Below, in pieces: positions 1 to 64,000 of a stretch of 64,000 nucleotides of DNA (within the stretch, counting starts at the first letter, position 1; each line of letters begins with the position of its first letter). A program made the translations under genes and the position numbers. A model generated the notes under the pieces. That model had not been told where the DNA came from, searched no databases, and saw only the letters and a list, made by a program, of their open reading frames with translations. The stretch is from a virus. Location of the stretch: positions 33,562-97,561 of the IMG/VR virus record IMGVR_UViG_3300012003_000002, one strand, 5' to 3'.

Positions 1-303
1 ATCATTTTCCCATAATTGAGTTGTTGTTTTCCAATCAATTGGATGTGTATTTACAACTTTATTATCTACTAATTTAATACCTCGTTTATTTTTTCTAATA
101 CAGAATGTAAATTTAGTTTTAACTGGTGTAAATTCCAAATCTTCATTAATTATCTTTTCTACAATTCTTTTATTAAAGTCGTAAACTACTTTATCAAATA
201 AAGTTTTAGATTTAGGTTCTTTAGATTTAGACTTGTAATAATTGTAATAATCTTTAATACCAAAATCCGTATTTATCCTACCCTCAGATCTGATATTAAT
301 CAT
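1..303 (-). CDS. Conserved crAss-like phage protein, N-terminal part (runs off the window)
   Basis: An open frame starts at the ATG complementary to 301-303 and stays open to the left edge, so only about the first 101 residues are visible. The protein starts MINIRSEGRINTDFGIKDYYNYYKSK and is rich in Lys and Asn, with a motif NTHPIDW near the edge. The start overlaps the stop of the upstream connector gene by a few bases, which is typical of translational coupling. I associate this sequence with a conserved gene next to the structural block in crAss-like phages, from memory only. No function is assigned. Confidence 0.5.
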   Translation of the reverse strand, partial: MINIRSEGRINTDFGIKDYYNYYKSKSKEPKSKTLFDKVVYDFNKRIVEKIINEDLEFTPVKTKFTFCIRKNKRGIKLVDNKVVNTHPIDWKTTTQLWEND

Positions 304-976
304 TAGCGTCATTAATATTATCTTCAGGAAGTTTTAAAGTTCCTATAAGAGTTTGTATAATCTCAGAACGAATTGCATCAATGTGATGAGCTTGTAATGG
401 ATATTCTGTTTCATCTTCATCAAAACAAGGTTTAGAATCTTCACAATTACAACAATTTTTATAATTTTGTAATTCTAAAGGATCTTCAAATATACCTGTA
501 ACTGTAATACAATCAATTAATTTAACTGTTTCAGATTTACTTATTAAATAGATTTTTTTATCTGTATCTAAAAAAGCATAGATTGAATTTGCAAAAGGTG
601 AGTACTGACTCCAAACAGCTCGTTCTTTATTAACAAAGTTAAATGGTTTAGTTATTTTAACAGAAGGTTTAACTTCTGTTATAGCTGATTTAAGATGTAA
701 TTCTAATGGAATGGGAATAGTATTCTTAGAACGCATTATAGTATCGCAATCGTAGTCTAAACCACATTCATTAACAGATACTTCTTCCATATCCATACAG
801 AATTTCTGTAATATTGAAGTATCTATTAATTTTTGTAAATTATTTGCGTCATTACGCAGATATTTACTACGTTTTAAATTATATAGATATATAATATATC
901 TATTGGAAAACTTCTGATCGTCTACAGTATCTCTAATAGCTGTTCTGACATCGTAAATTAATTTGGAAATTACCAT
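296..976 (-). CDS. Connector or tail structural protein of the crAss-like type
   Basis: This 226-residue protein begins MVISKLIYDVRTAIRD and carries a Cys-rich segment near residue 190 (NCCNCEDSKPCF) followed by YPLQAHHIDAIRSEI. Its size, the helical N terminus and the DYPLQ-like C-terminal helix resemble a conserved crAss-like virion protein that I recall from the neck/tail region. It lies directly downstream (leftward) of the phosphoesterase cassette and overlaps the next gene. Membership of the structural module is well supported by position. The exact ring or tail role is an inference. Confidence 0.5.
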   Translation of the reverse strand: MVISKLIYDVRTAIRDTVDDQKFSNRYIIYLYNLKRSKYLRNDANNLQKLIDTSILQKFCMDMEEVSVNECGLDYDCDTIMRSKNTIPIPLELHLKSAITEVKPSVKITKPFNFVNKERAVWSQYSPFANSIYAFLDTDKKIYLISKSETVKLIDCITVTGIFEDPLELQNYKNCCNCEDSKPCFDEDETEYPLQAHHIDAIRSEIIQTLIGTLKLPEDNINDAND

Positions 977-990
977 ATATTTGTGTATAT

Positions 991-1018
991 AAAAAAAGCC
1001 ACCCTTACGGAATGGCTT
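991..1018 (-). terminator. Rho-independent terminator, leftward
   Basis: On the minus strand an AAGCCA / TGGCTT stem, extended by TCC/GG pairs across a short loop, is followed by a run of seven T. It lies 24 bases past the stop of the phosphoesterase gene and before the next gene's start at 976, so it closes the phosphoesterase unit. Confidence 0.5.
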
Positions 1019-1041
1019 CGATTTGTTATTATTATATTTTA

Positions 1042-1968
1042 TTATTTTAAATCCATTACTTCTAAATAAGGATGTAAACCTTCAATTACTACACCACAAC
1101 TAATTACAGGTTTTGGAAAATTTCTTCCATATTCCATAGCATAAGATTTCATATCAACTCCACACCCTACCTGAAACCCAAAGATTCTAGATTTAGCTCC
1201 AACATAAAATTGGACACCTGCTTGCGAATGAAGATGACCTTGAACTGTGGACATTAAATTTTGCTTAGCTTTAGTATAAGCATTTGTAGTTCCATGTGTA
1301 TATAATACATCGTCAATTACAACATCTGTAACCCATTCCCAACCTGGAGTTCCTAAAACTTGTGAATAATTTTGAATCCATCTTTTAGAAATACCTGCAC
1401 TCATTGCTTTTCTATATATTAAAGCATCATGGTTACCAATTGTTACATAAGCTTTCGGAAATGCTTTATACCATTTTCTTAACATTTCTACTGATAAATC
1501 ATGCTCTTGTGTAGCACCATAACCTTCTGTAGAAGTCTCATGGTATGATGTGAAATGGAGGTCTAATATATCACCTATAAAAATAACAGTGTCACAATTA
1601 TATTTTTTATAAACTTTAATACAATGTTCTAAATAACCATCTAATGTAAAAGGTAAATGTAAATCTCCAATAACTAAAACATTTTTACCAGATTTAAATT
1701 TTTTAACAAAACATTCATCTGTAGTCATTGGGTATTCTTGATATTTAAACGCATTCCCAAATACATCTTGAGAAGATTTAAAATTTTGTTCAATAATATC
1801 TCTAGTTTCCTTATTTTCTTTATATTGTTTAAATTCTTTACGAATTTCACCTAATGCTTGATAACATAAATCTTCATTACAATCTAATATTGTAGATAAT
1901 TTATAAGCTCCAAACTTGATGTATCCATTTTTTTCCCTAAGAAAGTTTTTTATATCTTCCAGCTTCAT
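1042..1968 (-). CDS. Calcineurin-like metallophosphoesterase
   Basis: A 308-residue protein with the full metallophosphoesterase motif series: GDLHLP, GDILD, GNHD, a Tyr-Thr-His-Gly-Thr segment and GHLHS, which bind a two-metal centre. The N-terminal 90 residues are helical and may bind nucleic acid. The substrate (nucleotide, DNA or phosphoprotein) cannot be told. I place the start at the ATG at 1968; a longer frame to 1995 would need a TTG inside the promoter. The gene has its own promoter (1993-2024) and its own terminator (991-1018) inside the late structural region, so it looks like a self-contained accessory cassette (moron-like). Confidence 0.5.
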   Translation of the reverse strand: MKLEDIKNFLREKNGYIKFGAYKLSTILDCNEDLCYQALGEIRKEFKQYKENKETRDIIEQNFKSSQDVFGNAFKYQEYPMTTDECFVKKFKSGKNVLVIGDLHLPFTLDGYLEHCIKVYKKYNCDTVIFIGDILDLHFTSYHETSTEGYGATQEHDLSVEMLRKWYKAFPKAYVTIGNHDALIYRKAMSAGISKRWIQNYSQVLGTPGWEWVTDVVIDDVLYTHGTTNAYTKAKQNLMSTVQGHLHSQAGVQFYVGAKSRIFGFQVGCGVDMKSYAMEYGRNFPKPVISCGVVIEGLHPYLEVMDLK

Positions 1969-1992
1969 ATATAATATATTGATTAATAATTG

Positions 1993-2024
1993 CAAAGATA
2001 AACAATTATTTTGTAAAAACCTAA
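1993..2024 (-). promoter_or_regulatory. Bacteroidota-type promoter for the phosphoesterase
   Basis: On the minus strand TTAGG, then exactly 19 bases, then TATCTTTG, matching the Bacteroidota -7 consensus TAnnTTTG. The -7 element lies about 25 bases upstream of the ATG. The same TTAGG-N19-TATnTTTG layout is found at 29892-29923, 30950-30981 and 63799-63830, and with one change at 54720-54751. Confidence 0.5.
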
Positions 2025-2055
2025 TAAAATTGCAATTATTTTATAATTATTTTTA

Positions 2056-2667
2056 TTATAGTTTCAAATTAATTAAATATCCAATTTGAATTGATTTATC
2101 AAATATCCCATAAGAACCCAATATAAGATCTCCATTTTTACGTTGAATACCTAAATTTGCATTAAAATTAAATTTGTCTAATTTAACAGTATTTGATATA
2201 CTACCACCTAATAATAAATTTATTGTTGGTTTATTAATTTTAACTGGTATATCAAAAGTTCTTTGTTTAATTGTCCAATTATATGTTAAAGATTTTAATT
2301 CACCTTGAACTTCTACATCTCCTACAATTTTAATAGTGTCATTTTCAAAAGGGATTTGATATTTTCTAAGTTCTATTGATTTTATAAATTCTTTTAAACG
2401 TTCTGTTTCAGATTCTAAATTAACATATTTATCCGCTAATTCTTTATTAAAAGGATTCTCTGTGATAATTAAACTGTCTTTATATATCAAACTATCTTTA
2501 ATTTGTATTAATGGTTTAGGATTAATTATAATAGGTGATTTACCAGATAATTCTGGTATAGTTACTTTAATAGTTTTAATTTCTTTAGGTGATGTCCATC
2601 TACCTATAAAGAAAGATAATATTAAAACAACCACTCCGATTATAATATATTTTATAGTTGAGATCAT
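2056..2667 (-). CDS. Membrane-anchored lysis-region protein, possible spanin
   Basis: A 203-residue protein with one N-terminal membrane segment (about residues 7-22), then a charged coiled-coil-like stretch (about 75-105) and a beta-rich C terminus. The N-in anchor plus long extracytoplasmic domain, and its position directly after the endolysin gene (4-base overlap), fit an inner-membrane spanin or a similar envelope protein. The sequence itself is not one I can name. Confidence 0.5.
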   Translation of the reverse strand: MISTIKYIIIGVVVLILSFFIGRWTSPKEIKTIKVTIPELSGKSPIIINPKPLIQIKDSLIYKDSLIITENPFNKELADKYVNLESETERLKEFIKSIELRKYQIPFENDTIKIVGDVEVQGELKSLTYNWTIKQRTFDIPVKINKPTINLLLGGSISNTVKLDKFNFNANLGIQRKNGDLILGSYGIFDKSIQIGYLINLKL

Positions 2668-3173
2668 ATATTTATATATTTAATATTATTTTCTAAAATA
2701 TAATCTTCATTATCTATTTTAGATTTCATTTTTTGCCAAGTTAATCCAAAAGATTTTTGAAGATGAGGATAATCCTTAAATGATTTCCAATCACCACCCC
2801 ATTCATAACCTTTTGATTTAAAATAATTAATTACTTCCATCCAATCAGCAATTTTATCTTTATCAAAATCTTTATTCATATCCCATGAGGTAGTTTCAAA
2901 TGTACCATTATTATCTAAATCATATAATAATACAATATCTAAAGCTAAACCATAGTTATGTATAGATTGCCAACTTTTAGCATTTGTAACTTTAGGTTTT
3001 TGATTAAATAGTTTATTTTGCTCCTCTGGTGAACGATATGTAGAAGTAAATCTTAATCTAATACCTTTTCCTAATAATTTTTCATTAACATAACTATATA
3101 TCTCCAAAACTTCTTCTCTAATCTTAGGATGTAAAGTTTTAATTTTACCAAGTGTAATAATATCTGATGCCAT
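2664..3173 (-). CDS. Endolysin, M15-family peptidoglycan peptidase
   Basis: This 169-residue protein has the VanY/M15 metallopeptidase layout: TSTYRSPEEQNKLF, the zinc-binding SIHNYGLALDI (His and Asp ligands) and the distal DYPHLQ (His ligand). Such enzymes cleave L-Ala-D-Glu or D-Ala-D-Ala bonds in peptidoglycan. There is no signal peptide, so release through a holin is expected. It is flanked by small membrane proteins in a compact leftward lysis cassette. Confidence 0.5.
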   Translation of the reverse strand: MASDIITLGKIKTLHPKIREEVLEIYSYVNEKLLGKGIRLRFTSTYRSPEEQNKLFNQKPKVTNAKSWQSIHNYGLALDIVLLYDLDNNGTFETTSWDMNKDFDKDKIADWMEVINYFKSKGYEWGGDWKSFKDYPHLQKSFGLTWQKMKSKIDNEDYILENNIKYINI

Positions 3174-3175
3174 AA

Positions 3176-3364
3176 TTATTTAATTTTATATTTATAATAA
3201 GGGTCATTTAAAATTTTATTAATTTCAATTAATCCTTTTTCTGTTTTATCTAAACTTTTTTTAATTTGTAAAGTTTCTTCTTCTAAACTTAATTTGATAT
3301 TTTGATTATAACTTGTACATATTAAAAAAGTAAACAATATAAATAATATTTTTAATCTTTTCAT
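3176..3364 (-). CDS. Small secreted or lipoprotein-like protein of the lysis cassette
   Basis: A 62-residue protein with a positively charged start and a hydrophobic signal-like segment (residues 5-17) ending in a Cys (LFTFLICTS), then a short charged helix. The Cys could be a lipobox, which would suit an outer-membrane spanin partner, but the box is imperfect. It lies two bases from the endolysin gene and overlaps the coiled-coil gene on its other side. Confidence 0.5.
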   Translation of the reverse strand: MKRLKILFILFTFLICTSYNQNIKLSLEEETLQIKKSLDKTEKGLIEINKILNDPYYKYKIK

Positions 3365-3732
3365 TGTCCTAATTTTTTACGTATGTTGTTTAAATCTCTT
3401 TCTAATTTATTAGCTTTTTCTTTTAATTCTTTATTATAATTATCTCTCAAATTATCTAATTCTACTTTATTTTCAATATCTTTGTTTCTTTCAGCTTCTC
3501 TAATTGCCTTTAAACAATCTTTACTGTCTGATAGATTTAAAGTTTTTTGAACTTCTAATTTTTGGTATGTATTCGATTCTCTATTTTCAGCATTATTAGC
3601 TCTAGAATAAAAAAAGAAATTACCCGCAGCTAAGATAATGATTATTATTAAAGATAGAACCCATGATCTATTTCCAGGTTCTGTATCAATAACTTTAACT
3701 AAAACATCTTTAGCATCTCCACTATCTATCAT
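3361..3732 (-). CDS. Membrane-anchored coiled-coil protein, probable inner spanin
   Basis: A 123-residue protein with a membrane segment at about residues 25-42 (VLSLIIIIILAAGNFFF) and a long Lys/Glu-rich coiled coil from residue 55 to the end. This is the Rz-like layout of inner-membrane spanins. It lies between the holin-like gene and the small lipoprotein-like gene, as expected for a lysis cassette. There is no residue-level family match, so the call rests on topology and context. Confidence 0.5.
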   Translation of the reverse strand: MIDSGDAKDVLVKVIDTEPGNRSWVLSLIIIIILAAGNFFFYSRANNAENRESNTYQKLEVQKTLNLSDSKDCLKAIREAERNKDIENKVELDNLRDNYNKELKEKANKLERDLNNIRKKLGQ

Positions 3733-3753
3733 ATTTTATTTTATTTAGTTATT

Positions 3754-3945
3754 TTATAATTTATTTTTTAATTTTAATATAGTTTCTGTTACTTTTGTTG
3801 ATCCTATATAGGCAGTTGCAATTACAGTCCACTCACTACCTGTTAACTTAGAACCAAATAAAGCGGTTGTAGCAATTAAAAAAACTGTGAAAGTTTTACT
3901 AATTGCTTTTCCTAAATATTTATCTATATATTCTTGTCTATTCAT
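3754..3945 (-). CDS. Holin-like small membrane protein
   Basis: A 63-residue protein with two hydrophobic stretches (about residues 18-32 and 38-52) joined by a short turn, and charged ends. It is the first gene of the lysis cassette, followed by spanin-like and endolysin genes. Size, topology and place suggest a holin, which opens the inner membrane for the endolysin. Confidence 0.5.
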   Translation of the reverse strand: MNRQEYIDKYLGKAISKTFTVFLIATTALFGSKLTGSEWTVIATAYIGSTKVTETILKLKNKL

Positions 3946-4015
3946 ATTTATTTATTTAAAGATTAATTATTTGGGTTTGAATATTCAACTTCTAAATTTA
4001 TTTATTAATTTTAAT

Positions 4016-7000
4016 TTATAAAGCTGCTGGTTGCCAGATTATATTCCCATAAGTTGCATTAATATCTCCATTTCCCCCAGTTGCACCGTTAGCTGTGCCA
4101 GTTATTTTTAGAATCGCTGATGCTGAAAAAGTCAGTCCTGTTAAAGGAGTATAATTCGTGTAAGACGCTGTACTTGCACCTGGTGTAGAAATATTTACCA
4201 TTGCTCTTGCAGTTGTTGCTCCAGTTCGTATAATTGAAACATTCACTATCCATGCGCCTGTAACGCTCATTGTTAATGCTCCCGTATCTGCTATTACTGA
4301 ACCTGCATAGTACACTCTCAATTGACTTGTTGCGGTTGCATCATTGAAAATACCTCCATAAATGGCTACTAATTTTTCACCTGGTGCATTTAGCCTATTT
4401 GTACCTATAGTGTAAGTGAGTAAGTCTGTTTCGTTAATACCTATATTTGCCGCGGAATCTGGGTAAAAGTCTTTTAGTTGGATAGGAGCTGTCCCCGCAG
4501 TTGATGTACTACCATCAGCCATTAAGAATTGAGAAGATGTACCTCCTGATTTTATGAGTGCTGTTGCCGTAACACTTGAAGAGAAGGTGGCTGCTCCTGC
4601 CTGAATTCCTCCGTTATCTGTAATAGTTAGTTTATCTACTCCATTTTTTTGGATAGTAAACGGAATACCAGTTGCTGCTGTTGTGTTATTAATAACAACG
4701 CCTTTACCCGATGAGGTATTATAAGTAAAGAATCCCGTCCCTGTTGAATCATTAGCAGAATAGAGTCCAATTCCTGTTGAGGAGTTACCGGAATAGAATC
4801 CCGTACCTATTGAGGTATTAGAGGAACTTATCCCGATACCCGTTGATGAGTTTCCAGAAATTATACCACCAGTAAATGTTTTTTCCCCCGTTATACTTTG
4901 ATTTCCAGTAAGTAATACTGCATTTGAAGGTGGATTAGCCAATACAAAAGCAGTTGTCGCTATCTGTGTGGTGTTTGTTCCTGCTGTGGCCGTTGGTGCT
5001 GTTGGTGTTCCTGATAATGACGGTGAATCTAAAGGAGCATATACCGTAGCATCTAAACTCCCATCTCCTTTTACAAATTGACTTGCTATACCGCCTGTTG
5101 TTACGTGTGATGCTGACGTTACACTTGAAGAGAAGGTGGCTGATGTTCCGTTTAAAGCACCGCTTAAAGTCCCTCCCGTTAATGGCAAATAAGCAGTAGA
5201 GTTATAAGCATTAGAACCTAAAGTTCCTCCCTCTACAACTGTCCCCGCTATTGTTCCAAAGTTTTTATTGAATGCAGTATTCTTAGTAAATGCAGTTTCA
5301 TAACTTCCTGATGCTTGTTTCCCATTTAACTGAGTTTGAATACTACTCGTTGCATCAACATAAGCCATAGTAGCTGCACTCACTCCATTAGTAGAAGTAG
5401 GTGTAATAGCTCCTAATCCTATAACTGGTGTTGTTGTTCCAGTTGCTACGGTTACCCCGTTTGTGCCTGTTACAGAGGTTACTGTGCCGCTTCCTGTACC
5501 ATATACTGTGCTATCTACGCTTCCATCGGCTTTTAAGAATTGTGATGAAGTTCCTCCTGATTTTATTAATGACGTTGCCGTTACACTTGAAGCGAAGGTG
5601 GCTGTTGTCCCATTCAAACTACCATCTGAATTTAATTTGAAACCTGTATTAACATAACTAGATCCGTTAAAATGCCACAAGTCTAGCCCGTTACTGGCAT
5701 TCAATTGGAATAAAGTTTGTCGATTAGATGCTCCTGATAGTCCATTCCCAAAGTTTATAAGTGAACCTCCACCTATGGTGTTAGATGCTCCTTTAAGGGT
5801 AGTAAAATCAGCATACGTAATAAACGCTCCTGTTGCCGTAACACTTGAAGAGAAGGTGGCTGCTCCTGTTTTTGATACAGTAAAATCATTTTGACCAACA
5901 CCCGCGACCTGATGTCCTAATCTAAAAAAATCATTATTTGGCACATCGTAAGTAATCCCCATTGAGAATAAAGTCGGTGAATTGACATTAATACTTCTAT
6001 CTAAGATTATGCTCTGATATACATCGCGTAATATTTTTATATCTCCAAAAGTTCCATTCCCATTAACCCACATATTAGCAGATTGAGTAGAAGCATTTTG
6101 ATTTTGAATGTAGTTTGCGGAACCTGTTGCTGGAGCAGCTCCTAAACTTGATAAGGTTGGGAGTGCAATATCTCCTGTACCTAAAACTGTAGTTCCTCCA
6201 ACTGTTTTAATGTTTGTGTTTGAAACTAAAGTAGGTTGTTTCCCGTTCAATTGTGTCTGAATAGAACTCGTAGCATCATTATTAGTTCTTTGAGCAGGTG
6301 TCTGAAATACTCTTGTGGCGGTTTCACCTATCTGGTCTGCATTGTAATCATTTGTCTGAGCTACTACCCCACCATTTCTTCCAAATACAGTAGTAACTGC
6401 GCTAGTAGGTGTTAGTAATTCTTGCCAATCTGAAAGTAAAGTTGGGTCGGTACCTTTTAGAATAAATGATTTATTTAAGTCTGTACGTACAGATATATCT
6501 CCTGTTTGTGCTATTAAGGCTAGCATTGTAGCCTGTGAAACAGTCACAAAAGTATCTGATATAGTAATGCTCGGAAGCTGGGAATATATTAATTTTCCGT
6601 CAACTCCTAATCCTGCATAGCCACTTGCTATATTTTTGTTGGCTGTGTTTTCTGGTGTGAAACCTAATGCAGATTGCTTCCCATTCCATATTACTTTTTC
6701 AGCATCCGTAACAAATCTATTGCTCACATCTTGAGTGATGATACTCGGAGGATGATTTGCTGGATGTGTATAATTAGCCAATGTTGCTAATCTTGTAATT
6801 TCAGTATCTAAGATTAAACTTTTACCTGTAACTTTATCAACTTTACCCGAAATATCAACGTTTGAAACTCCTGCTAATCTTGTGATTTCTGTATCTGAAA
6901 TTAACGACTTGCCTGTTACCTTATCAACTTTCAAAGCCAATCCAGAATTTATTGCATCCACAGTAGGAAACTTAACCCCTGTTCCATCAATTGCTAATGA

Positions 7001-8500
7001 GTTTTGTTTGTTTACCGTGTTTTCTTTACTTGAAATATCCTGGTCTCCTGTATTACTTCCTGATAGAGTAGTAATCCCAAGTTTAGTCTTAATTGTAGAT
7101 AAAGTTTCATCACCTGTATTAGTTCCAGTTGAATTACCTGAACCACTTGGTGCGCCTACTTGTGTAGCAGTATAATCCCCTGTTTGAGCAGTAACCGCTC
7201 CGTTTCTACCAAATACAGTTGTAACAGCACTTGTGGGTGTAAGTAGTTCTTGCCAATCAGTGAGTGTAGAATAAAGATTTCCTTTTAAAATAAACGATTT
7301 ATTTAAGTCAGTTCGTACTGCTACATCACCTTTATCTGCCAAGGTTAATCCTAACATTTCAGCCTGAGAAGCTACTACATAAGTGTCTGAAATAGTGATA
7401 CTAGGTAGTTGTGATGAAATTAATTTTCCATCTGCGCCAAGTCCAGCATAACCACTCGCTATGTTTTTATTAGCTGTATTTTCTGGAGTGAACCCTAAAT
7501 CATTTTGTTTAGCATTCCATGTTGCCTTTTCAGCGTCAGTGACAAATCTATTACTAACATCTTGGGTAATAATACTTGGAGGATGATTAGTAGGGTGTGT
7601 ATAGTTAGCGAGGGTTCCTAATCGTGTGATTTCAGTATCTAAGATTAAACTTTTACCTGCAACTTTATCTACTTTCAAATTCAGTCCAGAATTAACCGCA
7701 TCTACCGTAGGGAACTTAACTCCTGTTCCGTCAACTGCTAATGAGTTTTGTTTATTTGAAGTGTTTTCTTTTCCTGATAAATCTTGGTCGCCTGTATTCG
7801 TTCCTGACTGATTAGAAAGCTTGGTGATTTCAAGAGCATTAATAAGTCTTTCACCTGTAACTTTGTCTACCTTACCTGAAATGTCAACGTTTGAAACACC
7901 TGCTAATCTTGTAATCTCTGTATCTGAAATAAGGCTTTTACCTGTTACTTTGTCAACTTTGCTCGCTAAATCAGTCACCAATCCTGTCACCTGACTTTCA
8001 GTAATATTTCCTGTAATAGTTGACGCAGTACCTTCAATACTTAATGAAGTTGCTGTTCCAGTTAATCCTGTACCAGCGCCTATAAAATTTGAAGCAGAAA
8101 TAGAACCTATTCTTGAAATATTTTCAGTTTTTGTATTTCCTGCGTCAGTTGTTGTTCTAGTTAAATAGAAATTAGATAATGATTGTATTGTTTTTGTTAT
8201 ATATGTTAATGTACTACTATTATAAACCCAAGTTGATGCATCACTTCCTATATATAAATTATTAATATCTATTTTTAATAAATTATCATTTATTGTTGGA
8301 GGATTATTTAAATCAAATATTGTTGCTATTGTTGGTGTTAGTGCATTTACATAAACAATTTTAGAATAGTCAGTTGGTACTCCATTTTCTAAAACATCAA
8401 TTCTAGTATCTAAATCTTGTGCATTTCCTATATAAGTGGATTTATCTAGTTTTAATTCTAAAGATGATGTACTTACAAGGGTAGTTGTTATTTTTGCCAT
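4016..8500 (-). CDS. Long repetitive tail fibre, probable receptor-binding protein
   Basis: A 1494-residue protein made of short Thr/Ser/Gly/Asn-rich beta repeats. Recurring phrases are KVDKVTGKSLI, DTEITRLAGVSNVDISG, DATSSIQTQLNGKQ and SGGTSSQFLKADGS. Two copies of a segment of about 145 residues (from LANYTHP to VTTVFGRNG) lie in tandem. The C terminus (about the last 130 residues) is non-repetitive and may be the receptor-binding tip. There is no visible intramolecular chaperone motif. Its base composition is clearly more GC-rich than its neighbours, which suggests acquisition or exchange by recombination. It is the last gene before the lysis cassette. Confidence 0.5.
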   Translation of the reverse strand: MAKITTTLVSTSSLELKLDKSTYIGNAQDLDTRIDVLENGVPTDYSKIVYVNALTPTIATIFDLNNPPTINDNLLKIDINNLYIGSDASTWVYNSSTLTYITKTIQSLSNFYLTRTTTDAGNTKTENISRIGSISASNFIGAGTGLTGTATSLSIEGTASTITGNITESQVTGLVTDLASKVDKVTGKSLISDTEITRLAGVSNVDISGKVDKVTGERLINALEITKLSNQSGTNTGDQDLSGKENTSNKQNSLAVDGTGVKFPTVDAVNSGLNLKVDKVAGKSLILDTEITRLGTLANYTHPTNHPPSIITQDVSNRFVTDAEKATWNAKQNDLGFTPENTANKNIASGYAGLGADGKLISSQLPSITISDTYVVASQAEMLGLTLADKGDVAVRTDLNKSFILKGNLYSTLTDWQELLTPTSAVTTVFGRNGAVTAQTGDYTATQVGAPSGSGNSTGTNTGDETLSTIKTKLGITTLSGSNTGDQDISSKENTVNKQNSLAIDGTGVKFPTVDAINSGLALKVDKVTGKSLISDTEITRLAGVSNVDISGKVDKVTGKSLILDTEITRLATLANYTHPANHPPSIITQDVSNRFVTDAEKVIWNGKQSALGFTPENTANKNIASGYAGLGVDGKLIYSQLPSITISDTFVTVSQATMLALIAQTGDISVRTDLNKSFILKGTDPTLLSDWQELLTPTSAVTTVFGRNGGVVAQTNDYNADQIGETATRVFQTPAQRTNNDATSSIQTQLNGKQPTLVSNTNIKTVGGTTVLGTGDIALPTLSSLGAAPATGSANYIQNQNASTQSANMWVNGNGTFGDIKILRDVYQSIILDRSINVNSPTLFSMGITYDVPNNDFFRLGHQVAGVGQNDFTVSKTGAATFSSSVTATGAFITYADFTTLKGASNTIGGGSLINFGNGLSGASNRQTLFQLNASNGLDLWHFNGSSYVNTGFKLNSDGSLNGTTATFASSVTATSLIKSGGTSSQFLKADGSVDSTVYGTGSGTVTSVTGTNGVTVATGTTTPVIGLGAITPTSTNGVSAATMAYVDATSSIQTQLNGKQASGSYETAFTKNTAFNKNFGTIAGTVVEGGTLGSNAYNSTAYLPLTGGTLSGALNGTSATFSSSVTSASHVTTGGIASQFVKGDGSLDATVYAPLDSPSLSGTPTAPTATAGTNTTQIATTAFVLANPPSNAVLLTGNQSITGEKTFTGGIISGNSSTGIGISSSNTSIGTGFYSGNSSTGIGLYSANDSTGTGFFTYNTSSGKGVVINNTTAATGIPFTIQKNGVDKLTITDNGGIQAGAATFSSSVTATALIKSGGTSSQFLMADGSTSTAGTAPIQLKDFYPDSAANIGINETDLLTYTIGTNRLNAPGEKLVAIYGGIFNDATATSQLRVYYAGSVIADTGALTMSVTGAWIVNVSIIRTGATTARAMVNISTPGASTASYTNYTPLTGLTFSASAILKITGTANGATGGNGDINATYGNIIWQPAAL
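6360..7620 (-). repeat. Tandem duplication inside the tail fibre gene
   Basis: Blocks at about 6360-6790 and 7190-7620 encode closely similar protein segments, both running from LANYTHP(A/T)NHPPSIITQDVSNRF to LTPTSAVTTVFGRNG, with synonymous differences throughout. The offset is about 830 bases, and the spacer also carries repeated KVDKVTGKSL units. The limits are approximate because I located them by eye. Confidence 0.5.
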
Positions 8501-8502
8501 TA

Positions 8503-8898
8503 TTAAATAATTACAGTTTCAATTATATATTCTACAGATACTTGACTACCCGCCTTCACTGTAAATGTTACAGAAGTTTGATTAAGAGTTGTTACTTCTA
8601 TATTTTGAGTTGTACCTGCTGGAAATGTAAATGAATTATATATAATACTTCCACTTATAACAATTATGGTTATTGAGTGAAATGTATTTACTGGATATGT
8701 AACTATTTGATCTGTTATTGGAGAATATGAATTCGTAACTAACGTATTATAATTTGGACCACCATTTTGACAAGTATTAACCGCAGATACTAATTCTACC
8801 AATCTTCTTAAATCAGAATTTTTTATTTTATTACAATCTTGAAAAGCGATTAACAGTTCGTTAATATTTTGGGAAATTGTATTACATTCTATTACCAT
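8503..8898 (-). CDS. Small virion-associated protein, unknown
   Basis: A 131-residue protein with a helical N-terminal half (residues 1-50) and a beta-rich Thr/Val-rich C-terminal half. It is two bases from the fibre start and lies in the fibre operon, so it may be a fibre adaptor or trimerisation partner. No family is recognised. Confidence 0.5.
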   Translation of the reverse strand: MVIECNTISQNINELLIAFQDCNKIKNSDLRRLVELVSAVNTCQNGGPNYNTLVTNSYSPITDQIVTYPVNTFHSITIIVISGSIIYNSFTFPAGTTQNIEVTTLNQTSVTFTVKAGSQVSVEYIIETVII

Positions 8899-8918
8899 AT
8901 TTTATATTTTTAATCTTC

Positions 8919-9767
8919 TTAAACAGAAGGTGTTGTTGTATCATTATTATTTAATGTTCCTATATTATTACTTAAATTATAAGTAAGTGTTGCAACTCTT
9001 TCGCCTGAACTAGTTGATTTATCTCCAGTAGGAGCTAATGTAATCATTTTACCAACAGAACTTATTTGAAAAGCATCTGTTGCTGTAGGATTGTCCCATA
9101 AGAAACCATTCTTAATTGGTGAACCGCCTTTCCATAAAGTAGCAGCTACATTTACAGGTGTTGTACCTACTGTATTATACCAAAAACATCTAGCATCAAT
9201 TACTAAAATATTTTCTAAAGGATAAGTATTTTTAAATAAATTTATATTAAATAAAACAGATTCGTACCCTGTTCCTGTATTATCACCACCCCAAGTTTCA
9301 TACGGAGTTCCTGTGATAGGATATTGAGTTTGTCTTCCCCATCCTAAATATGTAGTTTGTGTATTTTGTCCTACATCTGGTGTAACGATTCTAGTTCTAG
9401 TATCTAAATCCATTCCAGTTGTAAATTCATAAGTTAACATTATATAATCAGCATTAAATTGAAATGATGATTCACCTAAATTAAAATTAATTAATTTTTG
9501 ACAACCTTCTTCAAAATCATCTTTTACTACAATAGTATATGCAGTAGCAGCGGTTAATCCTATAATAGTAAATGGAGATGATAATACTTGATAAAATGTA
9601 CCATTATTTATATTATATGATATATTTCCCTGATTACCAGAATAGGTTATTGTTGCTGTACCATCATCACCAGTTTGATTTGTTGGATTTGTAGTAGTAA
9701 TTACTAATGGTCTAAGATTACAACTCCTATTATCTAATTTATATATGTTTTTTTTAAAAGCTCTCAT
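8919..9767 (-). CDS. Beta-rich structural protein of the fibre region
   Basis: A 282-residue protein with a fibronectin-like or SprB-like beta segment near residues 20-95 (NPTNQTGDDGTATITYSG, GLTAATAYTIVVKD), then an aromatic-rich domain. SprB-type repeats are common in gliding Bacteroidota surface proteins, so this may be a carbohydrate- or adhesin-binding module. Its position in the fibre operon supports a virion role. The precise role is unknown. Confidence 0.5.
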   Translation of the reverse strand: MRAFKKNIYKLDNRSCNLRPLVITTTNPTNQTGDDGTATITYSGNQGNISYNINNGTFYQVLSSPFTIIGLTAATAYTIVVKDDFEEGCQKLINFNLGESSFQFNADYIMLTYEFTTGMDLDTRTRIVTPDVGQNTQTTYLGWGRQTQYPITGTPYETWGGDNTGTGYESVLFNINLFKNTYPLENILVIDARCFWYNTVGTTPVNVAATLWKGGSPIKNGFLWDNPTATDAFQISSVGKMITLAPTGDKSTSSGERVATLTYNLSNNIGTLNNNDTTTPSV

Positions 9768-9772
9768 TTATT

Positions 9773-11062
9773 TTAAATTTTAGTATTACCTAATAGATAA
9801 TAAATATTTGTATTTAATTTCTTTTCAATGAAAGTTTGTTGACCATATCCTTTTATTTTATAACCGATAGAATTTATTAATGTTACACCTGATGTTAAAT
9901 GAGTTACTATACCTGTACCTTCTTGAATAAATCCTACTGAAAAATTTGGAATATTCACTCCTGAATCAATTGTAATTGATACATCTACAGTACCATTATT
10001 TATAAAGATAATATAATTATAATCACTATTTGTTATTGTATAATTTGTACCTGTAAAATCTGCAGGATAAGTTATAATTTTTTGTAAATTATCTCCTATT
10101 TGAATATTTCCAATACCAACTATAGATTCTCCATTAATTGTCTTGAGTATTGGAGATGTGATAATTGGGTTTAAAGGGTCTGTATTATCTATAATATTAC
10201 CAGTAACAGATTGAACACTTATTGAATTTATTATATAAGGGGTATTAACATTACCATTTCCAGTAATATTAATACCAGTTCCTTGGTTTATATAAGTTGG
10301 AGGTGTATTAATAACAGCTTCAATTGTATAAGGACTTAAAACTGTTCCTGAACCTACTATTGTAACATTATTTCCAGCATTTAATTTAGTTTCTGAACCA
10401 TCTGGTACTGAAGGAATTATACTTTGTACATATTCTTTTGTAGTTAATACTTTACCAGTAGTCTCATTATTTATAATTAATAATGACTGTGCTGGAGCTA
10501 TAACTTCATTACCTACTGTTTTAACTATACCTAAATCTGTTAAATTTGCGTTAACAATATAAGGAGTTAGTGTTGTACCTGTACCAGTTATAGTAATATT
10601 AGTACCTTGATTTATTTTAGTCTCAGAACCATTAGCTACAGTATCTGTACTATTTATAACATATGGGGAAGCTATTGTTCCAACTCCTGTTACTGTAGTA
10701 TTTGTTCCTGCATTTATTTTAGTTTCTGAACCATTAGCTGGTGTTGTATTGGAATTTGATACTAAGAAAAAATTAAAAGATTTTCCAGAATAGTCAATAC
10801 CATCTACTGCCGTATAAGTTGGATATACAAAGTTTGAAGTTAATAATCCTGTTTCAAGATCTACAACTTGTCTCCAAACATATTCAGTTTTTTCATCTTT
10901 ACAATAAACTTTTAAACCTTCATAATATTTAAATGCTAGGTTATTACCTACTCCTAAATCTTTAAGAGTTAATTCATTTTGAATACCTGTTATAGAATCT
11001 AATCTAACCTGTTTAGGTACGTTAAAACCTTTAGGTATATCTGCACTATATTGATTTGCCAT
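9773..11062 (-). CDS. Repetitive fibre or spike protein
   Basis: A 429-residue protein with an N-terminal attachment-like domain (residues 1-95) followed by several copies of a 25-30-residue unit built on NGSETKINAGTNTTVTG...PYVIN. Such GTN(I/T)T(I/V)TG repeats are typical of phage fibre shafts in Bacteroidota phages. The C terminus ends in a short beta domain. It lies between two virion-associated unknowns in the fibre operon. Confidence 0.5.
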   Translation of the reverse strand: MANQYSADIPKGFNVPKQVRLDSITGIQNELTLKDLGVGNNLAFKYYEGLKVYCKDEKTEYVWRQVVDLETGLLTSNFVYPTYTAVDGIDYSGKSFNFFLVSNSNTTPANGSETKINAGTNTTVTGVGTIASPYVINSTDTVANGSETKINQGTNITITGTGTTLTPYIVNANLTDLGIVKTVGNEVIAPAQSLLIINNETTGKVLTTKEYVQSIIPSVPDGSETKLNAGNNVTIVGSGTVLSPYTIEAVINTPPTYINQGTGINITGNGNVNTPYIINSISVQSVTGNIIDNTDPLNPIITSPILKTINGESIVGIGNIQIGDNLQKIITYPADFTGTNYTITNSDYNYIIFINNGTVDVSITIDSGVNIPNFSVGFIQEGTGIVTHLTSGVTLINSIGYKIKGYGQQTFIEKKLNTNIYYLLGNTKI

Positions 11063-11066
11063 TTTA

Positions 11067-11729
11067 TTATATTATTTTTTTAAATTTGAAAAATATATCA
11101 CTAGGTGTATAAAAATCTTTAGATATAAACAAAGTATTATTTAAAGTAGATGAATAATTGGTATCAAATATGTCTGTAACATTATTATTTAATATATCTG
11201 TAATTATAAAATTTTTATTATCTGATTCTGTAGCATAAAAACAAATTCTACCTAAATAAGGATAATTTATAGTTTTACCTATATTTTCAAAATTAATATA
11301 ACTATCAAATAATTTATTTGTAAAATAATTTGTAGTAGTTAATAATGGAATTATATCACTTATTGTAGTAAGATAAGATTGTTCTTGCCAATAATATATT
11401 TTATTTACTTTTGGTTGTATAGGAATATTATTAGCATCTGTTTTTTGAGATTGTATGAATTTATCCTTTTTAGTCATTTGATATATTTCTTGATAATTAT
11501 TATTACAAATTACTTTAGAACTATGTAAAATAGTATTATATATTTTTAAAAGTTGTTTTATTTCTATATCACTTAATACTAAATGAGTTCCATATAAAAA
11601 ATCATATACAATATCTAATAAATAAATATCATTTGGTATTATTGTTTTACCAATTTTAGTTTTTTTATATTCTTTATTTAAAGAACTAATTATTGTAGCA
11701 TTATGTGATTTTTCATTTATTTGTTGCAT
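11067..11729 (-). CDS. Structural-module protein, unknown
   Basis: A 220-residue protein, predominantly helical in the first 110 residues and mixed afterwards, very Asn/Ile/Tyr-rich. It lies 5-8 bases from both neighbours in the fibre operon. I recognise no family. A tail or fibre-connector role is inferred from position. Confidence 0.5.
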   Translation of the reverse strand: MQQINEKSHNATIISSLNKEYKKTKIGKTIIPNDIYLLDIVYDFLYGTHLVLSDIEIKQLLKIYNTILHSSKVICNNNYQEIYQMTKKDKFIQSQKTDANNIPIQPKVNKIYYWQEQSYLTTISDIIPLLTTTNYFTNKLFDSYINFENIGKTINYPYLGRICFYATESDNKNFIITDILNNNVTDIFDTNYSSTLNNTLFISKDFYTPSDIFFKFKKII

Positions 11730-11736
11730 AATTTAA

Positions 11737-12318
11737 TTATTGTTGTATAAATTTACTACAAGAACTACAAGTAACTGTTTCACAATTTTTACATTTAGAT
11801 ATGTTACAAAGTTTTTTAAGATTATTTAACATTTCAATTGCTTGTAAATAATATCCAATACTTAATGATTTTTCAATAGAATCTATTAATAAATTTACAG
11901 TAATTGTTAAATTATTTGAATAAACAGTTGTAGAATTATAATCTATAGATTTTTCTGACTCTAATAAATAATTTAACATACACTTATAATAAGGTTGTAA
12001 ATTATAAGTAATAGCTAAAGCAGGATCTTGACAATTTACACAACCATCTATACCTATATAATTACTTTGAATTTCTACAAACCAAATATCAGTAAAGGAA
12101 TAAACACTTACTTCTTTAGCATCTATTATAAAAACTTCTTTATTATTAATTTGTTGTAATTTATAATTTAAATTAATACTTAAAGAATCATCTTTAAAAG
12201 TATCAATATTCCATAATTTAATTGAAGTTATTATACTTCCTGCAACAGTTTCTGCGTCAATTGCAAGTTGTTGTCCATCATTTAAAATTTCAAAGTTATT
12301 TACGATAACTGCTGCCAT
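11737..12318 (-). CDS. Structural-module protein with a Cys-rich C terminus
   Basis: A 193-residue protein. The central part is beta-rich. It contains CVNCQD near residue 95 and ends with CKNCETVTCSSCSKF, so two or three CxxC knuckles could bind zinc or form disulfides. It is the first gene after the terminator at 12331-12377, so it may begin a separate leftward transcript. The function is not known. Confidence 0.5.
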   Translation of the reverse strand: MAAVIVNNFEILNDGQQLAIDAETVAGSIITSIKLWNIDTFKDDSLSINLNYKLQQINNKEVFIIDAKEVSVYSFTDIWFVEIQSNYIGIDGCVNCQDPALAITYNLQPYYKCMLNYLLESEKSIDYNSTTVYSNNLTITVNLLIDSIEKSLSIGYYLQAIEMLNNLKKLCNISKCKNCETVTCSSCSKFIQQ

Positions 12319-12330
12319 ATTTTTTATATA

Positions 12331-12377
12331 AAAAAAGGCTGACTGTGTACAAATTAATGTTTACAATCAGCCTTTAA
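12331..12377 (-). terminator. Rho-independent terminator, leftward
   Basis: The minus strand has AAAGGCTGATTGT paired with the complementary ACAGTCAGCCTTT arm (one wobble or mismatch), followed by seven T. It lies directly after the 335-residue structural gene and should separate capsid-type from fibre-type transcripts. Confidence 0.5.
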
Positions 12378-12398
12378 GGTTATTATTTATTTATTTTA

Positions 12399-13406
12399 TT
12401 ATATTACTGCGAAATTAGCTGGTACTACAGCAAAAGTATCTACTGCTGTTCTAATAGAAGTAAGAATTGCATTTGTAGCAGCATTGTTTGCTAATGTATC
12501 AGCAACTTTATCTACTGCAATAGTTAAAACTTTATATTGACGTTCTACAGAAGTTTCTGTACGTGGCATATAATGTTTAATATGAATAAGATTATAAACA
12601 CCTGATCCAGATGCATATGTTGGAGTTAAGTTTCCAAAATTAGCTGGAAAACCATATTCTCTTGCTGGATCATATTTAAATCCTTTAAGAACATATTCTG
12701 CATTAGTAACCCATTTTCCAGTACCTGTTCCAGTATATGGTGCAGTTATTTGAGTAGTAGTTAAAACATTAAGGTTTGAACCATTATCTCCTGTTGGTAC
12801 ATTTTCAAAAACTTTACCTTTAATAGTAAATCGTAATTTACGACCAGTATCACGTCCAACACGATTAGCTTGATATTTTTCAGTAACTAAAATTCCAGTA
12901 CCATCTGCAACTGCAGTGAATTCTTTTCCACCACGATTAGATAGATTTTTATTTAAAGATACTAAAACACCATCTCTTACAGTTGTTGCTGTATCAGAAC
13001 CTAGTACTTGACCTGTTACATAATATCCTTGAATAGTTGTAAAATTTTCAGGAGATAATTGATCTTCTAATCTAATTTCAACTTCATAAGTTCTTTTAGC
13101 TGCTACAACACCTGCTGTGTTGAAACCATCTACTTTATAAGAACCTAACACTTCAGCAGAATAAGCTGTAACTGTAACTTTATCTACATATTTAGGATCT
13201 ACTTTATCAGAGAATTCAAATCCTCCAGGAATTCCATCTGCCTTTTGTAAAATATAAAAGGGTTTTTTTGCTGCAACATCACTACCATCTTTAGATAGTA
13301 CTTTTAATTCTTTGTCTGATGCTGTTGCAATAAAAGTAGGTACAGTTGTTTCTATAGCTACTGCGTTTCCAATCATCATTTCACCCACTTGATTTGGTGT
13401 TATCAT
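12399..13406 (-). CDS. Abundant structural protein, possible auxiliary capsid or tail protein
   Basis: A 335-residue protein, Ala/Thr/Val-rich, with more regular codon use than its neighbours and beta-rich throughout. It is bounded downstream by a strong terminator, which suits a highly expressed virion protein. I cannot match it to a named family. In crAss-like phages a similar place between connector and fibre genes holds auxiliary capsid or tail proteins, and that is the basis of the call. Confidence 0.5.
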   Translation of the reverse strand: MITPNQVGEMMIGNAVAIETTVPTFIATASDKELKVLSKDGSDVAAKKPFYILQKADGIPGGFEFSDKVDPKYVDKVTVTAYSAEVLGSYKVDGFNTAGVVAAKRTYEVEIRLEDQLSPENFTTIQGYYVTGQVLGSDTATTVRDGVLVSLNKNLSNRGGKEFTAVADGTGILVTEKYQANRVGRDTGRKLRFTIKGKVFENVPTGDNGSNLNVLTTTQITAPYTGTGTGKWVTNAEYVLKGFKYDPAREYGFPANFGNLTPTYASGSGVYNLIHIKHYMPRTETSVERQYKVLTIAVDKVADTLANNAATNAILTSIRTAVDTFAVVPANFAVI

Positions 13407-13440
13407 TCTGTTTTAATTTTTAATTAATAATAATTTTTGT

Positions 13441-14028
13441 TTATAAATATCTGAAATCAGATTTATTTGGATTTTGACCGTTTAACCACGCAATCAATGT
13501 GGATTTTTTAATATTATTTTGTTCAGCACAATTTGCTGCATAATCCCAAATTTCTTTGGTTTTAGTATTAATTACTTTTTTAGCATTGGGATTATTTTCT
13601 CCTGTATTAAGTTTTGAACCATAAAAATAATTATCTTTACCATATCTAATAGATTTTGGATTCTTTTTACCTTTCATAGGACTAATTCTACCAAGATTCT
13701 TACCTTTTAAAGCTATAGATAATTTATTTCTAGTTTCTTTTGAAGGTTTACATCCTGGTGAACCATCTCCACCATCTGTAAGATTAACTAAATTTCCTAA
13801 CCCTAAATCACGTCTTCCATATAATTTAATTAATTGAATTTCTGCTTCTTGTGCACTTTCCCAATTTAAATTATCTGATAATATTTCTATTATATAATCG
13901 TGTTTATTAACTTCATTTTTCCAAAAACTAGATCTTGTACTTTTTATATATGGTCTTTTATTGTTTCCAATACCTATATAAAATATTTCTTTATCTGATT
14001 TTCTTTTATGTATATATAAACAATACAT
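13441..14028 (-). CDS. GIY-YIG homing endonuclease with NUMOD modules
   Basis: A 195-residue protein starting MYCLYIHKRKSDKEIFYIGIG, a GIY-YIG core (Tyr and the YIG-like FYIGIG), with the catalytic-type Glu in AQEAEIQLIKLYG and the typical NLTDGGDGSPG end of the nuclease domain. A NUMOD3-like segment (GKNLGRISPMKGKKNP) and a NUMOD1-like helix-turn-helix C terminus (KKVINTKTKEIWDYAANCA) follow and would bind DNA. It is a free-standing insertion between two virion genes and does not split either. Confidence 0.5.
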   Translation of the reverse strand: MYCLYIHKRKSDKEIFYIGIGNNKRPYIKSTRSSFWKNEVNKHDYIIEILSDNLNWESAQEAEIQLIKLYGRRDLGLGNLVNLTDGGDGSPGCKPSKETRNKLSIALKGKNLGRISPMKGKKNPKSIRYGKDNYFYGSKLNTGENNPNAKKVINTKTKEIWDYAANCAEQNNIKKSTLIAWLNGQNPNKSDFRYL

Positions 14029-14030
14029 GT

Positions 14031-14780
14031 TTATTCATTTGTTTGACTCATCTGAGCCTTTACTTGTAAATTTTGAGGTCTATAGTCTACTAGTGCAAGC
14101 ATTACTGCACGATCTAATATTTCTCTACAGATTTCTGTATTTAATTCACAAGGTGTTTCTACATAAATTCCATCAATTGTTAAATTATCTGATGGAAAAG
14201 CAGTATTTAAATTTGTAATAATAATTGGTTTTGGATATTTAATATATCTAATTCTATACTCTAATGATCCTAAAACATTATATGGTGATATAATTTCAAC
14301 AACTTTAACATTATTAATATTTGATAAATCTAATCTCCAAGCAATTTGTTTATTTGGTTTTTCAAAAGGATTATCATTTTGAATATTATATTCATCATAA
14401 GATATTGGTTTAATATTTTTTAAAAAAGTATTATTATAACAATCTTCAGAAATTATTTTAGCTGTTTCATTAACAATTAAAAATAAATCATCAGGTACAG
14501 TATAAAACTTTGCTTCTGGTTCAATATTAAAAGAATTTAAAATAGTATTAGTTGTTTTATAATCTTTTACTAATTGATTTAAATCTCTACGTCTTTTTTC
14601 AGTAGCTTCAAAACCTTTTTGTTTACGATTACTTAAAGGATCATAATAATTTTTAATAATCTCAAGTTGAGCTTTTGTTAAATAAACGCTTAATTCGTAA
14701 TCGTCAATTCCTGGTGAGCTCATAGAGGCTATTGCATTATATGCTAAATTGAACTCATTTTTGAACTCTAAATTGGTCAT
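14031..14780 (-). CDS. Head-tail connector (ring) protein of the crAss-like type
   Basis: A 249-residue protein starting MTNLEFKNEFNLAYNAIAS, with SPGIDDYELSVYLTKAQLEIIKNYY. It ends with a helical block ETPCELNTEICREILDRAVMLALVDYRP. I recall this N- and C-terminal pattern from crAss-like connector proteins that sit under the portal. It lies between the capsid and fibre genes, as expected. Which ring position it takes cannot be settled from sequence. Confidence 0.5.
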   Translation of the reverse strand: MTNLEFKNEFNLAYNAIASMSSPGIDDYELSVYLTKAQLEIIKNYYDPLSNRKQKGFEATEKRRRDLNQLVKDYKTTNTILNSFNIEPEAKFYTVPDDLFLIVNETAKIISEDCYNNTFLKNIKPISYDEYNIQNDNPFEKPNKQIAWRLDLSNINNVKVVEIISPYNVLGSLEYRIRYIKYPKPIIITNLNTAFPSDNLTIDGIYVETPCELNTEICREILDRAVMLALVDYRPQNLQVKAQMSQTNE

Positions 14781-14782
14781 AA

Positions 14783-15640
14783 CTATTTAATTTTATTTAT
14801 CTTAGCTTCAATCAACGATCTTACATCTTGATTTTTTACATTGTCTAAATAAGCAATTGCATTATCAAATGTTGCAATTTCTCCTGAATTACAGAGATCT
14901 AAACCATCTTCTGTTGAATATTTATTTGATTTTTTTACAATTATACCTTTATCAAGTCCTGTATTAATTAACATTTTTGTATAAAGAGTTTTATCATTCA
15001 TTACATTAACAAATTTAGCAGCTTCATTATCAATAAATTCTTCAACTTTATGTTGTAACCAATCTAATTTAGATTCTGGTGAAATAGGTTTATTTGTAAG
15101 TAATTTAAGAACACTAAGTAATTTATCCTTATCATCTTCAATTTTACCATACATTTTAAAAGCTTCTTTCTTAGAATCATATTTACCTTTATTTTCTAAC
15201 ATCTCTTCGTTTTCTCTACAGATTGCAAATTGATAAGTTTGTTTAGTATTACGACTTGCCCAAGAAGGAGCTATTTCATTTTTTAATGATTCTAAAATTT
15301 TTAAAGATATAAAATCCATTGGATTACTTGTATCTAATCTATTATTAGCATCTTCTTTATGTAATGCAATTCTAAATGTATTCCAAAAATCACCATATAC
15401 AGATAAATTTAAACCTGTAACAGATTCTAAATATTCTTTTTCTTCATTACTTAAAACATTAGCAATTGATCCATTTCTCATAAGAGGTGTACAAAATTTA
15501 CGAACTGCTTTTGATAATAGACCACCTGCTATTACGTGGTTTTTATCTACATTTGCAGCCATTCCTCTATTTCTATGAATATATCTAAGTGTAATAATTT
15601 CTTGTGGTAATGTAAAATTACCTTTTAATGTTTTTTCCAT
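14783..15640 (-). CDS. Conserved crAss-like structural protein next to the major capsid gene
   Basis: A 285-residue mostly helical protein. Its middle carries the recognisable segments NVLSNEEKEYLE, DTSNPMDFISLKILESLKNEIAPSW and a Lys/Glu-rich helical C terminus. It lies directly downstream of the major capsid gene, beyond a structured noncoding element (15685-15768). Comparable genes follow the capsid gene in related phages. The role may be connector, head-completion or injected protein. Confidence 0.5.
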   Translation of the reverse strand: MEKTLKGNFTLPQEIITLRYIHRNRGMAANVDKNHVIAGGLLSKAVRKFCTPLMRNGSIANVLSNEEKEYLESVTGLNLSVYGDFWNTFRIALHKEDANNRLDTSNPMDFISLKILESLKNEIAPSWASRNTKQTYQFAICRENEEMLENKGKYDSKKEAFKMYGKIEDDKDKLLSVLKLLTNKPISPESKLDWLQHKVEEFIDNEAAKFVNVMNDKTLYTKMLINTGLDKGIIVKKSNKYSTEDGLDLCNSGEIATFDNAIAYLDNVKNQDVRSLIEAKINKIK

Positions 15641-15684
15641 TCTTCTTTTTATTTGTCTTCTTCCGAAAGATTTTTAATTTATTA

Positions 15685-15768
15685 TAAAAATAGAAATGGG
15701 GAAATGACCCAGAGACAATACTCACCTATGATCCAATCCCACACGTCCTAAACGCAACCTCTATTTTA
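15685..15768 (-). ncRNA. Structured, GC-richer element just after the major capsid gene
   Basis: The arms AAAATAGA (15687-15694) and TCTATTTT (15760-15767) form a closing stem. Inside lie a GGG/CCC hairpin and a GAG/CTC hairpin. The leftward RNA would run into a U-rich stretch after the closing stem. The insert is visibly richer in G+C than the surrounding DNA and has no open frame. It could be an attenuator, an RNA processing site or a terminator that lowers expression after the capsid gene. Which one cannot be decided here. Confidence 0.5.
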
Positions 15769-15775
15769 ATTTATT

Positions 15776-17287
15776 TTAGTTTAACAATGATGGAATCATT
15801 GATGCAGTTCTAGAAGCATCTTTTACCAATGAACCAACTCCTTCTACAAGAGCAGTCATTGTTGCAGAATCTTCCATTAATTGCATTGTTCCACCTCTAC
15901 GACCTGTATAAGGATCTCTAATACCTGCCATATATCCACGTAATTCGTCAGAACCTCTAACTTTTACTTTTTGAATATTTGGTTCTTCCATTGAACCGAT
16001 ATAAAGAATATCGTATCTGTAAGATTCAGCTACACCACCATCTGGGTGAAGAATTTTATTACGAACTTTATCATCATACATTGGATCGACTTCTAACATT
16101 ACGTGAATGTTATTAGGAGCTCTATATTCAGTAAATTGGAATCCTGCACTAAATGCATTATTGTGGAATTTAGAAGATACTTGTTTAATTGCATTTTGGT
16201 TTGTATTATCAAATCCTAATGAAGCCCAACCTGAAGCAATTTCTGATACAGCTCTATGAAATTGAGCAGCTCCTCTTTCACCTGTACGTAACATAAATTT
16301 ACGTTGATCCCAATCTAATTTACCTTCTGATAATTCAGATAGTAAATCTTCCAACATACGAATAGAAAATCTATTGTAATAAGTGGTATTAGAAACTTCC
16401 ATTTGTTCACGAATTCCTGAACCAGCTTTAATTTCAATATTAGCATTACCTTTATTCAAGAAACGTCCATTTTCATCACGGTTTGTTTTACCAAACATGA
16501 TAGTACGAGATTTAATACGAGATAAAGCTTTTTCAAATTGCCAGTAAACTTCCTGCATCCAAGTTGTAGAACTATGTACTTTTCCTGTGTTAGGATCTCT
16601 TGTTTCAATACCTGCATGATATACTGGTTGAATTTTACAATCAATCATTGCACCTGAAACTTTATGTTCCATACGAATTGAAGTAACAGAATTTCTCATT
16701 AAGAAAGGAGAGGTAAATTGAATACCTGCACCTTGAATAGAAAGTTCATCTTCAACAGGAGCACCCTCAATAGAGAATCTATTTCCTGGTAAAAATTCAT
16801 CTCCTGGAATACCTAATAGAGATTCTTGACCACCCCATACTTCACAAGTATAAACATAGTTAGAACCTTCTTCATAAGGATCTTCAATAATTCTCATTTG
16901 ATATGTATCTGGTCTATGACCTGCTATCAAATGCATTTTTGTAAACCATTTTTCAGCGAATACCATTTCAAATGTTGCTCTAGCAGCTCCAACACCGACA
17001 GTGTTAGCATCTACAACAGCTCCATTATATCTAGATTCAACTAATGCAATACTACGTTCATCAGAACCAACAACTTTCCATACAAAATCATCTGCAGTGG
17101 CTATAATTTTTTCAGGAAATAATGATAAGGTTGTATCCAAATTTTTCATTCCTGAGTTTTGCAACAATACAGTTGTTAATGGTGAAATTAATTGTGGTTG
17201 AGAACCAAACAATTGAGAGATGTGATTTTTGAGACTAAGGCCGCTCCAAGCTTGACTTTTCGTCATAATAAATTTGCCTGCTGACAT
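15776..17287 (-). CDS. Major capsid protein (HK97 fold, crAss-like)
   Basis: A 503-residue protein, the usual length for crAss-like major capsid proteins. Its N terminus (MSAGKFIMTKSQAWSGLSLKNHISQLFG) has no cleaved delta domain that I can see. The central part (HRPDTYQMRIIEDPYEEGSNYVYTCEVWGG) and the C-terminal DILYIGSMEEPNIQKVKVRGSDELRGYMAG match the conserved crAss-like type. Codon use is the most regular in the window, in keeping with high expression. It is preceded by the scaffold-like gene, with one homing-endonuclease-like gene inserted between. Confidence 0.5.
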   Translation of the reverse strand: MSAGKFIMTKSQAWSGLSLKNHISQLFGSQPQLISPLTTVLLQNSGMKNLDTTLSLFPEKIIATADDFVWKVVGSDERSIALVESRYNGAVVDANTVGVGAARATFEMVFAEKWFTKMHLIAGHRPDTYQMRIIEDPYEEGSNYVYTCEVWGGQESLLGIPGDEFLPGNRFSIEGAPVEDELSIQGAGIQFTSPFLMRNSVTSIRMEHKVSGAMIDCKIQPVYHAGIETRDPNTGKVHSSTTWMQEVYWQFEKALSRIKSRTIMFGKTNRDENGRFLNKGNANIEIKAGSGIREQMEVSNTTYYNRFSIRMLEDLLSELSEGKLDWDQRKFMLRTGERGAAQFHRAVSEIASGWASLGFDNTNQNAIKQVSSKFHNNAFSAGFQFTEYRAPNNIHVMLEVDPMYDDKVRNKILHPDGGVAESYRYDILYIGSMEEPNIQKVKVRGSDELRGYMAGIRDPYTGRRGGTMQLMEDSATMTALVEGVGSLVKDASRTASMIPSLLN

Positions 17288-17340
17288 ATTATATATATAT
17301 TTAAGTATATCACTTCATTGTAATATACAAAGTTTTCCAT

Positions 17341-17940
17341 TTAATCTTGGAAGGAGATTTTATTTATAAAACATTCATTGTAACCTCCAAATGTTTTTTG
17401 TGGAATATATTTTTCTACATTATTTAATAATTCAATTTCTTTATAAATAGCGTCGTATTTATTTAACATTGTTAATTCTAGAATTTCTGCAGTATATGGA
17501 ATATTCTTTAATCTAGTTTTAATATCTTTTGTTAAACCGTATTTATAAAATTCAAAACCATTATCTTCGATTAATTTAAGATGATAGAAATAAAGAGTTT
17601 CAGTTAACCATAATTCTTTATTTCTTTCTGCAAGTGTTAAATTATATACTCCAGGAGCTTTTATTCTTTCAACACCTTCTCTAGCTTTTCTATTTCTTTT
17701 GTTTTGACATTCGTTAATTTTATCCCTATTATTTTTTGTATAAAGTTTTCTTTTTTCTTTTAAGAGTTCTTTATTTTTATCATAATATTCTTTTCTAGAT
17801 TTAGATCTATCTCGACTTCTATCTTTTTCACGAATTTCTTCTAGATTATTTAATCTCCATTGTTTTTTACGAGTATTAATACTTTCTTTATTTTCTTCGT
17901 AATATTTTTTATAAGTCTCTGGATTATATTTACCTCCCAA
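17341..17940 (-). CDS. Probable homing endonuclease, GIY-YIG-like, inserted between scaffold and capsid genes
   Basis: A 199-residue protein. The first 90 residues are repeats of YY(E/D)KNKE..K.KR type, common in the DNA-binding arms of phage homing nucleases. The C-terminal half has FYKYGLTKDIKTRLKN, a GIY-YIG-like (YGLT) strand and Arg, then a helix with Glu (AIYKEIELLNN) and FGGYNECF. The first Tyr of the motif is not obvious, so activity is uncertain. It is a free-standing insertion seven bases from the scaffold stop. Confidence 0.5.
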   Translation of the reverse strand: MGGKYNPETYKKYYEENKESINTRKKQWRLNNLEEIREKDRSRDRSKSRKEYYDKNKELLKEKRKLYTKNNRDKINECQNKRNRKAREGVERIKAPGVYNLTLAERNKELWLTETLYFYHLKLIEDNGFEFYKYGLTKDIKTRLKNIPYTAEILELTMLNKYDAIYKEIELLNNVEKYIPQKTFGGYNECFINKISFQD

Positions 17941-17946
17941 AATTTA

Positions 17947-19029
17947 TTATAAATTTAACACATGACCTGAGAAATTACTATATGTATTTTCATCTTGTGC
18001 CCATAATGGAGTACCATTATCTTTTAATTTTGTTTTACGTGCAATTTGTTCTAAATCTTTTACAGCACTTGATTTAGCACTTATTGATATTTTACTTAAA
18101 TCTTTAAAACCATTTGTAAGTTCATAAAAATGATACATTCTAATTTCAAATTCTAATGGATTTTCTCTTCGTTCTTTCATGAATTTATTTTCAAAAGTTC
18201 CATCTGGAGATTTACCAACAATATCATTAATTGACTTATAAACTTTATCTTGTAAAACTTTATTAGGTTTTAATCCTGAAATTAAATCTTTAGATTCATA
18301 AATGGTTTTTTTCATTTGTTCATTTAATCTAGACTGTTCTAACTTATCTGATTCTAATCTTTCTTTATAAGAATTAGTTTCTTTTTCAATTTCACGATTC
18401 TTAAATTCTTTAAGACTTTCTAATGATTCTTCTGCATCTTCCAATATAGCATCATCACCTAAATCAACTAATCGATTTAACATCCTATTAGCTTTTTTTT
18501 CATCTAAACCCTGATTAAGATAATCATCGTAAATTATACGTTTGGCTAAATCAATATCATTTTTTAATAAAGAAATATCAATAGAATTTAAATCATTAAT
18601 TTCTTTTTTAACAGTTCCTATTTTATTTAAATCTAAATTTGCTAAATAATCATTTAGTCTTAATTCTGCTTGGATATCTAGTTCTTTATTAAAAACATTT
18701 GCAAAATCATCAGCAGATTTAATATCTTTTAAATCGATGTCAAGAGAAGGTAGCAATCCTTGTTCGTGAACAAAAGCGGCTAAAGAAGAATATAGGTTGG
18801 AAGAAGACTCACCGCCTTCACTACCTTCATCTTCAACATCTTCCTCGTCTACTTCCTCTGAACTATTGTCCTCAACGTGGTTATTATTTTCTAATGTAGT
18901 ATCTTCTACATTTGTGTTATTATTATTTTCTTCTTCATTGGTATTGTCATCTTCAGGTACTGCAAAATTAAAGTTTAATTCTTGATTTCCTTCAAATAAA
19001 CCCATACCTAATTCATTATCGTCTTCCAT
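17947..19029 (-). CDS. Scaffold-like protein
   Basis: A 360-residue protein with an extremely acidic, Asn/Glu/Asp-rich N terminus (about residues 1-75), then helical coiled-coil regions (about 150-290) rich in Glu/Lys/Leu. Length, acidity, coiled coil and place directly upstream of the major capsid gene identify it as the probable scaffold. No protease motif is seen. Its promoter is at 19069-19100. Confidence 0.5.
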   Translation of the reverse strand: MEDDNELGMGLFEGNQELNFNFAVPEDDNTNEEENNNNTNVEDTTLENNNHVEDNSSEEVDEEDVEDEGSEGGESSSNLYSSLAAFVHEQGLLPSLDIDLKDIKSADDFANVFNKELDIQAELRLNDYLANLDLNKIGTVKKEINDLNSIDISLLKNDIDLAKRIIYDDYLNQGLDEKKANRMLNRLVDLGDDAILEDAEESLESLKEFKNREIEKETNSYKERLESDKLEQSRLNEQMKKTIYESKDLISGLKPNKVLQDKVYKSINDIVGKSPDGTFENKFMKERRENPLEFEIRMYHFYELTNGFKDLSKISISAKSSAVKDLEQIARKTKLKDNGTPLWAQDENTYSNFSGHVLNL

Positions 19030-19068
19030 TCGATTATTTATTATGTTTATGTTTTATTATAATTAATA

Positions 19069-19100
19069 CAAATATAATAAATTTTATGGTAAAAGTCAAC
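19069..19100 (-). promoter_or_regulatory. Bacteroidota-type promoter for scaffold-capsid transcription
   Basis: The minus strand reads TTG, 20 bases, TATATTTG, about 40 bases upstream of the scaffold start. This fits the Bacteroidota -33/-7 consensus well. It would drive the scaffold, endonuclease and capsid genes. Confidence 0.5.
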
Positions 19101-19153
19101 TAAAAATTACAATATTCTTAGTTGATTAATTTTCGTCCATAGCGTTTATCTTA

Positions 19154-21541
19154 TTATTTTTTCTTAATTCTAGCAATTTTATTTGCTTCTTCTCTTAATT
19201 TTACATTATCTGTATGTTTTTTCATATCATCATTTAATGCTTTTAATTTAAGATTATAATCCTTTCTAGCTTCAGTTATATTAAATTGAAGTTTTTCTTG
19301 TGCTAAAGGATCTTTAATTCCATCATCAATAACACTCACTCCGTTAATATCTGCAGATAATTCTGCAATATAAACTTTAGTATCATTATCTCTTTGATTT
19401 TTTACATCTTCAAGTTCAAGTTTTCTATTTTCTAAATCAGCAGAAGTAGCATTTGCTTCTTGTTGTGTTTTATTAGCATCTTGTGCTTGTTGAGATTGAT
19501 TTTGTTGCATTTGTTCTTCCGCCATTTCTAACTTACGTCTCATATCCATTAATGAAGGACTAAAATAAATATCCATTATTGTAGTCATTGAACCACCATT
19601 TTGAATAAATGCTTGAGCATATTGTTTAATAGCATTTTCAAGTTCCATTATTTTAGGAGTATTTGATACTAATAAACCGTAATCAGACTCTGCAAAAGTT
19701 TCACCTTCCATATTTAAAATCTCAATAGTTTGATCATCTAGTATATACTGCACTTTTTTATTTTCAACATCTTTTAATGCTATTTTAGCAGTTTCTAAAA
19801 ATGCTTCTAATACTCTAATTTTAACAGCTTCGTGTTGCATAAACCAATATTCAGTAATATGACTTGATTGATTTACAGAACGTTCTACACCACCTACAGT
19901 TTCACTATTTGAAATTTGTCCTTCACGTTGTCTTGATACACCACAAAGTTCACCCATTTCAACTTTAATAAATTCTAGTAATTGAATATGTTGTTGTATA
20001 TAAGCACCTGTTTCCATATCAATAGCTCTTCCACCAACAGTATTCATATTACCTGCAAGTTTACCTGTAGATTGACCATGTTGACCTTCTTTGAATGAAT
20101 CTACTACAGCAATCTTATTTACTACTGCAAAATGCATCCATTTTTCAATTTCCCAGTTAGCTGGTACTTTTGCTAAATCAAGTTCTAATATTTTACCATA
20201 GTTTGTAGATATTGCTTTATTAAGTCTATCAAACATTACATCATACATATATTGAAAGTTTTTAGCTCTATCTACTAAAGATACAGATTTACCTTGATTA
20301 GTATTATATATTTGACCAATTACACCTAAATGACCTTTAGATGGGTTATTAGCTTTTACATACTGAACTTGTAAAGGTCTCATTTTAAGATAAATATCTC
20401 TACCTAATTTTACACCTTCCCAACCTTCGGATACCCAAAAGTCTGTAGATTCTTCACCTAAATTTTTATCTACTTTATATTCTTCAGATTCAAATCTAAA
20501 TTGTTCATCACCATATTCATCATAGAATTTAATCTTTTTAACTTTACGTAATGATTTCCATCTAACTTTTAATTCTCTAATATTACCATTTTCATCAGTA
20601 TAGTTAGTATTAAAATAATGACCATTTAATTCAGCCATTTGAGTCATACTATCATATAATCCAGCAGCATCAGTTCTATCTCTAAATAACGTATGATTAT
20701 CATAATCTTCAGAGTAAGTACCTCTACTTGTTCTTGTAGAGTATTCTAATAAATGATCAATTTCATCAGGTTTAAGTTCATCGTAATATTCATCTACTAA
20801 TTGATTAGGAGATTTATGATCTTCCATAATAATAATATCAGCATCTTCAAATCTATTTGAATTACCCGTTCTAACAGAATGAACTTTTAATGGATTTAAT
20901 TTTTGAAAAGTAGGTTCACCATGAGATATATTAACTAAATATATTTCTTCTGCAACAAGTAAAGCGTCTTTAAATCCTTCTGTAAATTTCTCAGAAAATT
21001 TTAATTCTTGCCAATAATGTCTAAGAATTTGATTTGCCATTTTTTCACGAATGTCTTTCCAAGTATATTTCATATATTTACCTAATTCATCCATTTTTTG
21101 TTTTAACTCATCATCTTTATAATTTTCTTGTAACATTTGACTAAGTTTTTGAAAAAGAAATGTTTTTTTATCTTCTTCTTTCTTAGTAATTGCATCTGGA
21201 TTAGTTACAATAACAGACCAATCAAATCTACGTTTAATTTCTTCACCTACTAATAAATCAATTTTAGGAACAATGATAGGTATATGTGGTATCATTTTAG
21301 GTACATAACTTGCTTCTAAGTGATGTGGATTAACAACTTCTGTTAAATCCTGCATATCTAAAATACCATTATAAAGATTATAATTAATAACTTTATTTTT
21401 AAATGTACGTCTAATTCTATCATCATGATAAAATGAATGTTTATCTGAAAAATCTAAATTATCTTTTCTCCATTCTTTATCTTTTTTACTATAAGGTAAT
21501 CTTTGTCGTGGTTGTTGTATTCTTAAATTACGTACTTCCAT
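19154..21541 (-). CDS. Portal protein
   Basis: A 795-residue protein, close to the usual crAss-like portal length. The N terminus (residues 1-130) includes PHIPIIVPKIDLLVGEEIKRRFDW, a typical clip/wing-type motif. The C-terminal 150 residues are a Gln/Asn/Lys-rich coiled coil (EEQMQQNQSQQAQDANK), as in other large podovirus portals. It forms the dodecameric DNA channel at one capsid vertex and docks the terminase encoded directly upstream. Confidence 0.5.
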   Translation of the reverse strand: MEVRNLRIQQPRQRLPYSKKDKEWRKDNLDFSDKHSFYHDDRIRRTFKNKVINYNLYNGILDMQDLTEVVNPHHLEASYVPKMIPHIPIIVPKIDLLVGEEIKRRFDWSVIVTNPDAITKKEEDKKTFLFQKLSQMLQENYKDDELKQKMDELGKYMKYTWKDIREKMANQILRHYWQELKFSEKFTEGFKDALLVAEEIYLVNISHGEPTFQKLNPLKVHSVRTGNSNRFEDADIIIMEDHKSPNQLVDEYYDELKPDEIDHLLEYSTRTSRGTYSEDYDNHTLFRDRTDAAGLYDSMTQMAELNGHYFNTNYTDENGNIRELKVRWKSLRKVKKIKFYDEYGDEQFRFESEEYKVDKNLGEESTDFWVSEGWEGVKLGRDIYLKMRPLQVQYVKANNPSKGHLGVIGQIYNTNQGKSVSLVDRAKNFQYMYDVMFDRLNKAISTNYGKILELDLAKVPANWEIEKWMHFAVVNKIAVVDSFKEGQHGQSTGKLAGNMNTVGGRAIDMETGAYIQQHIQLLEFIKVEMGELCGVSRQREGQISNSETVGGVERSVNQSSHITEYWFMQHEAVKIRVLEAFLETAKIALKDVENKKVQYILDDQTIEILNMEGETFAESDYGLLVSNTPKIMELENAIKQYAQAFIQNGGSMTTIMDIYFSPSLMDMRRKLEMAEEQMQQNQSQQAQDANKTQQEANATSADLENRKLELEDVKNQRDNDTKVYIAELSADINGVSVIDDGIKDPLAQEKLQFNITEARKDYNLKLKALNDDMKKHTDNVKLREEANKIARIKKK

Positions 21542-21563
21542 TTATCTAATTTTATTTAACTTT

Positions 21564-21593
21564 ACAATATACAACATTTTACTTTTAATTCAA
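21564..21593 (-). promoter_or_regulatory. Probable promoter for the portal gene
   Basis: On the minus strand TTG, 19 bases, TATATTGT, in the 68-base gap between the terminase stop and the portal start. One base differs from the TAnnTTTG consensus, so the call is moderate. Confidence 0.5.
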
Positions 21594-21609
21594 AATGATT
21601 TATCATATA

Positions 21610-23883
21610 TTAATAGTATATTTGATTTTCGTTCATAGCGTTTGGTTTATTAAAATTTTTATTAAAGAATTTATCATTTGCTAAAGTTTCAACTTGTTTA
21701 TCTTTATTAGCTATTGCAGATTGTGTTCTTTTATATCTATCTTCTCGAAGTATAAATAACATACCACCTGCAGATACTCTATCAAAGTTACCATCTGAAT
21801 TCCATTTAATACATTCTTCAATATATGCCAAACCTCTTATAGTATGTAATTTTAATTTACCAGGATTTTCTTCATCTTCTACAGATGTATTCATCCAATC
21901 AGCTTGTAACTTTCTGCCCCATTTATTTACTTCAGCATTTGCCATTGTACCTTTTGATGTATTACCATAACCCATATCTTTAGTCATTTGCATATCTTTA
22001 AGAATTTGAGGTGTGTCACATAATCTAAACAATGCATTCTTTTTATCAAAGTAACTAAATAAACCTTTTAAGTTTTTTTCATAATTAGCTATAGCATTAT
22101 AAAATTCTAATGTTCTTAATGCTATTTCATAAGCTTCTTCTGCCAATCTAGGTCTTCCTGAAAATTCTGCTACAATTCTATCTGTAAATAAATCCATAAC
22201 TATTATTGAAAATAATGAAGTTCCTGAATCTGCATCGATTGGATCAATTCCTGCAATATATCTACCATGTGCTATTTCACCATTTGCGTTTTCAGAAGGC
22301 ATTTCAAATATTTCTAAACATCCTTCACGATTAGCATTATCTTTATCATAACTTCTTAATGGAAATTTATCATTATTTAATCTCCATTTAAGTTTACCAT
22401 CACTAGTTCTAACTATTTCTCCAACATAATGTTCAGCTAAAAAAGATTCTTTTCTTACCATTATAGTTTCTAAATAATCTTTAAGATCTGATACTGGAAA
22501 TACAGTTCCCTCAGTACGCATAATAGCTTCTTGAGGAGTAATTGGTTCCTCAGCTTTCTTTTGAGTAATTGCAGAAGGATCTGACGAATTATATTTAATT
22601 TTATATCTATTCGTAAGAATTTGTAATAAAGCTTTAATTACATCAGGTTCACCACATTCTTCATCATAACAACCATTACGATTTAAATATCCACCCCAAA
22701 AGAATCCACAAGTAGTATCTCCTCTAGTATTTTTATCAAATACATTAGGAATACCATATATTTCATAAGCAGCAGTATTGTAAAATAGTTTTTCAGAACC
22801 TTCAAATGAACCTCCTTCAACTCCACCTGTTCCGCCTGCTAACATAAATCCAAAACCTACATCTCCATCCTCAACAGCTTTTAAATTCACATTCCAAGCT
22901 TTTTCAAGATTAGGAAATAAACCATCTTCTTCATAATGAATAAGTGGTCCACGAATACCCCTAGCTTTATCAGGATTATCTTTTAATGATATTCCGTGTA
23001 CAGAAGATAATAATCCTTGACGTACACCATATTCATCTTTAAATCCTAATTGTATTTCTAAAGTACTACCAGCTCTATCTACAGTTCTCATTCTAGGTAA
23101 AGGTGTATGTTTTGCAATCCAGTCAAGAGTATCTACAACTTTACCCCAAATACCTTTATCACCAGCTAAGAAAGTTTTTTCAGATGCTAAGTGAAAATTA
23201 GGGTTTCCTGTTCCAGGATATACATACATATTACAAGGTGATATTGCTCCCATTTTAAACGAAAATCCAACCCCCCTTGTTTTAAGAAGTTTACCGTGCA
23301 TACCACCATCTCTAGCTTGTTGCATATAATGATAGAATAAATAATCTCCTAACCAAGGTTTTGGAAATTTTTGTACACGTTCTCCTTTTTGTTTCCTGCC
23401 TGTACTTTCAGTTTTAACAATTTCAACTAACCATATTGGACTATAATTCCAATAAAAATATAATTGACCTGGAATCCATTCACCATCACTTTCTCTAACT
23501 AATCCATATTTCCATCTACGTTGTTCTTCTTTCCAGAATTCAGCATATGTAGATTTGGGATTTGGATTAGGTGTTAAATGAGTATATTTATTATGTTTTT
23601 CAAAGAATAATGCACGTTCTCTAAAGAAATCCATATCTTCTAAAATATGAGGATTTGTTAAATCTACATTAACTCTACTATCATTATAAAACTTAGTTTC
23701 TCTAGGTCTATTTTTAGCATAACCACGAATATCTTCAGTAGCTACTAATCTTCTAATAAATTCTATAGAAGATAAAAAGTCTATTAATTCCAACCAAACT
23801 TCTCTTGGGACTGAGTTTTTAATTTCATCAGTTAAAGGAGTTTGAAATTTATTCATTTTATAAAGGGATTTTATTTCATCCAT
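21610..23883 (-). CDS. terL: Terminase large subunit
   Basis: A 757-residue packaging motor. The ATPase part has LKTRGVGFSFK near residue 200 as a Walker A of the crAss-like type (no canonical GxGKS) and LIHYEEDGLF as Walker B with the catalytic Glu. The nuclease part starts at IAGIDPIDADSGTS near residue 545, an RNase H-like Asp motif. It overlaps the chaperonin stop by 13 bases and lies directly before the portal gene. Length and motif spacing match crAss-like terminases. Confidence 0.5.
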   Translation of the reverse strand: MDEIKSLYKMNKFQTPLTDEIKNSVPREVWLELIDFLSSIEFIRRLVATEDIRGYAKNRPRETKFYNDSRVNVDLTNPHILEDMDFFRERALFFEKHNKYTHLTPNPNPKSTYAEFWKEEQRRWKYGLVRESDGEWIPGQLYFYWNYSPIWLVEIVKTESTGRKQKGERVQKFPKPWLGDYLFYHYMQQARDGGMHGKLLKTRGVGFSFKMGAISPCNMYVYPGTGNPNFHLASEKTFLAGDKGIWGKVVDTLDWIAKHTPLPRMRTVDRAGSTLEIQLGFKDEYGVRQGLLSSVHGISLKDNPDKARGIRGPLIHYEEDGLFPNLEKAWNVNLKAVEDGDVGFGFMLAGGTGGVEGGSFEGSEKLFYNTAAYEIYGIPNVFDKNTRGDTTCGFFWGGYLNRNGCYDEECGEPDVIKALLQILTNRYKIKYNSSDPSAITQKKAEEPITPQEAIMRTEGTVFPVSDLKDYLETIMVRKESFLAEHYVGEIVRTSDGKLKWRLNNDKFPLRSYDKDNANREGCLEIFEMPSENANGEIAHGRYIAGIDPIDADSGTSLFSIIVMDLFTDRIVAEFSGRPRLAEEAYEIALRTLEFYNAIANYEKNLKGLFSYFDKKNALFRLCDTPQILKDMQMTKDMGYGNTSKGTMANAEVNKWGRKLQADWMNTSVEDEENPGKLKLHTIRGLAYIEECIKWNSDGNFDRVSAGGMLFILREDRYKRTQSAIANKDKQVETLANDKFFNKNFNKPNAMNENQIYY

Positions 23884-25355
23884 TCTTCAGAATTTAATAC
23901 TACAGCTTCAGTACTGAGTATAACTTTAGCAACTGATACTGCATTTTCTAATGCACATCTAGTTACTTTAAGAGGGTCAATAATATTTAAATCAAAACCT
24001 ATACCTGGAGTTTGATCTTTTATATTACAACCATTTTGTTTTATTGTATTTAATGGTGCAAAAAAACAACTATAAATAGAATCTATTAAATTTTTAGAAT
24101 CAAAGGTATCATAAAAATTTAAATTAAAAACACATTGTTTTAAAGCTATTCCAGCACCTTCTACAATACCTTCTTCTAATGCACAAGCTACAGCTTTAAC
24201 AGCATCATCATATCTATCAAAACGTTCTTTTACTTCAAGTTCTGATTTACCACCAACTTTAATAATAGATATTTTACCTTTAAGATATTCAATTCTTTGT
24301 TTAATTAAATCTTTATCGTGTTCAGCTAACTCTATATTCTTAGATAATTCAGTTAGAGATTCTAATTTAATAGAAACATCTACAGAATCATCTTTAACTA
24401 ATATACTATTGTTTTTAGATATTTTACAAGATTGTAATTTACCAAGAATATCTGTGTTATAAGATTTAGATATATCTGTAATTAATGTACTCCCAGTAAA
24501 CTCACATAGATCTTGCAATAGATCTTTACGGTGTTTAGAGAAGCCTGGCGACTTAATAATACATATTGGTAATGATTGTGATAGAACTAAAGTTTCAAGC
24601 TTTCTAAGAGCTTGTTCGTGAATATCTTCAACAATTATTAATAGTGAATTATTAGGTTGTTGTGTCAATTCTAATATAGCTCTAAAGTTTTCTAACTTTT
24701 CTAATTTACCATCAATAATTAAAGTGTTAACATTAGTAAATTCACAAATACCTTTAGATTGATTTGTAATAAAATGTTTAGAGAAGTAACTCACTGGAAG
24801 TGCCATTCCTGGTAAAGTATCTAACACATCTTCTGTATTAGAACTCTCTTCAATTTTAACTATATCAGAATGGTTATAAGCCTGTTGAATAAGCTCACCA
24901 ATCTGTAGATCGTTATTAGCAGATATGCTAGCAACGTGTTTAATATCTTCATGTTTTAATTCTCGTGAATTAAGTTTTAGTTGTTCAATAACTTTTGGTA
25001 TAATCTCATCAAAAGCTTTGTTAATATCTACAGATTTAAAATCTTTTAAATTATTAACAAATGCTGTAGCTAATACTATTGATGTTGTTGTACCATCTCC
25101 CGCTTCATCAGCTGTTTTTTTAGCAACCTGTTTAATTAAGTTTGCACCAATATTCTTTAATGGGTCTTTAAATGTGATTTGTTCTGCAACGGATACTCCA
25201 TCTTTAGTTATAATATATTCCCCATATTTGTTTTTATTAGGTATAATTACAGTAGCACCATTTGGTCCCATTGTAGAACTAACAGCTCTATTTAAATCAT
25301 TAATACCTTCTATAATCTTATCTCTCGCTTCTTTTCCAAAATATAATTCTTCCAT
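23871..25355 (-). CDS. groEL: GroEL-like chaperonin (Cpn60)
   Basis: A 494-residue protein, about 50 shorter than bacterial GroEL. It keeps the ATP site ITKDGVSVAEQITFKDP and the strict GDGTTTSIVLA, and the equatorial GGKSELEVKERFDRYDDAVKA and ACALEEGIVEGAG. The apical domain is divergent, and the flexible GGM tail is absent. It would form a folding chamber, perhaps for virion proteins, with host GroES or the GroES-like product of 26338-26718. It starts at an ATG that overlaps the stop of the upstream 53-residue gene by one base. Confidence 0.5.
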   Translation of the reverse strand: MEELYFGKEARDKIIEGINDLNRAVSSTMGPNGATVIIPNKNKYGEYIITKDGVSVAEQITFKDPLKNIGANLIKQVAKKTADEAGDGTTTSIVLATAFVNNLKDFKSVDINKAFDEIIPKVIEQLKLNSRELKHEDIKHVASISANNDLQIGELIQQAYNHSDIVKIEESSNTEDVLDTLPGMALPVSYFSKHFITNQSKGICEFTNVNTLIIDGKLEKLENFRAILELTQQPNNSLLIIVEDIHEQALRKLETLVLSQSLPICIIKSPGFSKHRKDLLQDLCEFTGSTLITDISKSYNTDILGKLQSCKISKNNSILVKDDSVDVSIKLESLTELSKNIELAEHDKDLIKQRIEYLKGKISIIKVGGKSELEVKERFDRYDDAVKAVACALEEGIVEGAGIALKQCVFNLNFYDTFDSKNLIDSIYSCFFAPLNTIKQNGCNIKDQTPGIGFDLNIIDPLKVTRCALENAVSVAKVILSTEAVVLNSEEWMK

Positions 25356-25516
25356 TATCGTTTTAATTTTAAATTAGCAACATCTATATCTAAAAAATAA
25401 CCTAAATCTTCAACATATATTAATTTAAAAGGTCCTTTATATTTTTCCAACTTATCTTTAAAAGCATTAAACTCTGGTTGTATATCTTTTAAAAAATCTT
25501 CTATTGTTATTTCCAT
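25355..25516 (-). CDS. Small protein of 53 residues, unknown
   Basis: A short frame with ATG at 25516, product MEITIEDFLKDIQPEFNAF..., acidic and helical with a hydrophobic C-terminal part. The stop codon overlaps the chaperonin ATG (TAATG), so translation is probably coupled. No family is recognised. Confidence 0.5.
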   Translation of the reverse strand: MEITIEDFLKDIQPEFNAFKDKLEKYKGPFKLIYVEDLGYFLDIDVANLKLKR

Positions 25517-25517
25517 A

Positions 25518-26087
25518 TTATTCAAATTTTAAACCTCCTTCGTATATTCCCATAGCCTGTTGACCTTTCATACGTCCTTCAGTTTCTATTTTCTCTTTAA
25601 TTAATTCTTTTTCTGCTGCTTTTAAATCCTGCATCACAACTTTAATTTTACTAATACCACCTACAATAGTTGTTAATGTAGTTACTGGTTTGTTTCTATC
25701 ATCACGTTCTTCTAATAGCTCTTTAGTCTTAGTTAAGTATTCTGATATATCATTAGCAGCTAATAAAGCATTTTTATACAATTTACCAATTACAGTTAAA
25801 CTTCGTTCTTCATAGAAGTTAATTGCATCTTGCATTACAGAATCTATCTTCCAATTATCAGGAAGTTGTAAATCTTTTATAATTTCTTCAGTTCTAAATT
25901 TAATATCTATAATTAAATAATCAGATTTAATATCTGTATAGTAATATATAAATAACATTTCTTTTAATGCTAAATCTTTATTACGACTCTTATCTCGTTT
26001 TAATATTTTTTTAAAGGGTTCTAATCCCCATATTTGGTCCTCAACAGTGAGAACTCCATCTTTTAATAGGAAACCATTCATCGGCAT
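25518..26087 (-). CDS. Conserved packaging-region protein, unknown
   Basis: A 189-residue helical protein with MALKEMLFIYYYTDIKSD-like aromatic helices and a Lys/Glu-rich coiled coil near the C terminus (QDLKAAEKELIKEKIE). It lies in the operon that leads into the chaperonin and terminase genes. A small terminase or head-assembly role is possible from position and helical character, but no motif shows it. Confidence 0.5.
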   Translation of the reverse strand: MPMNGFLLKDGVLTVEDQIWGLEPFKKILKRDKSRNKDLALKEMLFIYYYTDIKSDYLIIDIKFRTEEIIKDLQLPDNWKIDSVMQDAINFYEERSLTVIGKLYKNALLAANDISEYLTKTKELLEERDDRNKPVTTLTTIVGGISKIKVVMQDLKAAEKELIKEKIETEGRMKGQQAMGIYEGGLKFE

Positions 26088-26107
26088 TAATTTTGTTTTA
26101 TACCTAT

Positions 26108-26137
26108 AAAACCCAACTAGATTTCTCAGGTTGGGTT
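26108..26137 (-). terminator. Probable leftward terminator
   Basis: Arms AACCCAAC and GTTGGGTT enclose a 12-base loop; the leftward RNA continues with UUUU. It lies eight bases past the stop of the 57-residue gene and before the ATG at 26087. The U-run is short, so it may be leaky. Confidence 0.5.
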
Positions 26138-26145
26138 ATAGTTTA

Positions 26146-26319
26146 TTATTTTTTAACTTTTGATAGTTCTTCTTTAACTTCTACAGGTTCTTGTAAAGCA
26201 TTTTTAACTACATTTAAAGCTGCTAGAATTGTAGCAGATTCTTCTAATTTAAAAGCACCTTTAGAATTTGCTAAATTTAAAGCTTGTTCAATAATTTGTA
26301 TTCCTTGTTCTTTTTCCAT
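26146..26319 (-). CDS. Small helical protein of 57 residues
   Basis: ATG at 26319, product MEKEQGIQIIEQALNLANSK..., ending in a Val/Lys/Glu-rich tail (EPVEVKEELSKVKK). It reads as two amphipathic helices (residues 5-20 and 25-45). It is followed by the hairpin at 26108-26137. No family is recognised. Amphipathic helices and high Ala content would suit an oligomeric structural or scaffolding accessory. Confidence 0.5.
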   Translation of the reverse strand: MEKEQGIQIIEQALNLANSKGAFKLEESATILAALNVVKNALQEPVEVKEELSKVKK

Positions 26320-26337
26320 ATTTAATTTAATTATAAT

Positions 26338-26718
26338 TTATTCGTTTGTTTGTAAATCTTTAGAATTTGTAAATCTTGTTTTAATTAATCTATCTTCAAT
26401 AATAGCAAATATCTTACCATCAAATTCAATAGGATCTAATTTAATTGTGGTAAAATCTTCATGTGAATTATTAGGATTAATTTGTTTACTTAACATTTTA
26501 TCTAAATCAAGTCTAATCTTATCACCTACTTCGATATTATGACAGTTTGGACCTTTTGCTATAATGTATTGAAATTGACTCATTGCATTATCAGATAAAT
26601 CTAAACTATCTAATGTATCTTCTGTATTTAAAGTAATTACTACTTTGTTAAACATTGGTTGCTCCAACCATTCTTTACTAATCTCTAAAGCATCATATGC
26701 TGTTACGTTCTCTTTCAT
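26338..26718 (-). CDS. GroES-like co-chaperonin candidate
   Basis: A 126-residue protein. The core QYIIAKGPNCHNIEVGDKIRLD followed by KLDPIEFDGKIFAIIEDRLIKTRF follows the GroES pattern (variable loop, GD turn, then a strand pair ending with 'I.ED.I'). The expected mobile loop would fall at about residues 35-50. The GroEL-like gene lies about 1 kb downstream in the same direction. The match is by pattern only, and an unrelated beta-barrel is possible. Confidence 0.5.
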   Translation of the reverse strand: MKENVTAYDALEISKEWLEQPMFNKVVITLNTEDTLDSLDLSDNAMSQFQYIIAKGPNCHNIEVGDKIRLDLDKMLSKQINPNNSHEDFTTIKLDPIEFDGKIFAIIEDRLIKTRFTNSKDLQTNE

Positions 26719-26992
26719 CTTTTTCTTCCTTACTTTTTTGTAATCTATATTTATGTTTATCTACTATTTCTCCTGATGTATATACTTTCCCTAAGTATTT
26801 AAAAAAGAAGTTTGTTTTTAAATTATCAATCTCTTCCGCAGTCATTGTATCTAATAACATTTTCCTAATCTCCTCATACATAAACCTGAATTGTGATTCG
26901 ACTATCTCTCTTACTTCACAATCTCTAAGATTATTATTTAAACCTATTGTATGAATAATATCATTTACTTTCTTTTCTTGAATTTTATCCAT
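26693..26992 (-). CDS. Small helical protein, unknown
   Basis: A 99-residue helical protein rich in Lys/Glu, starting MDKIQEKKVNDIIHTIGLN. It overlaps both neighbours (26 and 8 bases), so translation is coupled within the small-gene operon. No family is recognised. Confidence 0.5.
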   Translation of the reverse strand: MDKIQEKKVNDIIHTIGLNNNLRDCEVREIVESQFRFMYEEIRKMLLDTMTAEEIDNLKTNFFFKYLGKVYTSGEIVDKHKYRLQKSKEEKDERERNSI

Positions 26993-27371
26993 CTATAATT
27001 TTAAAATTAATATTAATAGTAAATACTTTATTCTTTTTATTCATTTGAGGAATATATACAGAAGATATTTCATTATCAATTATAACCTTATTTTTTCTAA
27101 GTTTTGTATATATATTTTCTAAACCTTGTGTTGTAATACCTAATTCATCTGTAATTAAAATTTTAGTATCATAATCAAATACTGTCTTCCATAAAATTTT
27201 ATTATTAGTAATCTCTTTAGAAAACTGATAATGATAATATAATAACAAAGCAACTACTGTATATTGTTGTTTCTGAAGTTTATGAAAAGGTTGTAAAAAC
27301 TCAATATATCTGAAAAAGAAATTTTTAACCTTTACATTTATAGTTGCATTTTTAACATTCTCCACTTTCAT
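26985..27371 (-). CDS. Probable winged-helix DNA-binding protein
   Basis: A 128-residue protein. Residues 35-110 read as a helix-turn-helix with a wing: QYTVVALLLYYHYQFS, then DELGITTQGLENIYTKLRKNKVI and a beta wing. This is the layout of replication-initiation or regulatory winged helices. A regulator of early-to-late switching is a reasonable guess because it heads the structural operon. No exact family is recognised. Confidence 0.5.
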   Translation of the reverse strand: MKVENVKNATINVKVKNFFFRYIEFLQPFHKLQKQQYTVVALLLYYHYQFSKEITNNKILWKTVFDYDTKILITDELGITTQGLENIYTKLRKNKVIIDNEISSVYIPQMNKKNKVFTININFKIIDG

Positions 27372-27534
27372 TTTTTTTTATAAAACCTTCTCTAACTACT
27401 TTAACTTCTGAATTTAATACATATTGTATTTCTCCTAATTTTAATTTATAAGAATTACATTCATTAGTTTTATTTTCTAATTGTTGTAATAAATATTTAA
27501 TTAAATCTTGATGTTGAATTATTAAATCTTCCAT
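27352..27534 (-). CDS. Small coiled-coil-like protein of 60 residues
   Basis: A short acidic/helical protein starting MEDLIIQHQDLIKYLLQQLENK, with a Leu-rich N-terminal helix. It overlaps the next gene by 20 bases. No family is recognised. Confidence 0.5.
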   Translation of the reverse strand: MEDLIIQHQDLIKYLLQQLENKTNECNSYKLKLGEIQYVLNSEVKVVREGFIKKNESGEC

Positions 27535-27540
27535 TTATAA

Positions 27541-27867
27541 TTAATATTTAGGTTTAATCTTCTGTTCTTTATTATATTCAAATATGTTTTTATATTCTTT
27601 TACTTCGTTTACTGAATTACATCGTTGACATATTTCATTACCATCATCATCTACTTCATATTGATTTGGTACAACTAATGTACCACAATGTTTACAAGCA
27701 AAGACTGGTTCGTTATCATAATCTTTCTTATTCATTTTAATTTCATTTATTTTATCTTTTATATCTTGTTGCCATTCTGTATCATAGAATGGAAACGGGC
27801 TCATCTTATTATGATACTCCACATACTTATATAGTGAGTTAAGATGTTTGAGTATTTGTTTGTTCAT
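27541..27867 (-). CDS. Zinc-ribbon protein
   Basis: A 108-residue protein with CKHCGTLVVPNQYEVDDDG followed by CQRCN, giving a CxxC...CxxC zinc ribbon at about residues 58-83. The N-terminal part is helical. Such small ribbons are common in phage early operons and may bind nucleic acid or host enzymes. It overlaps the upstream gene by 29 bases. Confidence 0.5.
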   Translation of the reverse strand: MNKQILKHLNSLYKYVEYHNKMSPFPFYDTEWQQDIKDKINEIKMNKKDYDNEPVFACKHCGTLVVPNQYEVDDDGNEICQRCNSVNEVKEYKNIFEYNKEQKIKPKY

Positions 27868-28042
27868 ATTTCGTTTTAATATTTAATAGTATTAACCATC
27901 CTTCATCTTCTTTACTTACATTTACAGTATAACTAAACCTTGGATATTTACCTGTAAATAATTCCATTTTAGTTTGAAAGGTATCTAATTGATCTAATGC
28001 TTTTTTTAAATCCTTTTCAAAGATTGTATATTCTTTATTCAT
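27839..28042 (-). CDS. Small protein of 67 residues, unknown
   Basis: Starts MNKEYTIFEKDLKKALDQLDTF, an acidic helix, then a beta segment (FSYTVNVSKEDEGWLILLNIKT). It overlaps both neighbours. No family is recognised. Confidence 0.5.
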   Translation of the reverse strand: MNKEYTIFEKDLKKALDQLDTFQTKMELFTGKYPRFSYTVNVSKEDEGWLILLNIKTKYEQTNTQTS

Positions 28043-28325
28043 TTATTTTATTATCTATTTTATATAATTCCCAATCTATCTTACTCATTAGATCTGGAAA
28101 ACGATCCCCATTATTACAGGATTTACTAACGTACATTTTTCCTGGCACATCACATCCGCAGTATTTACATTGTTTTGTAATCATACAATCATCTTTACAT
28201 TGTAGCATTCTATAAGATACTTGTTCTTGTAAGTGTTTAGATTCAAATCCTAATTTATTTAAAAACATTTTAGAATTACCTTCAATATATTGTTTTATAT
28301 TATTAATAGTTATTTTATGCTTCAT
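28035..28325 (-). CDS. Small zinc-binding protein
   Basis: A 96-residue protein with CKDDCMITKQCKYCGCDVPGK, a cluster of five Cys at about residues 43-59, and a further Cys in KSCNNGD. The pattern CKYCGC resembles a zinc knuckle. It overlaps its neighbours by 8-11 bases. The function is not known. Confidence 0.5.
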   Translation of the reverse strand: MKHKITINNIKQYIEGNSKMFLNKLGFESKHLQEQVSYRMLQCKDDCMITKQCKYCGCDVPGKMYVSKSCNNGDRFPDLMSKIDWELYKIDNKINE

Positions 28326-28560
28326 TACTAAGTCGACTAAGTATTAAACTTTTCTCCATTGAATCTAAATCTCTACTAATTAACTCTGGTACAATATTAT
28401 CAATATTATCTTCTGTAACAGGTTCTGGTAATATTTTAAGATAATCAGATAATTCATTAATCTGTTTTAGTTTAGTATAAAATATTTTAACTTGTTTTTT
28501 AGTGTTAAGTTTATCTAAAACATTTTTCTTTCTAATTCCGTTTTTATTGAATGTATGCAT
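28315..28560 (-). CDS. Small helical protein of 81 residues
   Basis: A Lys/Leu-rich helical N-terminal half and an acidic C-terminal half, starting MHTFNKNGIRKKNVLDKL. It overlaps the downstream gene by 11 bases. No family is recognised. Confidence 0.5.
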   Translation of the reverse strand: MHTFNKNGIRKKNVLDKLNTKKQVKIFYTKLKQINELSDYLKILPEPVTEDNIDNIVPELISRDLDSMEKSLILSRLSNEA

Positions 28561-28562
28561 TT

Positions 28563-28766
28563 TTATAATCTATTAAATTTTAAATATTTAGGATTTTCTT
28601 TACTCCATCTAATTCTATATTCTTCTAATTCATTATCAGTTTTAGTTGGAAATATATTTCTCCAATATTCTAATTCTTTAGGATTGTTCTTATTATTCAT
28701 AAATATTCTATTTTCGTATTTAATTTCTTCTTCAGTTCTTAAATCTATAAGTTCTCCGTTTCTCAT
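28563..28766 (-). CDS. Small charged protein of 67 residues
   Basis: Starts MRNGELIDLRTEEEIKYENR and is rich in Glu, Arg and Asn, with Trp-containing C-terminal motifs (EYWRNIFPTK, RWSKENPKY). Its start overlaps the previous gene's stop by one base. No family is recognised. Confidence 0.5.
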   Translation of the reverse strand: MRNGELIDLRTEEEIKYENRIFMNNKNNPKELEYWRNIFPTKTDNELEEYRIRWSKENPKYLKFNRL

Positions 28767-29038
28767 TAAAATGTAGTATTTAAAATTTTAGTATCTATTA
28801 TTGTATCTCCAGCTTTATTAAATATTAAATGTTTCTTTAAGTATCCAGTCTTGTTTCTAGCAAAGATTTGAACTGTTGGTATATTACCCTCTCCTATAAA
28901 GATCCCTACGTTTAAATCATTAATTCTGTTACCTCTCCATTTCTTAGTATAATGATTATACATATTGAAAATATCTTTTTGATTATCTATAATATGATTC
29001 TCTATCTCGGTAACTTTATTTTGTATATTTATTAACAT
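28766..29038 (-). CDS. Small protein of 90 residues, unknown
   Basis: An N-terminal helix (residues 5-30), then a beta-rich stretch with RGNRINDLNVGIFIGEGN and a short hydrophobic end. It overlaps the zinc-ribbon gene at 29016-29183 by 23 bases. No family is recognised. Confidence 0.5.
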   Translation of the reverse strand: MLINIQNKVTEIENHIIDNQKDIFNMYNHYTKKWRGNRINDLNVGIFIGEGNIPTVQIFARNKTGYLKKHLIFNKAGDTIIDTKILNTTF

Positions 29039-29183
29039 CTTTATCTTTTATTGGTTTAATTATTAAATTACAGTTTATACAATTTCCTGTAAAACTATTT
29101 GGTCTTGGTAAATTACATCTACATTCTAATTGTTGAAAATTATTCCATTCTTCATTAAAATAAATTCTTTTGTCTTCTTCCAT
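29016..29183 (-). CDS. Small CxC...CxxC zinc-binding protein of 55 residues
   Basis: ATG at 29183, product with CRC near residue 21 and CINC near residue 35, a compact four-Cys zinc site. Its ATG overlaps the stop of the upstream gene (TAATG), and its end overlaps the next gene by 23 bases, which supports real coupled translation despite the small size. Confidence 0.5.
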   Translation of the reverse strand: MEEDKRIYFNEEWNNFQQLECRCNLPRPNSFTGNCINCNLIIKPIKDKDVNKYTK

Positions 29184-29425
29184 TATAAGGTTTCTTTAAA
29201 TCTATTTACTAAGAAGTTAGTAAAATCATTATTTTTAAATACTCCATTTAAATTAATATACATTCTAATATCTATTGAAGTCTTATCTGGTAAAGTTACT
29301 CTACATTTATTTTGTATTAATAACTTTGACCAATCTTCAAATCCAATAGGTTGTTGATCGTTATAAACAATCTCTATATTAAAATCACAATCTTGTTCTA
29401 GTTTATTACATTTAAAACCTGTCAT
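29183..29425 (-). CDS. First gene of the leftward operon, unknown 80-residue protein
   Basis: A beta-rich acidic protein starting MTGFKCNKLEQDCDFNIEIV with two Cys near the N terminus. It is the promoter-proximal gene after 29449-29479 and leads a run of twelve overlapping small genes. No family is recognised. Confidence 0.5.
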   Translation of the reverse strand: MTGFKCNKLEQDCDFNIEIVYNDQQPIGFEDWSKLLIQNKCRVTLPDKTSIDIRMYINLNGVFKNNDFTNFLVNRFKETL

Positions 29426-29448
29426 TAAGCTTATTTTTAAATTCTATA

Positions 29449-29479
29449 CAAAGGTAATCAATTAAAATGACATATGCAA
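29449..29479 (-). promoter_or_regulatory. Bacteroidota-type promoter for the leftward operon
   Basis: On the minus strand TTG, 20 bases, TACCTTTG, about 25 bases upstream of the ATG at 29425. This is a full match to the -33/-7 consensus and would start the small-gene, chaperonin and packaging transcript. Confidence 0.5.
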
Positions 29480-29541
29480 GCTTTTTATCATTTATTTTAC
29501 AAAAATATGTAAAATAATTTATTTAAATGACAATTAGACAT

Positions 29542-29573
29542 AAAAAAACCCTTCTCAATTAAGAGAAAGGTTT
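29542..29573 (-). terminator. Terminator of the leftward noncoding RNA
   Basis: The leftward RNA folds GAGAAGGGTTT with AAACCTTTCTC around a 6-base loop (one mismatch) and continues into seven U. It lies upstream of the operon promoter at 29449-29479 and ends the 29.6-29.9 kb transcript, insulating the two units. Confidence 0.5.
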
Positions 29574-29885
29574 ATATATAAGTTACCCATAACCATAATA
29601 TTGTAATTTACAAATAATTAGTTAATAATTAGTTAATAATTAAACACAAAAGGGTTTCCCAAGAAATCTAATTCTTAGGAACCACTTGGCTTATATAGTT
29701 TGTTGAAGTCGTCATACCCTTAAACCCGTTATCTATTCACATATCTTCTTTTGCCCTAGATTGTATATTAAATATACTGTGAAATAGCAACAACCACCTA
29801 TATAAGTTGCGTAATTATGTCTTGTTATTAAATTGTCTAATATTAATTCTGTTTAAAACTGTCTAAATTAATTATCTTTTTAATA
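29546..29885 (-). ncRNA. Independently transcribed structured noncoding RNA, about 340 nt
   Basis: This stretch has a promoter (29892-29923), a terminator (29542-29573) and no open frame of note. Between them lie nested complementary arms: 29690-29698 with 29798-29806 (CTTATATAG type, 9 pairs), 29700-29705 with 29788-29793 (6 pairs), and 29733-29741 with 29778-29787 (9 pairs with one bulge). A separate hairpin pairs 29656-29665 with 29672-29681 (10 pairs, 6-base loop). The start is estimated as about 7 bases after the -7 element. It matches no RNA class I know, such as 6S or RNase P. Confidence 0.5.
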
Positions 29886-29891
29886 ACAGTA

Positions 29892-29923
29892 CAAAGATAC
29901 AACATTTATTTGTAAATTCCTAA
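29892..29923 (-). promoter_or_regulatory. Promoter of the leftward noncoding RNA
   Basis: On the minus strand TTAGG, exactly 19 bases, TATCTTTG. The N19 segment is also similar to that of the phosphoesterase promoter (both contain TTTACAAA and TGTT at the same offsets), suggesting a shared regulator or common origin. Confidence 0.5.
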
Positions 29924-29973
29924 TAAAAAGTAATTTATTTTACATAAATTGTTAATCACCTATAGCGTTTATG

Positions 29974-30303
29974 TTATTTCTTATTTAAGAACTTATCTAT
30001 TTTATTAAATATCCAACCTGTTAAGTAAGCTTGCGATTCATCATTATCAATATCTAACTCAACACATCTATCTTTAAATATATAATTAACTAAGTGAGTT
30101 ACTTCATGTGCTATAATAGATCCTTCACTATATTCAAATGCTATAATATATTCACTATGTTTATTAGGAACTCTCATTGTAACTGCACCATAATCTGATA
30201 AATCAATTGTTTTATACTTTTTAGTTATATACGATAAGTCTTTATCTAATATTATAGTTAATTTACATTGATAAATTGGTATTTTAATGGTTTTCTTTCT
30301 CAT
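29974..30303 (-). CDS. Zincin-like metalloprotease candidate (HExxH)
   Basis: A 109-residue protein with IIAHEVTHLVNYIF, an HExxH zinc site at about residues 67-71, and a downstream DNDESQAYLTGWIF whose Glu could be the third ligand. Family proteins of this type are small phage zincins of unknown substrate. It lies five bases after the HNH endonuclease gene and is probably driven by 30950-30981. The usual length of such domains fits, but activity is inferred from motif only. Confidence 0.5.
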   Translation of the reverse strand: MRKKTIKIPIYQCKLTIILDKDLSYITKKYKTIDLSDYGAVTMRVPNKHSEYIIAFEYSEGSIIAHEVTHLVNYIFKDRCVELDIDNDESQAYLTGWIFNKIDKFLNKK

Positions 30304-30307
30304 AGAT

Positions 30308-30928
30308 TTATATTATTTTGTTATATTTAGCTAAATTGTCTTTAGCCCATAATGGTTGTAGATTAGTATAATGATTTAACTTATATAAATCATCTATTGT
30401 TTGTGCTGATGATATAGGTATAATATGATCTATATGTAACTCACTTAATTTATCCCAACTCATTCCTTCTGTAAACTGAGATTCTATATGTGTTTTAAAT
30501 TCTTCTTGTGTACATCCTAATATATCTAAACTGCATTTTGTTTTAGTTGTTCTTAAACTTCTATAAATACCATTTCTAAATCTTTTGGTTAATGCATATA
30601 CTGGATCATTCTTTTTACGATTATAATAGTCTTTTTTCTCAAGAAGTATTCTATCTCTATGTCTTAATTTATATTCTCTTTTAATCTTATTAATATTTTC
30701 TTTATTTTCTTTTAAATATAAGTCTCTTTTTAATTGATAAGTTTCAGTTTTTCTAACTCTCTTAGTTTTAATACCTATTAATTCTCTATTTTTATCATAG
30801 TATTTTTTAGATTGTACTTTTACACATTCTTTACAAGTTGGGTGTTTATTATCTATAAATTTTTTATGATTATGATAATTACTAATATCTTTTTCTATTT
30901 TACAACAATTACAAACTTTAATATTCAT
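30308..30928 (-). CDS. HNH homing endonuclease with zinc-binding N terminus
   Basis: A 206-residue protein. The N terminus has CNCC...CKEC, a four-Cys zinc site (residues 5-32), then basic repeats (KKYYDKNRELIGIKTKR type) and the HNH core HIDHIIPISSAQTIDDLYKLNHYTNLQPLWAKDN at the C terminus. I take the ATG at 30928, preceded by GGAG at good spacing; a longer TTG-started frame begins inside the promoter. It lies in the divergent intergenic region, so it is free-standing. Confidence 0.5.
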   Translation of the reverse strand: MNIKVCNCCKIEKDISNYHNHKKFIDNKHPTCKECVKVQSKKYYDKNRELIGIKTKRVRKTETYQLKRDLYLKENKENINKIKREYKLRHRDRILLEKKDYYNRKKNDPVYALTKRFRNGIYRSLRTTKTKCSLDILGCTQEEFKTHIESQFTEGMSWDKLSELHIDHIIPISSAQTIDDLYKLNHYTNLQPLWAKDNLAKYNKII

Positions 30929-30949
30929 TTTACTCCAATTTAATAATTG

Positions 30950-30981
30950 CAAATATAGTGAAAAATAATGATAAATCCTAA
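30950..30981 (-). promoter_or_regulatory. Promoter of the HNH endonuclease
   Basis: On the minus strand TTAGG, 19 bases, TATATTTG. It is nearly identical over 32 bases to the promoter of the GIY-YIG gene at 63799-63830 (shared TCAT and TTTTTCAC within the spacer), though the two genes are unrelated. Confidence 0.5.
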
Positions 30982-31049
30982 TTTATTTGCAACTTTTTTT
31001 TATTTTTTTTTAGAAAATTTTAAAAGTATTGAATACGTAAACTAACTTA

Positions 31050-31142
31050 TCAAGTCACCCCCACTATTTTCAAGTTTTGGGAGGTACTCCGTATCTCTTT
31101 TGTCTAACCCGAATTGTTAAAGTCGTGACTCGACAGCAATTC
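31050..31142 (+). promoter_or_regulatory. Structured leader of the 31160 gene
   Basis: GAATTG (31111-31116) pairs with CAATTC (31137-31142), and GTCG/CGAC pairs inside it; a second small GGAG/CTCC hairpin lies at about 31080-31090. The stretch is GC-richer than its surroundings and ends 17 bases before the ATG. It may stabilise the message or control translation. No clear TAnnTTTG promoter is seen just upstream; one must lie within about 100 bases. Confidence 0.5.
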
Positions 31143-31159
31143 ATAATACATATCATACG

Positions 31160-31534
31160 ATGAACACAAAATTCAAACCAGTTGTTAACACAACTACAGG
31201 TAAAACAGACTTCAATTTCCCTGCGGAATTAGTATCAATCTCTGATAAAGAGATGACTAACAGCAAGGGAACTAAGTATGTATTAGGTAATGTGAACTTC
31301 ACATATCCTAACGGTACACCAGCTAAAGCTGTTACTACTCAGATATTTGCTAAGTCATTAGCACACGGTATCAAAGTAGGGTCTATATTACTATCTACAT
31401 TATCTAAAGATGATGAAGGTAAGTTATGGATCAGAACATCTCACTTATCTGCTGGTAACAACATCGATACAGACGCATTTGGGTCTATGTTTGATGAAGT
31501 TGCTGTAGCTGAACCAGTTGCTGCTGAAGCATAA
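31160..31534 (+). CDS. Highly expressed small acidic-tailed protein, possible OB-fold DNA-binding protein
   Basis: A 124-residue protein with even codon use unlike its neighbours, beta-rich (KGTKYVLGNVNFTYPNGTPAKAV) and with an acidic, Ala-rich C terminus (DTDAFGSMFDEVAVAEPVAAEA). Its own structured leader and strong terminator make it a single-gene unit, first on the rightward side. Size, beta content and acidic tail would suit a single-stranded DNA-binding protein. No diagnostic motif proves it. Confidence 0.5.
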   Translation: MNTKFKPVVNTTTGKTDFNFPAELVSISDKEMTNSKGTKYVLGNVNFTYPNGTPAKAVTTQIFAKSLAHGIKVGSILLSTLSKDDEGKLWIRTSHLSAGNNIDTDAFGSMFDEVAVAEPVAAEA

Positions 31535-31538
31535 TCTA

Positions 31539-31565
31539 TAGCCCCTTCGGGGGTTATTTTTTAAC
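31539..31565 (+). terminator. Strong rho-independent terminator
   Basis: AGCCCC-TTCG-GGGGTT stem with a stable UUCG tetraloop, followed by a T-run (ATTTTTT). It lies five bases after the stop of the 31160 gene. Confidence 0.5.
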
Positions 31566-32066
31566 TCTATAATAACTTATTATGTGTGAGTATTTGAAAC
31601 AATTCTCTACAACTTTTACATTTAATTGTGAATCATATAATAGGTTATAATAGGTTAATGTTGTCAATTAAGTTTTAATACATTATAATGAAAGTGGTGA
31701 GGAAATAAGCTTTATATTATAATTGCTAAAACTTTAATTGGTGACTAATATTAAAGAGAATATGATTAGGATTAAAACTTTAATGTTATTGTTGTGAGTA
31801 CAGGTGTGAACTCTCAAATTAATAGTGGTTAAAGCGGAAGGTTACACATTAAATTGTCCGAAGTGTTTAACAGATTGACCACTATTATTTTATTATAACT
31901 TGTTGATAGTGAGGTCTTTGTTACTTCATCACCACCAATTATCACACTTCAACTACAACTCCAGTTACACAACTATAAATATAGTTATAGCTTTTACATC
32001 AATAATATAACCAATTCAATTAAGTTATTCTACATATATTTACACACAATTTATTAAAATTATACT
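31566..32066 (+). other. Noncoding region with candidate structured RNAs
   Basis: No open frame of note. Two candidate RNAs can be drawn. One is closed by 31656-31669 and 31728-31741 (about 13 pairs with one bulge). The other is 31821-31886 (separate entry). Direct repeats of AAAACTTTAAT occur near 31728 and 31775. A further AACTATA/TATAGTT hairpin lies near 31970. No promoter is evident by eye. Confidence 0.5.
31821..31886 (+). ncRNA. Candidate small structured RNA (66 nt)
   Basis: Closing stem AATAGTGGT / ACCACTATT (9 pairs, three of them G-C) and an inner CGGA/TCCG stem. U-rich sequence follows. Same size class and layout as the elements at 32663, 32740 and 32814. Strand is assumed from the surrounding rightward genes. 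Confidence 0.5.
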
Positions 32067-32267
32067 ATGAAATATATCTCAAAATGTCCAATAACTAATA
32101 AAATAGTAGGTATGTGGACAATAATTCCAGGTTTCTACAACTTAAAAGGTCAATTTATAAGATATGAAATAGGTTATTATTGTAATTATAATAAAACCAT
32201 ACACAAATCTAGAAAAGATTATTTAAATTGTAAACATTGTAAACAAAACAAATTATTAACTGACTAA
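32067..32267 (+). CDS. Small Cys-rich protein of 66 residues
   Basis: Starts MKYISKCPITNKIVGMWTI, is basic and aromatic, with Cys at residues 7, 39 and in YLNCKHCKQNK, giving a CxxC knuckle at the end. It may bind zinc. It is the first gene of the micropeptide-rich stretch. No family is recognised. Confidence 0.5.
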   Translation: MKYISKCPITNKIVGMWTIIPGFYNLKGQFIRYEIGYYCNYNKTIHKSRKDYLNCKHCKQNKLLTD

Positions 32268-32278
32268 ATAACAAAATT

Positions 32279-32359
32279 ATGAAAAACTTTGACAAATTTA
32301 TTACCTATATATCATTTAAGTTATATGGTAAACGACAACCAATGTGGACATTTCAATAA
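32279..32359 (+). CDS. Possible micropeptide of 26 residues
   Basis: ATG at 32279 in an AAAATT-ATG context like the neighbouring genes, encoding a short basic aromatic peptide (MKNFDKFITYISFKLYGKRQ...). Only start context and packing support it. Confidence 0.5.
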   Translation: MKNFDKFITYISFKLYGKRQPMWTFQ

Positions 32360-32374
32360 CTAAATTATAATATT

Positions 32375-32563
32375 ATGTCAACATATTCAAATGAACCACA
32401 ACAAAACAATTGGGAAATATGGTTTGTAACATCCGTTATATTATTCATATCAACATTGATCTGGGGATCAATTGATATAGAACGACCAGTTATATATGAC
32501 GGACTATTATTTGCAATATTTATAAATTTAATATATTGTATTTATAAAGGTTTTCAAAAATAA
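32375..32563 (+). CDS. Small membrane protein of 62 residues
   Basis: Two membrane segments (about residues 14-30 and 43-58) separated by a short charged loop. The start context is AATATT-ATG. No family is recognised; such small early membrane proteins often affect the host envelope or superinfection. Confidence 0.5.
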   Translation: MSTYSNEPQQNNWEIWFVTSVILFISTLIWGSIDIERPVIYDGLLFAIFINLIYCIYKGFQK

Positions 32564-32568
32564 TAATT

Positions 32569-32652
32569 ATGAAACAATTCATAATCAAATCAATAATATC
32601 TTTATTTATAATAACAATTGTTATTTATATATTTAGAGATATTATAATATAA
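32569..32652 (+). CDS. Single-pass membrane micropeptide (27 residues)
   Basis: ATG at 32569 five bases after the previous stop, encoding MKQFIIKSIISLFIITIVIY and a short basic/acidic end. One clear membrane helix. The start context (AATAATT-ATG) matches the neighbouring genes. Confidence 0.5.
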   Translation: MKQFIIKSIISLFIITIVIYIFRDIII

Positions 32653-32662
32653 ATTCTCAATG

Positions 32663-32728
32663 ACTATTGTAAAAGATATTGGTCAAGCCCAATCAATTTG
32701 TAGTTCAATGAAGAATAATTACAATAGT
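32663..32728 (+). ncRNA. Candidate small structured RNA (66 nt)
   Basis: Closing stem ACTATTGTAA / TTACAATAGT (10 perfect pairs), an inner ATTGG-TCAAGC-CCAAT hairpin and a weaker TTC/GAA arm, then five U. It is the first of three adjacent elements of the same architecture. By length it could be a reduced tRNA-like RNA, but no anticodon arm can be named. Confidence 0.5.
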
Positions 32729-32739
32729 TTTTAAAATAA

Positions 32740-32799
32740 AAAGGGAAGAGGTGCATGGTCATTAAATGCTGGTTGGTAGAGAACGAGGTTCTTCCCTTT
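32740..32799 (+). ncRNA. Candidate small structured RNA (60 nt), D-loop-like motif
   Basis: Closing stem AAAGGGAAG / CTTCCCTTT (9 perfect pairs, four G-C), an inner GCAT/ATGC hairpin, an AAC/GTT hairpin and a GTTGGTAGAG stretch that resembles a tRNA D-loop. It starts 11 bases after the previous element. Confidence 0.5.
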
Positions 32800-32813
32800 A
32801 ATAATATTAATTA

Positions 32814-32880
32814 TTACCATATGTGTGGAGTGAAACTCTCCACTAATTAACGATTCTTTTTAGAATAAACCATATGGTAA
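32814..32880 (+). ncRNA. Candidate small structured RNA (67 nt), three-way junction
   Basis: Closing stem TTACCATATG / CATATGGTAA (10 pairs), then GTGGAG-TGAAACT-CTCCAC (6 pairs, 7-base loop) and ATTCT-TTTT-AGAAT (5 pairs). This is the clearest three-way junction of the set. U-rich sequence follows. Confidence 0.5.
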
Positions 32881-32914
32881 TGATTTTTTTAAATAACAAA
32901 CTAAATATATAATT

Positions 32915-33052
32915 ATGAATAGAAATAAAATAGAAAGATATATTCTTTCAAAAGAACATTCAAAACATCCTAATTTAATATTTGGTTTAACAGTATTTTG
33001 TGTCATTATAATTATGACCTCAATATTATTTTATATTAAATATTCAATTTAA
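32915..33052 (+). CDS. Single-pass membrane protein of 45 residues
   Basis: ATG at 32915 in the usual AATT-ATG context. A charged N terminus (MNRNKIERYILSKEHSKH) precedes a membrane helix of about 20 residues. No family is recognised. Confidence 0.5.
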   Translation: MNRNKIERYILSKEHSKHPNLIFGLTVFCVIIIMTSILFYIKYSI

Positions 33053-33127
33053 ACAAAACAACACTAACATAGACAGAAGTCTTTGAAGAAGGGTAGCGTA
33101 TAATAAGTCTTAGTTTGCTACAAAACT

Positions 33128-33160
33128 AACCACTGGAATTAATAATTAGTTCTAGTGGTT
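33128..33160 (+). terminator. Long hairpin upstream of the tmRNA
   Basis: AACCACTGGAATTAAT pairs with its near-complement ending AGTGGTT (14-15 pairs including two G-U), followed by TTATAATAAAA. It may end transcription of the micropeptide stretch or mark the tmRNA precursor's 5' side. The U-run is weak. Confidence 0.5.
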
Positions 33161-33178
33161 TTATAATAAAATAAATAA

Positions 33179-33540
33179 GGGGTCGACTGGTTTTGACAGG
33201 TAGATAATAAATATATAATTCAGCCAGAGAGATAACTGTAAACTAAGGTGAATATTTTTTAAACGGCAAAAATCAACAAACAGCCAATATGGCTAAAGTT
33301 TTTTCTCTAATCAATTCTGATATAACTGAATTTGAATTAGCAGCATAGTTTAAAACGGTCAGTAAGTTAATTCGCGATGTGCATTAATCCTGAACCAAAC
33401 TCAAACTATAGAGTAATTTAGTATTGGTCCACATTTAGTAGTTTTTAAAGGACAATAAAGATTAAATTCTACAATAAGCTGTATAAAATTATATATTAAA
33501 AACTATTTTGGACCCGAGTTCGATTCTCGGCGACTCCACA
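33179..33540 (+). ncRNA. ssrA: tmRNA (transfer-messenger RNA)
   Basis: The 5' end GGGGTCG-ACTGGTTTTGACAGG is the tmRNA signature. The 3' end has a T arm CCGAG-TTCGATT-CTCGG and CGACTCC, which pairs with GGGGTCG over seven pairs including G3-U70, the alanine identity pair; the discriminator is A and only CA of the CCA is encoded. The tag frame probably resumes at GGC 33265-33267 and runs 27 codons to TAG 33346-33348, starting GKNQQTAN and ending TEFELAA, so the LAA degradation signal is kept while the tag is long. tmRNA rescues stalled ribosomes with host SmpB. Confidence 0.5.
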
Positions 33541-33645
33541 GCTGTTATCTGAATTAGCACTAGGACGATAACTATCATTGGTGGAAGCTAATCACTTGAA
33601 TGATCCTGTAAGTTGTGACCAGTACACGTAAAAAGACACTTACCA
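33541..33645 (+). ncRNA. Structured region after the tmRNA
   Basis: Three successive hairpins can be drawn: GTTATC/GATAAC (33544-33572), ATCATT/AATGAT (33574-33604) and GTAAGT/ACTTAC (33608-33643). It may be the trailer of the tmRNA precursor or a separate RNA ended by 33646-33693. There is no open frame. Confidence 0.5.
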
Positions 33646-33693
33646 GTTAGAATAGGTGTGAACGGTTTTTCCCGTCAAGTTCTAACATTTTTT
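33646..33693 (+). terminator. Rho-independent-type terminator of the tmRNA region
   Basis: GTTAGAA / TTCTAAC (7 pairs) with an inner ACGG/CCGT stem, followed by six T. Confidence 0.5.
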
Positions 33694-33739
33694 AAATATA
33701 AATAATTAAAGATAATACAGTCCGTGTAAACTGTAAATA

Positions 33740-33862
33740 AATAACATTTAGTGCAAATGTCTAGCACCCTTATCAGTAGATGTAACGAATTAAGCAGCGT
33801 GTTGCGCATAAGTAAAACAACTTAATTTGGGGAAATGTAGATTGACAACCTACAGTGTTATT
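33740..33862 (+). ncRNA. Candidate cloverleaf-like RNA (123 nt)
   Basis: Closing stem AATAACATT / AGTGTTATT (9 pairs, one G-U). Inside are GTGC/GCAC, AATTAAG/CTTAATT (with GCG/CGC nested) and TGTAG/CTACA hairpins, giving a four-way layout larger than a tRNA. There is no open frame. Confidence 0.5.
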
Positions 33863-33875
33863 TTATAAAAATTAC

Positions 33876-33954
33876 TATTTAAGCTAGTTTATAAACAGCA
33901 ACACTTAGCGATTGCGCAGCAATAGTGAAAAAGGTGTGATTCCTTATTTAAATA
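33876..33954 (+). ncRNA. Candidate tRNA-like cloverleaf (79 nt)
   Basis: Closing stem TATTTAA / TTAAATA (7 perfect pairs), a D-arm-like GCT...AGC hairpin enclosing GTTTA/TAAAC, a long arm CACT...AGTG with ATTGC-GCA-GCAAT at its tip, and a T-arm-like AAGG-TGTGATT-CCTT with a 7-base loop. The middle arm lacks a normal 7-base anticodon loop, so it is not a standard tRNA. A GGAC/GTCC hairpin follows. Confidence 0.5.
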
Positions 33955-34036
33955 CGGACTAACGTCCAAATAATATTAATAAATTAAAAATAACTCTAAA
34001 TTAATATAAAGAGTATGACTCAATAATAATTATATA

Positions 34037-34089
34037 ATGTTGCTAGGCTTGTAACCTAGAAATGGAGGTTTAAATCCTCGTGCTACAAC
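34037..34089 (+). tRNA. D-arm-less tRNA-like element, anticodon UGU (Thr-like)
   Basis: A perfect anticodon arm CTAGG-CTTGTAA-CCTAG (34043-34059) has U33, anticodon TGT and purine 37. A T-arm-like GAGG-TTTAAAT-CCTC follows at 34065-34079. The outer stem is short: GTTG (34039) with CAAC (34086), or an imperfect 5-7 pairs. There is no D arm between acceptor and anticodon arm. A standard tRNA finder would probably miss it. Function as a tRNA is doubtful but the anticodon arm is too good to ignore. Confidence 0.5.
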
Positions 34090-34235
34090 TCAGAAATAGT
34101 AAGCATTAACATAATAATATAATTATTGAAAAGGTTAAATATTACATAAGTACAACTAAAATCCGATATTCTTAAATGAATACAAAACCTATTGTGGAAT
34201 AATAGTAAGCAATAGTTATAAATATATAAAATCAA

Positions 34236-34297
34236 AAAATGTTGCTAGGGGAAAACGCTTACGACCTTACTATCTGTGAATGTCAGATCAACATTTT
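34236..34297 (+). ncRNA. Candidate tRNA-like element (62 nt), relative of the one at 34037
   Basis: Closing stem AAAATGTTG / CAACATTTT (9 pairs) and a T-arm-like ATCTG-TGAATGT-CAGAT (5 pairs, 7-base loop). Its first 12 bases after the A-run, AATGTTGCTAGG, are identical to the element at 34037. An open frame that starts at 34239 runs through it into the next gene, but I take that start as spurious. Confidence 0.5.
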
Positions 34298-34325
34298 ATT
34301 ACAAAACAAACTAAATATTAAAATT

Positions 34326-34715
34326 ATGAACACAGAAAAATTTACAACAGTAACTTACACATTAGAAAATGGAACTAAAATTGTGCAACCTATTAATAAA
34401 CAAGCTTTTGTTAATGAAAAAGGTCGTCTTAGAACAGAAGCTGAAATGCATAAATTATTTGCAGAAACCGCTTGGGATAAAAGAGCTGTCTCATACACTA
34501 TTGATTCTGAAACAAATGAATCATTATCAACAGATAAAGAACTTCACTTCACTAAAAATGAAAGAAAAGTAGCTAAAAGAGATTATAGAGAATTTCAAAA
34601 ATCTAATTCATTAGGTTTCAAACATTCTTTAAAAGCTTTTCAAAAATTATTTGTTGATTCATTAACAAATAATAGAAGAATTAGAATGAATATCGGTAAT
34701 ATAATTTTACAATAA
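34326..34715 (+). CDS. Small basic protein of 129 residues, unknown
   Basis: I take ATG 34326, in the local AAATT-ATG context; the upstream 29-codon extension lies in a structured RNA. Product starts MNTEKFTTVTYTLENGTKIVQ, beta-rich then helical and basic (FTKNERKVAKRDYREFQKS), which would allow nucleic-acid binding. No family is recognised. Confidence 0.5.
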   Translation: MNTEKFTTVTYTLENGTKIVQPINKQAFVNEKGRLRTEAEMHKLFAETAWDKRAVSYTIDSETNESLSTDKELHFTKNERKVAKRDYREFQKSNSLGFKHSLKAFQKLFVDSLTNNRRIRMNIGNIILQ

Positions 34716-34725
34716 TAAAATCTTA

Positions 34726-34979
34726 AATTAAATCACCTAATCCTTAAAATGGCTAGGAATTAATTATTATAATCAAACAGTTACTCCCTTTACGTTTATT
34801 TATAAACAACCAGGTCATCACTTTAATAATATTATAATAACAAAATTTGTAAGAGTTAATTATTATTTAGAATATTAAAATTATTTACTGCTAGTAAACT
34901 TATTAGAAGAAGACACTAAATACTACAATTTTAATACAATAAATAAATAATTTTCGCCACTTACTTAGGTGATTTAATT
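34726..34979 (+). ncRNA. Large inverted-repeat-bounded noncoding element (254 nt)
   Basis: AATTAAATCACCTAA (34726-34740) and its exact 15-base complement at 34965-34979 close the element. Inside are TCCT/AGGA (about 34741-34758), GTTTAT/ATAAAC and TACT/AGTA hairpins. No open frame of note and no transposase. It fills nearly the whole gap between two small genes. It could be a structured RNA or a replication or packaging site; strand is assumed. Confidence 0.5.
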
Positions 34980-35006
34980 AAACTAACAAACTAAAACTAA
35001 AAAATT

Positions 35007-35330
35007 ATGACAACAGTTACAACATTACAAAAAACAGGTTATAAAGGAGTTAAAATAACTTCCATGATTAAAGCTATTGAATCTCAAGAGATATTCAAAC
35101 ATTTGAGATTAGTTCAACAAAATGAATTCAGTAAAATTAAGAATAAATATAATAAAATTAGTTATTTAACTCAACCTTATTTTAGTTATTTATGGTCACT
35201 TTATTGGAATTTTGTATTAAATGATTTTAGATTTGATGATAAATCTAAAGATTGGTCAATTCCAGTTAAACACAAAAAGATTGAATACCAACATATTGGT
35301 ATGAAAATATTAAATAATTTAAAAGATTAA
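35007..35330 (+). CDS. Small protein of 107 residues, unknown
   Basis: Product starts MTTVTTLQKTGYKGVKITSMI, helical and basic with an aromatic-rich middle (YLTQPYFSYLWSLYWNFVLN). It is spaced two bases from the next gene. No family is recognised. Confidence 0.5.
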   Translation: MTTVTTLQKTGYKGVKITSMIKAIESQEIFKHLRLVQQNEFSKIKNKYNKISYLTQPYFSYLWSLYWNFVLNDFRFDDKSKDWSIPVKHKKIEYQHIGMKILNNLKD

Positions 35331-35332
35331 TT

Positions 35333-35764
35333 ATGATAGCAATTTTAATTATAATAATGACAATACTTTTCTTTTGGAAAATTATACCAGCGAGTTTATC
35401 TTATGTAAAACCAAAAATATCAAATCAACCAAAATTTCAATTTAAAATTGTACCAGCTTGGTTTGGAGGAGGTTATATTACATTTAAATTTTCAAATGAT
35501 TATGGTGCAGGTTGTAAACATATATTATGTGAAGGATCTGATATGTTAAATGCTTTAGCAGATCATTTTACAGAACCTGTTGCTTATAAATTAGGAAATG
35601 GTAATTTTGATGCTGAAAAAATTATGTTTAATACTTATGAAAAATGTATAGAACATAATAATAAAGTAATTGAAAAAGTAAAAAATTCTAACATAAGTCT
35701 TAAAAAACAAAGATTACAGAGAGATGAAAATTTAAAAAATGCTTGGGAAAGAGATAACGATTAA
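35333..35764 (+). CDS. Membrane-anchored small protein of 143 residues
   Basis: An N-terminal membrane helix (residues 2-17), a beta-rich middle (PAWFGGGYITFKFSNDYGAG) and a long basic helix at the C terminus. It fits an early inner-membrane protein with a cytoplasmic or periplasmic domain. No family is recognised. Confidence 0.5.
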   Translation: MIAILIIIMTILFFWKIIPASLSYVKPKISNQPKFQFKIVPAWFGGGYITFKFSNDYGAGCKHILCEGSDMLNALADHFTEPVAYKLGNGNFDAEKIMFNTYEKCIEHNNKVIEKVKNSNISLKKQRLQRDENLKNAWERDND

Positions 35765-35780
35765 TTTTAAATACAAAATA

Positions 35781-35954
35781 ATGATTAAATTTTTATGGAG
35801 ATTATCTGTAATATTACTAATACCAACTATTATATTTGTATTAGTAATTTACAGACCTATCAGATGGTTAATAACAGGTGAATATTATCCTAAACAAGCT
35901 AGTAACACATTATTATCTAAATGGAATAAAATAAGTGGTTTTAATATGAACTAA
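35781..35954 (+). CDS. Single-pass membrane protein of 57 residues
   Basis: I choose ATG 35781; an upstream start at 35739 would run through the previous gene's end. The product starts MIKFLWRLSVILLIPTIIFV, one membrane helix, then a basic tail. No family is recognised. Confidence 0.5.
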   Translation: MIKFLWRLSVILLIPTIIFVLVIYRPIRWLITGEYYPKQASNTLLSKWNKISGFNMN

Positions 35955-35964
35955 ATTAAATATT

Positions 35965-36210
35965 ATGAAAATAATAAATTTTAAATTACATATCTTATCT
36001 AAAATTTGGATTTGTATTAAACTTAAAGATAATACATCTATTAATTATTCTTTAACAAATGAAATAAATTCTCACAATCTAAATACTACAAATAAAATAT
36101 ATAAACATATTTTAAAATTAAGTAATATAAATACAAGAAAAATATATTTATATAAAATATGGAATATTAATAGATATAATCAAAAACACATTAATTCTTG
36201 TAAAAACTAA
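35965..36210 (+). CDS. Small basic protein of 81 residues
   Basis: A very Lys/Asn/Ile-rich helical protein, starting MKIINFKLHILSKIWICIKL. Spacing and start context match its neighbours. The biased composition makes this a moderate call. Confidence 0.5.
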   Translation: MKIINFKLHILSKIWICIKLKDNTSINYSLTNEINSHNLNTTNKIYKHILKLSNINTRKIYLYKIWNINRYNQKHINSCKN

Positions 36211-36218
36211 ATTAAATT

Positions 36219-36317
36219 ATGAAAATAATGTGTAGCTTACAATTTTCTAATGGTGAAATAGTTTTCACTCATTTGTGGAATAAGATAGACATAAATAACA
36301 GTTTAAAAAATAACTAA
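36219..36317 (+). CDS. Micropeptide of 32 residues
   Basis: ATG at 36219 in the AATT-ATG context, eight bases after the previous stop, encoding MKIMCSLQFSNGEIVFTHLW and a short tail; it ends two bases before the next gene. Packing supports it; function unknown. Confidence 0.5.
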   Translation: MKIMCSLQFSNGEIVFTHLWNKIDINNSLKNN

Positions 36318-36319
36318 AA

Positions 36320-37009
36320 ATGAAAACAAAATTAATATTATTTATTGTAATAATGTCAATGACTCTGACTTTTGCACAATCAAAACAAGTTGATAAAATA
36401 TTAGATAATTCCAAAGATGGTGTATCTACAGTTTATAAAGATAGTAAAGAAGCTGTATCAACAGTTTATAATGATGTTAAATCATTATCACCTAAAGTTG
36501 AATCAGCTATTAAATCATTAGCTACTGAGCTTAAAACAACTACAAATGCTTTATGGAATATATTAGTAAAACAACAATTAGTTTGGTCTATATGTTTCTT
36601 AATACTTACATTATCAGCAATGTTTAATTGGTTCTTATTTTATAAACGAACACAAACTAAATCACAAAACATACAATATGTTACATTAAAAAGAGATATG
36701 TTAGGCGATATTCTAAATCCTAAATTTGATGCTTATTATTTTAAAAAAATAGATGAATATCCAGGAGATATTAGAACTAAAGAATTTATTAAAGGTATAG
36801 TAGGTGAAGAAGAATATTCTTGTCCTCAATTATCTGAAAATTTAGAACAAACAACCATACAACATATATTTAAATATACACATTTAATATTATGTTTAAC
36901 ATTATCATATTTCAGTTTTATACATTTTTCAGATATGTTAACTGGATTTATTAATCCGGAATTTGGAGCATTAAAAACTATTGTAGAAGTAGCAACTAAA
37001 TTAAAATAA
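36320..37009 (+). CDS. Membrane protein with signal peptide (229 residues)
   Basis: Signal peptide at residues 1-19 (LILFIVIMSMTLTFAQ, cleavage after FAQ likely), then an amphipathic VSTVYKDSKEAVSTVY-type repeat (residues 32-75), a membrane segment at about 92-111, a soluble domain and a second membrane segment at about 185-205. It looks like an early envelope-remodelling protein. No family is recognised. Confidence 0.5.
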   Translation: MKTKLILFIVIMSMTLTFAQSKQVDKILDNSKDGVSTVYKDSKEAVSTVYNDVKSLSPKVESAIKSLATELKTTTNALWNILVKQQLVWSICFLILTLSAMFNWFLFYKRTQTKSQNIQYVTLKRDMLGDILNPKFDAYYFKKIDEYPGDIRTKEFIKGIVGEEEYSCPQLSENLEQTTIQHIFKYTHLILCLTLSYFSFIHFSDMLTGFINPEFGALKTIVEVATKLK

Positions 37010-37013
37010 AATT

Positions 37014-37238
37014 ATGGAAACATTTATAATAATATTAATAATATTAACAACTATAATTATCTGTTATTATATTAACAGATATATTGTAAAAACTGTTAAT
37101 AAAGCAGAATACAGTTGGAATGAAGTTAGAATAAATTTATTAATGAGTATATTTATACCAGCATCAGTTGGATATTGGATACTATATATAATAAATATTA
37201 TACCTTCATTACCAGAAGAACCACCTAAATGGTTGTAA
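37014..37238 (+). CDS. Small membrane protein of 74 residues
   Basis: Two membrane segments (residues 3-22 and about 44-63) with a charged loop between. Starts four bases after the previous stop. No family is recognised. Confidence 0.5.
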   Translation: METFIIILIILTTIIICYYINRYIVKTVNKAEYSWNEVRINLLMSIFIPASVGYWILYIINIIPSLPEEPPKWL

Positions 37239-37249
37239 ACTAACGGAAT

Positions 37250-37308
37250 GGGCGGTAGTCTGTTAGGTGACAGATTTGAAAACAGCAGTTCGATTCTGCA
37301 ATCGTCCA
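37250..37308 (+). tRNA. Miniature tRNA-like element, alanine-type acceptor, no full cloverleaf
   Basis: Acceptor GGGCGGT / ATCGTCC (7 pairs) contains G3-U70 with discriminator A, the identity set recognised by alanyl-tRNA synthetase. The T arm is nearly canonical (GCAG-TTCGATT-CTGC). Only one other arm is present (TCTGT-TAGGTG-ACAGA), so a D or anticodon arm is missing, and the total length is 59 nt. Like the tmRNA it ends CCACA, with CCA incompletely encoded. It could be a charged but non-decoding alanine donor or a tRNA remnant. Confidence 0.5.
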
Positions 37309-37466
37309 CAAACTATGTTTCATAATTGTAGTTTAAATTAGTTAGTTTTTAAATTGAGTGAAAGTATGTAACTGCGAAATCAGATATGTATTAGTAGCTC
37401 AATTTATTTTTTAACAACTATATTGTGAATAATAAAATAACAAATAATAACTAATTAATAAAAATT
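37309..37466 (+). ncRNA. Noncoding gap with one further small structured element (37350-37406)
   Basis: TAAATTGAG (37350-37358) pairs with CTCAATTTA (37398-37406), 9 pairs, with an inner CTG/CAG hairpin, followed by TTTTTT. A separate AAACTA/TAGTTT hairpin lies at about 37313-37338. Same size class as the 32.6-32.9 kb set. Confidence 0.5.
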
Positions 37467-37745
37467 ATGGAAACAGATCAAACAAAAGTATTTTTTAGAT
37501 ACTCAGAAGATGGAACAATTACAGCAGTTGCTAAAAATGTTCAAACAAATGAAGAAGTTGCAACTAGAGAAGTAAAACTTCGTCACGGTGATACACCAAA
37601 CAAAGTTGTTGGTAGAAAATATGCTTTTAAAAAGCTAATGGATTATAGTCTTGAAAATCACTTTCTTCCTGGAAAAGAAGTTGAAAATCTATGGAAACTA
37701 TTTGGATCAACTTGTAAACAACCTCATCACAAATTAACTTATTAA
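37467..37745 (+). CDS. Small basic protein of 92 residues
   Basis: Starts METDQTKVFFRYSEDGTITAV, beta-rich, then a helix (NKVVGRKYAFKKLMDYSLENH). No family is recognised. It lies in front of the polymerase unit. Confidence 0.5.
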   Translation: METDQTKVFFRYSEDGTITAVAKNVQTNEEVATREVKLRHGDTPNKVVGRKYAFKKLMDYSLENHFLPGKEVENLWKLFGSTCKQPHHKLTY

Positions 37746-37747
37746 TT

Positions 37748-37930
37748 ATGAAAAAATTAATATTTGTAATCTTAATAATTGTATTAGGATTAATCGGAGA
37801 AATTAAATGTATTATTAAAGTAATAAATTGTAATTGGGAACCAATTGGTAAAGCAGAAATTATTTACACTGGTGCAAGTTTAACAGGTTTAGGTGCTATT
37901 GTAGGATGGATTGATATTAAAGATAAGTAA
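37748..37930 (+). CDS. Small membrane protein of 60 residues
   Basis: Two hydrophobic stretches (residues 3-20 and about 38-53) with a Cys/Asn-containing loop. No family is recognised. Confidence 0.5.
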   Translation: MKKLIFVILIIVLGLIGEIKCIIKVINCNWEPIGKAEIIYTGASLTGLGAIVGWIDIKDK

Positions 37931-37983
37931 TTAATTAAATATTCATATTTATATTAAAAGTGTGACTCACTAATACAAATTAT

Positions 37984-39996
37984 ATGAATAAACAATTATA
38001 TATCTATGACCTTGAGACCTACCCCAATTTCTTTTTAGCAGTATTTAAATGTATTGTTACAGGTGATTATCATTACTTTGAAATAAGTGATAGGAAAAGT
38101 GATCAAATCAATTTAAAAAAATTTCTTAATGAGCAAGTTAAAGGTTTAATAGGTTTTAATAATCTTAATTTTGATTATCCAGTATTACATAATACTTTAT
38201 TAAAATCAAATAAACTTTTAACTGCTCAAGAAATTTATAAAGAAGTTGAAACTATTATTAATAATAAAAATTCTGCAATTTGGGATAATCAAATTAAAAT
38301 ACCTCAATTAGATTTATATAAAATTAATCATTATGATAACATGGCTCGTTCAACATCTCTTAAATGGCTTGAATTTGCTATGAGATTACCTAATGTTGAA
38401 GATTTACCATATAAACCTGGTACAATTTTAACATTTGATCAAATGGATGAAATTATTAGTTATTGTAAGAATGATATTGAAGCAACTGAGAAATTTTATT
38501 ATTTAAATTTAGATAATATCGAATTCAGAAAAAATATGTGTAAGGAATTACAACATAATGTTATGAATTATTCCGATGTTAAAATTGGTGAATATATAAA
38601 TCAAATAACTTATGAAAAAATATCAGGAAGAAAATATGAAGAATTTAAAAATTTAAGAACTAACCGTGATTTATTTCATATTAAAGATTTAATACCTGAT
38701 TATATATCATTTAAAACTGATTATTTAAAAAATTTTTTAATTGAAATATCTGATAAAACATTTAATTTAGTTGAATCTAAAGAAAAATCATTTTATAGAA
38801 TATTAAATTTTGCAGACATTGTAATTAAATTTGCAAAAGGAGGTGTTCATTCAGAAGATGAACCATTATTATTAACTAAAAATAATAATGAAATTATTCA
38901 AGAAAAAGATGTTGGTTCAATGTATCCAGGATCTATTATTGAAGGTAAATTTTATCCTGAACATTTAGGAGAAGAATGGTATTTAGGTATTAAACATTTA
39001 TTTGATGAAAGAAATTTTAATATTAAACCTGCATTAAAAAAAGAAGTATATAAATCACTTGAATATAATTTTTTAGATTCTAAACAAAATGCTTATAAAT
39101 TAGGTATGAATGGTGGTGGATATGGTAAAACAGGTTCAAATTTTAGTTGGCAATATGATCCTATGGTTATTATGAAAACTACATTTAAAGGTCAATTATC
39201 ATTATTAATGTTAGTTGAAGATTTATATTTAGCTGGAGTACAAATAGTTAGTATGAATACAGACGGTGTAGTTATTAAATATAATAAATCATTATCAGAA
39301 ATAGTATTAAAAATACATACTGATTGGGAAAAAACTACTAGATATATATTAGAAGATACTAATTATGAAAAAATAATTTTTAGAGATGTAAATAACTATA
39401 TTGCTTATATTATTGATGATAAAGGTAATCATTTAAAATATAAAATGAAAGGTGTATTTGAAATTGATAGAGACTATCATAAAAATCATTCTAAAAGAAT
39501 TGTACCAATTACATTAGCTAATTATTTTATTAATAATATATCAGTTGAAGATACTATTTATAATCATTTAAAAGATTCTAAATATTCATTTGCAGAAAAT
39601 TATGGAATATATGACTTCTGTTTAGGTGCTAAAATGAAAGGTAAGAATGAATTAATTCAACGATATTGGAAAGCTTATGATTTAATTGAAGAACCTTTAT
39701 CTAAAATGAATAGATATTATGTATCTAATATTGGTGTTGAATTAATTAAAAAACTCCCACCTCTTGAAAAACATTTTTTAACTGAAACAGATAAATATAA
39801 ATTAAAGTTTGATAAAAATCAAATGAATATATTTGATATTATTGAAGATGTTAAAATTGATGCTGAAAATAGAGATGAGAATTTAGAAGCAGGTTACAAA
39901 TGCACATTATTTAATAAATATAAAGAATATGATTATGATTTAAATTATGATTACTATATTAAAGAATGTTATAGTATTATTGATAAACTTAAATAA
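37984..39996 (+). CDS. Family B DNA polymerase with 3'-5' exonuclease
   Basis: A 670-residue replicative polymerase. Exonuclease motifs: YDLETYPNFF near residue 8 (Exo I Asp/Glu), FNNLNFDYP near 58 (Exo II) and YCKNDIEAT near 160 (Exo III). Polymerase motifs: DVGSMYPGSII near 312 (motif A), KLGMNGGGYGKTGS near 372 (motif B) and MNTDGVVI near 419, in which the usual DTDS of motif C is NTDG. Short for family B but in line with crAss-like enzymes. It leads a rightward replication operon. Confidence 0.5.
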   Translation: MNKQLYIYDLETYPNFFLAVFKCIVTGDYHYFEISDRKSDQINLKKFLNEQVKGLIGFNNLNFDYPVLHNTLLKSNKLLTAQEIYKEVETIINNKNSAIWDNQIKIPQLDLYKINHYDNMARSTSLKWLEFAMRLPNVEDLPYKPGTILTFDQMDEIISYCKNDIEATEKFYYLNLDNIEFRKNMCKELQHNVMNYSDVKIGEYINQITYEKISGRKYEEFKNLRTNRDLFHIKDLIPDYISFKTDYLKNFLIEISDKTFNLVESKEKSFYRILNFADIVIKFAKGGVHSEDEPLLLTKNNNEIIQEKDVGSMYPGSIIEGKFYPEHLGEEWYLGIKHLFDERNFNIKPALKKEVYKSLEYNFLDSKQNAYKLGMNGGGYGKTGSNFSWQYDPMVIMKTTFKGQLSLLMLVEDLYLAGVQIVSMNTDGVVIKYNKSLSEIVLKIHTDWEKTTRYILEDTNYEKIIFRDVNNYIAYIIDDKGNHLKYKMKGVFEIDRDYHKNHSKRIVPITLANYFINNISVEDTIYNHLKDSKYSFAENYGIYDFCLGAKMKGKNELIQRYWKAYDLIEEPLSKMNRYYVSNIGVELIKKLPPLEKHFLTETDKYKLKFDKNQMNIFDIIEDVKIDAENRDENLEAGYKCTLFNKYKEYDYDLNYDYYIKECYSIIDKLK

Positions 39997-39998
39997 TT

Positions 39999-40262
39999 AT
40001 GAAATATAGAATTAAAAAATTAAAACCTATTGATAATCCTACTCATGGTAATTATGGATATGGGAACTTAGAAGAACATTATGAAGGTATATTTACCAAA
40101 GAGCCAATAATAGGTAAAAGATTTAATTTGCTACCAATTAGTTGGAGTAAACATCATCTTGGTGGAATATCAACATCACTAGTAACTAAAATTATTGATG
40201 AAAATACATTTGAAACATTAAATTCAGTTTATAGAATTGATAAAATAATTGAAAATGAGTAA
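39999..40262 (+). CDS. Small protein of 87 residues, unknown
   Basis: Beta-rich, starting MKYRIKKLKPIDNPTHGNYG, with NGYGNLEEHYEG-type glycines and aromatic residues. It starts two bases after the polymerase stop. No family is recognised. Confidence 0.5.
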   Translation: MKYRIKKLKPIDNPTHGNYGYGNLEEHYEGIFTKEPIIGKRFNLLPISWSKHHLGGISTSLVTKIIDENTFETLNSVYRIDKIIENE

Positions 40263-40458
40263 ACCAGAATATATCTTTGCGATTGATCTCGTAATGGAAG
40301 AACATAAGATTACTAATCCTATATTAATTTCTGAAAAAATACAAGAAGATTTAGATATGGAAGTATCAATATTTCAAATAATGGATTATTTGGAAATTAA
40401 TCAAGAAGATTGGGAAATTGAATCAAATAAAATAAAATATTATGAAAACAATTATTAA
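40255..40458 (+). CDS. Small acidic protein of 67 residues
   Basis: ATG 40255 (a TTG two codons earlier is possible) overlaps the previous stop. Mostly helical: MSKPEYIFAIDLVMEEHKIT..., with LDMEVSIFQIMDYLEINQEDWEIE. It resembles a small helix-turn-helix-like protein but no family is certain. Confidence 0.5.
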   Translation: MSKPEYIFAIDLVMEEHKITNPILISEKIQEDLDMEVSIFQIMDYLEINQEDWEIESNKIKYYENNY

Positions 40459-40461
40459 ATT

Positions 40462-40647
40462 ATGAAAAATAAATTATGCCCTAAATGTGTTGGTTCTACT
40501 AAAGTTATGATTCCTAAAACCAATGGTAAGAAAGGATTTGAATATACAGACTGTTTATTATGTAATGGAACAGGTATAGTTTCTGAAGAAACTGAAGAAG
40601 ATTATTTACTATCTATTAATGAAGATTTAATTGATGATTATGATTGA
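40462..40647 (+). CDS. Small DnaJ-type zinc-finger protein
   Basis: A 61-residue protein with CPKCVGSTKVM and CLLCNGTGIV, the CxxCxGxG pair pattern of DnaJ-type zinc fingers (half of the usual set), followed by an acidic tail. It may bind unfolded chains or nucleic acid. It overlaps the next small gene. Confidence 0.5.
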   Translation: MKNKLCPKCVGSTKVMIPKTNGKKGFEYTDCLLCNGTGIVSEETEEDYLLSINEDLIDDYD

Positions 40648-40738
40648 AATTAATATTGTAAACTATTTAATAGGACATATGATATTCTTCTTATCTATTT
40701 TATTAATATTTATAATTAATTTAAATAAAAAGAAATAA
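40640..40738 (+). CDS. Small membrane protein of 32 residues
   Basis: ATG 40640 overlaps the zinc-finger gene's end, and its TAA overlaps the next ATG (TAATG), so coupled translation is plausible. One membrane helix (IGHMIFFLSILLIFII). Confidence 0.5.
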   Translation: MIEINIVNYLIGHMIFFLSILLIFIINLNKKK

Positions 40739-41094
40739 TGGAAGAATCCCTTGAAGAAGCTGCTGAAAAGTATGATTCAAAAACACCATTTCCAAATGAT
40801 AAAAATGCTTTTATTAAAGGTGCTAAATGGCAACAAGAACAAGATAAATTAAAAATAGATAATATTAGAAGTGATGAAGCTTTTAAATTTGAACTTAAAA
40901 GTATTGATAAATTTTCTAATGGTTATGATGCAGGATATGAAGAAGCTGAAAAAAGAAGTTATAGCGAGGAAGAAGTTTTAAAATTATTAAATAAATCGTG
41001 CAACTATATTTATGATTCTTCAAAAATAGGAACAGATAAAAAATTAATGCCAAATTTATTAATAGGCTGGTTTGAACAATTTAAAAAGAAATAA
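40738..41094 (+). CDS. Acidic helical protein of 118 residues
   Basis: Starts MEESLEEAAEKYDSKTPFPN, with a KGAKWQQEQDK helix typical of small phage proteins, and a C-terminal helix (LLIGWFEQFKKK). Function unknown. Small proteins with this AFIKGAKWQQEQ pattern recur in tailed phages of Bacteroidota. Confidence 0.5.
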   Translation: MEESLEEAAEKYDSKTPFPNDKNAFIKGAKWQQEQDKLKIDNIRSDEAFKFELKSIDKFSNGYDAGYEEAEKRSYSEEEVLKLLNKSCNYIYDSSKIGTDKKLMPNLLIGWFEQFKKK

Positions 41095-41095
41095 G

Positions 41096-41698
41096 ATGAA
41101 AGAAGCTTTTATATTAGATTTAAATTTTCTAAAAGAACAAGATCTTTCTGTTATAGAATTCACAACTTTATTACAAATAAGTGGGATTAATACTGGATTA
41201 AATTCAAATAAATCTATTTTAAATATTTTACAAGAAAAACAATTTATTAAATTAATTGAGAATAAATTAGAAACAAATATTATTCTTCGTGAAAAAAGTA
41301 AATTATTAATAGATTTTTTATCAATAGAAAGTGATTCTTCAAATTATAAAAATAAAAAAGTTATTAAAAAGTCTACTCGTGTTATAAGCGAAGGTTTTGA
41401 TGAATTTATTGAAGAATATAGAAATCTATGGAAAGGTCTTAAAATTGGTTCTATGGGATCTCCAATAGCTTGTAAAGAGAAAATGGAGAGATGGATGAAA
41501 GAAAATCCTAATTACTCTAAAGAAGATATTCTTAAAGCTGCTAAAATCTATATTAATTCACTAAATAATTATCAATATCTTCAAGCTGCTCATTATTTTA
41601 TTTATAAAAAAGATGGTAAAGAAGAAGATTCTAGACTATCAGCTTTTATTAATGAAACCGAACCTGATAACATAGATTGGACCGTAAAATTATCATAA
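41096..41698 (+). CDS. Probable replication-initiation or helicase-loading protein
   Basis: A 200-residue protein with an N-terminal winged-helix-like part (residues 1-75) and a C-terminal helical domain (EEYRNLWKGLKIGSMG, SKEDILKAAKIYINSLNNYQYLQAAHYFIYKKDG). This two-domain plan is that of phage replisome organisers or DnaB loaders. It lies between polymerase and helicase genes, which fits. ATG 41096 is chosen; a longer frame would need an overlap into the previous gene. Confidence 0.5.
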   Translation: MKEAFILDLNFLKEQDLSVIEFTTLLQISGINTGLNSNKSILNILQEKQFIKLIENKLETNIILREKSKLLIDFLSIESDSSNYKNKKVIKKSTRVISEGFDEFIEEYRNLWKGLKIGSMGSPIACKEKMERWMKENPNYSKEDILKAAKIYINSLNNYQYLQAAHYFIYKKDGKEEDSRLSAFINETEPDNIDWTVKLS

Positions 41699-42195
41699 TG
41701 GAAGAAATTTGGAAAAATATAACAGGATATGAAAATTTATATATAGTATCTAATTATGGAAATATAAAAAGAGTTAAAAGTAATAGGATTTTAAAACCAG
41801 CTTTACAAAAGATAACAGGATATCTTAGACTTACTTTATGTAAAAATAATGTAAAGAAAAACGCATCTTTACATAGAATTGTAGCTCAAGAATTTATTGA
41901 AAATTTTAAAGATGAGCATCATATAAATCATAAAGATTATGATAAAACTAATAATAATTTAGATAATTTAGAAATTGTTTCCCGTATTGAAAATCAATGT
42001 CATCGTAGAAAAAATGAAAATAATTCATCTAACTATATGGGAGTATATTATCATAAACCCTCTAAAAAATATAGAGCAAATATATCAATAAATAAAGAAA
42101 GAATATATATTGGTTATTTTGATGATGAAAAAGACGCTTATAATGCTAGAGTTCAATATGAAAAAGATAATGGAATTATTAATAAATATATCTAA
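41698..42195 (+). CDS. HNH homing endonuclease with NUMOD4 and AP2-like parts
   Basis: A 165-residue protein: NUMOD4-like start (MEEIWKNITGYENLYIVSNYG), HNH core (LHRIVAQEFIENF, HHINHKDYDKTNNNLDNLEIVS) and an AP2-like DNA-binding end (YMGVYYHKPSKKYRANISINKERIYIGYF). ATG 41698 overlaps the previous stop (TAATG). It is a free-standing insertion in the replication operon. Confidence 0.5.
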   Translation: MEEIWKNITGYENLYIVSNYGNIKRVKSNRILKPALQKITGYLRLTLCKNNVKKNASLHRIVAQEFIENFKDEHHINHKDYDKTNNNLDNLEIVSRIENQCHRRKNENNSSNYMGVYYHKPSKKYRANISINKERIYIGYFDDEKDAYNARVQYEKDNGIINKYI

Positions 42196-42374
42196 TGATA
42201 AGTTTTGAAGAATTTGCAAAAACCTGTTATTATACACAATATAGTATTGTATTACCTTTAGTTGATAAAATGAGAATTAACAAATTAGAATTTATGACTA
42301 AAGGTAAATTAGATAATGATAAAATAAGAAGTAAATTAATGAATATTTATGAAGAAAAATTTAAAAAATTATGA
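42195..42374 (+). CDS. Small helical protein of 59 residues
   Basis: ATG 42195 overlaps the endonuclease stop and its TGA overlaps the next ATG. Product MISFEEFAKTCYYTQYSIVL..., helical and charged. Coupled translation on both sides supports it. Confidence 0.5.
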   Translation: MISFEEFAKTCYYTQYSIVLPLVDKMRINKLEFMTKGKLDNDKIRSKLMNIYEEKFKKL

Positions 42375-42685
42375 AAAATATAGAATTAACAGAAGAACAT
42401 AAATCTAAATTATTAGAAATGTGTAAAGTATTGTTTCCTGAATATACTAAAATTGATTTAGAAATTGAAGATAATTATGATGGAATTAAAGATTATATAA
42501 TGTTTGAAAAAACAATTCCTTTAAAATCTAATACAATTATATATATTCATTGGTTTGAATTTTGTATGACACATTTAGCAAATAAAATATTAATACAGGA
42601 TGAACAATTAAATGATTTTTTATTAACATTTAATGTAGAATTACATTTAGTAGATTATTTATATGAAAAATTTAAAAAATATTAA
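42371..42685 (+). CDS. Small acidic protein of 104 residues, copy 1 of a paralogous pair
   Basis: Starts MKNIELTEEHKSKLLEMCK. The first 56 bases are identical to those of the gene at 47829, and the middles share IHWFEFCMTHLA / IYWFEFCMTHLV. The two diverge otherwise. It overlaps the previous gene by four bases. No family is recognised. Confidence 0.5.
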   Translation: MKNIELTEEHKSKLLEMCKVLFPEYTKIDLEIEDNYDGIKDYIMFEKTIPLKSNTIIYIHWFEFCMTHLANKILIQDEQLNDFLLTFNVELHLVDYLYEKFKKY

Positions 42686-42691
42686 AAAATT

Positions 42692-42850
42692 ATGAAAAAA
42701 CAATTTATAGTTAGAACGGAATGTACTGGATCAGCTAAACCATATTCATTATTATCTGAGAAATTAGAAGAAGGTTGGTTAGTAGTTTATGTAACTCAAA
42801 TTAAAGATGGTGTTTTAGAATATATATTAGAAAAAACTTTTGAAAAATGA
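42692..42850 (+). CDS. Small protein of 52 residues, unknown
   Basis: ATG 42692; product MKKQFIVRTECTGSAKPYSLLSEKL..., a beta-helix-beta pattern similar to small phage proteins with an EGWLVVYVTQI strand. The stop overlaps the next start (ATGA). Confidence 0.5.
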   Translation: MKKQFIVRTECTGSAKPYSLLSEKLEEGWLVVYVTQIKDGVLEYILEKTFEK

Positions 42851-43272
42851 TATACGTTAAAGAAATAGACGTACCTAAAACTAAAACTCGTAAGAACTTC
42901 ATTAAAAAGTTTTTAACAGGTAAAAAAGTTTCTTCTTATGAAGATACAGAATTTACTATTGTTCAATGTAATGGTAAAGGTGAAAATATTGATGGTGCTA
43001 GTCGTAGTATTACAGAATTATGGGAATTAACTAAGTCTAGATTTCCTGCCACATCAATGAAAGCAATGGTTAAAATCTTATTTGAATTAATTGAAGAAGA
43101 TAAATCAGTGATATTAGTATGGTGTGATAAAATTCAAAAAGTAGTTGTAAAATATGTCCCAAATACTTCTGCAGAATGGATTTCTAAATATAGTATAAAA
43201 AATCATTATACTAAGAAAGGTGTAGATGGTTATAGTTTAGCTGATTATAATGAAATTAAAGATAAATTATAA
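42847..43272 (+). CDS. Protein of 141 residues, paralog of the 43946 product
   Basis: Starts MIYVKEIDVPKTKTRK. The middle RSITELWELTKSRFPATSMKAM and VILVWCDKIQKVVVKY share a pattern with the protein at 43946-44404 (SFDDIVLISKTYFRVSDKVI, SFVLCDSAKKWVL). No motif gives a function. Location in the replication operon suggests a replication accessory role. Confidence 0.5.
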   Translation: MIYVKEIDVPKTKTRKNFIKKFLTGKKVSSYEDTEFTIVQCNGKGENIDGASRSITELWELTKSRFPATSMKAMVKILFELIEEDKSVILVWCDKIQKVVVKYVPNTSAEWISKYSIKNHYTKKGVDGYSLADYNEIKDKL

Positions 43273-43292
43273 AATATTAAAAAGAAACAAAA

Positions 43293-43946
43293 ATGAAAGA
43301 ATTGATTTGTATAAATCCAAAAAATTATAAACTTACAGAAGGTAACAATTATCAAATTGTTATTGATGAAGGTGAAACTGTAATGATTATTAACGATAGT
43401 AATAAAACTGTTAGATATTATAAAGACTTATTTAAAGAAGTTGAAGACGAAGTTATTGCTGAACCAGAACCAGTTATTGTTAGAACTGAACAAGATTTAA
43501 TTGATAGTATTGTTAGTGATGATAAAAATACAACTTATATTGATTTTAATAATCAAAAAGTTATAATTAATAATTATTTAAATATTTTAGATAATGATGA
43601 TAATTTTAGTTGTGGAATTAAAAATGTAACTAATATTAGTGATCAAATAGAGGAAATTTATGAAATAATTTCAGAAACAGAAGAAACTTCTGAAGAAGAT
43701 TTAGAATTATTAACAAAAGCTATAATTAAACAACATTTTAAAAACTATATTAAAATTAAATCAAATGATAATTTCAATGGTGGAATTTATTTAATGTCTT
43801 GTAATATTAATAATGATGGTTTAGATGAAGAAGTTGTTGATATTTTAAATGAAATATCAGATTTTAACACAGAACCTGAAAAGAATCCTAATAGCGGTAA
43901 TGAAATTAAATTATGGGGATTTTATAAATCTAATTTAGATAATTAA
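43293..43946 (+). CDS. Acidic protein of 217 residues, unknown
   Basis: Very Asp/Glu/Asn-rich, with a beta N terminus (residues 1-60) and a helical acidic middle (SEEDLELLTKAIIKQHFKNYIK). The stop overlaps the next start. No family is recognised. Confidence 0.5.
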   Translation: MKELICINPKNYKLTEGNNYQIVIDEGETVMIINDSNKTVRYYKDLFKEVEDEVIAEPEPVIVRTEQDLIDSIVSDDKNTTYIDFNNQKVIINNYLNILDNDDNFSCGIKNVTNISDQIEEIYEIISETEETSEEDLELLTKAIIKQHFKNYIKIKSNDNFNGGIYLMSCNINNDGLDEEVVDILNEISDFNTEPEKNPNSGNEIKLWGFYKSNLDN

Positions 43947-44404
43947 TGAAGTTATATATAAAAGATATAGTTAGAGAACCTAAAGATACATTATATACAT
44001 TTTTATATAAAGTATTTAAATTAAATGGTAGCTATTTTGAAAAATATACTATAAATACTACATATCTGGATTCTGAATTTAAAAAATTACAATGTAAAAG
44101 TAGTAAATATAGAAGTTTTGATGATATTGTATTAATAAGTAAAACATATTTTAGAGTTTCAGATAAAGTTATAGCTAAAACTATAAAAAAGTTTTTAGAT
44201 AAAGATGATAATTTATCTTTTGTACTTTGTGATAGTGCTAAAAAATGGGTACTAAATCATGGTTTAAATAAAAGTGGAATTATCAAATATTGTGCTAGAT
44301 ATAATAAATCAGATTTAAAAATAAATGAATATGGTGAAGGTAAATATTCATTTGATAATATCATAACTTTAATAGGATTAACAAAAGAAGATATTAAAAT
44401 ATAA
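43946..44404 (+). CDS. Protein of 152 residues, paralog of the 42847 product
   Basis: Starts MKLYIKDIVREPKDTLYTFL. The alignable core with 42847 is about 70 residues. It lies directly before the helicase gene (one base apart). The function is not known. Confidence 0.5.
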   Translation: MKLYIKDIVREPKDTLYTFLYKVFKLNGSYFEKYTINTTYLDSEFKKLQCKSSKYRSFDDIVLISKTYFRVSDKVIAKTIKKFLDKDDNLSFVLCDSAKKWVLNHGLNKSGIIKYCARYNKSDLKINEYGEGKYSFDNIITLIGLTKEDIKI

Positions 44405-44405
44405 A

Positions 44406-45515
44406 ATGGATAAAGAAAATAAATCTTTATTTTCTAGAGTATATGAAAATATTGTAAATAAAAGAGAGAGAATTTTAAGTGGTAAAGTAAACTGTATTCC
44501 TTGGGGATTACCAAGATTTGAAGAAAGTTCTCCGGGTATTGAACAAGGTAAATATTATCAAATTACAGCTCAATCTAAAGCAGCTAAAACTCAACTTACA
44601 GATTGGTTATTTGTATTTAATACAATTAAACAAATAATTGATGATAAACTTGATATAAGATTAAAAATATTTTATTTTAGTTTAGAACTTTCTAAAGAGG
44701 AAAAAATGTTAGCTTGTTTTGCAAATATACTTTATATAAAAGAAGGTTTAAGAATTGCTCCAACAGATTTAAAATCTACACACGCTAAAAAAGTATTAAG
44801 TTTAGAAATTTTAGAAATTATATCTAAATATCAAAAGTATTTTGATAAAATTGAAGAAATTGTTGAATTTGTAGATGATATTAGACATGCAACTGGAATC
44901 TATGATTTAGTTCGTAAATATGCATTAGCTAATGGAACTGTTTATTATAGAGATATTGTAATAAAAGGTGAAACAACTAAAGTTGAAGATAGATATGAAC
45001 CTAATGATCCTGAAGAATATGTTATGATTATTATAGATCATATTGGTTTAATAAGCCCCCAAAAGCTAAATGGAACACAGTTGTCTTTACACGAAAGTAT
45101 TTCTTTATTATCATCAGATTATTTAATTAAACTTAGAAACAGATTTAATTATATACCCATTGTAGTTATTCAACAAGCTATAGCTGGAGAAAATATTGAA
45201 CATAAAAAAGCAGGTGCATTAAGACCTTCAGTAGCTAATCTTGGAGATAATAAACTAATTGCTAGAGATTGTAATATGATGATTGGTATTTTTAACCCTT
45301 TTAAGCACAAAATACCTGAATATTTAGGATATGATATTACAAAATTTAAAGATAATATAAGATTTGTTGAAATTATAATATCTCGTGATGGTGGAGCTGG
45401 AACTATTTGTCCATTATATTTTGACGGAGCAGTAAATTATTTTAAGGAATTACCTTTACCAAATGATCCTAAAATTAAAGAAGTTTATGAATTTATGAAA
45501 AATATTAAAAAATAA
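44406..45515 (+). CDS. DnaB-like replicative helicase (RecA fold)
   Basis: A 369-residue protein with the RecA-type core. The Walker A position reads AQSKAAKTQL near residue 55: the Lys-Thr is kept but both usual Gly are Ala or Ser. The catalytic strand FYFSLELSKEE matches DnaB motif H1a, and Walker B is MIIIDHIGLI. No DnaB N-terminal domain is present. Position after the loader-like gene and before primase supports a replication role. The altered Walker A may reduce ATPase activity. Confidence 0.5.
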   Translation: MDKENKSLFSRVYENIVNKRERILSGKVNCIPWGLPRFEESSPGIEQGKYYQITAQSKAAKTQLTDWLFVFNTIKQIIDDKLDIRLKIFYFSLELSKEEKMLACFANILYIKEGLRIAPTDLKSTHAKKVLSLEILEIISKYQKYFDKIEEIVEFVDDIRHATGIYDLVRKYALANGTVYYRDIVIKGETTKVEDRYEPNDPEEYVMIIIDHIGLISPQKLNGTQLSLHESISLLSSDYLIKLRNRFNYIPIVVIQQAIAGENIEHKKAGALRPSVANLGDNKLIARDCNMMIGIFNPFKHKIPEYLGYDITKFKDNIRFVEIIISRDGGAGTICPLYFDGAVNYFKELPLPNDPKIKEVYEFMKNIKK

Positions 45516-45531
45516 TGAAAAAATATTAAAA

Positions 45532-46119
45532 ATGAGAGATTACAGATGTTTTATTTATCATTTACAAGATAATAAATTAGTTCAAAATATCAATAATTCT
45601 TGTTGGGCAGGATTAAATAAAAAAATATTTTATAATAATAAAAATAAAGAGATAATATTAGATATTAAAACTAAAGATTACATTTATATTGATGATTATA
45701 TTCAACCTGAAATTACAACTCCACAACGTAAAAGAATTATATATTTAATTAATAAAATTACACCTTGTAAATTTATAATGATAGGTGATAAAATTTATAT
45801 TAGATATAAATTATTAAAAAATCATTATTCAAATTTATTATTACTCAATTTTATTAGAATATTATGGTACAGAAATCAAAGTTTTAATAATGAACAATTT
45901 TTTATAGATATTTGTAAATCTAAACCAAAAAATTTAGATTATCTTGAATTTATGATGACTTGTATTAAAAATAATGTAGAAAATGAAAATAGTTGGAATT
46001 ATGGTAATCATAGTTTTGTATATGCAAATATAATTCCAAAAACTAAAGAAATGTTGTTGAAATATACTAAAAAAGAAATGAAGTTATTTTTACAATGTAA
46101 AATAGAAGATGTAAATTAA
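45532..46119 (+). CDS. Protein of 195 residues, unknown
   Basis: Starts MRDYRCFIYHLQDNKLVQNI, basic and Asn/Lys/Tyr-rich, mixed alpha/beta. No family is recognised. It lies between helicase and Sak4-like genes. Confidence 0.5.
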   Translation: MRDYRCFIYHLQDNKLVQNINNSCWAGLNKKIFYNNKNKEIILDIKTKDYIYIDDYIQPEITTPQRKRIIYLINKITPCKFIMIGDKIYIRYKLLKNHYSNLLLLNFIRILWYRNQSFNNEQFFIDICKSKPKNLDYLEFMMTCIKNNVENENSWNYGNHSFVYANIIPKTKEMLLKYTKKEMKLFLQCKIEDVN

Positions 46120-46135
46120 AAATAATTAAAAATAA

Positions 46136-46167
46136 TTAAAAATATCTAAAAATGATTTATATCTTTG
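46136..46167 (+). promoter_or_regulatory. Probable promoter for the Sak4-like gene
   Basis: TTAAA, 19 bases, TATCTTTG, ending 29 bases before the ATG at 46197. The -7 element is perfect and the -33 keeps only TTA. Confidence 0.5.
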
Positions 46168-46196
46168 TTAATAATTAACAAATAAATAAATTAAAT

Positions 46197-46961
46197 ATGA
46201 TAGAACTACCAAGTTCAAAAATTAAAGCTACAAGAGTGAATCCTAAAAAATTAATTTTATTCAGTAAACCTAAAGTTGGAAAAACAGAAATGTTAAGCGC
46301 TTTAGATAACTGTTTACTTATTGATTTAGAAAATGGTTCAGAATTTGTAAATGCAATGAAAATTAATGTCCTTGATATTGCAAAACAAAACGATATTTCA
46401 CCAATTGCAGCTTTAAAAGAAGTAATTTCAAAAATTAAAACTGCAAATAAAGAAGCTGGTAAATTTATTTATAAATATGGAGCAATAGATACTGTGACTG
46501 CTTTAGAGGATCACGTATTGTTGTTAGCTAATAAATTGTATATTCAAACTCCACAAGGTCGTAATTGGCAAGGAGATGATGTTACAACGCTTCCAAATGG
46601 AGCTGGTTATCAATATACACGTAAAGCTTTATGGATTGTTTTAGAAGAATTAGAAGAATGTTTTGAAACATTAATCATTCTAGGACATTTAAAAGACAAG
46701 TTTGTAGAAAAAGAAGGTAAAGAAATGACAGAAAGAGGATTAGATCTGATAGGTAAATCTGCAGCAATTCTCTGTTCACAAGTCGATGCAATTGGTTATG
46801 TATATCGAGAAGATAATAAAACAATTGTTAATTTTCAACCTTCAGATTCACTTATTTGTGGAAGTCGAAGTGAACATTTAAAAGATCAAAAAATTACAGT
46901 TATTGAATCAGATAAAGATGGTAAATTAACTATTGACTGGAGTAAGATTTTTATAGAATAA
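46197..46961 (+). CDS. Sak4-like RecA-fold recombination ATPase
   Basis: A 254-residue protein with Walker A LFSKPKVGKTEML at about residue 20 and a hydrophobic Walker B strand (LIILGHLK). The NWQGDDVTTLPNGAGYQYTR segment resembles Sak4-type ATPases that work with a partner single-stranded DNA-binding protein. The SSB-like gene is directly downstream, as in many phages. It probably acts in single-strand annealing or recombination-dependent replication. Confidence 0.5.
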   Translation: MIELPSSKIKATRVNPKKLILFSKPKVGKTEMLSALDNCLLIDLENGSEFVNAMKINVLDIAKQNDISPIAALKEVISKIKTANKEAGKFIYKYGAIDTVTALEDHVLLLANKLYIQTPQGRNWQGDDVTTLPNGAGYQYTRKALWIVLEELEECFETLIILGHLKDKFVEKEGKEMTERGLDLIGKSAAILCSQVDAIGYVYREDNKTIVNFQPSDSLICGSRSEHLKDQKITVIESDKDGKLTIDWSKIFIE

Positions 46962-47052
46962 TAAAACTTTATTAAAACATAGAGTTTTATAAGTTTCTCT
47001 AATAAAAAACTTATAATATAAGCCAATAAATTAATAAAAAGATAGAAAGAAT

Positions 47053-47607
47053 ATGTTCGATTTAAATAAAAAAGAAGCAGGATCAGCCGTATTTAATAAC
47101 GGAATAGCAGGAAAAGCTGTAGGAGTTAATGTAACTGTTGAGAAAAGAAAGATTGATGAACCAGATAGTTATCCAGATTATAAAGTTATAGTATCTGATG
47201 AATCAGGTGGTATGCCAATTAATCAAGGATTTTACATTAATTCAGAAGATGATGAAAAACGTCAAAATATGACATATCAACGTGTTAAATCTATTGCAGA
47301 TGCAGTAATTGCTGAAGATTTTGTATATCCTGAAGTAAATGGATATGTTGATGCATTAAATACATTATTTAAAGTTATTAAAGAAAATGCAGATGGTAAA
47401 AAAGTAGATGTGTTCGTATCTTACGGATATACTGCAAAACCATCTAAATACTTAGGTTTAAGAATGTTTAATTTTATTCAAAAACCAAATGCTAGTTTTG
47501 ATAGATTGAAACCAAGTAATACAGATATTTTAGAACGCCCTGAAGCAGATGCTCCAAAAGCTGACGGTGAAGGTACAGAAACTAAAACTACTACTAGTAT
47601 TTGGTAA
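47053..47607 (+). CDS. SSB-like protein, partner of the Sak4-like ATPase
   Basis: A 184-residue protein, beta-rich in residues 1-130, with a flexible acidic C terminus (ERPEADAPKADGEGTETKT) ending SIW. The length, acidic tail with aromatic tip and the gene pair with Sak4 fit a single-stranded DNA-binding protein. The OB fold cannot be proved from sequence alone. Codon use is more regular than that of its neighbours, as for an abundant protein. Confidence 0.5.
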   Translation: MFDLNKKEAGSAVFNNGIAGKAVGVNVTVEKRKIDEPDSYPDYKVIVSDESGGMPINQGFYINSEDDEKRQNMTYQRVKSIADAVIAEDFVYPEVNGYVDALNTLFKVIKENADGKKVDVFVSYGYTAKPSKYLGLRMFNFIQKPNASFDRLKPSNTDILERPEADAPKADGEGTETKTTTSIW

Positions 47608-47657
47608 TAAATAAATAATTAAATATATTGTTTATAACTAAGAAATGATGTTATTAA

Positions 47658-47714
47658 TATAAGTTCGGAGGGCATTACGATTAAATCGATAAATGAAACA
47701 GGTTACAGCTTATA
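47658..47714 (+). ncRNA. Candidate small structured RNA (57 nt)
   Basis: Closing stem TATAAG / CTTATA, and an inner stacked hairpin CATT-A-CGAT-TAA-ATCG-ATA-AATG. It lies 19 bases before the tRNA. Weak closing stem, so low support on its own. Confidence 0.5.
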
Positions 47715-47732
47715 GCAATAAAATTTAATGGT

Positions 47733-47804
47733 GGTTGAGTAGCTCATTGGTAGAGTGTCTGACGATTAATCAGAAGGTAGTGAGTTCAATTCCCACCTCA
47801 ACCT
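47733..47804 (+). tRNA. tRNA, anticodon probably AUU (Asn-type), with G33
   Basis: Acceptor GGTTGAG / CTCAACC (7 pairs), D arm GCTC-ATTGGTA-GAGT, anticodon arm TCTGA-CGATTAA-TCAGA (5 pairs), T arm GTGAG-TTCAATT-CCCAC (one A-C mismatch), discriminator U, CCA not encoded. With a 7-base loop the anticodon is ATT. The usual U33 is replaced by G, and the discriminator is not the G expected for Asn, so decoding is uncertain. Confidence 0.5.
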
Positions 47805-47828
47805 CAATATTAACTAAAATTAAAAATT

Positions 47829-48179
47829 ATGAAAAATATAGAATTAACAGAAGAACATAAATCTAAATTATTAGAAATGTGTAAGAAATTATTTCCTGAA
47901 TATATTTGTTGGAAATTTGGAAAAATGAAAATTAATGGTGATAAAGAACTGTGGTTTTATGATAAATATGATAATAATTATAAAATTTATTGGTTTGAAT
48001 TTTGTATGACACATTTAGTAGAAAAAATATTAAATCCAAATCCAAATAATCCAAATAGAGGTTTACAAGACAGATTTAAAAACTTCTTTTGGGAAACTAA
48101 TTTATATGCTATGAAATTTGATAAAACAAGTAAACATCCAGTAAATTATTTATATGAAGAATTTAAAAAATTAAAATAA
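47829..48179 (+). CDS. Small acidic protein of 116 residues, copy 2 of a paralogous pair
   Basis: The first 56 bases are identical to those of the gene at 42371. The rest has IYWFEFCMTHLVEKIL in common and an extra insertion (NPNPNNPNRGLQDRF). It ends directly before the primase gene. No family is recognised. Confidence 0.5.
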   Translation: MKNIELTEEHKSKLLEMCKKLFPEYICWKFGKMKINGDKELWFYDKYDNNYKIYWFEFCMTHLVEKILNPNPNNPNRGLQDRFKNFFWETNLYAMKFDKTSKHPVNYLYEEFKKLK

Positions 48180-49205
48180 ATGTTTAATTTAAATAAAGAA
48201 AAACAATTAATATCTAAATCTGAGATTTTAAAATACTTTAACGAATTAGAAATATTTCAACATTATATAGATGATGAAGTAATGTTAGGTAAACTAATAT
48301 TATCACCTTTGAGAAAAGAACATAATCCTTCATTTGGATTCTTTGTTGGTGAAGGTAACGAAATATGTTTTAACGATTTTAAGCTTGGAAAAGGTGATTT
48401 TATACAGTTTTTAAGATTAAGAGATGGTTTAACATATTTTGAAGCTTTAAGTAAAGTTGCAAATGATTTTAATCTTCAAGATGATTATATTTGTAAAATA
48501 TATCCTAAAAATATTGATGACACACCTAAAGTTAGAATTATTAAAGATGATATGTTATCCAAATATACAGGTTATTATTTAGGTAAAAAAGCTAGAGAAT
48601 GGCAATCTCACGATGTGCTATTTTGGAGACAATTTGGTATTGGTAAAGAAACATTAGAGTTCTTTAATGTACAACCAATAAGTTTTATATTTATTGGAAA
48701 TAATTGTTTTCCTGCTGATAAATATGCATATTGTTTTATAGAAATGAAAGATGGTATTGAAACATATAAAATCTATCAACCTTTTAGTGAACAATATAAA
48801 TGGATTAATAATCATAATAATTCTGTGTGGCAAGGTTGGACACAATTACCTGAATCTGGTGATTATTTAATTATAACTAAATCATTAAAAGATGTAATGT
48901 CTTTATATGAAGTTGCTAAATTACCAGCAATTGCAATGCAATCTGAAAATGTATTACCAAAAAAACATATATTTGAACAATTAGAATCTAGATTTAAAGA
49001 TATTGAATTATTATATGACAATGACTACGACGCGAAACAAAATTGGGGACGCATATTTGCAGATAAATTTGCTAAAGAATTTGGATTAGTGGATAGTTTT
49101 ATACCAGATAAATATAAATCTAAAGATTTCTCAGATTTAGTTAAAAATTACGGTAAAGAACAAGCTGAGCATATATTATTATATGAAACATTATTACCTT
49201 TTTAA
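48180..49205 (+). CDS. DnaG-type primase (TOPRIM)
   Basis: A 341-residue protein. The N-terminal part (residues 1-110) resembles a primase zinc-binding domain that has lost its Cys ligands (SPLRKEHNPSFGFFV, DFIQFLRLRDGLTYFEAL). The TOPRIM core has DYLIITKSLKDVMSLYE and the acidic ELLYDNDYDAKQNWG. The first catalytic Glu position reads Lys (ITKS), as in some other phage primases. It belongs to the replication set with helicase and polymerase. Confidence 0.5.
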   Translation: MFNLNKEKQLISKSEILKYFNELEIFQHYIDDEVMLGKLILSPLRKEHNPSFGFFVGEGNEICFNDFKLGKGDFIQFLRLRDGLTYFEALSKVANDFNLQDDYICKIYPKNIDDTPKVRIIKDDMLSKYTGYYLGKKAREWQSHDVLFWRQFGIGKETLEFFNVQPISFIFIGNNCFPADKYAYCFIEMKDGIETYKIYQPFSEQYKWINNHNNSVWQGWTQLPESGDYLIITKSLKDVMSLYEVAKLPAIAMQSENVLPKKHIFEQLESRFKDIELLYDNDYDAKQNWGRIFADKFAKEFGLVDSFIPDKYKSKDFSDLVKNYGKEQAEHILLYETLLPF

Positions 49206-49231
49206 AAAAATTATAAAAATAAATAAAAATT

Positions 49232-49621
49232 ATGGAAACAATTATATTGATTTTAGGTACTGTTATTATTATATTAAGTACTTACATTAAAACACAAAAT
49301 AATGATAATTTAGATTATACAAAAGATTTAGAAGTTAAAAAAGATTATAAAGATGTTGTAAAATTTAAAGATAATTTAAATTGTAAGGAAAATTTAGAAT
49401 TAGCAAAAGATTTAATAGATTTTTATAAAATAGAAAAAAATATTCCAAGAGATATTGAAATTTACTACGCTTTTACAAATTTAGATTTATCAAGAGACTC
49501 TCAAATAGGCCATAGAGGATATATTGAACTAAATATTAATAATATATTAACAATATATGATAGTTGTTGTTTTGAAAACAAAGATTTTGTAAAAATAAAT
49601 ATAGAATATTTTAATAAGTGA
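49232..49621 (+). CDS. Membrane-anchored protein of 129 residues
   Basis: One N-terminal membrane helix (residues 2-18), then a Lys/Asp-rich soluble part with FYKIEKNIPRDIEIYYAF. No family is recognised. It opens the amide-metabolism stretch but shows no related motif. Confidence 0.5.
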   Translation: METIILILGTVIIILSTYIKTQNNDNLDYTKDLEVKKDYKDVVKFKDNLNCKENLELAKDLIDFYKIEKNIPRDIEIYYAFTNLDLSRDSQIGHRGYIELNINNILTIYDSCCFENKDFVKINIEYFNK

Positions 49622-49634
49622 AAAATAACAACAA

Positions 49635-50084
49635 ATGATAGAAAAATATACTAAAAAATTAAGAATTTTATTATCCAAAAAAATAACAATACAATGTTAT
49701 TTAGATAAAAAATATGTTGATTTAAAAGAACACCATTTAATTTATATTAAAGATAATCCTAATGGAATTGAATTTAAAGTTATTAATAAAGATAAAATAG
49801 TATCTCAATTTAAACTTATACAGATGTCAGGATGTTGTGGAATATGTATTAGCACAGAAACATACGTAAATCCTGATTTTAGAGGGAAAGGTGTTAATGT
49901 TCTTTTAAATAACTTTAGAATTGATATTGCTAAACATTTAGGATATGGTTTATTATTGTGTACAGATTTGAAATCAAATACTCCACAAATGAAAACTTTA
50001 GATAAAAATGGTTGGAAACATATTCACGAATTTAAAAATCCTAGAACTGGAAATATTTTGAATGTAACTATTAAAGAGTTATGA
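49635..50084 (+). CDS. GNAT-type N-acetyltransferase
   Basis: A 149-residue protein with the GNAT core: ISTETYVNPDFRGKGVNVLLNNFRIDIAK, where RGKGV is the acetyl-CoA pyrophosphate loop, and a C-terminal KNGWKHIHEF strand. The acceptor could be an amine or peptide. Its stop overlaps the next gene, linking it to the amide cluster. Confidence 0.5.
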   Translation: MIEKYTKKLRILLSKKITIQCYLDKKYVDLKEHHLIYIKDNPNGIEFKVINKDKIVSQFKLIQMSGCCGICISTETYVNPDFRGKGVNVLLNNFRIDIAKHLGYGLLLCTDLKSNTPQMKTLDKNGWKHIHEFKNPRTGNILNVTIKEL

Positions 50085-50599
50085 GAAAAACTAATAAAAG
50101 ATCTGCGGGTTATAAAACAAAAGCGGAATTAAAAAAAGAAAGAAAAGAACTTAAAAGAAAATCTAAAATGGAAAAAAAGTTTTTAATAGGACTATATGAT
50201 GACTATAGAAAAGAGGGTTGTTTAAATGGAATGTTAGATAAAGTAAACTGTAAATTAATAGGAACTTATTCTACAGAACCAATTTATAGTATGTATAATG
50301 TAGAAGAAGATGATTGTTGTGTTGCTGAAACTAATGGAATCACTTCTATTAAAGTAGAAGTTTGGGAAGTAAACGAACCAAATTTAGAAAAAATAGAAAG
50401 AAGTTATAACTATTATCCAAATTTTGAAGAATACCCACAAGATTATAAAAAAGAAAAAGTATTATCTCCTTTTGGTGAAATTACAATATATTTTACAAAT
50501 ATTGAACAACCTAAAGAAGAACTTATAACTAATGGTGATTGGATTGAATATTTAAATTATAAAAAAGCAATTGGTAATAAAAGAGAAAACGTATTATGA
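50081..50599 (+). CDS. Gamma-glutamylcyclotransferase-like protein, divergent
   Basis: A 172-residue protein. The core KKFLIGLYDDYRKEG...CKLIGTYSTEPIYSMY and EVWEVNEPNLEKIERSYNYYP follows the layout of the GGCT fold next door (50918), but the YGSLR substrate loop is YDDYR and the catalytic Glu is not placed clearly. A basic 25-residue N-terminal extension is present. It may be a non-catalytic or altered-specificity paralog. Confidence 0.5.
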   Translation: MRKTNKRSAGYKTKAELKKERKELKRKSKMEKKFLIGLYDDYRKEGCLNGMLDKVNCKLIGTYSTEPIYSMYNVEEDDCCVAETNGITSIKVEVWEVNEPNLEKIERSYNYYPNFEEYPQDYKKEKVLSPFGEITIYFTNIEQPKEELITNGDWIEYLNYKKAIGNKRENVL

Positions 50600-50913
50600 A
50601 AAATTTAATCAAAGGTTTTATTAAAAAACAAAACAATATATTTTTATTAAAAGTTTTTAACAAAAGAATAAAAAATGGTTATGCTTATATTATAAATCAA
50701 AACGATGTTGATACTAAAGATATTTTATATTTTGAAAAAGAATATAGTTTTGAAATTATTGGATTAAACAGATGTTCTCAAGGATATGATAATTTACATA
50801 TTCTTTTACATACAGATATTTTTAATCTTATTGGTACAAATGGAAATGTTGACGATTTAAAAACACTTTTAAAATATGATTATATACCTTGTTTAGTAAA
50901 ATTAATAAAATAA
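50596..50913 (+). CDS. Protein of 105 residues, unknown
   Basis: Starts MKNLIKGFIKKQNNIFLLKVF, basic, mixed alpha/beta. It overlaps the previous gene by four bases. No family is recognised. Confidence 0.5.
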   Translation: MKNLIKGFIKKQNNIFLLKVFNKRIKNGYAYIINQNDVDTKDILYFEKEYSFEIIGLNRCSQGYDNLHILLHTDIFNLIGTNGNVDDLKTLLKYDYIPCLVKLIK

Positions 50914-50917
50914 AATT

Positions 50918-51325
50918 ATGAAAAAATATTTAGTAGGGGTATATGGTTCGTTAAGATCTGGAATGAGTAACCATCAATATTATTTATCTAATTCTGAATA
51001 TAAAGGAATATTTTCAACAGAACCTGAATATACTTTACATTCATTAAGTTATTATCCAGGATTGAAATTAAATGGTAATACTTCTGTTGTAATGGAAGTT
51101 TATGAAGTAGATGAAGAAACTTTAAATACTTTAAATAGATTAGAAGGTTATCGTCCTAATGAAAAATCAACTTTCTATGATAGAATTGAAATTAATACCC
51201 CTTGGGGTAAAGCTTTTACATATATTTATGTAAATGAATTATCTAAAGATTCTATTGTAGAATCTGGGGATTGGTGTGAATATAAAAATAAAGAAAAATC
51301 GTGGTTTAGTGTCACAAATAATTAA
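50918..51325 (+). CDS. Gamma-glutamylcyclotransferase (GGCT/BtrG-like)
   Basis: A 135-residue protein with the substrate loop VYGSLRSGMSNH near residue 8, YYPGLKLNG, and a catalytic-type Glu in NTLNRLEGYRP, followed by FYDRIEI. It would release 5-oxoproline from gamma-glutamyl amides. Adjacent amidoligase and amidotransferase genes indicate that the substrate is a product of this cluster, as with BtrG in butirosin synthesis. Confidence 0.5.
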   Translation: MKKYLVGVYGSLRSGMSNHQYYLSNSEYKGIFSTEPEYTLHSLSYYPGLKLNGNTSVVMEVYEVDEETLNTLNRLEGYRPNEKSTFYDRIEINTPWGKAFTYIYVNELSKDSIVESGDWCEYKNKEKSWFSVTNN

Positions 51326-51330
51326 AAAAT

Positions 51331-52026
51331 ATGAATAATATAAAAAAAATCGCTATTGTGGGACATTTCACTGGTGAAAATAGTTTTGGAATTTCTAAAC
51401 CATATCTATTCTTTTGGCAACGATTTGGAGAAGTATCTCTAATTTCACCATTTGAGAAACACGTAAGAGATGTGGATTTATTAGTAATGCCAGGTGGTCA
51501 AGATGTTGATCCTTATCGATATTTATCACCAGATGAAGACACTCATCTATATGTAGGTACACCTTGTATGCAAAAAGAGAGATTTGATAGATTTCTATTA
51601 CCTAAGTATATGGATGCAAATATTCCAATATTTGGTACTTGTCGTGGTATGCAATCAATGTATGTAACATTTGGTGGTAAACTTAATCAACATATGTCAC
51701 ATGAAACTAATCCTTCTAATGATGGTGGAAAATTAATGCACGGAATTAATTTTGAAAATCAACATATTGTTCCAGGATTTACAGAAATTACTCAACATAA
51801 ACCTGGTGAATATAAAATAAATAGTAGACATCATCAAACTGTAAATAAAGAAACTAAACCAGAAATTGTAACAATTCTTGCTAGACATAATACAGACGAT
51901 GAAATTGAATTTGCAACTACATTTCCATTTTATCCTTGTCATATGACACAGCATCATGTAGAGGACACATCAGATCCTGCTACAGTATTCTTAATCAATC
52001 ATTTATTAAATTTAAATAATAAATAA
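51331..52026 (+). CDS. Class I glutamine amidotransferase-like hydrolase (peptidase C26 type)
   Basis: A 231-residue protein with DLLVMPGGQDVDPYRY and the nucleophile elbow FGTCRGMQSMYVTFGG, then a His in NSRHHQTVNK. Such enzymes cleave gamma-glutamyl amides. A second, more distant one is at 53292. The stop overlaps the next start. Confidence 0.5.
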   Translation: MNNIKKIAIVGHFTGENSFGISKPYLFFWQRFGEVSLISPFEKHVRDVDLLVMPGGQDVDPYRYLSPDEDTHLYVGTPCMQKERFDRFLLPKYMDANIPIFGTCRGMQSMYVTFGGKLNQHMSHETNPSNDGGKLMHGINFENQHIVPGFTEITQHKPGEYKINSRHHQTVNKETKPEIVTILARHNTDDEIEFATTFPFYPCHMTQHHVEDTSDPATVFLINHLLNLNNK

Positions 52027-52442
52027 TGAAAGAACAAAAAGTAATTCTAGAAACAGCTAAATTAGCTAAAGAAAAAGGTTTTGATTGGGATTGTGACCAC
52101 TATTTTATAAAAGAAGACAATAGCTTAACAAAAGCTATGTATTATGAAATGGATATTAATAATAAAACTATTGATGATGATAGTGGCTATTTTAGTTCTA
52201 TACCTTTATGTGTAGCACCAACACAAGCTTTACTTGCTAAATGGTTAAGAGAAGTATATGGGTTAGAATTATTTATTCATAAATTTAAACCTAATGATGC
52301 TTATCCTAAAGGGTATTATTGTGTATCTAAGCCATTAACATATTATAGTAATGAGATGAAAGATTGGATATTTACTAATTTCAAAACTTACGAAGAAGCT
52401 TTAGAAGTAGGTCTTCAAGAAGCACTTAAATTAATAAAATAA
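52026..52442 (+). CDS. Protein of 138 residues in the amide cluster, unknown
   Basis: Helical and basic; contains PLCVAPTQALLAKWLREVYGLELFI. Proteins with this WLRE..G...I pattern occur widely in phages without a known function. It overlaps the previous gene's stop and is two bases from the ATP-grasp gene. Confidence 0.5.
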   Translation: MKEQKVILETAKLAKEKGFDWDCDHYFIKEDNSLTKAMYYEMDINNKTIDDDSGYFSSIPLCVAPTQALLAKWLREVYGLELFIHKFKPNDAYPKGYYCVSKPLTYYSNEMKDWIFTNFKTYEEALEVGLQEALKLIK

Positions 52443-52443
52443 T

Positions 52444-53295
52444 ATGAATAAATTAAAAAAATATAAGTTATACAGGAGTTTAGTTTTATCGAGACATCCA
52501 TCTCACTCTATTTTAAGAGCTAAAAATCAAACATTACCATTATTACCATTTAGATCTGTAATAAGACTTGGATCGTCAACAGAATCTGATGGTAGATTGG
52601 AAATAAATACTGCAGAAGCAGTTAAAAATTCCGCTTCTAAACTGTTAATGAAACAAAAGTTTTCTGAAGCTGATGTTAAAACTGCTAATTGGTGGAAATT
52701 GTTAGCAAATGGTGAAGTATTTAATGGTGTAACTGGTAATACTACAAATGGTAATAATCATCATTTTGAAGATTTACCATTTCCTTTAGTAGCAAAATCT
52801 CACTTTGGTTCAAGAGGTATTGGTAATACTAAATTTAATACTATAGAAGAATTAAAAGCTTGGTTACCAAATAAAAATCTTAATAATTATATATTTGAAA
52901 AGTTTGTTAAAATGACTAGAGAATATAGATTACACATAACTAAATTTGGATGTTTCTATACTTGTAGAAAATTAGTTAAAAATGATGCTCCTGAAGATAC
53001 TTGGCAAAAACACGATGATGTTTGTAATTGGGTATTAGAAGAAAATCCATCATTTAAGAAACCTAAGAATTGGGATAGTATTGTTGCAGATTGTATTAAA
53101 GCAAAAGATGCTTTAGGATTAGATATTTGTGCATTTGACGTAGGTGTTCAAGGTGCTAAATATGGTATTGAAAGAGAAAATCCTGAATGGGTTATATTTG
53201 AATCGTGTAGCGCACCATCATTTGGTGATATAACAAGTCAAAAATATATAGAAATCTTACCAAAATTATTAATAGATAAATATAATAACAAATGA
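52444..53295 (+). CDS. ATP-grasp ligase (phiEco32-type)
   Basis: A 283-residue protein. The ATP-grasp parts are PLVAKSHFGSRGIGNTKF (Lys and Gly-rich loop) near residue 118, IFEKFVKMTREYRLHI (adenine and Arg) near 155 and FESCSAPSFGDITSQ near 257 (metal-binding acid/Asn site). The enzyme should join an amine to a carboxylate via an acyl phosphate. It overlaps the next gene by four bases, in the amide cluster. Confidence 0.5.
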   Translation: MNKLKKYKLYRSLVLSRHPSHSILRAKNQTLPLLPFRSVIRLGSSTESDGRLEINTAEAVKNSASKLLMKQKFSEADVKTANWWKLLANGEVFNGVTGNTTNGNNHHFEDLPFPLVAKSHFGSRGIGNTKFNTIEELKAWLPNKNLNNYIFEKFVKMTREYRLHITKFGCFYTCRKLVKNDAPEDTWQKHDDVCNWVLEENPSFKKPKNWDSIVADCIKAKDALGLDICAFDVGVQGAKYGIERENPEWVIFESCSAPSFGDITSQKYIEILPKLLIDKYNNK

Positions 53296-54275
53296 ATCCA
53301 GAATTAATAGAAAAAATAAATCAATATAATATAAATTATAATACTAAAAAAGAAATTGTTCATTCATTTTTAAATAGTTCTATTTCAGGATCCTTATATT
53401 CTGAAATAGAAGGAGATAGTATGAGTGATAAAATAGAAACTATTTATCATTATTTAAATAATATAGTTAAAGAACCAGAAATAAAACAAACTTTAAATAT
53501 TGTAATTGCAGATGATGCTTCATCTTTATATTATGTATCATATTTAAATGAAAAATATGAAGTTATTGTTCATAAAACAAAAGATGTAAAAGATGTAAAA
53601 GATATTGATTTAGTGTTATTTACAGGTGGTGAAGATGTTAATCCTGCACATTATGGTGAAAATGTTGGTAAATTTACAAGTATTAATAAATCTAGAGATG
53701 ATAAAGAAATAGATACTTTTTATAGATTTAGAGAACATTCTTTATTATTAGGGATATGTCGAGGAAATCAGTTATTAACGGTTTTAAGTGGTGGTAAATT
53801 AATTCAACATGTAGAAGGTCATGGTAGAGATCATTCAATGATTTTAAACAATAGAATGAAATATAACATTACTTCTTCACATCACCAAATGATATATCCT
53901 TTTGATTTAAATGAGAAAAGTTATGAATTAATTGCTTATTCTGAATATTTTCAAAGTAAAACATATCTTAATGGAGATAATAAAGAAGTTGAATTATCAA
54001 AAAACTTTTTAGAACCTGAAATTGTTTATTATAAAAATACAAATGCATTATGTATTCAAGGTCATCCTGAATGGAGTCATTGTGAAAGAAGAACTTCTTC
54101 AATGTGTTTAAATTTAATTGATAAATATTTGAAAGAATTTAAAAAATCAAAAGAATTAAATACTTCACTCCATTCTCAAATATTATCAATTCCTTTAAAA
54201 TCTCAATGGGACGATAATGATGATCATTATGATGATAATGAAAAATATTATGAAGAAGAAAACTTACCACTTTAA
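53292..54275 (+). CDS. Second class I amidotransferase-like hydrolase with helical extension
   Basis: A 327-residue protein. The C26-type core runs from DLVLFTGGEDVNPAHYG to LGICRGNQLLTVLSGG (nucleophile Cys) and IQGHPEWSH (His and Glu). An N-terminal helical domain (residues 1-65) and an acidic tail (DDNDDHYDDNEKYYEEENLPL) are extra. The paralog at 51331 lacks these. It precedes the COOH-NH2 ligase gene. Confidence 0.5.
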   Translation: MNPELIEKINQYNINYNTKKEIVHSFLNSSISGSLYSEIEGDSMSDKIETIYHYLNNIVKEPEIKQTLNIVIADDASSLYYVSYLNEKYEVIVHKTKDVKDVKDIDLVLFTGGEDVNPAHYGENVGKFTSINKSRDDKEIDTFYRFREHSLLLGICRGNQLLTVLSGGKLIQHVEGHGRDHSMILNNRMKYNITSSHHQMIYPFDLNEKSYELIAYSEYFQSKTYLNGDNKEVELSKNFLEPEIVYYKNTNALCIQGHPEWSHCERRTSSMCLNLIDKYLKEFKKSKELNTSLHSQILSIPLKSQWDDNDDHYDDNEKYYEEENLPL

Positions 54276-54293
54276 TAAAAATTATAAAAACAT

Positions 54294-54623
54294 ATGAAAA
54301 TTAAAAATATAACTTTAGGTACAGATCCAGAATTATTTCTACAAAAAGATAATAAAATTATTTCAGCAATTGGTAAAATTGGGGGATCTAAATCAGAGCC
54401 TCAAGCTATTTCGGAAGATGGTCATTTTATTCAAGAAGATAATGTTGCAATTGAATATAATATACCACCTTGTACAACGATTACTGATTGGATATATCAT
54501 AATAATTTTGTTAAAGATTATTTAGAAGTATTAGTTTCTGGAATGGGTTGTACATTAGCAATTCAACCTTCTGCTACATTAGATGAATCTGAGTTAGATA
54601 ACGATATTGCAAAATTAGCTGGT
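54294..54623 (+). CDS. COOH-NH2 ligase type 2 (phiEco32-like), exon 1
   Basis: Encodes MKIKNITLGTDPELFLQKDN to KLAG (110 residues). DPELFL, GKIGGSK and EDNVAIEYNIPP match the family start (amidoligase, glutamine-synthetase-like fold). The frame then meets a stop six codons on, in intron sequence. Joined after GGT at 54623 to TGT at 55686, it gives KLAG-CEPDFDVW, as expected for this family, and a 270-residue product. Confidence 0.5.
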
Positions 54624-54719
54624 GAGTCATTGCCGTCTTAGTTAGAAATAACTATTATAATTAACGAACAAAAACGGTGAATAAATATTCATAATTATTA
54701 TAAAATAACTACCAAAATA

Positions 54720-54751
54720 TTAGGATTTGTCATTAAAATTTCGTATATTGC
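54720..54751 (+). promoter_or_regulatory. Promoter of the intron-encoded endonuclease
   Basis: TTAGG, 19 bases, TATATTGC (one change from TAnnTTTG), 24 bases before ATG 54775. The spacer shares TTGTCAT with that of 63799-63830. Confidence 0.5.
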
Positions 54752-54774
54752 ATAAATTTAAAAAGTGTAATAAT

Positions 54775-55503
54775 ATGAAAAAATATATTTCAAATGAAAA
54801 TTATTTTGAGGAAATTGATTGTGATTTAAAAGCTTATTTATTAGGCTTTTTTCTTGCTGATGGGTGCATCACAATGAATAGTGGTTGTAAAAATAGTTAT
54901 AAACTTTCAATAAATATTTCAGAAATAGATAAAGAACTTGTTAAACTTTATCAAAAAACAATATGTCCAAATAATAAAATAATTATTAGTAATTATACCA
55001 AAGGTGCTGTAAATAGAAAACCTACTTGGCAAATTAAATGGACATCTAATAAAATGAAAATAGATTTAGAAAAATTTAATATATCTTTAAGAAAAACAAA
55101 TGATTTAACGTTTGAATTTCCTTTTGATAAATTAGAAACAAAATTTCATTTTTCATTTATTAGAGGATTTTTTGATGGAGATGGTTGTTTATCTTATGAA
55201 AAAGATAAAATAGGTTTTAAATTTTTATTTTACGCAACATCTAAATTATTTTTAGAACAAATTGGAGAATTATTTCAAAATGAATTTGGAATAAAATATT
55301 CAATTTCTGGAGTAAAAAAGAAAAATTTAATACTATATAGTTTAAGTTTTAATTCTAATCAAAAGAGAAAGTCTTTTATAGAAAAAGTATATAATAAAAT
55401 GTATACAAATTCAGAATTCTCATTAGATAGAAAAAGATTAAAAATTGAAAGTTATTTAAATACCGTGCTAAACAAAGAAATTAAAAAATCTTTGTCAGTG
55501 TAA
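54775..55503 (+). CDS. LAGLIDADG homing endonuclease (in intron)
   Basis: A 242-residue protein with two LAGLIDADG motifs, AYLLGFFLADGCI near residue 17 and SFIRGFFDGDGCL near 128, so it should act as a monomer. ATG 54775 is chosen because it follows its own promoter; an upstream non-ATG start would overlap that promoter. It should cut the intronless ligase allele and drive intron spread. Confidence 0.5.
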   Translation: MKKYISNENYFEEIDCDLKAYLLGFFLADGCITMNSGCKNSYKLSINISEIDKELVKLYQKTICPNNKIIISNYTKGAVNRKPTWQIKWTSNKMKIDLEKFNISLRKTNDLTFEFPFDKLETKFHFSFIRGFFDGDGCLSYEKDKIGFKFLFYATSKLFLEQIGELFQNEFGIKYSISGVKKKNLILYSLSFNSNQKRKSFIEKVYNKMYTNSEFSLDRKRLKIESYLNTVLNKEIKKSLSV

Positions 55504-55685
55504 CGCATAGGAGTTGATCCATAATTTAAGACACATTTAGTGTCTTTTTTTATGACTAAAATATTCCCACGAGTGTTCGTCACCTAACTGTCTGTAAGAT
55601 AAAAGGTGAAAATATATGCTGAGCTATAGTGAGTGAATGTAGCTATAGAACTAGAGGATAAAAAGCCTTTAGGATAACAAAACTG

Positions 55686-56168
55686 TGTGAACCAGATTTT
55701 GATGTATGGAATGAATGTATTAATACACCTGCTAATTTAAGTTTAACTAGTATGCGAAGTGCTGGAGGACATATTTCAATAGGTTGGGATAATCCTACTC
55801 AAGAACAACAACTTGATATGGTTAAAGCGATGGATGCTACAGTTGGTTTAGAATCTGTATTATTAGATTTTGATACAGAACGTAAAAAACTTTATGGTAA
55901 AGCAGGTTGTTTTAGATTCCGTGAATATGGAATTGAATACAGAAGTTTATCTAATTTCTGGATTAAATCTGACGAATCTTTACAATGGTCGTGGAATACT
56001 ACAATGAAAGCAATTGATTTAATTAATTCTAATAAAATTGAAGAAGTTAAAGAATTAGGTATTTATATTGTAGAAGCAATTAATACAAATAATAAAGAAC
56101 TTGCTCAAGAATTATTAAATAAAATTGAAGTAATTACTAATATTAAAACAAAGGTTTTAAATAAATAA
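55686..56168 (+). CDS. COOH-NH2 ligase type 2 (phiEco32-like), exon 2
   Basis: Encodes CEPDFDVWNECINTPA..., then SMRSAGGHISIGW, YGKAGCFRFREYGIEYRSLSNFW, the metal- and substrate-binding part of the fold (160 residues). The first internal ATG is at 55752, so an unspliced message would give a truncated, inactive protein. Splicing to exon 1 at 54623 keeps the frame. Confidence 0.5.
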   Translation, partial: CEPDFDVWNECINTPANLSLTSMRSAGGHISIGWDNPTQEQQLDMVKAMDATVGLESVLLDFDTERKKLYGKAGCFRFREYGIEYRSLSNFWIKSDESLQWSWNTTMKAIDLINSNKIEEVKELGIYIVEAINTNNKELAQELLNKIEVITNIKTKVLNK

Positions 56169-56178
56169 AAATTAAAAA

Positions 56179-58098
56179 ATGGTAAAAATAATTCTAATAT
56201 TAGCATTATTACAGTATATATATAACTTTATATTTGGTTATAAATTAAATATATTAAGTTGTGGAATTTTTGGACAAGCTACAAACAAATCTAAAAATTT
56301 AGATGTTAATGGTGTTCATATCTTAGGAATATATAATATAGAAAGAGGTAAAATGTCTTGTGGATTATCTTGGGATGGAGATATACAGTACGGTCTTGGT
56401 TTAGATAAATTATATACAGATTTTATTATAGACAGAGAAATTAAACCTACTAAAATTCCTATTATGATTGGTCATACTAGACAACCTAGTTATGGTTTTG
56501 CAATTACTGAAGATAATGCACATCCATTTGGATTTGGAACAAGTAAAAATAAAGAAGGTTATGAAATGATTTTCTGTCATAATGGTACTTTAAAAAATCA
56601 TAAAGAATTAGCTAAAAAATATGATATTGACTTATCTGAAAAAATTCAAAAACAATCACATGGAGGTCATTTTTATGAAACAACTCGTGATAAAATTGAT
56701 AGTGAAATATTAGGAGAAATATTATATAAAACAAAAAAATTTCACATTTTAAGTGAATATATTGGAGCTGCTGCTTTAGCTTGGACTTGGATAGATGAAC
56801 CAAATAAATTATATTTATGGTCTGGTGCATCTAAACAAACACAAGGATCTGTTATAGTTACTGAAATAGAAGAAAGACCTATGAATGTTTATTGTAAAAA
56901 TGAAAATAATATGTTTTTTTCATCTATACAGGATAGTTTAACTGTTTTAGGAGCATCTAAGAAAAATGATTTACAAATAGATTATAATACTGTTTATATT
57001 ATTACAGATGGTGATTTTACAAATGCTGAAAAACATAAAGTTAGTCGGCTGCAGGCAGGACAAAACGAAATTGTTACATATAATACAAAATATAACCATT
57101 ACGGTAATGAATTTTGTGACTGGGATAACTATGAAGATGTAAGAGAAAAAAATAAAAATGTTAGAACTACTATTGATACAGAAAGTACTAATACTTCAAT
57201 GACAAATTTACATAACGATAAACCAATTCGAGCTATTGTAGATTATAATGGTAAAGTATATTCTAAAAGTTTAAGATATTGGGAAAATGGATCTCTTATA
57301 AATGGTATTTATGTTTATATTAAAAATTGGGGTTTTAAATTTACAGGAAATGATTCTTTTGTATCAGGTAATTTTATTAAAAACATAAAAGGTTTATCTT
57401 TTAATTATATAACAGGTACTTTTAATTATAATATATTAAATACAGAAGGGTTTATTCCATTTAAAAAAGATATTGATAATATACAATTTCATTATTTTAT
57501 AAATGGTGTTTTATTAAAAACTTCTGAAGATTATAATAGAGCAGTTATTCTACAAAAAGAATTAAAAGTACCAATTAAATATATTAATCATCAAATATTA
57601 TCTCATATTTCTAAACATCCTATAATTGATATGGATCCTACAAAAACAGTATCTATTGCAATGTTAGATGGTAAATCTTTTACTGGAAATATAACAGAAT
57701 TAGGTTTTGAAAAAATATATTATTTTACTAATGGAATATTAACAAAATGGGTTAAAAGAGAAGATTTGATAATTAAAAAAGAAACTCCTGTTATAATGTT
57801 ACCTGCTGTTATAGAATCAAGTAAATTTGATAAAGAATTATTTGATAATTCTATTAAATCTATTGAAACTTTTGAAAAAAATATTAGAATAGAAGATATT
57901 GCTAAAGAATTGGAAGATGAAACTTTTATAAAAGAATTGATTATGGAATCTTTTGAAAGACATTCTGAAGAAGTATCTGAAACAATTATTGAACTTTCTG
58001 ATTGGAAAGAAAATGAAATTGTTAAAACAGCTTTAAATACATTAAATTTAATAAGTCATACATTAAAAGACTTTGTTGAAAAACCTAATAAAAAATAA
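56179..58098 (+). CDS. Class II glutamine amidotransferase with N-terminal leader
   Basis: A 639-residue protein. Residues 28-230 are an Ntn glutaminase: CGIFG (Cys28 nucleophile), GHTRQPSYGF, FCHNGTLKNH and DSEILGEILY. The Cys must become N-terminal, yet here it is preceded by a hydrophobic 27-residue leader (ILILALLQYIYNFIF) and no start codon lies directly before it. A cleaved propeptide, as in some PurF enzymes, or a signal sequence is implied. The C-terminal 400 residues match no family I know. It should supply ammonia to a ligase of the cluster. Confidence 0.5.
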   Translation: MVKIILILALLQYIYNFIFGYKLNILSCGIFGQATNKSKNLDVNGVHILGIYNIERGKMSCGLSWDGDIQYGLGLDKLYTDFIIDREIKPTKIPIMIGHTRQPSYGFAITEDNAHPFGFGTSKNKEGYEMIFCHNGTLKNHKELAKKYDIDLSEKIQKQSHGGHFYETTRDKIDSEILGEILYKTKKFHILSEYIGAAALAWTWIDEPNKLYLWSGASKQTQGSVIVTEIEERPMNVYCKNENNMFFSSIQDSLTVLGASKKNDLQIDYNTVYIITDGDFTNAEKHKVSRLQAGQNEIVTYNTKYNHYGNEFCDWDNYEDVREKNKNVRTTIDTESTNTSMTNLHNDKPIRAIVDYNGKVYSKSLRYWENGSLINGIYVYIKNWGFKFTGNDSFVSGNFIKNIKGLSFNYITGTFNYNILNTEGFIPFKKDIDNIQFHYFINGVLLKTSEDYNRAVILQKELKVPIKYINHQILSHISKHPIIDMDPTKTVSIAMLDGKSFTGNITELGFEKIYYFTNGILTKWVKREDLIIKKETPVIMLPAVIESSKFDKELFDNSIKSIETFEKNIRIEDIAKELEDETFIKELIMESFERHSEEVSETIIELSDWKENEIVKTALNTLNLISHTLKDFVEKPNKK

Positions 58099-58099
58099 A

Positions 58100-59914
58100 A
58101 TGAGTGCTGAAAAAAAAGTAATTACAATAAAAGGAGAAGAGTTATCTATTTCTCAATGTAGAAAATTTAATAAACTTTATTATAAAATAGGAGATATTAA
58201 TATTCAAAATTCAGGAGATTGTTATTTAATTAATGGTAAATGTTATCGAGAAGAAACAGGATTAGTTGTTTATAATTATAGTATGAAAGAATATGTTATT
58301 TTAGATAATACAGTAATTCGAGGAATTATTGATATTATAGAAGATACGTTGATAATTGGTTATTTTAATAATAATATTAAATATTCTAAAATAGTAGATA
58401 AAAATAATAATAGTTTTTATTTATTTAATCCAGAAAATTTTAAAGATAATAAAGAATATAGAGAACAATTATCTTCTGGAAATTTTTATCATATATCAAG
58501 ACTTCCATCATATAAATTTAATAGATTATTATTTCCAAGTAAAGATTACAAATATAGTTTACCATATGACTCAAAGGGAATTATAGGAAATAATTTAAAG
58601 AATTATAATGAAAATTACAATCCTGAAATTTCAAAAAGTATTAAGAATTATGCACCTCTATTAGAGAATTTATCATTTGGTTTAGAATTTGAAACAACTA
58701 AAGGATTTATTCCAAACAGAATTCTTAATAAATATGGATTAATTCCTTTAAGAGATGGTTCTATATCTGGTATTGAATATGTTACAGTTCCTATGCAAGG
58801 TGAAAAAGGATTACAATGTACTTCTGATATTCTTAAAGTATTAAAAGAAAGAACTGAATATAATGATGATACTTGTTCATTACATTTACATTTAGGTAAT
58901 GTTCCAAGAACAAAAGAATTTATATTAGCATTTTTTAAAGTGGGTATGAAAATTCAAGATGAAATATTTGAAATGTTTCCTTTGTATAAAAAATATAATT
59001 ATCATATTAAGAATAAAAATTATTCTGCACCATTACCAACTTTTGAAATTTTATCACAATTAGATCCTAGTATTAATTCAAGTAATATAGATGAAAATTT
59101 TGGAGTATTGTATAAATATTTATCAATGGGTCAAGATTTTAAATCTGTTGATAACGATCTTAATAATGTTTTAAGTCATCCAGCAGATCCAAATGGTAAT
59201 CAAAAGTGGAATATAAAATTTCGATATTATTTGTATAATATAATCCCGTTAATATTTGGTAATAAGCAAACTATTGAATTTAGAATTCATACTCCTACTT
59301 ATGATGTAAATAAAATATTTCCATTTATATTTATGAATAGTTTAATAGTTAATTTTACAATAAGAAATCAAGAAAATATTTTAAAAAACAAATCTTTTTT
59401 AAAAGAATTTGATATAACTGATATTTTATATAATCAAATTGAAATATATAATATTTCAAATAAAAGTCAATTTCGAGATTTAATTTATGAATATATTGAA
59501 AAAAGAAAAAATCATTGTGAAAAACAGATTTTAAAAGGAAATATTTTAGGTACTGAATCTGAAATACCAGCTCCAACTAATATTAATTGGTTAAATACTC
59601 AAGTAATTAAGAAAAATCCTTATTTAGATTCATATGTTGAACCACCTTCATATATAAAGAAATCATATACAATTAAAAAAACACCTGTAGTTAAAAAAGT
59701 TGATAATAATCCTGGAGATGTTGATGAATTATTACATACTGTAAAAAATTCTATATATAGTATAGGTAATATAAATTTTAATAATATACAGTATAATACT
59801 TCTACAGGTTTTATTAGTTATTCTGATGCAGTTTTTTTAGATAATCCTGTAATAATAGATAAAATAGAAAAAGTAGAACCTATAAAACAAGAATCAAATG
59901 ATCTCCCTTTCTAA
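58100..59914 (+). CDS. Amidoligase-family enzyme (Amidoligase_2 type)
   Basis: A 604-residue protein. The catalytic region is at residues 195-450: SFGLEFETTKGF (metal-binding Glu pair), LRDGSISGIEYVT, CSLHLHLGNVPR, KFRYYLYNIIPLIF and TIEFRIHTPTYD. The N-terminal 190 residues are beta-rich and novel to me. ATG 58100 is chosen; the longer frame starts with TTG and overlaps the amidotransferase gene. Amidoligases use ATP to join amines to glutamyl-type carboxylates. Confidence 0.5.
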   Translation: MSAEKKVITIKGEELSISQCRKFNKLYYKIGDINIQNSGDCYLINGKCYREETGLVVYNYSMKEYVILDNTVIRGIIDIIEDTLIIGYFNNNIKYSKIVDKNNNSFYLFNPENFKDNKEYREQLSSGNFYHISRLPSYKFNRLLFPSKDYKYSLPYDSKGIIGNNLKNYNENYNPEISKSIKNYAPLLENLSFGLEFETTKGFIPNRILNKYGLIPLRDGSISGIEYVTVPMQGEKGLQCTSDILKVLKERTEYNDDTCSLHLHLGNVPRTKEFILAFFKVGMKIQDEIFEMFPLYKKYNYHIKNKNYSAPLPTFEILSQLDPSINSSNIDENFGVLYKYLSMGQDFKSVDNDLNNVLSHPADPNGNQKWNIKFRYYLYNIIPLIFGNKQTIEFRIHTPTYDVNKIFPFIFMNSLIVNFTIRNQENILKNKSFLKEFDITDILYNQIEIYNISNKSQFRDLIYEYIEKRKNHCEKQILKGNILGTESEIPAPTNINWLNTQVIKKNPYLDSYVEPPSYIKKSYTIKKTPVVKKVDNNPGDVDELLHTVKNSIYSIGNINFNNIQYNTSTGFISYSDAVFLDNPVIIDKIEKVEPIKQESNDLPF

Positions 59915-60599
59915 AAATAAAAGTAGTTTTGATTGGAGAAAAGAATTGTGTTTAGATTGGTCAACAGCTTTATCTGAATTACTAGATTCTGAATACTCAG
60001 AAAATTTAGGTAATTTTATAGAACAAGTTTATTTATCTGGTAAAGAAGTTTATCCTATAAAAAGTAGATTATTTCAACCTTTTAAACAATGTTCTTTAAA
60101 AGATGTAAAAATTGTTGTAATTGATAATAGACCTGTTAAAGATCTAAGATCTTCAGGGATAGGTAGAGGTATAATGGAAACCTCTTCTTTAATTGCAGAC
60201 TTACCTATAGAATTAAGGGAAGTTAGAGATTGTATTTATGAGACAATATATGGTAATCAATATAGTATAACTAATTTTGATAATAGTCTTGATGACTATT
60301 GTGATGAAGATATGTTATTTTTAAATTGTTCAATGTGTGTTGAAAAAGATAAAGATTATACAACTATTTGGAAACATTTTATTCGTAATGTGATTCAAGA
60401 AATTAATAAAAGAAAAGAAAAAGTTGTATATGTATTTTTAACAGGAGATAATTTAGATTTGCGTCAATATATTGATGAAAACAAGAATAAAGTTATTATA
60501 AACCAATTTTCAATGTTAATGAGTTATTCCACTATTTTTATAGAATTAGATGAATATATAGAAAATAATTATCCACATTATTCTAGAATACAATGGTAG
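59898..60599 (+). CDS. Uracil-DNA glycosylase-fold protein, probably catalytically altered
   Basis: A 233-residue protein whose layout follows family 1 UNG: FDWRKELCLDW, YPIKSRLFQPFKQCSLKDVKIVVID, MLFLNCSMCVEKDKDY, TIWKHFIRNVI and VVYVFLTGDN. However, the water-activating GQDPYH reads IDNRPVK, and the HPSP-type His motif is replaced by NQFSMLMSYS. It is therefore likely inactive on uracil or altered in specificity, for example a DNA-binding processivity role as in poxviruses. The start overlaps the amidoligase end. Confidence 0.5.
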   Translation: MISLSKNKSSFDWRKELCLDWSTALSELLDSEYSENLGNFIEQVYLSGKEVYPIKSRLFQPFKQCSLKDVKIVVIDNRPVKDLRSSGIGRGIMETSSLIADLPIELREVRDCIYETIYGNQYSITNFDNSLDDYCDEDMLFLNCSMCVEKDKDYTTIWKHFIRNVIQEINKRKEKVVYVFLTGDNLDLRQYIDENKNKVIINQFSMLMSYSTIFIELDEYIENNYPHYSRIQW

Positions 60600-61069
60600 A
60601 TAATGAATTAATTTGGGTTCCTTACAACACTCCAGCTTTAAAAAACTCAAAAGTTAAAACAAGTAGAGGTATATTTAGTTCTCCTACTGTTAAAAAGTAT
60701 TTGAGAAAGTTAGGAATCCAAAGTTATTCTTCTAGTAAAAAAACAGTATTGGGATATGTTACAAGACCAAATGAATTTGAAAAACTTCGAGAACAATTTG
60801 AAAAAGCATTATTAAATAAAGGATTTCCTATATTAATATGTTTTCATTTTATTCGAGACAGTAAAAGATTATTTGATTTTGGGAACGCAACAGAAATAAT
60901 ATTCGATTTGCTTACAGCACACGATATTATTCCTGATGATAACATATCATTTATATTCCCATCAATTATGACAGTTGATGGGATTTTACCAAATGAAGAA
61001 AATATTAGAGAATTAGAGTGGTATTCAATTAATAAAGAATGTCCAGGTGTCTGGATTAAAATATTATAA
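60593..61069 (+). CDS. RusA-like Holliday junction resolvase
   Basis: A 158-residue protein. RLFDFGNATEIIFDLLTAHDIIPDDN matches the RusA pattern (D-x-x-N, then D-L-L, then DD), carrying the acidic residues for metal binding. It would cut branched DNA before packaging. ATG 60593 overlaps the previous stop TAG (ATGGTAG). Confidence 0.5.
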   Translation: MVDNELIWVPYNTPALKNSKVKTSRGIFSSPTVKKYLRKLGIQSYSSSKKTVLGYVTRPNEFEKLREQFEKALLNKGFPILICFHFIRDSKRLFDFGNATEIIFDLLTAHDIIPDDNISFIFPSIMTVDGILPNEENIRELEWYSINKECPGVWIKIL

Positions 61070-61072
61070 TTT

Positions 61073-61549
61073 ATGGGATGTCATACGTGGTTTTATAGAA
61101 AAAAAGAACGTAATCAAAAAGAAGCTAAACAAAGTTGTTTAAGATTATTAAGAAAATCTGAAAAGTTAAATCTTAATATTTTAACAGATGGAAATTATAA
61201 GGGTTTAGATTGGTCTAATTGGACGGAAAGTGAATTAATAAAACACGACTCTTATCTAAAAAGACAAATAAGAATGGTTAAGAATAATTTCTGTCAAAGA
61301 GCTGTATGGAATCATCAAGATGATAAAAATTTAACAGAATATATAGACGGAAAAGGTTTTTATATGGAAACTGGTTTTCACGATACATTTAGAAAATACG
61401 GTTATCCTGAAGATAAATTATTTTCTTTACAAGAAACTTTAGATTATATAAATAATCCTAAAAATGATTGTACTATTTATGAAAATACAATCGAAAGATT
61501 AAAAGAATTTTGGGATAAATATCCCGATGGAATGATTGAATTTGGATAA
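61073..61549 (+). CDS. Conserved phage protein with MGCHTWFY start, unknown
   Basis: A 158-residue protein with Cys3/His4 at the start and a Trp/His-rich middle (LDWSNWTE, AVWNHQDD). Proteins with this start are widespread in phages; I know no function. It lies between recombination genes. Confidence 0.5.
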   Translation: MGCHTWFYRKKERNQKEAKQSCLRLLRKSEKLNLNILTDGNYKGLDWSNWTESELIKHDSYLKRQIRMVKNNFCQRAVWNHQDDKNLTEYIDGKGFYMETGFHDTFRKYGYPEDKLFSLQETLDYINNPKNDCTIYENTIERLKEFWDKYPDGMIEFG

Positions 61550-61569
61550 AATAATTTAATTAAATAAAA

Positions 61570-61860
61570 ATGAAAAAAGAACTATTACAAAAGATTAGTG
61601 GGTTATGTTGTTTTGCGTTAGAAGATAAAGAAGTTATTAAATTACAAACATATTTATTATTAGAAGATTATACATCTGCTAGAATATATTTAGATAAACT
61701 TATTGATAATCTAGAATTTTGTTTAGCCTTTGATGAAGATTGTGAAATTACTAAAAAATCTTTATTAGATACTAATTCACTAATGGATTTAGTAATAGAA
61801 CTAACAATTGTAAATGAAAGAGATAAAGGAGAAGAACAAGTTAGAACAGTTACTGAGTAA
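61570..61860 (+). CDS. Small acidic helical protein of 96 residues
   Basis: Starts MKKELLQKISGLCCFALEDK. Two helices and an acidic tail. It overlaps the next gene by 47 bases, an unusually long overlap here. No family is recognised. Confidence 0.5.
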   Translation: MKKELLQKISGLCCFALEDKEVIKLQTYLLLEDYTSARIYLDKLIDNLEFCLAFDEDCEITKKSLLDTNSLMDLVIELTIVNERDKGEEQVRTVTE

Positions 61861-62845
61861 TGAAGAGAATATAGATTTAAAATTATCGTATTCTCGTATA
61901 TCAGATTTTGATAGAAATGGACCAAAAGCTTTAATCCGTCCCTCCAATCCTGAAGGTGATGGATTAAGATTTGGTTCTTATGTAGATGATTTATTAGTAG
62001 ATAAAGTTACAAATAATAATTTATGTAAAGATTTATATGTTGTTTATGATGATAATAAACCAACTGCGACATTAGGTACATTATGTGATATTATTATAGA
62101 TAATTATGATAAAATACCTGATAAAGATACAGTTTTAAAAATTGTAAACCATAATGGATTTTGGAGTAAAATGAAAGATGATACTAAAATTAAACAATTT
62201 GATGTAAATGAATTTTGGGATTATGTTAAAATTAAACTTGAAACAAAAGATAAAATTGTAGTTACACAAAAAGAATCACAAGATGCTGAAGAATGTGTAA
62301 ATTTATTATTAAATCATAAACATACACATCATTTATTTAATAACGATTTTGAAAATCATTATCAATATAAATTTGAATTTCCTTATAAAGGATTTAATTT
62401 AAGAGGTATAATTGATAAAATGTCAATTGATCATAAGAATAAAATTGTTTGTATGGAAGATATTAAAACTGGTTCATCAAGAGCTGATGAATTTACAAAA
62501 AGTTTTATTAAATATTGCTATTATTTTCAAGAAGGAGTTTATACAAAAGCATTTGATAGTATTTGTGAACAATTAGGATTAGTTGATTACACATTAGCAC
62601 CATTTAAATTTATTTTTATAGGTAGAGGTGAAAAAGTTCCTCACATATTTGAAATAAGTGATAAATGGCATAATGCAGCAATTAATGGTTTTACAACAAA
62701 AGCTGGTTATAAATATAAAGGTTTAGATGAAAATTTAGATCTAATTTATTATCATTGGAAAAATAAACTTTATGATTTTAGTCAAGAAGTTTATGAGAAT
62801 AACGGAAGTTTAATATTAAATGATGATTTTATAGAAGTAAATTAA
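61814..62845 (+). CDS. PD-(D/E)XK nuclease (RecE/Cas4-like exonuclease)
   Basis: A 343-residue protein. The nuclease signature lies near residues 195-235: FNLRGIIDKMSI (G-x-I-D), VCMEDIKTG (E-D-x-K) and a Tyr/Gln-containing helix KYCYYFQEGVYTKAF. It is probably a dsDNA exonuclease that produces single strands for the Sak4/SSB pair. The start overlaps the previous gene; no better ATG is near. Confidence 0.5.
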   Translation: MKEIKEKNKLEQLLSNEENIDLKLSYSRISDFDRNGPKALIRPSNPEGDGLRFGSYVDDLLVDKVTNNNLCKDLYVVYDDNKPTATLGTLCDIIIDNYDKIPDKDTVLKIVNHNGFWSKMKDDTKIKQFDVNEFWDYVKIKLETKDKIVVTQKESQDAEECVNLLLNHKHTHHLFNNDFENHYQYKFEFPYKGFNLRGIIDKMSIDHKNKIVCMEDIKTGSSRADEFTKSFIKYCYYFQEGVYTKAFDSICEQLGLVDYTLAPFKFIFIGRGEKVPHIFEISDKWHNAAINGFTTKAGYKYKGLDENLDLIYYHWKNKLYDFSQEVYENNGSLILNDDFIEVN

Positions 62846-63432
62846 TGAGTAGAGAAATAGAAAACACAAAGAAGCTTCGTTTTAATAAATCGAAGACTTA
62901 CTTATTGCCATTATTATCAGAAGTACTAGATTTAAATATTAAATTTTTACCATATCTTATCAATACATATTTATTTGATGAAAATAATGAATATGAAAAT
63001 TGTATATTTATATTACACGAATTCAATTTTAAAAATCCTGAATTCACTAAATATGAACACAAACTTACAAATAATAACTTATTTGTAAAACATATTGATA
63101 TAGATGATAAAGTGGTATATATATTTAAATTCCCAGAAGAATATCTTAATGAATATAATTGTTTATTAAATAGTCAGTACTCTAACTTTGGAGATGATGC
63201 TAAACAATTAATTTTAAGATTCTGGGCTGAAGTATATTCTGGTAATTCTGCAGGTGTAAACTTTCTACTAAAAGTAAAACAAATTTTATATAAAGATCAA
63301 AAATTAAAAGAGAGGTTACAAAAAGAATTAGGAGTTATTTTAGATAATAACCAAGAATTAGGGGATTATGTTAATTCTCACAATGAAGTCTTCTTTATTG
63401 AAGATTTTAAACAAATTAAAATTATAAATTAA
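62845..63432 (+). CDS. Protein of 195 residues, unknown
   Basis: An N-terminal basic segment, then alpha/beta parts (KYEHKLTNNNLFVKHID, FWAEVYSGNSAG). I recall related proteins next to the nuclease gene in other large Bacteroidota phages, with no known function. The start overlaps the nuclease stop by one base. Confidence 0.5.
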   Translation: MSREIENTKKLRFNKSKTYLLPLLSEVLDLNIKFLPYLINTYLFDENNEYENCIFILHEFNFKNPEFTKYEHKLTNNNLFVKHIDIDDKVVYIFKFPEEYLNEYNCLLNSQYSNFGDDAKQLILRFWAEVYSGNSAGVNFLLKVKQILYKDQKLKERLQKELGVILDNNQELGDYVNSHNEVFFIEDFKQIKIIN

Positions 63433-63444
63433 AACACTATATAT

Positions 63445-63780
63445 TTGGAATTAGATAAAAAAATATTATCAGACATAACTATACATACAAAATATTCAAA
63501 ATTTTTACCTGAAAAAGAAAGGAGGGAAAGTTGGGAAGAGTTAGTAAGTAGAAATATGGAGATGCATATTAAAAAATATCCACAATTAGAAAAAAATATA
63601 GAAAAAATTTATAAAGAATATGTATTTACAAAAAAAGTTTTACCATCAATGCGTAGTTTGCAATTTGGCGGTAGAGCAATCGAGCTTAATAATGCACGGA
63701 TTTATAATTGTGCTTTCCTACCTATTGACGACATTCGTAGCTTTTCAGAAACGATGTTCTTATTACTTGGTGGAACGGGT
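63445..63780 (+). CDS. nrdJ: Class II ribonucleotide reductase (NrdJ-like), exon 1
   Basis: The 112 visible residues end with VLPSMRSLQFGGRAIELNNARIYNCAFLPIDDIRSFSETMFLLLGGTG, the family's start of the 10-stranded barrel, including the Cys of NCAF. The next expected residues (V-G-F/Y-S-V-Q) are missing. The frame ends four codons on because an intron begins after GGT at 63780. The frame opens at TTG 63445; upstream is a stop, and the first ATG is residue 38, so a TTG start is likely. It reduces ribonucleotides with adenosylcobalamin. Confidence 0.5.
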
Positions 63781-63798
63781 AAAATAAATGCTTAAAAA

Positions 63799-63830
63799 TT
63801 AGGAATTGTCATATTTTTTCACTATATTTG
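63799..63830 (+). promoter_or_regulatory. Promoter of the intron-encoded GIY-YIG gene
   Basis: TTAGG, 19 bases, TATATTTG, 22 bases before ATG 63853. Nearly the same as 30950-30981 on the other strand over 32 bases. Confidence 0.5.
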
Positions 63831-63852
63831 TATAAATTAAATTTATATAGAT

Positions 63853-64000
63853 ATGGAAGTTAAAATATATGTATTAAAAGATCCTATGACTAATGAAATT
63901 AGATATATAGGAAGAACTAAAAATTTTTTAAATAAACGATTAAATGGTCATCTATCTAAAGCTAAAACAAATAAAATAAAAACACATAAAGATAATTGGC
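63853..64000 (+). CDS. GIY-YIG homing endonuclease, N-terminal part (runs off the window)
   Basis: The first 49 residues contain KIYVLKDPMTNEIRYIGRT, the GIY-YIG core (here IYV...YIG), followed by KNFLNKRLNGHLSKA with the usual Arg and His. Its place in the nrdJ intron indicates a homing endonuclease. The rest, with the catalytic Glu, lies outside. Confidence 0.5.
   Translation, partial: MEVKIYVLKDPMTNEIRYIGRTKNFLNKRLNGHLSKAKTNKIKTHKDNW

Follow-up and report, generated by a model that had tools for sequence, protein, structure and literature searches.

A small structured RNA, here called class A, lies in the divergent region of a crAss-like phage genome between a promoter and a terminator of its own. 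Its layout is conserved among related phages, it is noncoding, its helices and a pseudoknot covary, and in other phages of the group the same place has been taken by exchange with different cassettes. Probably, this is an independently transcribed pseudoknotted RNA of a new family that acts in trans by its shape, i.e., an “RNA moron”.

The window, meaning the whole stretch of 64,000 nucleotides that was analysed, corresponds to bases 33562–97561 of a virus record of 97,561 bases. It was assigned to a crAss-like phage because its major head protein (61% identity), portal (54% identity), terminase, GroEL, DNA polymerase, helicase and primase match those of the Cellulophaga phage phi14:2, which belongs to the Steigviridae within the Crassvirales. 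At the DNA level, comparison with GenBank phages returned low-complexity or chance matches only. The RNA sits between a leftward block of structural genes and a rightward block of replication genes. The window also contains a phage-encoded tmRNA at 33179–33539 (tag GKNQQTANMAKVFSLINSDITEFELAA), separate from the class A RNA, and tmRNA matches over the cut-off were obtained in 6 of the 20 records searched.

The first-pass annotation of this region had described a stand-alone noncoding RNA unit with a consensus promoter, about 340 geneless bases, a hairpin/U-run terminator and a second promoter insulating it from the operon behind. All of these elements were recovered on closer analysis, with the promoter exactly as claimed, and the unit is organized as follows:

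29892–29923, minus strand: promoter, TTAGG (29923–29919), 19 nt and TATCTTTG (29899–29892), by its sequence of the Bacteroidetes vegetative type.
29811–29887, minus strand: 5′ leader of the transcript, which would start at about 29887–29885.
29637–29810, minus strand: conserved pseudoknotted core of class A (135.7 bits with covariance model R1; 31 contigs; covariation).
29574–29636, minus strand: variable 3′ tail with a UAUGG-GUAA-CUUAUA tetraloop hairpin, from inspection of the tails.
29541–29573, minus strand: intrinsic terminator from terminator scans, an 11-pair hairpin (29573–29546) and a T run.
29449–29479, minus strand: separate promoter of the downstream leftward operon, recognized by its sequence, which insulates the RNA unit.

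The TTAGG-N19-TATCTTTG promoter is of the host type, going by Bacteroidetes promoters in general. Between promoter and terminator the minus strand has no ORF reaching 40 aa, and a small protein gene was rejected as well, in that an invariant AUG opens frames of 7–97 codons with unrelated ends; in L105 this AUG is missing, with GGTACGAC replacing GGTATGAC. Two terminator-like sites, that of the RNA included, were found in 2.5 kb, where shuffled sequences gave 0.1, and a stricter scan of the whole window returned only two leftward terminators, the RNA’s again among them. With so few others in the window, the terminator at 29573–29546 appears to serve the RNA. The leader is about 60 nt longer in the window, the promoter-to-core distance being 81 nt as against 14–20 nt in most relatives. 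The extra nucleotides are capable of hairpin formation and absent in relatives, and 29887–29811 as a whole is mostly window-specific. This 5′ part of about 80 nt, the pseudoknot and the exchange slot all go beyond what the first-pass annotation had described.

The layout was counted over 22 distinct complete class A cores. A -7 box of the TAnnTTTG type stands upstream of the core in 21 of them (L026 has one mismatch), at a distance of 14–20 nt in 19, of 81 nt in the window and of 102 nt in L022, where a tRNA sits between promoter and RNA. A terminator hairpin with a U run, its stem sequence differing among members, follows 19 of the 22 cores, and a further -7 box past the terminator follows 18. 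L029 and L068 have no terminator and L065 only a weak one, and in all three an ORF comes soon after the RNA, which suggests that the RNA there is part of an mRNA leader or is processed from the mRNA; L065 and L068 are the most divergent members of class A. In nearly all members a conserved motif (GCTATTAG/GCTATAGG) lies a few dozen nt upstream of the -33 element, in the window at about 29966–29955, and an A-rich block (AAAATAATTGCAAAAA) occurs at most promoters of the clade; motif or block is perhaps an activator site. At the other end of the unit, an element (AAGTAGTCTGRACAGTCTRAAAAAGACAGGGCTAAATTGCAATTACTTT) precedes the terminator in L035, L081 and L117 and is common to class A and class B units (see below), which suggests that tails were exchanged separately from cores.

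These counts bear on the idea that the RNA is a cis-acting leader of the leftward operon, either a riboswitch-like attenuator or a put-like polymerase modifier causing readthrough of the terminator at 29548. The RNA always heads the leftward block, a constant position that would also fit a cis role, and in L065, L068 and L029, which lack a good terminator, operon ORFs follow it directly and it may be carried in the mRNA leader, which counts against a free RNA. However, a separate promoter past the terminator is present in 18 of the 22 members, and the window has almost no other leftward terminators to overcome. Moreover, core and terminator stem do not overlap and are a variable distance apart, and the core stays constant while the genes downstream change. 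We therefore consider a cis leader unlikely, and the narrower candidate of a riboswitch or attenuator acting on a promoterless gene was rejected on the separate promoter, with L029, L065 and L068 as the exceptions. An independently transcribed RNA is the reading followed below.

The core has a strand order of P1–P2 5′, hairpin, pseudoknot 5′, P2–P1 3′, hairpin and pseudoknot 3′, made up of these elements:

29798–29806, minus strand: P1 5′ strand CUUAUAUAG, pairing with 29698–29690; double changes at 4 pairs.
29788–29794, minus strand: P2/P2b 5′ strand (GUUG + UUG), with partners 29705–29702 and 29711–29709, from the covariation count.
29733–29787, minus strand: variable P3 hairpin domain with outer arms 29787–29778 and 29741–29733 and an inner hairpin 29777–29763.
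29716–29721, minus strand: pseudoknot 5′ strand AAGGGU (relatives GCGAGGU and variants), from covariation.
29702–29711, minus strand: P2/P2b 3′ strand (CGA, bulge CUU, CAAC), from the covariation count.
29690–29698, minus strand: P1 3′ strand CUAUAUAAG, from the covariation count.
29656–29681, minus strand: P4 hairpin of 10 pairs between the P1 3′ and pseudoknot 3′ strands, variable in sequence among relatives.
29650–29655, minus strand: pseudoknot 3′ strand ACCCUU (relatives ACCUCGC and variants), from covariation.

The nested arms that had been noted in the window sequence alone reappear here as the 9-pair helix 29806–29798/29698–29690, the arm just inside it and 29787–29778/29741–29733, beside the separate 10-pair hairpin 29681–29656, and P1 and P2 covary among 19 distinct relatives. 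Poorly conserved arms in relatives, which by the first-pass annotation would have spoken against the RNA, were thus looked for and not observed. The covariation count covered these 19 distinct sequences and the helices P1, P2, P2b and the pseudoknot. Overall, 96% of cells were paired and 68 were doubly changed, compared with 27 in shuffles, which leave relatedness unremoved, and 0–5 with slid partners, a control that retains it. Double changes occurred at ten pairs, including three in P2 (29794–29791/29705–29702; types AU, GC, UA, CG) and three in the pseudoknot (types CG/AU/GC, GC/AU and AU/GC). The latter, of 6–7 bp (29721–29716/29655–29650), is paired in 98–99% of cells; P2b (29790–29788/29711–29709) is 100% paired, with one-sided changes only. 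A second alignment made via the neighbour gene, which comprises largely the same phages and was fitted to the model, gave 69 doubly changed cells and the same outcome. The P3 arms are present in members by inspection and differ in sequence and length. The comparison argues strongly that P1, P2 and the pseudoknot have been preserved by evolution in class A. Taken by itself, the window sequence has a fold energy modestly below that of shuffles (z -2.5), so that the comparison with relatives is decisive rather than single-sequence folding.

Alignment with relatives contains a block of near identity (GGTATGACNACTTC...CCAAG...GGAAACC). Around the pseudoknot core the conserved unpaired residues form clusters, which fits an RNA that depends on its shape, and the loops, outer hairpins and tail vary. 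That the pseudoknot core is conserved and the outer hairpins and tail are variable points to a shape which a protein recognizes. The same pattern speaks against a trans-acting small RNA that regulates phage or host messages by base pairing, since conservation lies in the pseudoknot core and its junctions and there is no long unpaired seed. Such an RNA would otherwise agree with a free-standing unit that has its own promoter and terminator and is single-copy in the genomes searched, yet it seems to us quite unlikely. The protein-recognized shape is the version of trans action that we prefer.

Pattern scans and the covariance model together found class A in 31 phage contigs including the window. 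The first pattern returned 26 contigs, and L065, L068, L081 and L105 were added later. A relaxed pattern added eight sites, six of which were due to chance, and a control pattern with a different gap length gave only unrelated sites, all below 10 bits. None of 84,980 bacterial and archaeal genomes (species) contained the first core pattern in this exact-pattern test, which could miss distant copies. Model R1 was negative in phi14:2 and in the examined stretch of crAss001, and loci found through a 109-aa protease alone (L005–L009) have a different context without the class A RNA. In all members with flanks available the syntenic position is identical, at the head of the leftward block. One class A contig, L015, also carries a Hatchet ribozyme (824–974, minus strand; 75 bits) about 1.2 kb from the RNA.

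All 4227 families of Rfam release 15 were compared with the class A RNA, with each family’s gathering threshold as the criterion, and there was no relevant match; the best one below threshold was to the Na+ riboswitch, with 17 of 40.5 bits and over the P4 hairpin only. Scans in E-value mode (E up to 5–10) left classes A, B and C matchless, and the early impression that the RNA falls outside known classes was borne out even at E up to 10. Among individual candidates, tmRNA was rejected for want of a match of the class A RNA to the tmRNA model, the 6S model gave no match to it either, and a Y RNA of a TROVE RNP was discarded because the TROVE protein occurs in 0 of 19 records searched. The reviews and genome surveys searched, mainly open access, describe no structured RNA of this kind in crAss-like phages. 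As judged from sequence comparison, class A would be a new RNA family, its novelty lying in the family together with the exchange slot.

The slot was surveyed at 42 loci found via a 90-aa gene at the head of the leftward operon. Class A occupies 25 of them; 13 of the other 17 have a different cassette in the same place, and four are cut off or unclear. Each of the 13 holds one of three unrelated RNA-like cassettes (B, C or D), two kinds of which come with a small protein gene, and as no locus has two classes, the classes are mutually exclusive. Their positions are:

L089 3957–4250, L091 3680–3965 and L097 3607–3895: class B RNA, with covarying helices and a short possible pseudoknot.
L099 3646–3935, L116 2438–2722 and L117 3584–3870: class B RNA, with covarying helices and a short possible pseudoknot.
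L088 204–560: class B RNA, with covarying helices and a short possible pseudoknot, without the T5orf172/MUG113-like gene behind it.
L012 6990–7330 (minus strand) and L101 2840–3165: class C RNA, without a match in Rfam.
L107 4267–4420 and L110 3197–3350: class D, a short element after the same type of promoter (AGAGGARGGKTACCTTT).
phi14:2 about 97,395–97,535 (L134 1395–1535): possible class D copy in this cultured phage, likewise after this type of promoter, in an orientation opposite to its neighbours.

Class B was found at eight loci, with about 310–355 nt to the next ORF or tail, and a pattern scan returned the same eight contigs only. It has 17 doubly changed cells versus 5 in shuffles and 0–2 with slid partners. 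At seven of the eight loci, L088 being the exception, it is followed by a T5orf172/MUG113-like gene (GIY-YIG superfamily), an assignment tested against Pfam for two of the seven genes. The class C elements of two phages with diverged flanks (L012/L085 and L101) are about 85% alike, and a homologous 72–73-aa ORF lies behind them; class D is present at L107, L108 and L110. The structures proposed for classes C and D come from few sequences, and that of class D is weak.

How cleanly the cassettes change places can be seen from L090 (class A) versus L091 (class B), which share 93.6% identity as far as the promoter and 98.8% from the terminator onwards but are unrelated in between. On a tree of the 90-aa gene there are at least 10 class changes (minimum 3), close to the mean of 12.1 in shuffles, a count that is approximate, as the tree has 88 columns and several open forks, and one set of identical proteins includes both class A and class B. 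Lineage thus hardly predicts which class is present, and repeated cassette exchange in the slot is clear from these comparisons. We suggest tentatively that at least three, possibly four, unrelated structured RNAs swap in this slot and could be diversifying effectors against host defence or competing phages. With similar reserve, the slot may be pictured as a constant promoter and a constant terminator flanking the swapped RNAs, some of which bring a partner protein gene.

The exchange also bears on two further explanations. The RNA could be a primer or regulator of a replication origin in the divergent region, as the cumulative GC skew has its minimum at 30–32 kb, adjoining the RNA. The skew switch coincides, however, with the switch in gene direction, and a primer that replication requires would hardly be exchanged for unrelated RNAs in one and the same position, which makes an origin RNA highly improbable. 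A ribozyme or a domesticated intron-like element, with a GIY-YIG-superfamily ORF retained in class B, might explain the cassette-like movement and the T5orf172/MUG113 protein gene behind the class B RNA, and the strands of class A come in the same order as those of the group I core (P3-P4/6-P7-P3′-P8-P7′). Yet this H-type order of crossing P3/P7 helices is generic and insufficient for membership, a group I P7 sequence was not recognized by eye, and no Rfam intron or ribozyme model matched even at E up to 10. The group I intron was rejected by name, its covariance model being without a match at that limit in the window and three relatives. A self-splicing context was rejected too, as no gene is split or interrupted and the RNA has a promoter of its own on one side and a terminator on the other. 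A ribozyme or intron-like element is accordingly very unlikely, and the interchangeable, free RNA remains our preferred reading.

Transcription in crAss-like phages is divided between the virion polymerase, for early genes, and the host polymerase, for late genes (PMC10136315). Given this division and the host-type promoter, the host RNA polymerase probably transcribes the RNA from the Bacteroidetes-type promoter and stops at the RNA’s own terminator; both this terminator and the independent promoter that follows speak for a free RNA. In the predicted fold, P1/P2 would enclose a hairpin and the 5′ strand of the pseudoknot, whose partner strand lies beyond the second hairpin. Once released, the RNA would most likely act in trans, its fold being bound by a host protein or by one from a competing element; host RNA polymerase, ribosomes or messages had been put forward as possible targets in the first-pass annotation. 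As an RNA moron it would be an accessory promoter–RNA–terminator unit in a fixed slot that holds other RNA cassettes in related phages. The interchangeability of the RNAs suggests an accessory function under changing selection, which may be host takeover, counter-defence or the exclusion of competitors.

Such a unit is of wider interest in view of the abundance of crAss-like phages, which rank among the most numerous viruses known. Class A offers a concrete new test object, as it covaries clearly, has transcription signals of its own and lacks Rfam relatives, and through the possible class D copy in phi14:2 the slot would become accessible to tests in a phage that is in culture. Should unrelated RNAs truly take each other’s place in a single slot, changing RNA effectors may serve phages in the way that protein morons do.

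The morons of lambdoid phages are promoter–gene–terminator inserts. The class A unit resembles them in having its own promoter and terminator, in its variable presence among close relatives and in swapping cleanly between these. In contrast to the known morons, which encode proteins, it specifies a structured RNA, and the alternatives in the slot all begin with an apparent structured RNA as well. Like class A, the put RNA of phage HK022 is structured and located immediately behind a phage promoter, with a terminator further downstream. Class A differs from put in the separate promoter after the terminator and in the few other leftward terminators, and a second copy of the class A RNA on the rightward side was not found. 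With the group I catalytic core (RF00028) class A shares the strand order of two crossing helices, unlike it in lacking a sequence match and an exon context and in having its own promoter and terminator. TROVE/Ro60 proteins bind Y RNAs, and in crAss001 a TROVE gene is found among the early genes (PMC8375218). Class A is, like the Y RNAs, a small structured RNA, here in a crAss-like phage; unlike in Y RNA systems, no counterpart of the TROVE (Ro60) protein of crAss001 occurs in the 19 records searched. Directly downstream of the TROVE gene of crAss001 lie about 900 nt without annotated genes (95,965–96,869; L133 25966–26870), a stretch that could hide noncoding RNAs. GOLLD and ROOL are phage-associated structured RNAs of unknown function that were found by comparative genomics (PMC12286853). 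They are much larger than the class A core of about 150–175 nt, which has no Rfam match, and class A joins them as a phage-linked structured noncoding RNA gene recognized by comparison.

Follow-up and report, generated by a model that had tools for sequence, protein, structure and literature searches.

Structured elements around a phage tmRNA

The question raised by this locus is whether the many stems that can be drawn around its tmRNA gene are real RNA structures and, if so, whether they belong to a single kind of RNA. The window, a 64,000-nt stretch of a viral record, was assigned to Crassvirales by a capsid match (PF23898, E 5e-167); crAss-like phages rank among the most abundant phages known. 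A preliminary description had reported a drop in coding density and a tmRNA amid at least eight small structured elements. The drop is real, although small conserved ORFs persist in the island (32067-32267, 32279-32359, 32375-32563, 32569-32652, 32915-33052, and 34326-34715). The tmRNA was confirmed by ARAGORN and by a covariance-model match with a tag ORF and tRNA-like ends, and about ten structured RNA genes adjoin it within 3.4 kb of this crAss-like phage genome. At least five elements beyond the earlier list (31568-31662, 31656-31760, 33055-33170, 33541-33695, and 34005-34230) are all structured, and no island element other than the tmRNA reached an Rfam 15 threshold. The features are as follows.

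31568-31662, + strand: RNA element F1, 15-bp closing stem (31572-31586/31634-31648) with variable interior
31656-31760, + strand: RNA element F2, 13-bp stem (31660-31672/31733-31745) with variable interior
31820-31887, + strand: free-standing pseudoknot arm within a 13-bp stem (31820-31832/31875-31887)
31893-32020, + strand: conserved noncoding block G (6 relatives; alifold z -2.1, p 0.03), probably structured
32662-32729, + strand: orphan, two small hairpins inside an 11-bp stem
32740-32799, + strand: orphan, 11-bp stem
32809-32885, + strand: two hairpins enclosed by a 15-bp stem, with a T run after it
33055-33170, + strand: family A RNA, 5' of the tmRNA, hairpins 33071-33082, 33093-33121 (covarying), and 33128-33160
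33179-33539, + strand: tmRNA with tag GKNQQTANMAKVFSLINSDITEFELAA (RF00023, 66 bits, E 1.2e-23)
33541-33695, + strand: family H RNA, GTTATC/GATAAC stem (33544-33549/33567-33572), pseudoknot, 3' hairpin and U tract
33714-33875, + strand: family C RNA, 5' hairpin 33717-33734, closing stem 33739-33747/33855-33863
33873-33955, + strand: family E33876, D-arm-like hairpin 33883-33899, hypervariable arm 33900-33930, T-loop hairpin 33931-33945
34005-34230, + strand: family D RNA, long stem 34024-34035/34117-34128
34236-34297, + strand: element with a 9-bp closing stem, core GCUA...ACUAUCUG...CAGAUC, and a variable arm
34720-34982, + strand: family B RNA, 15-bp closing stem (34726-34740/34965-34979), inner hairpin TCCT/AGGA, variable interior

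With small corrections, the complementary arms drawn earlier were found where they had been placed. Eight closing helices in the region score at least 24, as against 2.0 ± 1.3 (maximum 5) in 30 locally shuffled versions. Five of the eight elements originally listed (31821, 33740, 33876, 34236, and 34726) have homologs and compensatory changes, and the structures drawn at 34236-34297 and 34726-34979 were confirmed. A search for homologs of the remaining three (32663, 32740, and 32814) found none. The 32663 element (energy z -2.2, p 0.03) is overlapped by a 24-aa ORF (32660-32734), and it and the 32740 element (energy z -1.5, p 0.08) are unproven and could be chance stems. The stability of the 32814 element is far above chance: at 32809-32885 lies the region's best helix (energy z -6.7, p<0.002), and one of its inner hairpins bears a T-loop-like 7-nt loop, UGAAACU.

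Compensatory changes define several RNA families

The covariation check on relatives that the preliminary description had proposed was carried out and revealed compensatory changes, bearing out the description of the elements as a run of small, structured phage RNAs. Measured against column-shuffled alignments, RNAalifold z-scores ranged from -7 to -11 in F1, F2, A, B, and C, and in families A, C, and E33876 compensatory changes exceeded both shuffled and slid controls.

At the 5' end of the island, F1 reached an alifold z of -10 with five double-change pairs (6 relatives), and F2 a z of -7 with few double changes (5 relatives) and an energy z of -3.9. In the 31820 element, CGGA (31835-31838) pairs with TCCG (31857-31860) and is crossed by ACAC (31844-31847) pairing with GTGT (31863-31866); this second stem carries two compensatory changes (ACAC/GTGT vs GTAC/GTAC). 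The element matches L068/L070 at 86% over 59 nt (E 1.4e-7) and is akin to the arm carried by family J, one of the families described below.

On either side of the tmRNA lie families A and H. Family A shows 8-9 double-change pairs in 8 relatives (0 of 500 shuffles; alifold z -10), and its hairpin at 33128-33160 is terminator-like, with a U tract. The pseudoknot of family H joins TTAGC to GCTAA (33554-33558/33587-33591), and 14 of its 33 pairs are double-changed (3 sequences; alifold z -3.6).

Family C (Infernal model R1) has a cloverleaf-like form, with a D-arm-like hairpin (33751-33767), a hypervariable arm on a stem at 33786-33829, and a T-arm-like hairpin (33836-33854) that abuts the closing stem. 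Among 8 sequences, 13 of 33 pairs were double-changed and 97.7% of cells paired (0 of 500 shuffles; alifold z -11), yet the energy z of 33740-33862 is an unremarkable -0.5, so energy z-scores alone are misleading here.

The neighboring E33876 had been drawn with a closing stem at 33876-33954; its internal hairpins are real, but that stem is paired in 62% of cells and shows no compensatory change. Its T-loop hairpin reads AAGG-UGUGAUU-CCUU. In a 12-sequence alignment with arms trimmed by hand, helices 3 and 4 contain seven double-change pairs, with a covariation score of 0.454 as against 0.137 after shuffling; three of these are in helix 4, which is 100% paired and closes a UGNGANN loop. By the criterion of a T-loop hairpin (7-nt UGNRA/UUNRA loop) on a covarying stem, E33876 is structurally analogous to tRNA-like RNAs. 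Because the 15-mer CTAGTTTATRAACAG alone matched mostly by chance, it was rejected as the sole test of family membership and the T-loop hairpin was required as well. The family has members in about 20 other phage contigs, among them the cultured crAss-like phage phi14:2. The Infernal model of E33876, R2, scores 66 bits and also matches phi14:2 and other phages.

Family D, with homologs in L022 and L017, has two hairpins within its long stem, one anticodon-like (CTAGG-CUUGUAA-CCTAG, 34043-34059) and the other T-arm-like (34065-34079); the anticodon-like stem varies from CTAGG/CCTAG to ATAGG/CCTAT, with one double change (alifold z -3.6). Homologs of the 34236 element lie in L004, at a different position, and in L113, L123, and L126. 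Since the MAFFT alignment was wrong at the 5' arm, the comparison with L113 was read by eye. Four of the six pairs of the closing hexamer are changed on both sides (ATGTTG/CAACAT vs TACCTG/CAGGTA). The closing stem of family B likewise varies, ATCACCT/AGGTGAT vs ACCATCT/AGATGGT (8 sequences; alifold z -7).

Common to the families is an invariant core with hypervariable arms: cores are conserved, whereas the arms are unalignable and range from 0 to about 200 nt. Several cores bear a tRNA-like T-loop or D-/T-arm-like hairpins. The tRNA-like description fits 33876-33954, 33714-33875, and 34037-34090, but such a plan is absent from 34726-34979 (family B), 33055-33170 (family A), and 31568-31760. 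Nor do the elements form one family, as had been suggested: families do not match one another and tRNA scores reach 20 bits at best, so a single tRNA-like family was rejected. The comparisons support several unrelated sequence families, some of them tRNA-like. On alignment evidence, covariation points to at least five (A, B, C, F1, and E33876), with D, H, 31820, and 34236 as candidates whose thinner alignments hold 2-3 distinct sequences each.

Distribution and genomic setting

Equivalent islands in relatives contain two further families, I and J, found in 32 and 74 contigs, and both these and the window families have homologs in unrelated phage contigs. In phi14:2, J and E33876 both have relatives and I is matched more weakly; gene callers place spurious minus-strand ORFs over the RNA families of this phage. 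By exact match, the J and E33876 motifs were found in none of 84,980 bacterial and archaeal genomes and are in that sense phage-specific.

The genes downstream of E33876, I, J, and K are nearly all unrelated, and these families are thus independent of any particular downstream gene: the 21 loci of I precede 19 gene clusters, the 53 of J precede 43, and the 22 of E33876 precede 21. Families within 1.5 kb of each other shared a strand in all 26 cases. For J and E33876, proximity to tRNA or tmRNA genes exceeded background only modestly; for I it did not.

Probable trans-acting RNA genes and the alternatives

Given the observed structure, conservation, family membership, and unlinked downstream genes, we consider that the island probably comprises an array of genes for short structured noncoding RNAs that act in trans, with tRNA-like parts and fast-diverging arms. 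Their transcription would proceed along the + strand where a rightward gene block begins, alongside that of the tmRNA and the genes for small proteins. In each RNA a conserved core is folded back upon itself, in most families with a stem joining the ends, and bears one or more hypervariable arms; several cores contain a T-loop hairpin, D-arm-like hairpin, anticodon-like loop, or pseudoknots. Processing or termination would yield stable RNAs, which may act in trans on the host translation or RNA-processing machinery or serve as decoys for host RNA-targeting defenses, and their arms may diverge quickly under contest with the host. We favor such decoy or translation-directed action in host takeover as the mechanism.

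Cis-acting elements between small genes (5' or 3' UTR structures, terminators, or processing hairpins) with no function in trans are a rather unlikely reading of the array. U tracts do end several elements (33128-33165, 33648-33692, and 32809-32892), and A and H finish in terminator-like hairpins. Family B precedes the same gene block in all its relatives, and this constant neighborhood across eight members makes a cis role possible for B. Unrelated genes, however, follow the homologs of E33876, I, J, and K; the 34236 element is placed elsewhere in L004 and lies upstream of tRNA-Cys in L113; and a terminator has no need of a conserved core bearing pseudoknots, T-loops, and hypervariable arms. 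Conserved cores with variable arms, co-orientation, and unrelated downstream genes are features of free RNA genes acting in trans more than of UTR elements.

It is less probable still that the RNAs are selfish or fossil sequences, that is, tRNA or tmRNA remnants, introns, or target modules of homing endonucleases kept by recombination rather than function. A lone tmRNA pseudoknot, the remainder lost, does survive in L021, the 31820 element resembles a detached J arm, and genes for GIY-YIG and HNH_3 endonucleases lie within or next to copies of I and J (L017, L036, and L033), but near-invariant cores across very diverse phages and arms that keep pairing are unexpected of fossils. The preliminary description had itself cautioned that stems arise by chance in AT-rich DNA. 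Selection of the best of many random stems could account for 32663 and 32740, with their modest energy p-values and lack of homologs, and the closing stem first drawn at 33876 is not conserved; for the region as a whole, chance is refuted by the excess of long stems and by covariation in A, B, C, E33876, F1, and H, and we regard it as extremely improbable.

Returning to trans-acting RNA genes, a broader and quite tentative proposal is that Bacteroidota phages possess modular, trans-acting 'core-and-arm' RNAs, a number of them tRNA-like, whose hypervariable arms are exchanged and diversified to block or decoy RNA-targeting defenses of the host or to commandeer the ribosome. If so, this arsenal would be the RNA counterpart of a phage protein anti-defense island. 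A, B, C, F1, and E33876, the candidates D, H, 31820, and 34236, and families I and J are all missing from Rfam 15, and such RNA families are invisible to gene callers. The recurrence of several of them in many unrelated phage contigs suggests that phages hold unexplored functional RNAs, and since phi14:2 is cultured and holds relatives of J and E33876, the role of phage structured RNAs is directly testable in a laboratory phage.

Comparison with known RNA systems

An Rfam 15 search of the island and its relatives matched only tmRNA and tRNA models, and we found no description of arrays of such RNAs in crAss-like phages in the open-access literature. Families C, E33876, and D resemble tRNA (RF00005) in having a closing stem, T-loop, and D-/T-arm-like hairpins, and some relatives directly adjoin tRNA genes, as in phage tRNA arrays. 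In contrast to tRNA, C and E33876 lack a full anticodon arm, there is no CCA-type acceptor, and no other island element reached the RF00005 gathering score of 29 bits (best 20.1 bits, 34016-34088 in family D). Array elements share pseudoknot modules and a T-arm with tmRNA (RF00023), which sits mid-array, but the others lack a tag ORF and do not match the tmRNA model.

A tRNA-like module inside a noncoding RNA also recalls bacterial Y RNAs (YrlA, RF02553). The sole YrlA match, in L134, was rejected, being formed by the T-arm and D-arm of two tandem tRNAs. No TROVE/Ro protein (PF05731) was found in the 97.5-kb record, and one of 25 other phage records had a TROVE match; with no valid model match and no Ro partner in the phage's own record, Y-RNA identity was rejected. 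Rfam models of self-cleaving ribozymes matched neither island nor relatives, a twister-P3 hit in L134 (25.8 bits) falling under the 39.9 cut-off.

GOLLD and ROOL are ornate RNAs of phages and prophages, >600-800 nt long, that have no known function and frequently lie close to tRNA islands (Nature 2025, PMC12286853). The GOLLD, ROOL, and OLE models of Rfam matched nothing in the island (E<=3) or its relatives. Like GOLLD and ROOL, the island RNAs are phage-encoded, elaborate, and pseudoknotted, with a variable region; unlike them, they are 60-350 nt long, and many distinct families stand side by side.

The island and its phage

The virus record is 97.5 kb long, and the window holds 64 kb of it. 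Its major capsid protein matches PF23898, the capsid family of Crassvirus (E 5e-167), and portal and large terminase are of crAss type. The rightward block opens with the gene at 31160-31534, and the island comes right after it; genes to the left of the island lie on the minus strand. Elsewhere in the window, adjacent genes (52444-54275 and 56179-58098) encode an S6-glutaminyl-transferase-like (ATP-grasp) protein and glutamine amidotransferase-like proteins.

Stems, folding energy and covariation

The preliminary description had placed a tmRNA amid elements closed by complementary arms. The tmRNA is real, and the arms hold up as well: eight closing helices score at least 24 in 31535-35006, compared with 2.0 ± 1.3 in locally shuffled sequence. 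Single-sequence folding energies were extreme for 32809-32885 (z = -6.7), 31660-31745 (-3.9), 34726-34979 (-3.9), 33062-33162 (-3.8), 31571-31648 (-3.1) and 31821-31886 (-2.9), and ordinary for 33740-33862 and 33876-33954. Random 66-nt pieces from the rest of the window average z = -0.18, with 6% below -2.

We looked in relatives for compensatory changes, whose absence would have counted against the preliminary description, and found them, for example in families C, A and E33876. Family C (33714-33875; n = 8 sequences) has double-sided changes in 13 of 33 pairs with 97.7% of cells paired, covariation that owes much to a single divergent member, contig L106; none of 500 shuffles equalled it on any measure, and slid controls fell far below. 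In family A (33055-33170; n = 8), double changes occur at 9 pairs (18 cells; 5.0 expected). E33876 (n = 12) scores 0.454 for covariation versus 0.137, with almost complete pairing and many double changes in helices 3 and 4. Helix 3 was brought into register by hand once the variable arm had been trimmed, so the stem of the T-loop hairpin, helix 4, is the more reliable support. The closing stem originally drawn at 33876-33954 fails, being 62% paired and without compensation.

Measured against column-shuffled alignments, the consensus energy was lowest for C (z = -11), followed by 31568-31662 (F1) and A at -10 each and by 31656-31760 (F2) and B (34720-34982) at -7 each; H and D both reached -3.6, and segment 31893-32020 gave -2.1. 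Segment 31820-31887 is 86% identical over 59 nt to a putatively pseudoknotted arm of family J in contigs L068 and L070, its second stem carrying two compensatory changes. Element 34236-34297 recurs at a different position in L004 and ahead of tRNA-Cys in L113, L123 and L126; its closing hexamer reads ATGTTG/CAACAT in the window versus TACCTG/CAGGTA in homologs. A search for homologs of the 32663, 32740 and 32809 elements found none.

Several unrelated families, some with tRNA-like parts

The elements had been read as one family, perhaps of reduced tRNA-like RNAs. tRNA-like parts do occur, in E33876, C and D; the families, however, are several and unrelated, and A, B, F1 and F2 are without such parts. 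E33876 runs from an invariant UUAAGCUAGUUUAURAACAGC hairpin through a variable arm of 0-90 nt to a covarying T-loop hairpin (loop UGNGANN). In family C, a D-arm-like and a T-arm-like hairpin, the latter adjoining the closing stem, flank a hypervariable arm of ~20-200 nt. Family D, which scores 20 bits to the Rfam tRNA model, has a T-arm-like hairpin and an anticodon-like loop, CUUGUAA, and its stem CTAGG/CCTAG becomes ATAGG/CCTAT in L017.

Relatives and widespread families

Scans of IMG/VR recovered syntenic islands in eight contigs (L018, L022, L019, L017, L021, L023, L004 and L002); L027, L077 and L106 are relatives found via patterns. Flanking protein genes are colinear, while noncoding elements are gained, lost and swapped. 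Within single elements, ends and core are retained and the middle is frequently replaced. L021 keeps one tmRNA pseudoknot module (2230-2290), alone behind the family A terminator, the rest of the tmRNA being lost. A 26-codon ORF at 32279-32359 (MKNFDKFITYISFKLYGKRQPMWTFQ), which five relatives retain with largely conservative substitutions, likely encodes a microprotein, and a 27-codon ORF at 32569-32652 recurs in L021.

Motifs of families I and J, taken from sister islands and absent from the window when looked for there, were searched in IMG/VR, giving 32 stretches for I and 74 for J.

Widespread elements in phage contigs
L070 3803-4185, L027, L022, L023, L080 (phi14:2), ~70 other contigs: family J, ~250-500-nt RNA
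L018 6808-7008, L121, L112, L115, ~25 other contigs: family I
L018 5833-5893, L022 6104, L017 555, L004 10099, L103, L111, others: hairpin ACAACACTTTAGTCAGTCAATTACAGRTAATGCTGGRTTGACTGAT, ~60 nt

Family J has invariant blocks CTCAGCAAGTAGTTA, TAACTACRTGACCCTACTCTT and GAGGGTGCTAA and several hypervariable arms, some apparently pseudoknotted. Family I is closed by the stem ATCACTTG/CAAGTGAT and has two hypervariable arms; two of its hairpin loops each contain CTAG and could kiss. The ACAACACTTTAGTCAGTCAATTACAGRTAATGCTGGRTTGACTGAT hairpin is near-identical in diverse phages, often close to family K (AAACTCT...GGTGCAACCTTGT(G)AGAGTTT). The core of E33876, together with the T-loop hairpin, occurs in at least ~20 other contigs among the first 120 matches listed. 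Cellulophaga phage phi14:2 (Crassvirales, Steigviridae) carries J, an E33876 match (E 2e-4) and a looser family I copy, matched allowing mismatches; over J, the phi14:2 record shows nothing but small hypothetical ORFs, on the opposite strand. Exact J and E33876 motifs are absent from all 84,980 genomes of bacteria and archaea scanned, and no Rfam 15 model detects any of these families. Of 25 other phage records checked, a single one, from a phage that carries family I, encodes a TROVE (Ro-like) protein (L246, from the record of L115, 58846-59064).

In L017 a GIY-YIG homing endonuclease gene sits next to family I, and in L036 and L033 homing endonuclease genes of the HNH_3 type sit next to J, showing that mobile genes also target these RNAs or are carried by them. 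In L017 (1373-2300), the GIY-YIG gene, on the minus strand, comes after a family I copy and before a further copy of that RNA's 3' end, as though a replacement end had travelled with the homing gene. In L033 (6826-7330) and L036 (3822-4300), HNH_3 genes lie immediately upstream of the 3' half of a J copy whose 5' half differs, an arrangement that could reflect an insertion in J, either intron-like or by homing.

Proposed mode of action and comparison with known phage RNAs

Copies of I, J, E33876 and K almost always precede genes unrelated to one another, and family pairs less than 1.5 kb apart share a strand in 26 of 26 cases. Both observations fit RNA genes that are co-transcribed and act in trans better than leaders tied to particular genes; a role in cis is possible for family B and for elements ending in U tracts. 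The families show at most a mild tendency to lie near tRNA or tmRNA genes (J, 16 observed versus 9.0 expected; E33876, 14 versus 9.0; I, 9 versus 9.5). Arms that diverge fast yet stay paired, set on a conserved core, suggest that the RNAs are in contest with a partner that changes, and we therefore prefer a reading in which they would act on the host translation or RNA-processing machinery, or decoy RNA-targeting defences.

As far as Rfam and the open-access papers searched show, the island families are new. Their nearest known kind is GOLLD and ROOL, ornate phage-encoded RNAs of unknown function near tRNA islands (PMC12286853). The island RNAs match neither, and differ in being smaller and in forming arrays of many families.
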